From: a virus
Reading direction: 5' to 3' (one strand)
DNA: 22,873 nucleotides
Virus record (IMG/VR): IMGVR_UViG_3300035092_000005
Span: 1 to 22,873 of that record
Below, piece by piece: positions 1 through 22,873 of this stretch. Made by a program: the position numbers and the translations under genes. The notes under the pieces were generated by a model. It did not search any database. It was not told where the DNA came from and was given only the letters and a program-made list of their open reading frames with translations. Position 1 is the stretch's first letter; each line of letters starts with the position of its first letter.

Positions 1-170
1 GCGGCGGTGACTTCGTAAGTGGTAAATCTCTCGCCACAGTTGTTGCACTCATGCCGCCTGCGCCGAGATCTCCCTGAGAGCGAATCACGCGAATCGATCA
101 CTGAACTACTACCACGGTGACAACGTGGACATCCTAATCCGATCGGTCCTTCACGAGTCGAACGCCTCAC
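1..170 (-). CDS. NrdR-like zinc-ribbon protein (C-terminus cut by window edge)
   Basis: Translating the reverse strand from a GTG at 170 gives 56 residues that run off the left edge. They contain the NrdR zinc-ribbon pattern: CPRC, then SSVIDSRDS, a run of four arginines, then [13 protein letters not shown]. In NrdR, a repressor of ribonucleotide reductase genes, this ribbon precedes an ATP-cone; whether an ATP-cone follows here cannot be seen. The start has a GGAG site nine bases upstream and lies three bases after the stop of the previous gene, so the two are co-translated. The gene could control nucleotide supply or be a phage zinc ribbon recruited for another DNA-binding role. The fold is confident, the function is not. 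Confidence 0.8.
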
Positions 171-173
171 TGT

Positions 174-455
174 TCAGCACTCCGTTCCGGCAAAGTAGCA
201 AGGAAATTCATGATTCGACGCGATCAGGTGGTTAAGATACTCCCGGAAGGTCTGTCTCACTTCTTCTGGGCCATCTTCGAAGATAATCAATTTCGACATT
301 CCGGCTTCACCAACTTCGTGTGGGTGATCAAATCCTTCGTCTGAATCAGGGTCAATTCCCGTATGCTCTTTGTAAGCATTGCGGATGCTTTCCAGATCAA
401 CTCCTGCCCACCACTCGTAATCGTTAACTTTGAAGACCTTGATTTCTTCTGGCAT
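174..455 (-). CDS. conserved hypothetical phage protein, 93 aa
   Basis: A 93-residue acidic protein starting with ATG behind a GAAAGG site. An aromatic patch, NDYEWWAG, is followed by a helix ending in EHTGID, an arrangement I associate with small phage proteins of unknown role. It ends with cysteines at residues 86 and 93. It sits between the probable helicase loader and the NrdR-like gene, with no room for separate promoters, so it belongs to the same leftward operon. I do not recognise a function. Confidence 0.7.
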   Translation of the reverse strand: MPEEIKVFKVNDYEWWAGVDLESIRNAYKEHTGIDPDSDEGFDHPHEVGEAGMSKLIIFEDGPEEVRQTFREYLNHLIASNHEFPCYFAGTEC

Positions 456-505
456 CGTTTAGCCTTTCTTCTCTGTCAGTTATGTAATCAGTGGTTGACC
501 GTTCG

Positions 506-952
506 TCAGTGCTTACAAGGTCGGGCACCGATGATCACGCCCTGATCGTTGCGTACAACTTCGGAGCCAGTATTATTGCAGCGCTCACAGAAGCCGTGTG
601 TTAGTTGATGGCTCTCAGGTGCTCGCTTGTGCATTTCTGATTCTCTAATCTCATTCCAGGCGGCGCATAAATCATTCGGTTCGACTGGAAATGAATTTGT
701 CTTTTTTCGTGATGCTAAGACATAACAGTCATTCAATCGGCGCTCAGGAATGACGCCGTAAAGAATCTCAACCCAACAGCCCGTAGTGAAGTCCCGCTCC
801 TTGTCGCCCATCTGTGGCCGGCCGATGCGAGACTTAATGAGAATCGCCTGAACCGCTGCGGCGTAGCTGCCCGACTGATTCAATATTTCTGATGAGTTGT
901 TGTTCGTTTCGCTCGCTTGCGCTAAGTGCCCGAGTGGGTGTGTCTTGTCCAT
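506..952 (-). CDS. possible replicative helicase loader-like phage protein
   Basis: A 148-residue protein. Residues from about 35 to 105 follow a pattern typical of small phage helicase loaders and replisome organisers: a basic helix (LIKSRIGRPQ), then W..IL..IPE..LNDCY..A, then AWNEIR. The C-terminus holds a possible zinc knuckle (CERC near residue 122, then PCKH at the end). The ATG at 952 has a GGAGG about 14 bases upstream and makes the gene overlap the end of the upstream gene by 119 bases. That overlap is long, so the true start may be internal, but no better in-frame start was found. The family assignment rests on pattern only. The position beside another replication-like gene supports it. 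Confidence 0.6.
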   Translation of the reverse strand: MDKTHPLGHLAQASETNNNSSEILNQSGSYAAAVQAILIKSRIGRPQMGDKERDFTTGCWVEILYGVIPERRLNDCYVLASRKKTNSFPVEPNDLCAAWNEIRESEMHKRAPESHQLTHGFCERCNNTGSEVVRNDQGVIIGARPCKH

Positions 953-1433
953 TTCGCGCTAACCATCCTCCGATGTCACTCTTTACGCTGATCCAGCTTA
1001 TCTTCCCTCGCCATGACTCGGTTAACTGAAACTCATAGCACTTCTTCAGAACGTCAACGGCATAATGTTCAAGGAGAAACTTTATCGCCGCTCCCTGCGC
1101 CGCCCCGTCTGCGATTGGCCCCTTGATATGATCAAAATGGAACTTCATTAAAGCCGCGTGTGCGTTCCCGTTGTTCGAAGGCGATGCTGGCGTGATCTGC
1201 TGAGACGTGATTCTCCCGGTCTTTAACTTTGCAATGTAGCCGTTGGTGAACCTTAACCCGTTGCGCATTGCTTCATCGTTGACAAGTTCTACTTCGGCCA
1301 TGATGCGCAGGATCTTCTTGTCGCGCTTTGGGCCGTACTCCTCCTGAGCCATTGTCTTCTTGAGCGCATTCAAAGCTTTTTGCAAAGTAGTTGCAAGAGT
1401 TTGGAGGGATGAGCGTTCTGGAGAATCGGACAT
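834..1433 (-). CDS. possible phage replication initiation protein, 199 aa
   Basis: The start is the ATG at 1433, which overlaps the stop of the Nudix gene as ATGA. An upstream in-frame ATG at 1556 would lie deep inside that gene. The C-terminal third (GAAIKFLLEHYAVDVL, then CYEFQL, then a Trp-rich SWRGKISWISVKSDIGGWL) resembles the C-terminal helical region of phage replication initiation and replisome-organiser proteins, where a conserved Trp stretch ends in a W-L motif. The N-terminal half is helical and basic without a clear winged helix. It would act in starting phage DNA replication, probably with the next gene downstream. This is a pattern-level call. Confidence 0.6.
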   Translation of the reverse strand: MSDSPERSSLQTLATTLQKALNALKKTMAQEEYGPKRDKKILRIMAEVELVNDEAMRNGLRFTNGYIAKLKTGRITSQQITPASPSNNGNAHAALMKFHFDHIKGPIADGAAQGAAIKFLLEHYAVDVLKKCYEFQLTESWRGKISWISVKSDIGGWLARNGQDTPTRALSASERNEQQLIRNIESVGQLRRSGSGDSH

Positions 1434-1876
1434 CAGAGCGCTCCGTTCACTTCGAGAATCTGAAAGCCCGAGATTTTCTCGAACTTCATACTTAGCGCCA
1501 TTGGAATAAGCCAGTGGAGATTCGGGATCGTGTCTTTCGGTAGCGACGATACGCAATGAATCTCTGGGCTTTCCTCCGTCAACTTCTTAGCTTTACCGAT
1601 TGGTCCTATCGTCCAGAAAAAGTGAATTTGCCACTCGCGGGCATCACCAAGCACGCAGAACTGTTGCCAACTACTCTGCTCAAGGCCAACTTCCTCTTTA
1701 AATTCGCGCCGCATCGCTTCTAATGCCGACTCGTCTTTTTCGATGCGACCGCCAACCCCGTTGAGTTTGCCTTTCTGCCAGCCGGGATGTGTTTTACGAA
1801 TGAGCAATACAGCATCCTCTGACGGATTGAACATAAACCCAACCACGTAGCGATCACCGGGTGTCGTTTCACTCAT
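1433..1876 (-). CDS. Nudix hydrolase
   Basis: A 147-residue protein with a perfect Nudix box at residues 43-65: G, five residues, E49, seven residues, then R57-E-F-K-E-E-V-G-L65. E58, E61 and E62 would bind the divalent metal. Residues 10-40 form the usual leading strands (VVGFMFN, then KLNGVGG). Nudix enzymes hydrolyse nucleoside diphosphates linked to another group, and MutT-like members clean oxidised nucleotides. The substrate here cannot be told. Its stop overlaps the start of the next replication-like gene, so the two are translationally coupled, which fits a role in nucleotide-pool maintenance during phage DNA synthesis. A GAAGGGG site lies about eleven bases before the ATG. Confidence 0.92.
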   Translation of the reverse strand: MSETTPGDRYVVGFMFNPSEDAVLLIRKTHPGWQKGKLNGVGGRIEKDESALEAMRREFKEEVGLEQSSWQQFCVLGDAREWQIHFFWTIGPIGKAKKLTEESPEIHCVSSLPKDTIPNLHWLIPMALSMKFEKISGFQILEVNGAL

Positions 1877-1936
1877 CGCAGTATTTGCCCCTTCACTTAA
1901 TAGTTGGAATCATCGTCTAATTGGTGAGCGGTGGAC

Positions 1937-2767
1937 TCATTTTAGAGCCTTAACGTACTGTAAAAGCATACTGAGCGTCTCTGAATTGTTTTTAACCAAA
2001 CTCAATACCTTACGGCACCGACCACACTTTCCTGACGGCCTCGGCTTACACGCCTCCTTGCATACGGTACATTGAGCGGTATGGCTGATCGGTGTCGGCG
2101 AACCTTTGCACCAATCACCGCCTTTCGTGCGATGCCGCTGAATTGTACCCCTCTTGGTCAGCATCAACTTCTTAGAACAAACCGCACAACATGTCGTGCT
2201 GACAGATCGCTTCTTCCGAATTGGCGGATTAGTTAGGGGATGGTCGTACCTTTTATTCGCGCAAGTCACCGCGTCCGCAAAGAGCCCTACAGACTCATGG
2301 CGAAGTATCTTATCTAACTCGAAATTAAGGACTTCCTCATTCGGAATGCGCCAAACATCAAGACCGAGCCTTTCTAGGTATCGCGTGCGCCGCGCGTCAT
2401 AACGAACTGTTTTAGGGTCTTTTCGATGGTGCTCGCCATCAAGCTCAACGACCAACATCTTATGAGGAAACACGAAGTCAACTATGTAGGGTGCTATGAT
2501 TTCCTGAAAGGCATGAGGAATCCTGTCCTGCTCTAGCCGCGCTCTGAACTTAATCTCAGCAGCAGTCGGTGCGTTACGGAGTTCAGCTTGACGGCCTTGT
2601 AAGACATCAATGTTTACACGTTGTGACATGTCGTTACTAGATTCAAGTGGGCGCAGTAAATCCACCGCAAAGAGGACGGATTTACAAGCGCTTGTCGCCA
2701 CTGAGTTCTGAGCGTTCCGCTTGTTTTTATCTCGGAGAGGGTTTATCAGCCGCTTGCCTCGACTCAC
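1937..2767 (-). CDS. DUF559-type endonuclease fused to zinc-finger tail
   Basis: A GTG-started 276-residue protein. Residues 66-150 match the DUF559 / very-short-patch-repair-like nuclease fold: a leading helix with E71, then IVDF with D97, then VVELDGEHH with E108 and D110, and a helix ending in GLDVWRIPNEEVL. This is a PD-(D/E)xK-like active site. Two zinc modules follow: C194/C197-H212-C220 with a C-K-G-S ending common in phage zinc domains, and C233/C236/C240/C248/C251. The first 46 residues are unlike the family, and an ATG at 2629 could be the real start, but neither start has a strong ribosome site. The product probably cuts DNA in repair, recombination or host-DNA attack; the zinc tail may direct it. 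Confidence 0.8.
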   Translation of the reverse strand: MSRGKRLINPLRDKNKRNAQNSVATSACKSVLFAVDLLRPLESSNDMSQRVNIDVLQGRQAELRNAPTAAEIKFRARLEQDRIPHAFQEIIAPYIVDFVFPHKMLVVELDGEHHRKDPKTVRYDARRTRYLERLGLDVWRIPNEEVLNFELDKILRHESVGLFADAVTCANKRYDHPLTNPPIRKKRSVSTTCCAVCSKKLMLTKRGTIQRHRTKGGDWCKGSPTPISHTAQCTVCKEACKPRPSGKCGRCRKVLSLVKNNSETLSMLLQYVKALK

Positions 2768-2782
2768 CGAGGGGCGTTTACC

Positions 2783-2986
2783 TTAGCTGATATGGCCTAT
2801 TGTCTTAACGTGCTGTTGGCTCTCGCCTCGCCTGTACGGGTGACAGGCAACTCCGAGCACAATCGACAGAGCCAGAGCGATTCCTACGGCTGTCTCTCCG
2901 TTTCCTCCCGCGTACAGGCTGGCGTGACGCAGCTTCGTCGGCGGGGGATAACTAACTGGCAATGATGCGATAGTGTCCACGGGCAC
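2783..2986 (-). CDS. small putative membrane protein, 67 aa
   Basis: A GTG-started reading frame with a good AAAGGA site six bases upstream. It has one hydrophobic segment at about residues 32-48 (AVGIALALSIVLGVAC), followed by basic residues (PYRRGE), which suggests a single-pass inner-membrane protein with a cytoplasmic C-terminus. The N-terminal 30 residues are Pro-rich. It is the first gene after the 3083-3111 promoter and lies 15 bases before the DUF559 gene. I do not recognise a family, and it could be chance, but the ribosome site and position favour a real gene. Confidence 0.5.
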   Translation of the reverse strand: MPVDTIASLPVSYPPPTKLRHASLYAGGNGETAVGIALALSIVLGVACHPYRRGESQQHVKTIGHIS

Positions 2987-3065
2987 GGACGATCCTTTGT
3001 ACTTCGGTAAATATCGTCATGTTGTGGAATTTGCAGGAAGGATTTCCAGAAGGAAGTCTATCCCA

Positions 3066-3172
3066 ACAAATTGAACACCCTGAATTTATTCCCTATCGTT
3101 CTTATTGTCAACGTTTTTTCTTTGTGGTAAGGTTGCACCACTGCGATCCACATAGGCCCGCAAATTGAACAC
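3066..3172. repeat. pair of 12-bp direct repeats flanking a promoter
   Basis: The exact 12-mer CAAATTGAACAC (plus strand) occurs at 3066-3077 and again at 3161-3172. The first copy covers the predicted transcription start of the leftward promoter; the second lies about 50 bases upstream of its -35. The core CAAATTG is itself a short palindrome. Two copies placed this way look like operator sites for a phage regulator, but no binding evidence exists here. Confidence 0.5.
3083..3111 (-). promoter_or_regulatory. sigma70-type promoter for the leftward 2986-1 block
   Basis: On the minus strand a perfect -35 TTGACA (3106-3111) is followed after exactly 17 bases by TAAATT (3083-3088). Transcription would start near 3076 and enter the 2986, 2767, Nudix and replication genes. 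The +1 region falls on one copy of the GTGTTCAATTTG repeat, which suggests regulation by a DNA-binding protein. Confidence 0.7.
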
Positions 3173-3178
3173 GGCTCG

Positions 3179-3204
3179 CGCCTCTTCCTTAACCGGGAGA
3201 GGCG
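3179..3204. terminator. strong stem-loop at end of the 13391-3221 operon
   Basis: CGCCTCTTCC (3179-3188) pairs with GGGAGAGGCG (3195-3204), ten pairs with one G-U and a six-base loop. On the plus strand it is followed by a T-rich stretch (TTGTCGTTTCT); on the minus strand, the direction of the genes, it lacks a T tract. It sits between the last small reading frame of the long leftward operon and the promoter of the next block, so it may separate the two units as an imperfect or bidirectional terminator. Confidence 0.45.
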
Positions 3205-3220
3205 TTGTCGTTTCTGGAGT

Positions 3221-3301
3221 CTAACCAGTTTTCTTGATCGGTATGCCGAGTTTATCGAGCGCTAGCTCTTGAATTCGCGCGTTCTGCGTTTCAAGAGCCG
3301 T
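3221..3301 (-). CDS. possible micro-gene with ACG start, 26 aa
   Basis: Directly after the stop of the 3317-3514 gene, and in the same frame, lies an open stretch whose product (LETQNARIQELALDKLGIPI, ending KKTG) looks like genuine amphipathic protein. A near-perfect ribosome site, GGAGG plus four bases, precedes an ACG codon, where one base change would give ATG. Either ACG is used as a rare start or this is a gene whose start codon has been lost. It ends just before the 3179-3204 stem-loop. No family is recognised. Confidence 0.35.
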   Translation of the reverse strand, partial: TALETQNARIQELALDKLGIPIKKTG

Positions 3302-3316
3302 TCCACCTCCACTACA

Positions 3317-3514
3317 TCATCCCGTGAACATTTGGCCGTCGTAGATAACCGCTACAGCATTATCTTCGAACCAAACGGCCCAAACATCTTCGTCCTTAGC
3401 ACTATCGAAGGCGACCGCGATCGCGTCTCTACGCATCTCGAAACTCCTATCCTCAGGTCGCGGGTCTCGCAGTCTGCCGACTCTGTATTTCTTATTCGGT
3501 GACTTATTTCCCAT
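3317..3514 (-). CDS. small conserved phage-type protein, 65 aa
   Basis: The ATG at 3514 is chosen because AGAGG lies six bases before it; a TTG at 3520 is too close to that site. The product is a 65-residue protein with a basic N-terminus (NKKYRVGRLRDPRPED) and a compact beta-rich end (VWAVWFEDNAVAVIYDGQMF). It overlaps the upstream gene by 11 bases, so the two are coupled. The function is unknown. Confidence 0.75.
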   Translation of the reverse strand: MGNKSPNKKYRVGRLRDPRPEDRSFEMRRDAIAVAFDSAKDEDVWAVWFEDNAVAVIYDGQMFTG

Positions 3515-3740
3515 AACCAACCTCTACTACATATTTTCCATTTACTCGCCAGATGATTTCCTCCCCCACGTAGATCGCAAACCACAGCACGTATTCTGGT
3601 CCTGCAAATTCATTGTAGCCTTCTATCTTCGTGACGCCTTTGCTGCCGACGCATGGCGTCCAGTCGTGCACGCGCTGGTCATAGTCGATCACAAGGCTCG
3701 TAATCGTCTGGTTGTCTTTGGTGATAAGTTCAGGATTCAT
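3504..3740 (-). CDS. hypothetical phage protein, 78 aa
   Basis: A 78-residue protein rich in predicted beta strands (TSLVIDYDQRV, EYVLWFAIYVGEEIIW, KYVVEVGYGK). The ATG at 3740 follows an AGGGTG site and overlaps the end of the Cys-rich gene upstream by 11 bases. Its own end overlaps the next gene. No cysteine pair, signal peptide or known motif is seen. It is probably a small soluble beta protein of the early operon; the role is unknown. Confidence 0.75.
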   Translation of the reverse strand: MNPELITKDNQTITSLVIDYDQRVHDWTPCVGSKGVTKIEGYNEFAGPEYVLWFAIYVGEEIIWRVNGKYVVEVGYGK

Positions 3741-4251
3741 TGGTCACACCCTGTCTTGCGTACCACGGCTGGTGCGTCTGCTCTGACTTTTTGCAATGGC
3801 GCTTCATACCTTGTGGCAAGGGTGACTCATTGAACCCTACGCCGCCATTTGTGCCTGATGGAAAGATTGCGTGTTCGCATTCGTCGCAGAGCGGGGCACC
3901 GCAGACAAATTGACCTGTCTGACTGCAATTATGAGTAGCGCGAGCGCCGCAGGACTCGCATATTTGGTTGGCGTGCTTTTCACACGGTTGCGGGTTGCGG
4001 CAGCGCCCGACCCACGCTTCCAGAAAGCCACAAAAGCCACGCTCCGCAAACGCAGCGTTAATCTGTGCCGTCAATTCAGGGACCTCAGAACTACGGTTCT
4101 TAACGCAGTCCCAGCAGAAGCCCGTCATCTTTGGCGGAACAATGCCAACGTGCTTACCATCCGAGTATCCGTCACCGTTAGTCCATAGGCCGCCGCTCAT
4201 TTCTTTAGAACAGAGCGAACAGTAACTCTTAGCTTCTTCATTGTCCGACAT
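3730..4251 (-). CDS. Cys/His-rich hypothetical protein, 173 aa
   Basis: A start at 4251 is supported by AAGGAG nine bases upstream. The 173-residue product carries several probable zinc sites: YCSLCSKEM near residues 10-18, GFCWDCVKN near 44-52, then a dense C-terminal group with CEKH, CESCGA, HNCSQ, FVCG and LCDECEH between about residues 89 and 126. The last group resembles a small treble-clef or B-box-like arrangement, but I cannot place it in a family. It is probably cytoplasmic, binding nucleic acid or protein. It is first of three overlapping genes (4251, 3740, 3514). Confidence 0.75.
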   Translation of the reverse strand: MSDNEEAKSYCSLCSKEMSGGLWTNGDGYSDGKHVGIVPPKMTGFCWDCVKNRSSEVPELTAQINAAFAERGFCGFLEAWVGRCRNPQPCEKHANQICESCGARATHNCSQTGQFVCGAPLCDECEHAIFPSGTNGGVGFNESPLPQGMKRHCKKSEQTHQPWYARQGVTNES

Positions 4252-4344
4252 TTTTTTAATCTCCTTCTTATTGCTGTGATGCCATTTCTGAGCGTGTGTT
4301 ACCGTCGCACAGCCCTGAACTACCGATCTGAGGCTTCCTATGCC

Positions 4345-4762
4345 TTATTGATCTTCTTGCATGTGAACTGCGTATTTAGAGATTGCGGCAGCAATCGCTT
4401 GATGCGTATCACATATCACTTCCGGCGCAAATATGTCCTTTGCTCCGTGCTTATCCTGACAACCGCAGGGAAACGGGAACTCAATTTCTTTTGCTGCTTC
4501 TAATGCTGTAGTAGTGGGCTGCGCTACTGAGGAATCGGGATCTCTGAATACTAAATCAGCAAACGCTACCAGATCGCGGCACGCAACCATTAACACATGG
4601 TTATCTGAAAGTCTAAACAATCGTTGCGTAGCACGCATGGCGTCAATGGCCCTGTTGATGACTTTTTCTTCTGTGGTTAGGTGTGCTGCTGAGGTCGCAG
4701 GGTCAGCCCATCGGTGCCGCCCGCCATTTTACTGCCTCGTCGTAATCCCTTTTGTCAATCAT
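4345..4762 (-). pseudogene. hypothetical phage gene interrupted by a one-base frameshift
   Basis: An excellent start (AGGAG, six bases, ATG at 4762) opens a frame reading MIDKRDYDEAVKWRAAP that stops after 19 codons at a TGA near 4703. A second frame, shifted by one base, is open from just after a TAA in the AAAATGG stretch and reads on through TTEEKVINRAIDAMRATQRL to a TAA at 4345. That frame has no ATG, GTG or TTG before 4638. Removing one base between about 4700 and 4725 joins both into a 138-residue protein with a CGC...CDTH Cys/His group near its end. If the shift is real, a shortened protein from the ATG at 4638 (97 aa) could still be made. Confidence 0.65.
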
Positions 4763-4860
4763 AATTTACTCCTAACCCATTCTATCTTTCACTTCACTAT
4801 CTGAAATTTCCCCTTACGCCCATGCACCACACCGGGCTTTCTGGCGAGCGCGATCGATTC

Positions 4861-5622
4861 CTAAAGCTTCTGCGTTAGACCATCCTGAATCTCACGATCG
4901 AGAAAGATGAATCCTGATAAGGCTCGCTCTTGCAGGTCCGCCGCTAACTTCTCAACCTCTACAAGAAACTCCTGACCGCGTTGCTCAATCTCTGCTATTC
5001 GCTGTTGATGGTCCTCACGATAGAAGCGTCTGACAAAGAGATCCATGCCTACAGGTGCACGTGAATCGTAGCTCACGTAATCACAAAACTCTGCCCACTC
5101 GGCACATGCCAGTTCAGTTAGAACTTGGTCAACATCTCCCGTGGGAACCTTCAAGCTTCTCAATAGGTCGAAGTGGATGTTTGTCTTACGGTTCTTCACC
5201 TCAAGCAAACCGACTTTACCGATCACTCTGTCCGGCGATGCGCCGAATCTGGCTATTGAAGAATGCTGTACAAAACCGATCGGCTTTATTTCAAGGTTGC
5301 GGCGTACAGCAAACAAACCGTAAGCTTTGACTGCCGCATCTTCTTCCTCTTTACCGCGGTCCATGTAAGAGTTTTGATAGCCTTCGTAGGCAACACCGTT
5401 GAGACGTTCGCAGATTAGTTCCGCCTGATAATTCAGTCGAGTAATGCCCGGGCCGGTTCCTTGTCGATTCTTGGCGAGAGCATCTGATATTCTCGAAGCG
5501 GTTAAAGCGCCCAAACGAGATCTGTGCCACGCCTCCGATCCCTGCTCAACACTCATGGCGCACTCACGGCAGAAGACCACTTTGATCTCGTCTTCGTCGT
5601 ACTGGCAGGCGCAGGAATTCAC
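4861..5622 (-). CDS. YqaJ / lambda-type phage recombination exonuclease
   Basis: This 253-residue protein contains the YqaJ-like viral recombinase signature. It starts with the helix QGSEAWHRSRLGALTASRIS (residues 27-46), followed by GKEEEDAA (about 90-97), GASPDRV with catalytic D131, and LLEVKN with E141 and K143, matching the D...ExK active site of lambda exonuclease-like enzymes. Such enzymes digest one strand of duplex ends to give single strands for annealing. The GTG at 5622 is chosen for its GGGGAG site. It adds a 22-residue extension with cysteines at 4, 6, 18 and 21, a possible zinc knuckle not usual in the family. The likely annealing partner is encoded upstream at 7182-8231. Confidence 0.9.
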   Translation of the reverse strand: MNSCACQYDEDEIKVVFCRECAMSVEQGSEAWHRSRLGALTASRISDALAKNRQGTGPGITRLNYQAELICERLNGVAYEGYQNSYMDRGKEEEDAAVKAYGLFAVRRNLEIKPIGFVQHSSIARFGASPDRVIGKVGLLEVKNRKTNIHFDLLRSLKVPTGDVDQVLTELACAEWAEFCDYVSYDSRAPVGMDLFVRRFYREDHQQRIAEIEQRGQEFLVEVEKLAADLQERALSGFIFLDREIQDGLTQKL

Positions 5623-5789
5623 TTTGACTCCCCTACCTGTTCAGTTGATGCAGGGAATACGCACTCGGAGTTTTCCAGTAATCCGATAATCTCATCTGCG
5701 GCCCTGACGTGGTTGCCCCACTCTGGCTGTCGCTGTCGTAACGCTTCCCATTCATCACGCTTGGCTTTCACTATCTCTATTGGCGTCAT
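5619..5789 (-). CDS. small helical phage protein, 56 aa
   Basis: Translating from the ATG at 5789 gives a 56-residue protein beginning MTPIEIVKAKRDEWEALRQR, predicted to be mostly helix. Its ATG overlaps the stop of the upstream gene (ATGA), and its TGA overlaps the GTG start of the exonuclease (GTGA), while its last codons provide the exonuclease ribosome site. This tight coupling shows it is a real gene even though it is short. It could be an accessory to the exonuclease; no family is recognised. Confidence 0.75.
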   Translation of the reverse strand: MTPIEIVKAKRDEWEALRQRQPEWGNHVRAADEIIGLLENSECVFPASTEQVGESK

Positions 5790-6034
5790 AGATAACCTGC
5801 TCTCGTATCAATTTCAGTTTCAAGTTCCAGTACCCGCAGTCGCAGTCGCTCGCACTCCCCGCACCGCGCGCTCGTCTCGGTGGGGGCGGTGGCCACAATT
5901 TCACCCAACACGTCAAGGTCAATTACTCCACTAACCGCGTCGAGCAGAGAGAGGAGATAATCAACTTCCTCTCGCGTGGGTAGCGCCGATTGATCCTCGG
6001 TTAACCGTTTGCGAATCTCATCAATCCTGCTCAT
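5786..6034 (-). CDS. hypothetical phage protein with helical ends, 82 aa
   Basis: An 82-residue protein starting MSRIDEIRKRLTEDQSALPT behind an AAAGG site. The N-terminal part is helical. The C-terminal part, after a single CGEC pair, is a leucine-rich heptad-like helix (ERLRLRVLELETEID), suggesting dimerisation by coiled coil. This layout (MxRIxEIRxRL, then a coiled coil) is widespread in phage early operons with no known role. It is coupled to the 56-residue gene downstream. Confidence 0.75.
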   Translation of the reverse strand: MSRIDEIRKRLTEDQSALPTREEVDYLLSLLDAVSGVIDLDVLGEIVATAPTETSARCGECERLRLRVLELETEIDTRAGYL

Positions 6035-6052
6035 GCGTTTCGCCTTTCACTT

Positions 6053-6151
6053 TCAACCGCAAAAGAACCATATGGTCACGGCAATCACGAGAGCGATAGC
6101 AACGGTGATAAAGATAATCGCGCACCCTTCGCTCACTTCGTCAGCGCTCAC
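6053..6151 (-). CDS. single-pass membrane micro-protein, 32 aa
   Basis: A GTG at 6151 opens a 32-residue frame: SADEVSEG, then a continuous hydrophobic segment at residues 10-30 (CAIIFITVAIALVIAVTIWFF), then CG and a TGA. AAGGCGGTG lies about ten bases before the GTG. It fills the gap between two clear genes and leads into the next gene's ribosome site. Tiny one-helix proteins are common in phage operons, for example in lysis control or superinfection exclusion, but nothing here shows which. Confidence 0.55.
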   Translation of the reverse strand: MSADEVSEGCAIIFITVAIALVIAVTIWFFCG

Positions 6152-6167
6152 GATGATTCACCGCCTT

Positions 6168-6416
6168 TCACTTCGCGCTTGTCGCGTCCCAACATTCCTC
6201 ACAAACCGTAAATGTCGTGCCTCCTTCGGCCTTCGATCTTAGTTTGCCGCATCTAACGCAGGGGTAAACGTGCCCGGTTTCCAAAAGCCGTTTACAGTTG
6301 CCGCACGTCACGCCAATGCTGATCCCGACACTGGAAATGTTTTGAGATGAATACTGCTGACCAACTCCGCAAGCGTAAACGCCGGGCTTAATTCGATAGT
6401 GAACCTGATCACTCAC
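6168..6416 (-). CDS. small multi-zinc-ribbon protein, 82 aa
   Basis: The start is the GTG at 6416, which overlaps the TGA of the Lar-family gene (GTGA) and has a GGAG site seven bases upstream. A much longer open frame exists upstream but lies inside that gene. The 82-residue product has three Cys pairs at 38/41 (CGNC), 53/56 (CVRCGKL) and 72/75 (CEECW), enough for a zinc ribbon plus a half-site. It is probably a nucleic-acid or protein-binding adaptor. No family is recognised. Confidence 0.75.
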   Translation of the reverse strand: MSDQVHYRIKPGVYACGVGQQYSSQNISSVGISIGVTCGNCKRLLETGHVYPCVRCGKLRSKAEGGTTFTVCEECWDATSAK

Positions 6417-7009
6417 GTCCTCTCTCCTTCCCTCTCTGCGCGGGACTTCATCATCGCTGTAACGATTCGCTGTTCGAGGTCTAACTTGAAACGATGCACG
6501 CTCGATTTGGATACTTCGCCGTTCGTGCCAGTTAGAGCAACGCCCTTCTCCATCAGCCAACTGTGAACAATCGATTTCGCGATAGCCCACGCCCCTTCTA
6601 CTTTTAATCCCTCAGTAGCGCGGGGAGTGGCGGCACGGACTTCGGCTTCGCGCTTGGCTAACGCATCGGCGATAGGCCGTAATCTCAAGCATGGCAGTTG
6701 GCCGCATGAGCAATTACGAACCTTAAAACCTAACCCCATTTCCTCAACGATCTTGTAGGCCAGCTCGTAATCGTCATCGTCCGCTGCTGCGCGGGGAAGA
6801 GCACGAGTGTTCCAAGCGGTGACGGCTTCCGTTTCAGTGCGATACCAAGACGTGGAGGGAAGTACGGCGCACTCGTTAAATGAGCGGCAAATAATCCGGC
6901 ACATCGGCTTTAACGCGCCGTCTCCGCGCATTACCTCAGGCTGTTTCGCGCAGAACGGACACGGCTTCAGTTCCGGTGCTGGTTGGGCCTGTGGTGAATC
7001 ATTCTTCAT
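6413..7009 (-). CDS. Lar-family zinc protein
   Basis: Residues 13-70 match the Lar family (named for restriction alleviation in Rac prophage): ELKPCPFC with C17 and C20, further cysteines at 37, 41 and 47, and the closing AVTAWNTR at 63-70. In E. coli, Lar modulates type I restriction; most phage homologues are untested. This copy is long (198 aa, against about 60-80 for simple Lar proteins) and has an extra C-terminal region with a Cys-rich turn (NCSCGQLPC) and long helices that I cannot assign. The ATG at 7009 lies two bases after the stop of the upstream gene. Confidence 0.8.
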   Translation of the reverse strand: MKNDSPQAQPAPELKPCPFCAKQPEVMRGDGALKPMCRIICRSFNECAVLPSTSWYRTETEAVTAWNTRALPRAAADDDDYELAYKIVEEMGLGFKVRNCSCGQLPCLRLRPIADALAKREAEVRAATPRATEGLKVEGAWAIAKSIVHSWLMEKGVALTGTNGEVSKSSVHRFKLDLEQRIVTAMMKSRAEREGERT

Positions 7010-7011
7010 GG

Positions 7012-7182
7012 TTACACCTCAACTTTGAACATCCGAAACATCATCTGCCGTAGTTCTCGCCAATCGCGTTTACTGTATTTAGGTTGGCCTACTTGCGAGG
7101 TCCATAGCCGATGAAAGACAGCGCGTAACTCTTCCAACGTGGGCTGCTCTTTGCGCACTCGCTTACGTCGTTCACTCGGCAT
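7012..7182 (-). CDS. small basic phage protein, 56 aa
   Basis: The ATG at 7182 overlaps the stop of the large upstream gene (ATGA) and gives a 56-residue, strongly basic protein: MPSERRKRVRKEQ, followed by two helices (TLEELRAVFHRLWTSQ and RDWRELRQMMFRMFKVEV). An in-frame start 27 bases earlier would lie inside the upstream gene and is less likely. Its charge suggests DNA or RNA binding, but no known fold is recognised. Confidence 0.7.
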   Translation of the reverse strand: MPSERRKRVRKEQPTLEELRAVFHRLWTSQVGQPKYSKRDWRELRQMMFRMFKVEV

Positions 7183-8231
7183 CACTTCCTCCGTTGTTGC
7201 TCCAGCCACTTCAACGCATCAGGATATTTAGCGGACGGCAGCTCCCCTATTTTCTTTATCTTGAATGCTGTTAGAAAATCCGCTTTGCAGTTCTTCCCAA
7301 TGCCCTCGATTACTTCTTGAAGCGTGGTCACTTGTACATCGTTAATGTAGGCATTCTGAGATTCTTCTTTTTTACCTTCGCTATTGAGTGCTCTCGCCAA
7401 CGTAGTTTCAGCGTGTTTGTATCTACTCGCGGACACGTCTTCGACCGCTTTGATTTCCTGTTTGTAGGTGGTAGTCCAGTAGTCCAGGACTTCCTTCTGC
7501 TTTGTCTCGCTGAGTCGATTGAACAGGTCGCGGAGTATCTTTGCTTGAGGCTCGCTGACGGTTGGTGCTGTCGAAGCTGCCGCCGTGTCGTCATTCAAGT
7601 AACCATCTGGCAAGTCCTCCACATCCTGCGTAAAGATTTCTGATGCCGCCATTACGGTTAAGCAGAAGTCAACCTGGGCTCGCTTCTTGGCGCGTTTCAG
7701 AACCGCGTTCGCAGCATCAGCAGGCGGGACTTTTATCTGCTCGACCTTGACAATCGTTGGACGCCCTCTGTCCCATTCTTTCTTGTACTTGAGGCGGCGC
7801 TGGTCTTCGGGCGTGTCGTTGTACTCCTCTTTGCTGAGCGCTGCCCTCCAGAGGAACTTTTCTTCATTGCTGGAGCATTCGCCTACCCCAGCGCCCATAA
7901 ATGAATCCGTAGGCACGTGACGCCCGATGGCGCGTATTCTGTAGCGAATTTCGTCCGGCGTTGATAGGTCTGTAATCTCAGGGTCAATCGCCACACGGAA
8001 CGTGAGCAGAAGAATCTCAGACCCGGGCTTGTAGAGTGTTGGCTTTTTGGTTCCCGGAATGACGCCGTAATGCACGTCTTTCTTCATCTGTTTCGCCATT
8101 ACCCGGTGAATAGCGTCAACCCTCTGTTTTACATCTTGCAGGTCGAATACGTGAGCATCGCTGTACGGTATGACTTCTACTTCCTGCGGTTGGCGCTCGA
8201 GCGCGAGTGTCTCTTCTTTAGTTGTGTTCAT
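7182..8231 (-). CDS. large conserved phage protein, candidate recombination partner
   Basis: A 349-residue protein with a highly recognisable N-terminal block: VMAKQMKKDVHYGVIPGTKK then LYKPGSEILLLTF (residues 44-78), a beta region with IGRHV and GAGVGECSSNEEKFLWR, and a helix AANAVLKRAKKRAQVDFCL. I recall this arrangement in phage proteins of unknown function, often near recombination nucleases. The C-terminal 50 residues (TTLQEVIEGIGKNCKADFL, then KIKKIGELPS, then ALKWLEQQ) look like the small helical domain that ends several annealing proteins. With the YqaJ exonuclease in the same operon, a single-strand annealing or DNA-binding role is plausible. The ribosome site AAAGGA is ten bases before the ATG. 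Confidence 0.75.
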   Translation of the reverse strand: MNTTKEETLALERQPQEVEVIPYSDAHVFDLQDVKQRVDAIHRVMAKQMKKDVHYGVIPGTKKPTLYKPGSEILLLTFRVAIDPEITDLSTPDEIRYRIRAIGRHVPTDSFMGAGVGECSSNEEKFLWRAALSKEEYNDTPEDQRRLKYKKEWDRGRPTIVKVEQIKVPPADAANAVLKRAKKRAQVDFCLTVMAASEIFTQDVEDLPDGYLNDDTAAASTAPTVSEPQAKILRDLFNRLSETKQKEVLDYWTTTYKQEIKAVEDVSASRYKHAETTLARALNSEGKKEESQNAYINDVQVTTLQEVIEGIGKNCKADFLTAFKIKKIGELPSAKYPDALKWLEQQRRK

Positions 8232-8418
8232 CTAGTAAAAATCCTTTATTTGTTCTCTGATTAACTCTACCTGCCAGCGACGCGCCATTGCCATGCAGTC
8301 GGCAAGGTTCTTTTGCAAATCTCCGCGTGTGTACGTGGCGCTTTGGCCGCCTATCACCACTGTCACTCTGTTGACAGTGAGAGCGGTTTCAGTGATCGAG
8401 ATGCGCCTGATTAGTCAT
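8232..8418 (-). pseudogene. phage gene with frame-disrupted start, about 60 aa
   Basis: A GAGGT site lies seven bases before an ATG at 8418, but that frame stops after nine codons. The frame shifted by one base is open from 8414 to a TAG at 8232 and clearly encodes protein: LIRRISITETALTVNRVTVV, then GGQSATYTRGDL and LADCMAMARRWQVELI. It has no ATG, GTG or TTG near the ribosome site. Removing one base right after the ATG would restore a 61-residue product. The frame ends on the TAG directly before the next gene's ATG. It is either an assembly indel or a recently lost gene; an internal GTG about 19 codons in could also be used. Confidence 0.6.
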
Positions 8419-8446
8419 TTGATTTACCTCTAATAGCCGATGCGAT

Positions 8447-8638
8447 CTAGAATTCGTCCTCGTCGTCTCCGACTTCGCGCACGGCCTCACAATGCTTGCA
8501 GACCATTACCATTTCGCCATCGACCGTATCTCCGTCTTCATCTTCGCTGGCGAATCCCGGCATCCAGTGATGGTCCGCACCTTCGCAGACGCTACAGTGC
8601 CGCTTGCAAACAGAAGGAATAACCACAGCCTCATCCAT
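8447..8638 (-). CDS. small zinc-binding phage protein, 63 aa
   Basis: A 63-residue protein with probable metal ligands C11, C15, C18, H23 and H24 (CSVCEGADHHWMPG), then C47 and C50 (CKHC), and an acidic tail. Phage proteins of this HHW type with two Cys pairs are common and uncharacterised. Its ATG overlaps the previous stop as TAATG. It is likely a single zinc ribbon mediating protein contacts. Confidence 0.8.
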   Translation of the reverse strand: MDEAVVIPSVCKRHCSVCEGADHHWMPGFASEDEDGDTVDGEMVMVCKHCEAVREVGDDEDEF

Positions 8639-8868
8639 TATCTTCTCCCTTTCCGCAGCGAGTCATGTAAGGAAACTTTCCACACTCCATAAAATCCTGC
8701 CGCTTCGGCAAGTTGAATAAAGCATGTCGGACACAAAATCCCCGGCTCGTTGGCCTTTGTTACAGCCTTGTCCCACATGGCGTTTGACGTAAACCAGACC
8801 ACGTTGGGACCGCCGCACTTGTGGCAATAGAGTTCGGGAGACTTCTCTGTTTCTGAACTTCGCGTCAT
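8638..8868 (-). CDS. zinc-ribbon phage protein, 76 aa
   Basis: A 76-residue protein with a zinc ribbon: C15/C18 (YCHKCGGPNVVWFTSN) paired with C46/C49 (GILCPTCF), followed by IQLAEAAGF and a closing W-x-V-S strand. The combination of VVWFTSN, a tryptophan helix and GILCPTCF recurs in phage proteins I have seen described as hypothetical. The ATG overlaps the previous stop (ATGA) and the stop overlaps the next start, so it is coupled on both sides. The role is unknown. Confidence 0.8.
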   Translation of the reverse strand: MTRSSETEKSPELYCHKCGGPNVVWFTSNAMWDKAVTKANEPGILCPTCFIQLAEAAGFYGVWKVSLHDSLRKGRR

Positions 8869-9056
8869 CGGTCTTCCTCAACTTCCAGATAATCACCACC
8901 CGACACTGGATACATGAGACGCGCGATCGCCTCAGCCGACGACAGATCTTCCGCATACACAGTTCCGAGAAAGTCAACGTTACCCGCCTTGCTTGGAACG
9001 ATTCGGAAGACCGCGTAGTCCATGCCCTTGCAGCACTTCTCTGTTTCTTTGGTCAT
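8865..9056 (-). CDS. hypothetical phage protein, 63 aa
   Basis: The ATG at 9056 is chosen because AAAGGA lies nine bases before it. An earlier in-frame ATG at 9086 lies inside the upstream gene. The 63-residue product MTKETEKCCKGMDYAVFRIV... ends with a strand-helix-strand layout (FLGTVYAEDLSSAEAIARLM, then GDYLEVEED), like small alpha-beta phage proteins that wrap an AEDLSSAEAIAR-type helix. The function is unknown. Confidence 0.75.
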   Translation of the reverse strand: MTKETEKCCKGMDYAVFRIVPSKAGNVDFLGTVYAEDLSSAEAIARLMYPVSGGDYLEVEEDR

Positions 9057-9070
9057 GATTGCGATTCCTT

Positions 9071-9403
9071 TCACTGGTCCACGCATTCAAGGCAACTAAC
9101 GTGTGCGGTTACTCTCCGCTTCAACAGCGGATGCCGTGTCGCCAGCACTACGGTCACTAGGACGTTGATCGTGCGGTCATCTCGCGGCCATACGCCCGCA
9201 GATTCACCGAACTCGATTCTGTAACCGACTACGCGAGCCGTGCGCGGTTTGTCTTGCGGCCCGCGCACTACGCAGAAGTGGTCACGGCCATCGGTGCGGG
9301 CTACGCCTAAGAAGATCCGAACACGCGAGCCGATCTCAGGAGCCTGTTTGCAAAACAGGCGCACCGATTTCAGATATCTGTCTGTTTCTGTGTTACGTGT
9401 CAT
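9071..9403 (-). CDS. hypothetical phage protein, 110 aa
   Basis: A 110-residue basic protein. Its ATG overlaps the stop of the SWIM-type gene upstream (ATGA). The middle is beta-rich (GSRVRIFLGVARTDGRDHFC, ARVVGYRIEF, TINVLVTVVLAT), suggesting a small barrel, possibly nucleic-acid binding. It ends with SCLECVDQ, one Cys pair. No family is recognised. A ribosome site for the next gene begins right after its stop. Confidence 0.7.
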   Translation of the reverse strand: MTRNTETDRYLKSVRLFCKQAPEIGSRVRIFLGVARTDGRDHFCVVRGPQDKPRTARVVGYRIEFGESAGVWPRDDRTINVLVTVVLATRHPLLKRRVTAHVSCLECVDQ

Positions 9404-9711
9404 TGCTGCTGCTCCACTTCTTTTCCAAAGTCCGGTTGTTGCGTAAGTAAGTCGGCGAGCACAGCGCGAACATGTCTACACTTCCTCTGACCCAACTCGC
9501 TTGCCTTACAATTACAAAACGAGCAGATTGACCCGGCATCGCTCATGAAGATTTCCGTCTCGTAGATGTTTCCCGAGTCGCTCTTGACGGAGTAGGCGAA
9601 GACTTCTCGCTCGCTGTGGGCTGAGCGCATCGCGGACCAATCGATCAAAAACTGAAGCTCCAGCTTCTCGTCTGGTAGCGCGTCTTCAAGTTCGAGGATT
9701 AGTACGCTCAC
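9400..9711 (-). CDS. SWIM-type zinc-finger protein, 103 aa
   Basis: The GTG at 9711 overlaps the TGA of the upstream gene (GTGA) and has an AAAGG site about seven bases upstream; an upstream ATG at 9774 lies inside that gene. The 103-residue product has a beta-rich N-terminus and a SWIM signature: C66-x-C68, nine residues, C78-x-H80, in CNCKASELGQRKCRHVRAVL. SWIM domains bind nucleic acid or protein in transposases, helicases and recombination factors. Another SWIM-like gene lies two genes upstream at 10150-10479. Confidence 0.8.
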   Translation of the reverse strand: MSVLILELEDALPDEKLELQFLIDWSAMRSAHSEREVFAYSVKSDSGNIYETEIFMSDAGSICSFCNCKASELGQRKCRHVRAVLADLLTQQPDFGKEVEQQQ

Positions 9712-10148
9712 GTAGTGCCCTTTCCGCTTAGTGCGGCGCGAGCCTCTCCTAAGATCGCGTAGAGCCGTGTCCATCGTGCGTCGTTAAGGCCGATTACAAT
9801 CCCTCTCAGGTGATCCATATCGCGATAGATCGGCATGATGCCGTGAGCACATTCTTCAATACGCTTCAGCGCCTCCCGCAGTCGGCCTGCCTCTGCAAGT
9901 AGGGCATCATGTTCGTTGACTGCGGTGACGATCAGTTCTGCGTTAGCCTCGCATTCAGCGCGGTTAGTGATAGGTAGCGGGAGCGCCGCACCAACCATGT
10001 GCTCTCCGGTAGAGTTCTCAGGACCGCCGCCCAGGATGTAGCAACCTCGATCCCCCGGCGTGTTGTCCCAGCCTTGAACGCGCCACGGTCTCGCGGTAGC
10101 CCATCGTTGCCATAGCTGTTGTTTTGTTGCTGTCGCCTCATTGCTCAT
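9708..10148 (-). CDS. hypothetical phage protein, 146 aa
   Basis: A 146-residue protein. The N-terminus has several tryptophans (RPWRVQGWDNTPGDRG); the centre carries NRAECEANAELIVTAVNEHD followed by a helix ALLAEAGRLREALKRIEEC. The NAELIVTAVNxHxxL motif is typical of a large group of phage early proteins of unknown function. The ATG at 10148 lies just after the previous stop with a GGAAG site upstream. The stop overlaps the start of the SWIM-type gene. Confidence 0.75.
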   Translation of the reverse strand: MSNEATATKQQLWQRWATARPWRVQGWDNTPGDRGCYILGGGPENSTGEHMVGAALPLPITNRAECEANAELIVTAVNEHDALLAEAGRLREALKRIEECAHGIMPIYRDMDHLRGIVIGLNDARWTRLYAILGEARAALSGKGTT

Positions 10149-10149
10149 T

Positions 10150-10479
10150 TTATTTCCTTCCTATGGTTGCGGGTTTGCGCGATGACTCCTCAGATTCGAA
10201 TATCAACACACTGGCGATGTGGAAACAGCACGTCGGCTCCTGCGGCACGTAAAAAGCCTCGCAACTACACTGCGCTTGCGGCTCCTCATGTTCATCAATC
10301 CAGATTGAAACCACGTATCTGCTTCCTCCCCGGCCAATTACCCTGAAGTATCGCTCTCCCTCAATACTTCCGATCAGTTGCACATCTGGCTTTAACTCTA
10401 CTGCTCGACAGAGAGCTTTGTGAGCTCGACTACCGCGCTCAGGGTTAATGAAACTACTGACAGGGATTGAGGGAAGCAT
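10150..10479 (-). CDS. second SWIM-type zinc-finger protein, 109 aa
   Basis: From the ATG at 10479 the product has 109 residues: an N-terminal helix with RAHKALCRAVEL, a beta region (YFRVIGRGGSRYVVSIW), and a SWIM signature C71-x-C73, eleven residues, C85-x-H87, followed by the usual helix HIASVLIF. A longer frame from 10542 would run into the upstream gene. The ribosome site is weak, so translation may depend on coupling to the upstream gene six bases away. The layout, strands then CxC...CxH then helix, is the same as in the neighbour at 9400-9711 although sequence identity is low. Confidence 0.75.
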   Translation of the reverse strand: MLPSIPVSSFINPERGSRAHKALCRAVELKPDVQLIGSIEGERYFRVIGRGGSRYVVSIWIDEHEEPQAQCSCEAFYVPQEPTCCFHIASVLIFESEESSRKPATIGRK

Positions 10480-10484
10480 GCTAG

Positions 10485-10892
10485 TTAAACCAGTTCGTCC
10501 ATGTGGGATGCTTGAATATCGTCGGAGTGACTCCCCTGCCACAACGACTCTGCGCCGCGCTCTTGGCAGCTACAACTCAGATCTAAAGCAACGTCATATC
10601 CGTAGAACGTCTTCATGTATCTACCCTTACCCTCGCCGCGAGATGTCAACTCGCCAGCATCGGCTTCAAGATTCAATACATGGCCGTCGCCTTTGTGTTC
10701 TTTAGTGATTTCTTCTGGCAGCTCGCCCTCGAAATCAAATGAAGCTTCCTTTAATTCTTGGCCGCATTCGTCGTGAGTTAACACGATACGCACCGTTCCG
10801 CTATAGCTTCCGTCTTCGCTGAGATCGACTTCTACTTCTGGCTCCGTCGAATCATCGTATGCTGCAAACTTGTTACATTGATCGCATCTCAT
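10485..10892 (-). CDS. Cys-containing hypothetical protein, 135 aa
   Basis: A 135-residue acidic protein starting MRCDQCNKFAAYDD, with a good GGAG site eight bases upstream. Metal ligand candidates are C3/C6, H40/C43 and C107/C109 (LDLSCSCQERG). The central part is beta-rich and acidic (VEVDLSEDGSYSGTVRIVLT). The spacing of CxxC, HxxC and CxC would allow one zinc site linking distant strands. It lies directly upstream of the second SWIM gene. No family is recognised. Confidence 0.75.
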   Translation of the reverse strand: MRCDQCNKFAAYDDSTEPEVEVDLSEDGSYSGTVRIVLTHDECGQELKEASFDFEGELPEEITKEHKGDGHVLNLEADAGELTSRGEGKGRYMKTFYGYDVALDLSCSCQERGAESLWQGSHSDDIQASHMDELV

Positions 10893-10895
10893 TGT

Positions 10896-11036
10896 TTATG
10901 CTCCTGCTGCCTTTTCTTCGGTCTTTTGTCTTCGCTCAACACCTGACGTTAGCCGCTCTGCTTCACATGCAGAACAAACATTTGACGAGTGGCGTGGTAG
11001 AGATTCGCGGATGTGCATGTTGCACAGATTTTCCAA
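10896..11036 (-). CDS. zinc-type small protein with TTG start, 46 aa
   Basis: Reading from a TTG at 11036, directly after the TAG of the upstream gene, gives 46 residues with C5-x-x-H8 and a later CSAC pair (NVCSACEAERLTSG), then a basic, Glu-rich tail. The CxxH...CxxC pattern is a plausible zinc site. It uses up the last two metal residues only if the TTG start, rather than the ATG at 11018, is used. No strong ribosome site is visible, so translation may depend on coupling to the preceding stop. It leads into the ribosome site of the 10892 gene. Confidence 0.55.
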   Translation of the reverse strand: MENLCNMHIRESLPRHSSNVCSACEAERLTSGVERRQKTEEKAAGA

Positions 11037-11231
11037 CTACACAAACTTGAAATTTGATTGTAAGTCCTCAATCGCACTCACTACTGCATCAGCAAAGCGG
11101 TGGCGCCGTTCAGTTTCTTCGTCGCTCTCATCTTGAGCGAATATCCAGGGATCGCCTTTATCGCCAGCGTCGATTACGTCAAAGATCGCAGATGTGATGG
11201 TTGACTTGCTTGCAAAAAGCTCCTTGCTCAT
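11037..11231 (-). CDS. hypothetical phage protein, 64 aa
   Basis: The ATG at 11231 overlaps the stop of the gene upstream (ATGA), giving 64 residues: MSKELFASKSTITSAIFDVI followed by a charged region and the helix HRFADAVVSAIEDLQ. A longer frame from 11333 would lie inside the upstream gene. It is likely a small helical soluble protein. The function is unknown. Confidence 0.7.
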   Translation of the reverse strand: MSKELFASKSTITSAIFDVIDAGDKGDPWIFAQDESDEETERRHRFADAVVSAIEDLQSNFKFV

Positions 11232-11608
11232 GATGCATCGCCTCCGATCTTGGCTGCTCGTGCTAAGCATCGCTTGCAGTTGCTCTCGCTCGGATTGTTT
11301 GTCATCGGATGTGGCCCGCCCCGAGCGCGACATGCTGTTCCACCAGCTACCGCAATATGGAGCACTCGACGAGGAGCGTACTTCGCTTTGTAGTGCGAGC
11401 CTTCAATCATGCCTATCAGCATCGCACTAAACCGCGCTTCTGCCGCCGTGCGCGTTGATCCGTCGTGCATTGCGCCTTCAATAAACTCCGCTTTGCATGA
11501 GGCGCAGAAATCAACTTCTTGGCAGGTGCCGACGAGGCCCGTGGGCTTACCACACTCGATACATCTAACCGCTATAGAGTCAGGTTCAAAGGCGCATTCT
11601 GGAGTCAT
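11228..11608 (-). CDS. zinc-ribbon phage protein, 126 aa
   Basis: A 126-residue protein with two metal sites. Residues 16-38 form a ribbon (CIECGK, C29, CASC). Near the end, VLHIAVAGGTACRARGG (H84, C93) and NCKRCLARA (C111, C114) match an H...C...CxxCL module that recurs in small proteins of many phages. A middle segment has MIEGSHY. A strong AGGAGG site precedes the ATG at 11608. It is probably a DNA-binding or adaptor protein of the early operon. Confidence 0.75.
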   Translation of the reverse strand: MTPECAFEPDSIAVRCIECGKPTGLVGTCQEVDFCASCKAEFIEGAMHDGSTRTAAEARFSAMLIGMIEGSHYKAKYAPRRVLHIAVAGGTACRARGGPHPMTNNPSESNCKRCLARAAKIGGDAS

Positions 11609-11625
11609 CTTTCAATCCCCTCCTG

Positions 11626-11871
11626 TTAACCCAACGTAGAAACAATAACCTCTGAAATGATGAAGAGCGCTGCAAAGAAAGCGATCGCTAAGATGGCTAC
11701 TAGCAAGCCTCGCACAATTAACCTGAGCCACCAGAATCGCTTCTTGCTGCGAATATCTTCCCCGATCACCGTACCTCTGCTGTAAGTAGTTGGCGGTTTT
11801 AGGTGGTCCGCTGTCTTGCCTACCAGCGCATCGCGTTGTCGGTGGTATTCTTCAAGTGGTTCCATGATCAT
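11626..11871 (-). CDS. single-pass membrane protein, 81 aa
   Basis: An 81-residue protein with a cytoplasmic-type N-terminal half (acidic helix EPLEEYHRQRDAL, then basic RSKKRFWWLR at 41-50) and one long hydrophobic segment at about 51-77 (LIVRGLLVAILAIAFFAALF). The positive residues before the segment predict the N-terminus inside and a short C-terminus outside. The ATG overlaps the previous stop (ATGA). It could be an envelope-targeted phage protein such as an exclusion or membrane-anchor factor; there is no direct evidence for either. Confidence 0.75.
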   Translation of the reverse strand: MIMEPLEEYHRQRDALVGKTADHLKPPTTYSRGTVIGEDIRSKKRFWWLRLIVRGLLVAILAIAFFAALFIISEVIVSTLG

Positions 11872-12077
11872 TTCTTGCCGCCTTCGATAATGAGCATTAG
11901 TGTATCGGGGTCGAAACGGGACAGAGCGCTATTCAACTCCGCGAATTGCTTGAACTTGTCTTTCGTGTAAGGGTAGTCAGGATTCGTCCCGATGGCTTCA
12001 CCAAACCTGTCTAAGTTCAACTTCCATGAAGCCGTTCCAATCGCTTGCTGAAACTCTTTGATATCTTCTGTGGTCAT
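11868..12077 (-). CDS. hypothetical phage protein, 69 aa
   Basis: A 69-residue soluble, helical protein (MTTEDIKEFQQAIGTASWKL, then KFKQFAELNSALSRFD, then TLMLIIEGGKK). Its ATG overlaps the stop of the upstream gene and its stop overlaps the start of the membrane-protein gene, so three genes form one coupled chain. No family or metal site is recognised. Confidence 0.7.
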   Translation of the reverse strand: MTTEDIKEFQQAIGTASWKLNLDRFGEAIGTNPDYPYTKDKFKQFAELNSALSRFDPDTLMLIIEGGKK

Positions 12078-12334
12078 CGCTCATTCTCCTGTTTGTGTGG
12101 ATCTCCTACTGGTCCCCCAAGTACACTGCCTTCATGCCATTCACGGCATTCCTCGCAGTAGAACTTTTGGACCTTCTCTCCCGGTCGTGGATTCATCCTG
12201 CTTAGCGGGCCATCGTTCGCATACTTGCCCCGCACTAGTGGTTTACCATCGTTCAGATCGTCCAACACTCGCTGCACGACTCCGCGCATCAGCGCATCTT
12301 TCTCAATGTCGTCTAGTTCGTAAAGCATTCCCAT
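12074..12334 (-). CDS. hypothetical protein with one Cys/His site, 86 aa
   Basis: The start chosen is the ATG at 12334, nine bases after AAGGAG; an in-frame TTG at 12343 is too close to that site. The 86-residue product begins MGMLYELDDIEKDALMRGVV, helical, and holds a probable half zinc site in KFYCEECREWHEG. The region around it (RMNPRPGEKVQKFYCEEC) resembles short zinc-binding phage proteins. The function is unknown. Confidence 0.7.
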   Translation of the reverse strand: MGMLYELDDIEKDALMRGVVQRVLDDLNDGKPLVRGKYANDGPLSRMNPRPGEKVQKFYCEECREWHEGSVLGGPVGDPHKQENER

Positions 12335-12339
12335 TGTCT

Positions 12340-12558
12340 TCAACTCCTTTGGTTAGTCCTTAATAACGACCTAAAGTTCGGGCTGTCGAGTGGTCTGACT
12401 GTGGTCTGACTCCATTGATAATGTTTTGGACACTTATCCTGATACACAGCAATCCGTTTACACTGGTTTCCCTGTTTCGTTACGTGCTGGCAGCGCGGCC
12501 ATGACATCACACGGCAAACTACCTCAACGTACCTGAAGATACGTTTAGCCTTGACCAT
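12340..12558 (-). CDS. small C/H zinc-motif protein, 72 aa
   Basis: The product contains CQHVTKQGNQCKRIAVYQDK then CPKHY: ligands C23, C33, C43 and H46 when counted from the ATG at 12558. This C-x9-C-x9-C-x2-H pattern, with G-N-Q-C-K in the middle, is a small zinc motif seen in many bacterial and phage proteins. The start is uncertain: 12597 overlaps the upstream gene by 53 bases, 12558 overlaps it by 14 and follows a GGGGG, and an ATG at 12507 would keep only the motif. The role is unknown. Confidence 0.6.
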   Translation of the reverse strand: MVKAKRIFRYVEVVCRVMSWPRCQHVTKQGNQCKRIAVYQDKCPKHYQWSQTTVRPLDSPNFRSLLRTNQRS

Positions 12559-12796
12559 AAGCCCCCACGCTGACTCCGGTACCGCAGACCAATTCATGCG
12601 CCTCGTTAATAGCCGGATCGGCCTTGTTCACACAGCCCGCAACGCTGTATCCGCGAAAACCGTCAGCGTCCTTCTCGTACCACCACAAACCCTCCCAAAC
12701 CGTTCCGATGCAGCGATAGGTGGCGTGATGGAATCTGCCGCTTGCTAAGCTCTCCCGGAGATTATCTATCGACTTATTGCTCGTTTTCGTTTCCAT
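12545..12796 (-). CDS. hypothetical phage protein, 83 aa
   Basis: The ATG at 12796 is preceded by GGGAG eight bases upstream and is preferred to a GTG at 12814. The 83-residue product starts METKTSNKSIDNLRESLASG, has two cysteines and many aromatic residues (RCIGTVWEGLWWYEKDADGF), and ends in a Gly-rich tail. A small beta protein is likely. No function is recognised. Confidence 0.7.
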   Translation of the reverse strand: METKTSNKSIDNLRESLASGRFHHATYRCIGTVWEGLWWYEKDADGFRGYSVAGCVNKADPAINEAHELVCGTGVSVGAYGQG

Positions 12797-12824
12797 CGTT
12801 TCAACTCCCTTCACTGTCAGTAAG

Positions 12825-13160
12825 TTAGTCGCAATATGGCTCGATAATCTTTACAAACCAACGTGAACCCTTAGTCGGTTTCCAGCCGCTTGCACTCTCC
12901 GCAATCATTTCGGGGGTAGGCTCTTCTTCGCGAATCTCGGCAAGAAAGGGGTGTAGAGAGTGCTCAGGGTTATCCTTAAAAGGACGAACCAGCACGCGCG
13001 CTAAATCACGGATATCCAGTTCTTGAAGCTGAATGTAGAACTTGCCCCCGTTCGTTAATACGCCCTCGCGTAGCTTGCAGATATACGCACTATAGATCGA
13101 ATCGGCGTAGGGCCGAGGTTGGCCGCCCTGTACGTGAACAACAATAATGCTATCCCTCAT
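12825..13160 (-). CDS. hypothetical phage protein, 111 aa
   Basis: A 111-residue protein with a strong AGGAG site eight bases before the ATG. The N-terminal half is beta-rich (MRDSIIVVHVQGGQPRPYAD, KFYIQLQELD), followed by a helix DLARVLVRPFKD and a C-terminal strand RWFVKIIEPYCD. No Cys pairs or membrane segments occur. It is the second gene from the leftward promoter. The function is unknown. Confidence 0.7.
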   Translation of the reverse strand: MRDSIIVVHVQGGQPRPYADSIYSAYICKLREGVLTNGGKFYIQLQELDIRDLARVLVRPFKDNPEHSLHPFLAEIREEEPTPEMIAESASGWKPTKGSRWFVKIIEPYCD

Positions 13161-13190
13161 CTCAATCTCTCCTGTTCATTCAAGCCGTTG

Positions 13191-13391
13191 TTATCTGCGA
13201 GCAAACGCGTCTTGCGCTGCATTAGACCCTTCGATACGAGCAAACGTGTCTTCTGCGAGCGCTTTTACGCCCTCAACGTGCCCCCGCTCGTATTCGTTCT
13301 GATCTTCTTGTCTGGCATAAAGGGTTATCGGCAGCCCGCGACTGCCTTCGTAAAACCCTCGATCATATGGTGACTGTTCTTGATATGACAT
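13191..13391 (-). CDS. first gene of leftward early operon, 66 aa
   Basis: From the ATG at 13391 (AAAGGA eight bases upstream) the product is 66 residues with SPYDRGFYEGSRGLPITLYA and NEYERGHVEGVKAL, a repeated Y-x-R-G-x-x-x-G pattern often seen in small phage proteins. An alternative GTG at 13496 also has a ribosome site (GAGG) and would add 35 residues, leaving a leader of about 38 bases from the predicted transcription start. Both starts are plausible. The function is unknown. Confidence 0.7.
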   Translation of the reverse strand: MSYQEQSPYDRGFYEGSRGLPITLYARQEDQNEYERGHVEGVKALAEDTFARIEGSNAAQDAFARR

Positions 13392-13540
13392 TGCGTTTAT
13401 CCTTTCATCAACTGTTTTCCGCCTCCCGGGGCAGCGCGGCGAATCCAAAACCCCCTCGTTAGGACTCGCTATTATCGGCAGTGCCTCTTGCTTCACTGCC
13501 GCCCCTCGCTGCTGCCCTCGGGAAGCGTCCCACGGCTGAG

Positions 13541-13569
13541 ACGTTAACTCTAAAACTAATATCTGTCAA
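13541..13569 (-). promoter_or_regulatory. promoter of the leftward early operon
   Basis: On the minus strand a perfect TTGACA (13564-13569) is followed after 17 bases by TAACGT (13541-13546). Transcription would start near 13534 and run through the whole 13391-3221 gene series. The -10 overlaps one copy of the TTAACT...AACTAAT element, a natural place for repression by the divergent XRE protein. Confidence 0.7.
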
Positions 13570-13597
13570 GCCCCTAAATTAACTTGCAACTAATTTA
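13544..13597. promoter_or_regulatory. duplicated operator-like element
   Basis: TTAACT and AACTAAT occur as a pair twice, at 13544-13560 (gap of four) and 13579-13594 (gap of three), 35 bases apart. The second copy lies within an inverted repeat, TAAATTA (13575-13581) and TAATTTA (13591-13597). One copy covers the leftward -10; the other lies upstream of its -35 and just before the XRE gene. This is the layout of a two-operator phage switch. Repeats are seen; binding is inferred. Confidence 0.55.
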
Positions 13598-13619
13598 TCC
13601 CCGTGTTAAGGTTTGCGCC

Positions 13620-13841
13620 GTGAAAGCCCTTAGAGAAACATTCAACAAACAAATCATAGAAGCGATGGCAGAGGAAGGGGTTAGCAACGCTGAACTGGCA
13701 AGACGGCTAAACTGCACCCCTGTAAACACATTCCAGATGCTGCGGAACAAGCGCAGCCTCGAACTGGATACAGTGGACAGGCTGGCGAAGGCGCTGGGCA
13801 GAAAGGTAGCCATCGTGTTGACCAAGAAGAACGGCACCTAA
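13620..13841 (+). CDS. XRE-family DNA-binding regulator, 73 aa
   Basis: The GTG at 13620 has AAGG eight bases upstream. The 73-residue product is almost entirely a helix-turn-helix of the XRE/Cro type: VSNAELARRLNCTPVNTFQM at residues 21-40, with the usual following helix LELDTVDRLAKALG, then a short strand VAIVL. There is no dimerisation or RecA-sensitive domain, so it resembles Cro or HigA-type regulators more than CI. It is transcribed away from the leftward operon and next to duplicated operator-like sites, so it probably controls both promoters. No symbol is assigned. Confidence 0.88.
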   Translation: MKALRETFNKQIIEAMAEEGVSNAELARRLNCTPVNTFQMLRNKRSLELDTVDRLAKALGRKVAIVLTKKNGT

Positions 13842-13923
13842 GAGATCTAAATGAGCGCCGATCGTGGATGCGAACGATTAACGAAACATCAATAAGGAAT
13901 CCACTTCCCGAAAGGACACCTAA

Positions 13924-14223
13924 ATGACAGCTACTCAAGAAGAATTGCCCGGCGTGGAGCAGGAGAAAATACCATCGCTGGAGCGAAAGATTAAGAAGTA
14001 TCAGGAATACAAGTTAGCCCGCATGGACGCCACCAAGCTTGAAGTCGAAGCGAAAGAGGCGGTGATGACGGAGATGCACAATCAAGGTTTGACGGTGTAC
14101 AAGCGGCCCGGCAAGTTTCCCTTCAAAGCAACGATTAAGATCGCCGGGGAAAACCTCAAAGTGGAAGAGGTTGACGAGGACGATATTGAAGGCGAGTCAG
14201 CCGGTGAAGACGCAGAGGAATAG
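13924..14223 (+). CDS. conserved phage protein, 99 aa
   Basis: A 99-residue protein with an AAAGGA site seven bases before its ATG. It starts with a Glu-rich stretch, then a long charged helix (SLERKIKKYQEYKLARMDATKLEVEAKE), a turn, a short beta hairpin, and a very acidic tail (VDEDDIEGESAGEDAEE). Proteins with this Y-Q-E-Y-K helix are common in phage early regions and have no proven role. The coiled-coil helix suggests a self-associating or adaptor protein. Confidence 0.75.
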   Translation: MTATQEELPGVEQEKIPSLERKIKKYQEYKLARMDATKLEVEAKEAVMTEMHNQGLTVYKRPGKFPFKATIKIAGENLKVEEVDEDDIEGESAGEDAEE

Positions 14224-14231
14224 TTCTCTTT

Positions 14232-14268
14232 GGTAGCGCTGGGGCGGTGACAAACCATTGGCGCTATC
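14232..14268 (+). other. stem-loop between two small genes
   Basis: GGTAGCGC (14232-14239) can pair with GCGCTATC (14261-14268), eight pairs with one G-U, enclosing a 21-base loop; a short TTTG follows. It could be a weak terminator or attenuator between the 99-residue and 75-residue genes. The loop is long for a classical terminator. Confidence 0.3.
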
Positions 14269-14307
14269 TTTGAGCAGGGAGATTTTCTCACTAACGAAAG
14301 GACACTC

Positions 14308-14535
14308 ATGCCTGAATACAAACAGTACCGTCGTACCCAGATCGCAGAAATGACCGACTGGACGCCAGACTTCGATATGACAAATGTCTCTGTGACCGCT
14401 GTGGATCGGAATGCGGGGAGTCCTAAAGAGGGCGATAAAATCGCTCGCAACCCAGCTGACCATGATGACAAATGGCTCGTAGCAAAGGCGTACTTCGAAG
14501 CCAACTTTGAGGAGAATCATGCCAATAACACCTAA
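14308..14535 (+). CDS. conserved phage protein, 75 aa
   Basis: A 75-residue protein: YRRTQIAEMTDWTPDFDMTN, then VSVTAVDRNAGSPKEGDKIA, then KWLVAKAYFEANFEEN. This order (R-R-T-x-I-A-E-M, a middle S-V-x-x-x-D, then NP..H.D.WLVA..YF..N) recurs in many phages, where it has no known role. An AAAGGA site lies five bases before the ATG. Its end overlaps the start of the LexA-like gene by 17 bases, and its last codons supply that gene's GAGGAG site. Confidence 0.75.
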   Translation: MPEYKQYRRTQIAEMTDWTPDFDMTNVSVTAVDRNAGSPKEGDKIARNPADHDDKWLVAKAYFEANFEENHANNT

Positions 14536-14752
14536 GCAACAGAGAATTCTACACTTCATTTCCGGCTATATTCAGAGCAACAAACAAGCGCCGACAATCT
14601 CAGAAATCGGACACTACTTTGAAATGCGTTCCCCTGCAAGTGTTCATCAGGTATTAGTAGCGCTAGAGCGTCAAGGGTTGATTAAGCGAATACCCAATAT
14701 CAGCCGGGGAATTCAGATCGTTCAGCAGGAGAAGGAATTCAATGTCAGTTGA
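14519..14752 (+). CDS. LexA-type winged-helix DNA-binding protein without peptidase
   Basis: The ATG at 14519 has a perfect GAGGAG four bases upstream. The 77-residue product matches the LexA N-terminal winged helix over its length: ITPKQQRILHFISGYIQSN (3-21), recognition region PTISEIGHYFEMRSPASVHQ (25-44), LVALERQGLIKR and wing PNISRGIQIV. Full LexA has about 200 residues with a self-cleaving peptidase domain; here it is absent, so the protein cannot be inactivated by RecA-stimulated self-cleavage. It may compete with host LexA at SOS-type sites or control phage genes. It is coupled to the next gene by an 11-base overlap. Confidence 0.85.
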   Translation: MPITPKQQRILHFISGYIQSNKQAPTISEIGHYFEMRSPASVHQVLVALERQGLIKRIPNISRGIQIVQQEKEFNVS

Positions 14753-15209
14753 GATGCCGAAACGGATTCAGCGTAAACGAGAGCGCGGTTGGCGGATGCC
14801 TAAAGGCGTCGTCTATGTAGGGCGTCCGTCAAGGTGGGGAAATCCCTTTACCGTAGGCGAACAGTACTTTGCGGGTGAGCCTTATCTAGAAGTCTACGGG
14901 CATTTGATGGAAAGATTTGAATGGCAAGGTCAACTCGCAGGGCGTGTAACAGCAGAAAACTGTCTGCTTCTGTTCCGTGCATGGTGCGAGAAATATATGG
15001 AGCGAGGGCCGGGCGGCGAATGGATCGAAAGCTTGCGCGGCAAAGACTTGGCTTGTTGGTGCAAAGTTTTTGACAAGAACGGAAACCGAGTACCATGTCA
15101 TGGTGATATACTTCTTTCCTTAGCAAATGATTTACCAATGGAGGAAGTGTGCGCGCCGTTGACTACAACCAACTCAAACGAAAGCGATGTTCCAAATGTC
15201 AGAAGGTAA
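14742..15209 (+). CDS. DUF4326 family protein, 155 aa
   Basis: Residues 10-36 carry the DUF4326 signature (a basic run, then GWRMPKGVVYVGRPSRWGNP). A second conserved block, LRGKDLACWCK at 98-108, is followed by PCHGDILLSLAND at 118-130. The family occurs in phages and bacteria and has no established biochemical role; the conserved Cys/His residues near the end suggest a metal or catalytic site. AAGGA precedes the ATG. It overlaps the LexA-like gene upstream and the endonuclease VII gene downstream. The last 25 residues are not conserved and overlap that gene. Confidence 0.85.
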   Translation: MSVEMPKRIQRKRERGWRMPKGVVYVGRPSRWGNPFTVGEQYFAGEPYLEVYGHLMERFEWQGQLAGRVTAENCLLLFRAWCEKYMERGPGGEWIESLRGKDLACWCKVFDKNGNRVPCHGDILLSLANDLPMEEVCAPLTTTNSNESDVPNVRR

Positions 15210-15678
15210 GGAGTGTTAAATACTTCAATAAGACCTACCACCGTCCCGGCCCCTTGGCGGACTCCGCTATCGGTCTCGATGTAAGGACTGTGAATACACA
15301 GACTGCCGAGAATACGCCGAAGGCAACCGTCCTCGCAGAAATGCAAGGCTCAGGAAGTGGAGGGCGGCTAATCCAGAGAAGGCGCGAGCGAAGGACAGGA
15401 GGGGAAGATACAGATCGCTCTACGGGCTAACGCTGGATGAAGTTGAAGCAATTAAAGCCGCAAATGAGCACAGGTGCTGGATATGCAACAAGGCTCGAAA
15501 CGCTCTTTACATAGACCACGATCACGCTACTCGTAAGGTGCGAGGGGCGCTGTGCCCAGTTTGCAATACCTACTTAGGGAAGATTGATGACGACATCGAA
15601 ACGATGGAGCGAATGATTCAATACGTAAAAGGCGATCCGTGTCACGCAGATATCTTGCTGGAGCTAGCCAATCAATGA
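15149..15678 (+). pseudogene. endonuclease VII-like HNH nuclease, frameshifted
   Basis: A GTG at 15149 with GGAGG four bases upstream opens a frame with a first zinc site (KRCSKCQKVRSVKYFNKTYH). At a run of four C (15250-15253) that frame loses sense. Shifting back one base gives GLRYRSRCKDCE, a basic helix (ARLRKWRAANPEKARAK), GLTLDEVEAIKAANEHRC, and the endonuclease VII core: CWIC, DHDH at 15514-15525, KVRGALCPVCN and TYLG. Such enzymes cut branched DNA and Holliday junctions. One added C restores a 176-residue protein. Its last 14 residues (DPCHADILLELANQ) belong to another family, DUF4326. As written, the gene cannot give the full enzyme without a -1 frameshift. Confidence 0.82.
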
Positions 15679-15755
15679 GGTTCAAGTTAATTACGAGAGT
15701 GCCTAATGTTTCGCGCGGGATTCGACTCGTAGACCAGCCTGTCAATCCAAGTTGA
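15675..15755 (+). pseudogene. relict C-terminus of a second LexA-like winged helix
   Basis: A 26-codon frame from the ATG at 15675 (overlapping the endonuclease VII stop as ATGA) reads LITRVPNVSRGIRLVDQ, which lines up residue for residue with LIKRIPNISRGIQIVQQ at the end of the LexA-like protein encoded 1 kb upstream. The recognition helices are absent, so this fragment cannot bind DNA. The DNA differs clearly from the intact copy, so it is not a recent tandem duplication but a remnant of a diverged relative. Confidence 0.65.
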
Positions 15756-15764
15756 GAACGATCC

Positions 15765-18371
15765 TCAATCACCCTCATAAAGAAGTAATGCCTGGCTGAG
15801 TTTCTTTCCGGCTGTGTCGTCAGTTTGATGCGCTGCTACAATGTTCTCATCCCACACTGCATCTGCTATCAATCCGCTTGTGGGGAATACCGGATCAACC
15901 ACTGCGATTACAACTCCACACTCGTAGAGAAAGTAGTCAACACTCGTCCCCCCGGTGACCAGACCGATCGCAGCAGCAGCGGACGGGTAGACTGATTGGG
16001 TGACGCCTTTAACTACACCGGTCGGCGTGCTGCCGGGAATACTGATTGAGTAATCAATTCCATCTACTGTAATCGAAGGAGAGCCCGCGCCAATGGCCGA
16101 TGACTTCTTTACCCATAACCAGCCCATGCAGCCGAGCACCAAGAGCCGCGAGATGTCAATATCACCAGACTCAGCGGATTCAAGGCCGTAGTTCTGTCGT
16201 GCCTGTGATGAGCCCGCCTGTTGGCGGTAGTTAGTTTCGCTCAGCGGACGCTCATTAACCGCGCCAGTGCCACCAGTGGTATCAAACTGATCCTCATTAA
16301 CAGCGGTTGGGAATTTTGCTACGCAGCGCACGTCGCCGGGATCAGTCAAGTCTCCTAAGTCGTCAATGTATAAGTGACTGATCCAGCGGTTGGCATTGGA
16401 GCCGCTCGAGTCGCCGCCAAATAACAGGAAGCTTGTAAGTGAGGTCTGTCCATTTGTGAATTGATTGAACAAGGTCAATTCATTAACGCCGTCAACATAT
16501 ATCGCTACGTCTAAATCGTCAGCCCCGACAGCCATTAGCCACGAGATAGTAATGCGATAGAATGTGTTGACGGACAATGAACGAGTGCCGTCCGTTGTTC
16601 CCGCTCCCGCTGCCTGCCATTGCAGGACTCCAGCAGAAGTGATCGCCAGCGTTCCCAGTGCAGATCCCAACCCATTGTCGAGCGTGGCTATGGGCTCGGG
16701 AGTCCCCGAAGGGAGAGCGTCTGTGCGCCAGTAGAAACTCAACCTACCCGGATCAACGCTGATACTTTTACGTCCGATATTGCTATCCGGTACAAGCTTC
16801 AACGATGAATGCGAATATGGGCCACTCGGTTTGATTGTCGTATCCCAGACGGGAGCACCTGTAACGCGATCATAAAGATGGGTTCCACCTGTTGCCGCCC
16901 CTCCCGGTTCAAGAAAGACGATATTGCCTCCCTTTCCAAACAAACCAGACCTGACCGCCGAAATAATCTGACTGGACGTGAGCGGAGTCCCGCCTGCGTT
17001 ATCAGCCACTTCCTTCACCACGGAACCGCTGATCGCATCAGCGTAAGTCTGGCCACTATCTGTTAAAAACATTCCTTCCGCGATTTGCGCCACTGTTGGG
17101 ATATCACTGACGGCAGCAGGGGCGGCAGGTAAATTGTCAGTCTTGGCTTTGATTGCCCCAACTTCAGTATCGATGTAACCAGCGATTGTCCCGAGAGTTG
17201 AATTCACCGTACTGAACGCTCCGCTAATATCGGAAGCATCTGCTGGATCAGTAGGCAAGTTATCCGTCTTTGTCTTGATGGCCGCACTATCAGATTTGAC
17301 CGCTACGATGTCTGCTGAAATTGATACGCCAGCGGGAGCGCCTAAACGAGCAAATGCATCTCCCGTCATCGCGGGAGCTGTCGCGCCCTTCCAGTCGATC
17401 ACGTTGGAGTCGATTTGATTTGCAACAGTGAAGGCTAACTGGTCTGTCTTTGTCTTGATGGCGCCAGTATCACTCTTAGCGGCTGCTATGTCAGCACTAA
17501 TTGAAGCTCCAGATGGAGCACCGATACGCGCGTAAATGTCGCCAGTTAGAAAGTCGATGATTCGTTTGGCGATCGATCCCGCTGTCGTCATGCCCGACGT
17601 GAGAGCATTCCAGATGTCAGCAACTGAGTGGCTGCTTCGCGATGAGACCGTGGCGTCAAGGTTGTCCAGTTTGGCAGCTCGCGCATCAGTCCACACATCA
17701 TCAATGAGCAATCCACCTGCGGTGCCAGGAATAGCATCAGGAAGAGAGTTTATAGTTCCGGTGGGAGTAGCCTTGTCGAAGAACTTCTTGAAAGCTGCCG
17801 CGATCTGTCCGGCAGTTTCAGTTAAAGCCGTGCCAAGAATTTGTGAGAGGTTGGATTTAACTACGCCGGATGTAAAGTCCAGTTGTCCCGCCCCAGAACC
17901 AGAAGAAAGCAACACACTTGCGCCAATGTCCCGGCCTGTCTGTGTGGTTCCGCCCAGCTTCACCGCATTAGCATCTACCTGCCCGTTCGCAGGCTGATTG
18001 ATCTGTCCTGCCCCTGTACCTCTCGTGTATAAACCTCCGGCAGCTTCAGCGGCAGCATTAGGAAGTGCGGTTAATCCAAGCCTGACAGCATCCGTAGGAT
18101 CAGCGGCTGTTGTTACAATGTTGACTGTCTGTGGGACTGCGCCTGTGCCGGTGAAGTTGAAGCCAATGTTATTCCCATTCGTATCAGCTTGACTCATTGC
18201 GTACTTATAAAACCCTGTAGTCCCGTCCTCAGTGACAGTTCCGCCGCCAGCCGCAAACGTGCCATCAATACAACGCCGCACGGTCCAAGTCACGCCACTC
18301 TTGATCCCGCCTGTTGAGGCGTCAACCCCCTGGAACGTTAGAAACTGAGAGGCTACATTTTTTCTGTACAC
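15765..18371 (-). CDS. tail fibre / appendage protein with LamG-like domain, 868 aa
   Basis: A GTG-started 868-residue protein with AGGAGG ten bases upstream. Residues 1-95 form a beta domain common at the base of phage appendage proteins. A Gly/Ala-rich region follows with RLGLTALPNAAAEAAGGL. Two 32-residue repeats lie at 281-312 and 341-372 (ARxGAPxGxSISADI, then AxKSDxxAIKTKTDxL), with a partial third near 405. Residues about 540-680 resemble a LamG/concanavalin lectin sandwich, with LSFYWRTDALP and FYRITISWLM. The end holds IADAVWDENIVAAHQTDDTAG, a motif of phage structural proteins. Together this suggests a fibre that reaches and binds host surface sugars. It is the last gene of the right-hand leftward operon. 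Confidence 0.82.
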   Translation of the reverse strand: MYRKNVASQFLTFQGVDASTGGIKSGVTWTVRRCIDGTFAAGGGTVTEDGTTGFYKYAMSQADTNGNNIGFNFTGTGAVPQTVNIVTTAADPTDAVRLGLTALPNAAAEAAGGLYTRGTGAGQINQPANGQVDANAVKLGGTTQTGRDIGASVLLSSGSGAGQLDFTSGVVKSNLSQILGTALTETAGQIAAAFKKFFDKATPTGTINSLPDAIPGTAGGLLIDDVWTDARAAKLDNLDATVSSRSSHSVADIWNALTSGMTTAGSIAKRIIDFLTGDIYARIGAPSGASISADIAAAKSDTGAIKTKTDQLAFTVANQIDSNVIDWKGATAPAMTGDAFARLGAPAGVSISADIVAVKSDSAAIKTKTDNLPTDPADASDISGAFSTVNSTLGTIAGYIDTEVGAIKAKTDNLPAAPAAVSDIPTVAQIAEGMFLTDSGQTYADAISGSVVKEVADNAGGTPLTSSQIISAVRSGLFGKGGNIVFLEPGGAATGGTHLYDRVTGAPVWDTTIKPSGPYSHSSLKLVPDSNIGRKSISVDPGRLSFYWRTDALPSGTPEPIATLDNGLGSALGTLAITSAGVLQWQAAGAGTTDGTRSLSVNTFYRITISWLMAVGADDLDVAIYVDGVNELTLFNQFTNGQTSLTSFLLFGGDSSGSNANRWISHLYIDDLGDLTDPGDVRCVAKFPTAVNEDQFDTTGGTGAVNERPLSETNYRQQAGSSQARQNYGLESAESGDIDISRLLVLGCMGWLWVKKSSAIGAGSPSITVDGIDYSISIPGSTPTGVVKGVTQSVYPSAAAAIGLVTGGTSVDYFLYECGVVIAVVDPVFPTSGLIADAVWDENIVAAHQTDDTAGKKLSQALLLYEGD
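17256..17531 (-). repeat. two 32-codon repeats within the tail fibre gene
   Basis: Codons 281-312 (17436-17531) and 341-372 (17256-17351) encode near-identical segments starting AR(I/L)GAP and ending KTKTD(Q/N)L, separated by 28 codons. The pattern of small residues and regular K, D and I spacing suggests a fibrous, trimeric helical shaft. Copy number of such repeats often varies between related phages. Confidence 0.7.
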
Positions 18372-18872
18372 TTAGAAAACGCCTCCTATTGTCTTTGTGG
18401 CTCCAGTGGCCCAACCCGGACTAAACGTTAAAACTGGCGCATCAATATAACTAGAACCGTTGACGGTAATCGTTCCGTTCTTATTTCCAGTACCCGATGG
18501 TCTGCTATGCCACCATTCGAGTGCAAGTTGATCGTTGGCGTTCCACGCTCCCGAATCCCATGAAATACTATCATCATAAGTACCCGTTGCAGTGCGGGAG
18601 GTTCCAAAACTGGAAGTAGATTGAGCTACTCCTGATGAGTTGCGACGCACTAATCGCAGATGCATCGAATAAGGCGTCGTCATAGCGGACACAACATAGT
18701 GAATCGTCCAAGTCTGGGTACCGCTCAGTAATTCACCCGCCGATAACCCGGTGCGAACAAGCGTTAGAGCGAGCGTGTCGGTGGACGTGGCGATATTGCC
18801 TGAACCGATAGTTGTACCGCTCGGGGTGAGCGAGAGTGCGGTAGTTGAAACGAGATAGTTACGTTGAGCCAT
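18372..18872 (-). CDS. putative phage structural protein, 166 aa
   Basis: A 166-residue Ser/Thr/Gly-rich protein without cysteine, predicted all-beta: SGNIATSTDTLALTLVRTGL, QTWTIHYVVSAMTT, DQLALEWWHSRPSG, then GTITVNGSSYIDAPVLTF. This composition is typical of tail or baseplate decoration proteins. Its ATG overlaps the previous stop (TGATG) and the next gene starts directly after its stop. The exact role is unknown. Confidence 0.7.
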   Translation of the reverse strand: MAQRNYLVSTTALSLTPSGTTIGSGNIATSTDTLALTLVRTGLSAGELLSGTQTWTIHYVVSAMTTPYSMHLRLVRRNSSGVAQSTSSFGTSRTATGTYDDSISWDSGAWNANDQLALEWWHSRPSGTGNKNGTITVNGSSYIDAPVLTFSPGWATGATKTIGGVF

Positions 18873-19414
18873 CAGCCTCTTACGAACACAGTTCCTTTCT
18901 TAAACTCAAGCGCCGTGGCGCTGTATGCCTTGCCCACACGCTGGACCAGATTACCCGATCCGGTTGGCGCCGTAGCTGTGACCCCTCCAGGCACGTTAGC
19001 CGATAGATATTGTTCCTCACCACCTGTCAACCCTGATAGTTGATCATTCGCGCCCTGACTGTAGACCGTGGCTGGATCGCCTGAATCAACATTAACCAAA
19101 ACAAATCCGTCAGCTTGCTTACTTGCGCTCGCATCTGCTAATCGCGCTTTCGGTGTGCCTGAGTCGTTCCAGATATTCACAAGATCACCCGCGCCTAAAG
19201 CTTCTGAAGCGGTGAAGTCCGCGCCGATGATTCCGCCTGTCGCACTGATCTCAACATCTCCAGTGCCACTGTCTGCGCCCGTCGATGAGATCGTAACCCC
19301 TGAACCTTGAACAATCTTGCGGACAACTGCCTGCCCCGCGGTCGCGATATCCAGATCATCACGCTGGACCGTGCTGTCTTTAATCTGTCTGCCTGTAACT
19401 TCTGTTCTAGCCAT
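18872..19414 (-). CDS. putative phage surface/decoration protein, 180 aa
   Basis: A 180-residue protein. The start (MARTEVTGRQIKDSTVQRDD, then LDIATAGQ) resembles the N-terminus of phage fibre subunits. The middle, ASEALGAGDLVNIWNDSG followed by AKLADAS-type text and GFVLVNVDSGD, resembles small beta-barrel decoration or cement domains that begin with a G-D-x-V strand. The end has GNLVQRVGKAYSATALEF. It overlaps its neighbours by one base on both sides, so all four structural genes here are coupled. Confidence 0.7.
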   Translation of the reverse strand: MARTEVTGRQIKDSTVQRDDLDIATAGQAVVRKIVQGSGVTISSTGADSGTGDVEISATGGIIGADFTASEALGAGDLVNIWNDSGTPKARLADASASKQADGFVLVNVDSGDPATVYSQGANDQLSGLTGGEEQYLSANVPGGVTATAPTGSGNLVQRVGKAYSATALEFKKGTVFVRG

Positions 19415-20565
19415 TAGAACATGTAGCTAACACGGATTCGATCCAAATTTGCGGGCGGAGAGACAAACACGATCGAATTAGTCGTGATCGTATAGTCCTC
19501 ACCACCCGGTTCTTGTAAAAGGCCATTTAAAAACACTTCTTCTTTTCCAGATGCGGGGGTGTTAGCAAGGGTAAATGTATCGTTAACCCCGTTCACCGTA
19601 CCGCTCGGTGTTTCTCGCACCTGTCGCCGCGCTCCTGTTCCCAGCTTGGCCGCAGTAACGCCTGCGTCCTTGACCTGTAACGTATCCGTGGCAATCTCGA
19701 TCGTTGAGCCATCAACATTGACTGAAAGAGCCGATCCGCCGCCCCCGGCTAGACCAGCTCCAGCAACGGAAGTATTCAGTTCTGTTCCGGTAACCCCAGC
19801 AGGGGCGACCTTGATCCCAGACGATGATCGCCCAATCGTAGAGCCATCCAGCTTCACGCGCACGCCCGAGCTAATTTCAATACCATCCCCGGCAGCTACA
19901 CCTACGTTATTCGCGCCTACCGTCAACGAGGAATCGGCAGCGACAACATCAATTGTCTGACCTGTACGAGTTAAGCCGGCACCTGCAAGAATGTCTGATG
20001 GGCCGGGAAGCTGGACACTCGTCACGGCTGTTGTGCCGAGCGTGCCACCTTGGTCAGCGGTCACTAACCAGAGCGTATCGTGATTGACTGTGCCCTCGGC
20101 AATCGGAACAATTGCCCCAACAAGTTCGGTCCACGTATCTCCATCCGTGGTCCTGACCCATGCGCCAGACTTCATCAAGTAGAGGCCGTTTTCTTCTTGG
20201 GCGGTCTGGTTTTTAACGAAGATTCGATCGTCCGCAGATCCGGCCACGCCATCGATTGTTTGCGTCCCTGAGAGAGTAATGTTCGCCGTAGTCGCTAATC
20301 GAAAAACGTTCTTCGCACTCCCAGAAGCAATGGCAGCAACCGCCGCATCGAGTTGGCTCCTGTTTATCGCATCGCCCGGGTTAACGCCATCACTAACACT
20401 CGTAAGCTTGTGCGACCCCATCGACTGATCGCCCGTGAACGCTTGACCACCATCAGCCTGAATTACTGGCTCAGCTAGTTTCGACAGCGCGATTGCCGCG
20501 GATCCGTTGATTTCCGCATCGGTGATCGTGGCTGCCATGATTTGCGTGTTGCCCCTGATTTTCAT
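19414..20565 (-). CDS. putative tail fibre / collar-type protein, 383 aa
   Basis: A 383-residue protein with an AAGGAG site ten bases before the ATG. Residues about 80-195 contain the domain VFRLATTANITLSGTQTIDG ... DDRIFVKNQTAQEENGLYLM ... SGAWVRTTDGDTW, widespread in phage fibre proteins. A middle region has beta-helix-like repeats (VGANNVGVAAGDGIEISSGV, AGLAGGGGSALSVNVDGS). The last 65 residues carry TFTLANTPASGKEEVFLNGL and end RIRVSYMF, a small beta module shared with the collagen-like protein next upstream. A trimeric host-binding fibre is likely. Confidence 0.8.
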   Translation of the reverse strand: MKIRGNTQIMAATITDAEINGSAAIALSKLAEPVIQADGGQAFTGDQSMGSHKLTSVSDGVNPGDAINRSQLDAAVAAIASGSAKNVFRLATTANITLSGTQTIDGVAGSADDRIFVKNQTAQEENGLYLMKSGAWVRTTDGDTWTELVGAIVPIAEGTVNHDTLWLVTADQGGTLGTTAVTSVQLPGPSDILAGAGLTRTGQTIDVVAADSSLTVGANNVGVAAGDGIEISSGVRVKLDGSTIGRSSSGIKVAPAGVTGTELNTSVAGAGLAGGGGSALSVNVDGSTIEIATDTLQVKDAGVTAAKLGTGARRQVRETPSGTVNGVNDTFTLANTPASGKEEVFLNGLLQEPGGEDYTITTNSIVFVSPPANLDRIRVSYMF

Positions 20566-20586
20566 TAGCTGTGTACTCCTTGAAGG

Positions 20587-21000
20587 TTAATAGTTGTAAG
20601 CGAAACTGAGATGGTCGCCAAGCATCAGTGAAAGATCTGGAAGTAGTGTAACCGTCGCTCCCGTAAGAGCGTAGCTTGATGAGTGTTGCAGTAAGCCGTT
20701 GACGAACACTCGCAACGAGGCCGCGATTGGCACATGGGCTAGTACAAACTCTGAGGGAACAATACTCGCTATCTGCGTTTCTTCAAAGGCTGAACTACCG
20801 CCCGCTTCTCCCGGCGGTCCCTGTGGTCCGGTTGGTCCTACCGCTCCCGCTGGTCCGGGCTCACTGACTTCAAGAATCTCAACCCCAGTTTCTTCACTGA
20901 CTACGAGGGTGACTTCCTCAACTACTTCAACCGTGCCTGCTTCCTCGATGACGATTTCAAATTCATCGAGATCTACAACTACCTGTTCCCCAGTCGGCAT
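20587..21000 (-). CDS. collagen-like phage structural protein, 137 aa
   Basis: A 137-residue protein in three parts: a very acidic, valine-rich N-terminus (residues 1-47, e.g. EIVIEEAGTVEVVEEVTLVV), six Gly-X-Y triplets at 49-66 (GPAGAVGPTGPQGPPGEA) that can form a short collagen triple helix, and a C-terminal beta module with VFVNGLLQ and DHLSFAYNY. Short collagen segments trimerise phage fibres. Its ATG overlaps the stop of the gene upstream (TGATG). Confidence 0.85.
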   Translation of the reverse strand: MPTGEQVVVDLDEFEIVIEEAGTVEVVEEVTLVVSEETGVEILEVSEPGPAGAVGPTGPQGPPGEAGGSSAFEETQIASIVPSEFVLAHVPIAASLRVFVNGLLQHSSSYALTGATVTLLPDLSLMLGDHLSFAYNY

Positions 21001-21362
21001 CAGACTTTCTTCTCAAGGGTCAGAGTCCCGCGCAGTTTGCGCAATATGTTTCCGGCTGAATCGGTTACTTCAAAACGATAGGAAGCAGCATCCCATGTGT
21101 AGGTGTCGGTAACTTCGTCGGCAATGAAGATAGTGATCTTCTTGTTTGTGTAGTCGATGACGATGTTCTGATCCGCTGGGCCATCAGTGATGATCTGAAT
21201 TGGCTCGCTGTTATCGGGGCGGATGAAAAACAGGGCCGAGTCCAGACCGTCTAATGACAGCAACTCCCCAGCCTGATTGCGAAACTTGATGACACGAGTG
21301 AAGGATGCGCCCTGTTTGACAATGAAGTCCTTTTGCGGGGTTTTCTGGGGATCGGGTGTCAT
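21000..21362 (-). CDS. Ig-like/baseplate-type domain protein, 120 aa
   Basis: A 120-residue all-beta protein: FIVKQGASFTRVIKFRNQAG, LSLDGLDSALFFIRPDNSEP, ITIFIADEVTDTYTWDAASY, then RFEVTDSAGNILRKLRGTLT. The leading F-x-V-x-Q-G-x-x-F and the closing strand pair resemble the Ig-like N-terminal domains of baseplate upper (BppU-like) and head-tail decoration proteins. There is no ribosome site; a TATACT box nine bases before the ATG hints at a leaderless start. Confidence 0.75.
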   Translation of the reverse strand: MTPDPQKTPQKDFIVKQGASFTRVIKFRNQAGELLSLDGLDSALFFIRPDNSEPIQIITDGPADQNIVIDYTNKKITIFIADEVTDTYTWDAASYRFEVTDSAGNILRKLRGTLTLEKKV

Positions 21363-21400
21363 CGCAGCGCAGTATAGCGTACTTGAATGCTAGGGCTTAA
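21363..21400 (-). promoter_or_regulatory. possible promoter giving a leaderless transcript
   Basis: On the minus strand TATACT (21371-21376) ends eight bases before the ATG at 21362. A start of transcription seven bases downstream would fall within two bases of that ATG, and no Shine-Dalgarno site precedes it. The -35 match is poor (TTAAGC, 18-base spacing). A hairpin of GCTTAA and TTAAGC (21395-21413) lies just upstream, after the stop of the hydrolase gene. Confidence 0.3.
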
Positions 21401-21414
21401 TAATAATTTAAGCA

Positions 21415-22873
21415 TCAGAATGCCTGAATCTGCGTAGCGATAAGCGGAGCTACGATATCGTTACCAGCATCTGTGAGATGAACTAAATCGGAATAGTAAG
21501 TCGTATTCGTCTCGTCGCCTGTATCGCCTATTGTTGAGTTACCCGCAAGATTAGCTACCAGATAACCCTCCACAGCCGCATTCGAGGCGAGCAAACTATT
21601 AAACGATGCTCGCCAGGTTGCGAAATCGCCCGGCGTTCCTGAGTTGGAGCGCGGTAAGACGTTAGGGATGACTACATTAAAACCTACTTCCTGCGCCATG
21701 TGGCAGAGCGTCAGAATCGAAGCGAACGCTTGCGCCGCAGTCACTGAGGAGTCTGCATAGTGGTGGTTTGTGGCCTCCCACATTACATAGATGTTCTTCG
21801 ATCGCTTTGGATTATACAGAGGGGCGATCTGCGAGCCAAAATCCGCGATCATCTGCGGCGTTGTTTGTCCTGACACGCCGAAGTTCTGCACCACAAACTC
21901 AGACTCCAGCGGAGATCCGGCCGCGCAGTTACCGGCAAGACAATTATTGATCCTTACTTGTAAGGAATTGCTCATCAGCGAATTGCCATCGAGCACCAGC
22001 AATGGTGCTAATACTCCGCTTTCTTCGAGCGCGTAGGTCTGCATAAAAAACTGGTTAACTCGCTTGACCGTCGCGGTTGTGTGTGCCTGATCGAAGAGCC
22101 AGACTTCATCATAATCACCGTCCCAGTAACGTCCCGTTGTTAATCGATCTGAGCCGATCAATGAAGCGCGCAGATTTCCAGTTGAACGAAATACGAAACA
22201 TCTGACAGAGGTCGATTTAAGCAGGTTAATCGGCACATCCTCAAACCCGTTGACCCACGCCGCGCCGTTTCGCAGGTTTGAATTAGCGTTAGTTGAACTA
22301 ATGAGTTTATTCCCATCGCCACCGTGAAAGTCAAAGTAAGTTGCCGGACTACCGAGAAACCCGGCGCTATCCTGCGATCCGGTGCGGTGCTTCATGACGA
22401 AGTAGGCGGTCCTGATCGTCGTCACTTCTGTAAAACTCAGATAGTCGTTTGAGCCGTCCATTCGGATCGTAGGTTGGCCGTTCTGCTCATTAGTCTGATA
22501 TGACGGTTTATTTCCTGACGTAGTTTGCACCGCCGGATCATTTGTAGTTGAGACGTCCGGAACGGATGCGATCGGATCACCATCGACCAGCGACGTAATG
22601 TTGCGAGAACTCCAGCCGCGAAGTAAACCCGGGGCGGATGCGGGATCAAGTGGCACTACCGTCTCTACCAATCCGTGTTGGCGCATGGTCCCTATGATGA
22701 CGTTGTCTTTTTGCGCCAGTGAGTTGATGAGATTTTTAATAGCGGGTAGAACGTTGTTAACAAGATCATCGCGTAGGGCATCGACACTTGCTGGTGAGTC
22801 TCCCGGGTTCGGAATGATGGCTGCGGGACTGTCTGCGAAGTCTGCTATCGGAGGCTGTTGTTCAGTTACAACC
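21415..22873 (-). CDS. tail-associated LamG plus SGNH hydrolase (5' end outside window)
   Basis: The frame stays open past the ATG at 22686 to the window edge, adding 62 residues (SVDALRDDLVNNVLPAIKNL, then DNVIIGT), and that ATG lacks a proper ribosome site, so the true start lies outside. Counting from that Met, residues 20-215 are a LamG-type sandwich (GWSSRNITSLVDGDP, then YQTNEQNGQPTIRMDGSNDY). Residues 228-423 form an SGNH hydrolase: DGNS (233-236, catalytic Ser236), NFGVSGQTT with Gly270, EATNHH with Asn307, and DLVH with D400 and H403. Such phage enzymes remove acyl groups from capsular or lipopolysaccharide sugars. Confidence 0.88.
   Translation of the reverse strand, partial: VVTEQQPPIADFADSPAAIIPNPGDSPASVDALRDDLVNNVLPAIKNLINSLAQKDNVIIGTMRQHGLVETVVPLDPASAPGLLRGWSSRNITSLVDGDPIASVPDVSTTNDPAVQTTSGNKPSYQTNEQNGQPTIRMDGSNDYLSFTEVTTIRTAYFVMKHRTGSQDSAGFLGSPATYFDFHGGDGNKLISSTNANSNLRNGAAWVNGFEDVPINLLKSTSVRCFVFRSTGNLRASLIGSDRLTTGRYWDGDYDEVWLFDQAHTTATVKRVNQFFMQTYALEESGVLAPLLVLDGNSLMSNSLQVRINNCLAGNCAAGSPLESEFVVQNFGVSGQTTPQMIADFGSQIAPLYNPKRSKNIYVMWEATNHHYADSSVTAAQAFASILTLCHMAQEVGFNVVIPNVLPRSNSGTPGDFATWRASFNSLLASNAAVEGYLVANLAGNSTIGDTGDETNTTYYSDLVHLTDAGNDIVAPLIATQIQAF

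What the first reader, a model, noticed from the sequence alone, without database searches (positions are those of the whole stretch)
15631..15755. Recombination scar: DUF4326 tail and LexA tail fused after endonuclease VII
The endonuclease VII gene should end soon after its last helix. Instead it continues with DPCHADILLELANQ, which matches the PCHGDILLSLAND end of the DUF4326 protein encoded 0.5 kb upstream. It is followed by an overlapping frame whose product LITRVPNVSRGIRLVDQ matches the LexA-like C-terminus LIKRIPNISRGIQIVQQ. Two neighbouring gene tails in one stretch, both diverged from the intact copies, imply that a related phage with a different gene order recombined here.
Basis: partly seen in the sequence, partly recalled or inferred. 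Interest (0 to 1): 0.72.

Follow-up and report, generated by a model that had tools for sequence, protein, structure and literature searches.

The report
Nuclease gene inserted in gene tail
In this phage a DNA-cutting enzyme gene of the endonuclease VII family has inserted into the end of a neighbouring gene, which kept a working end while its spare old end was left stuck on the enzyme gene; four unrelated phages show the same arrangement, which looks like a selfish gene that copies itself into other phages.

Summary
15631-15678 is a second DUF4326 3' end, fused to an endonuclease VII (EndoVII) gene. 15684-15755 is the 3' end of a LexA-like gene.

The interpretation needs changing. The order is nested: LexA, DUF4326, EndoVII, DUF4326 tail, LexA tail. 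That fits successive insertions at gene ends, not a relative with another gene order.

(1) Four other virus contigs have the same DUF4326 / EndoVII / DUF4326-tail layout. In one of them EndoVII is inverted, yet the DUF4326 tails are still direct repeats around it. The inserted EndoVIIs form one clade. None of 114 other EndoVII C-termini matches the DUF4326 tail profile.

(2) The LexA remnant also occurs in the close relative L016, with different cargo upstream. L035 carries the intact LexA with the same C-terminus, directly facing tail genes.

Best explanation: an EndoVII-type (DHHRN) homing endonuclease gene entered the conserved 3' coding end of DUF4326. Repair supplied a replacement end and pushed the old end downstream. 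Fungal mitochondrial mobile ORFs have this architecture. Other phage EndoVII genes show similar target-end repeats (ASCH, terminase, others). Cleavage and homing were not tested; donor and native tails could not be told apart.

The parts
14519..14752 (+). Intact LexA-like winged-helix gene (LexA_DNA_bind), end of the rightward gene row
   Evidence: Pfam PF01726 E 3.5e-17; 85% DNA identity to L016 over 14518-14721
14742..15209 (+). Intact DUF4326 gene, target of the insertion
   Evidence: PF14216 E 6.4e-21
15093..15128 (+). First copy of the repeat: the 3' end in use by the DUF4326 gene (PCHGDILLSLAN)
   Evidence: codon comparison; reciprocal best match to the same segment of L126 among 131 DUF4326 proteins
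15149..15678 (+). EndoVII-family endonuclease gene (DHHRN motif); reading frame shifts by -1 near 15250, so it is broken in this assembly or needs a frameshift
   Evidence: frames; PF02945 E 1.5e-21; catalytic residues invariant
15631..15678 (+). Second copy of the repeat: displaced DUF4326 3' end, in frame with EndoVII, GDPCHADILLELANQ*
15684..15755 (+). Remnant of the 3' end of an older LexA-like gene (...KLITRVPNVSRGIRLVDQPVNPS*)
   Evidence: same remnant in L016 at 5552; intact gene in L035
15765..18371 (-). Convergent tail gene; together with the LexA remnant it forms the right-hand module shared with L016
   Evidence: 97.7% DNA identity for 15684-17156

Best explanation
The EndoVII gene is a free-standing homing-type element whose target is the conserved 3' coding end of DUF4326 (just upstream of the PCHADxLLExAN codons). 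In an ancestor it cut a resident DUF4326 gene there. Repair copied in, from an invading phage, a replacement DUF4326 3' end plus the EndoVII gene, and joined this to the right side of the break. The DUF4326 gene stayed whole. The resident's original 3' end, from the cut to the stop codon, was left downstream and in this phage fused to EndoVII. SHOWN: the repeat architecture, its recurrence in five phages with EndoVII in both orientations, single-clade EndoVII, and retained catalytic residues. INFERRED: cutting specificity, homing, which of the two tails is foreign, and one-sided repair. The LexA tail 3' of it is a second, outer scar of the same topology (intact gene, cargo, old gene end) left by a separate event that L016 shares. 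Its mechanism is less certain, because the L016 cargo is not a recognisable nuclease.
For: Five cases: window, L049, L113, L126, L289. In a scan of about 170 loci with DUF4326 tails, the only orphan tails are these five, all beside EndoVII. In L289 EndoVII is inverted and the DUF4326 tails are still direct repeats on the DUF4326 strand, so the repeat is a DNA-level property of the site, not a protein fusion. Four tailed EndoVIIs form one clade with the tail removed (97/88); the five are one side of a branch against the other repeat-flanked EndoVIIs, SH-aLRT 88. The motif R..R...WR..NP-x15-YGLT, scanned over IMG/VR, hit only four records, all of them tailed or inserted cases. The displaced copy always starts within about three codons upstream of the CH codons. 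Displaced tails keep the stop/start junction with the next gene in L049, L113 and L289. EndoVII-motif homing endonucleases are established (F-CphI, PMC6083498), and D, H, H, R, N and four Cys are invariant here. Closest solved sequence is the site-specific enzyme Hpy99I, E 1e-6. Same architecture in fungal mitochondrial mobile ORFs (PMC3630166). One-sided, illegitimate repair is described for T4 homing (PMC2988022). Other EndoVII genes are flanked by coding repeats of other genes: 6 of 96 (one is L289) against 6 of 1,199 random positions, p 9e-5.
Against: No uninvaded sister phage was found, so which tail is native is unknown. Tail similarity does not track body similarity in DUF4326 generally, and the L289 tails are both equally like Gordonia phage tails. 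That the DUF4326 hosts are unrelated is only borderline (AU p 0.051 for all four together; window plus L126 not rejected), so co-transfer of DUF4326 with EndoVII is possible for some pairs. The window's EndoVII is frameshifted. All five cases are metagenomic contigs. No cutting data.
Confidence: 0.72

Rival explanations
1. DUF4326 and EndoVII travel as one two-gene cassette formed once; the tail on EndoVII is a fixed part of the protein, kept for function.
For: Tail residues are conserved despite many synonymous changes; monophyly of window and L126 DUF4326 is not rejected, and their DUF4326 tails are mutual best matches.
Against: In L289 EndoVII is inverted and carries no such tail, yet the orphan DUF4326 tail is present; the tail is low-confidence in the model; the DUF4326 hosts are scattered on the tree, though weakly.
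Confidence: 0.14
2. One reading: recombination with a related phage that had DUF4326 followed by LexA, leaving both tails in one event.
For: Both tails are genuine and adjacent; the phages are mosaic.
Against: No relative with a full DUF4326-LexA order was found; the LexA remnant exists in L016 without DUF4326; the same DUF4326 tail behind EndoVII occurs in four unrelated phages.
Confidence: 0.06
3. Ordinary illegitimate recombination at gene ends, with EndoVII as a bystander cargo gene.
For: Phage junctions often lie at gene ends; the LexA scar has cargo without a nuclease in L016.
Against: Five insertions of one EndoVII clade at the same few codons of one gene family is not expected by chance.
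Confidence: 0.06

Closest known systems
Fungal mitochondrial mobile ORFs (Allomyces atp6; Glomus atp6, atp9, cox2, nad3), PMC3630166
   Same: Endonuclease ORF plus a replacement gene 3' end inserted in a gene; native 3' end displaced downstream; the two ends diverged in DNA
   Different: Mitochondria, not phage; other genes; here EndoVII family, target DUF4326, one case inverted; which end is foreign is shown there but not here
F-CphI / DHHRN homing endonucleases using the EndoVII motif, PMC6083498
   Same: Same catalytic motif, phage-encoded, motif in the C-terminal part of the protein, zinc Cys pairs
   Different: F-CphI targets psbA beside a group I intron; no duplicated target end is described in the sections read
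T4 free-standing homing endonucleases (Seg, Mob), PMC2988022
   Same: Genes beside or overlapping their target genes; co-conversion; one-sided illegitimate repair known
   Different: GIY-YIG and HNH families; the text searched had no mention of duplicated target ends
T4 endonuclease VII (Holliday junction resolvase)
   Same: Fold family and catalytic residues (PF02945)
   Different: Resolvase with the motif at the N-terminus; weaker match (E 0.012) than to the site-specific enzyme Hpy99I (E 1e-6)

Membership tests
Endonuclease VII family (PF02945) | Curated profile match | tested here: met
   E 1.5e-21, 76.5 bits against cut-off 23.6
DHHRN homing endonucleases (F-CphI family) | Conserved D, H, H, R, N and flanking CxxC pairs | tested here: met
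   D101, H102, H104, R110, N118, C89, C92, C114, C117 invariant in the alignment; list of residues
DHHRN homing endonucleases (F-CphI family) | EndoVII motif in the C-terminal part of the protein | tested here: met
   motif at residues 65-137 of 157 in L049
DHHRN homing endonucleases (F-CphI family) | Site-specific cleavage of the endonuclease-less allele | not testable with these tools
   needs purified protein
DHHRN homing endonucleases (F-CphI family) | Recurrent insertion of related endonucleases at one site in different genomes | tested here: met
   five contigs, same site
Mobile ORF with duplicated gene end (fungal mitochondrial type) | Intact gene end upstream, endonuclease ORF, second gene end downstream | tested here: met
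Mobile ORF with duplicated gene end (fungal mitochondrial type) | Downstream end matches uninvaded relatives, upstream end is foreign | tested here: inconclusive
   no uninvaded sister found; tail comparison uninformative
DUF4326 (PF14216), for the 15631-15678 tail | C-terminal motif of the family | tested here: met
   34.8 bits with a C-terminal profile
LexA-like winged helix, for the 15684-15755 tail | Homology to the C-terminus of an intact member | tested here: met
   E 2e-10 to L035 LexA, shared QPVNPS* ending

The most novel reading that the evidence does not exclude
EndoVII-family genes in phages are in large part end-restoring homing elements: they invade conserved coding sequence at either end of many phage genes (DUF4326, terminase, ASCH, others), carry a replacement for the gene end they interrupt, and leave the old end behind as a footprint that marks the cut site.
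Probability: 0.45. Interest if true: 0.78.

Novelty: new variant of a known kind. Interest (0 to 1): 0.62.

Why it matters
It would give a sequence footprint, a displaced gene end, that reveals homing endonuclease targets and approximate cut sites without experiments. It would show that a mobile-ORF strategy described in fungal mitochondria also operates in phages with a different nuclease family. Many phage genes annotated simply as 'endonuclease VII' would then be selfish elements rather than Holliday junction resolvases. It also explains odd fused C-termini and tiny orphan ORFs in phage annotation.

Tried and rejected
A single-sequence DUF4326 scan of viral contigs found nothing. The genome-contig scan returned matches dominated by ordinary DUF4326 tails; no tailed EndoVII turned up in them. 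Gapped peptide screen of EndoVII flanks: control signal from GC-rich low complexity was as high as observed, replaced by seg-filtered tblastx. Test whether the displaced tail follows the DUF4326 body: baseline correlation is about zero, so uninformative. Foreign-tail test for L289 against Gordonia phages: both tails equally similar. AU test on DUF4326 bodies: p 0.051, not a rejection. EndoVII C-termini of mycobacteriophages aligned to query position 139-140, but their own sequences lack the tail. T7-like EndoVII at the terminase start (vB_Yep_9) showed no long repeat. Searches with the flanks of L049, L113, L126 and L289 found no uninvaded sister.

Full report
OBSERVATION. The finding describes two gene tails behind an endonuclease VII (EndoVII) gene. 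Both are there. EndoVII ends in GDPCHADILLELANQ* (15631-15678), and an overlapping frame from ATG 15675 reads MRFKLITRVPNVSRGIRLVDQPVNPS* to 15755. Pfam assigns the upstream genes as LexA_DNA_bind, DUF4326 and Endonuclease_7. EndoVII itself is split over two frames: residues from 15149 lie in one frame and those from about 15253 in the -1 frame. Comparison with L126 suggests that both halves belong to one protein. It is a decayed gene, a sequencing error or a frameshift; this was not resolved.

LEXA TAIL. The window is a 22.9 kb IMG/VR record. Its relative L016 (a 64.6 kb contig) is collinear and mosaic with it. To the right of 15684 the two are 97.7% identical; immediately to the left similarity stops. 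L016 also has an intact LexA and the LexA remnant, but with a different 111-aa gene between them. L016's genome has no DUF4326 and no EndoVII. L035 has a single intact LexA with the same C-terminal ending (QPVNPS*), directly facing tail genes. So the remnant is the old LexA end, and cargo has been placed between a full LexA and that end.

DUF4326 TAIL IS RECURRENT. A scan with DUF4326 gave two contigs, L049 and L113, in which a second DUF4326 tail ends the gene that follows DUF4326. That gene is EndoVII in both. A scan with the EndoVII alignment gave L126, an AT-rich phage with the same layout. A DNA-pattern scan for a motif of this EndoVII clade hit four IMG/VR records: L049, L113, L126 and one new one, L289. 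In L289 EndoVII lies on the opposite strand to DUF4326; its DUF4326 gene is complete and an orphan DUF4326 tail lies beyond EndoVII on the DUF4326 strand. A scan of about 170 loci with DUF4326 tails finds orphan tails only in these five cases.

STATISTICS. A profile of 88 DUF4326 C-termini hits the four tailed EndoVIIs with E from 5e-12 to 4e-6 and none of 114 other EndoVIIs. With the tail removed, these four EndoVIIs are one clade, 97/88; with L289 added the five are one side of a branch against the other repeat-flanked EndoVIIs, SH-aLRT 88. Their DUF4326 genes are scattered in a poorly resolved tree. Holding all four together is borderline (AU p 0.051) and holding window with L126 is not rejected. 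Window and L126, sisters by EndoVII, are reciprocal best matches for the DUF4326 segment after CWC but not for the body. This suggests that the upstream tail travels with EndoVII, although body and tail similarity are uncorrelated in general. The two tails within a genome share 21 to 27 of 33 core nucleotides, and the displaced one always begins within about three codons before CH. In L049 the displaced tail shows 85-91% DNA identity over 46-54 nt to genuine DUF4326 genes, with a sharp edge at 1342.

MECHANISM. EndoVII-motif homing endonucleases exist: F-CphI defined the DHHRN family (PMC6083498). All its key residues are kept here. The nearest solved sequence is the site-specific enzyme Hpy99I, and fold search weakly ranks Hpy99I and PacI first. 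The tail is low-confidence in the model, pLDDT about 51. DUF4326 is predicted to act on ADP-ribose derivatives (PMC9503650). Insertion in a highly conserved motif suits a homing site (inference). The architecture matches fungal mitochondrial mobile ORFs, in which a foreign C-terminus plus an endonuclease ORF is inserted and the native end is displaced (PMC3630166). One-sided illegitimate repair after homing cuts is described for T4 (PMC2988022). I infer that the left end of the break recombined with the donor DUF4326 and the right end was joined without homology, leaving the resident 3' end. Cleavage, donor identity and direction of transfer are not shown.

WIDER PATTERN. Screening 96 EndoVII genes for coding repeats across their flanks gives 6 strong cases (one is L289) against 6 of 1,199 random positions, p 9e-5. 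They include a gene 3' end fused to EndoVII in L169, and gene 5' ends of ASCH (L172, with the relative L185), terminase (L145, with the relative L144, ending just before the P-loop, EndoVII inverted), and two other genes (L169, L200). The terminase assignment rests on the sequence motif (AAGPVGSGKTT) and gene order, not on a Pfam match. These were found after the DUF4326 cases and need an independent test.

VERDICT. This is a new phage variant of end-restoring mobile endonuclease genes, nested within a separate LexA junction.

Noticed in passing
window 15149-15678: The EndoVII gene needs a -1 shift near 15250 (C4 run); the homing gene may be decaying, or the assembly has a homopolymer error.
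   Followed up: partly
L169:1800-1826: A 27-nt insert with stop codons interrupts the conserved gene next to an EndoVII gene: codon TCG, then UAG, a UAGCC-GUAA-GGCUA hairpin (-7.1 kcal/mol, z -2.6), then TCG again. It recalls the T4 gene 60 translational bypass element (from memory) at a presumed homing site.
   Followed up: partly
L144 and L145, 2675-3461: Terminase-like gene with an inverted EndoVII gene before it and a truncated second start (MSLTYTAPPTLSRFMKSNAFGRMAAG) beyond, ending just before the P-loop codons.
   Followed up: partly
L290 (Yersinia phage vB_Yep_9) 2440-2930: Unannotated EndoVII gene between Rz and terminase in a T7-like phage; 300 records match the stretch, and the listed ones include phages without EndoVII and phages with it. 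A good laboratory system for homing tests.
   Followed up: partly
L016:5215-5547: 111-aa gene of unknown family sits between intact LexA and the LexA remnant, in the place of DUF4326-EndoVII; its stop codon lies inside the LexA remnant.
   Followed up: partly
L084:3007-5109: Two full DUF4326 genes 1.7 kb apart on one phage contig.
   Followed up: no
window 20833-22872 and 181-1432: The window alternates blocks 84-98% identical to L016 with unrelated blocks, a strongly mosaic pair.
   Followed up: no
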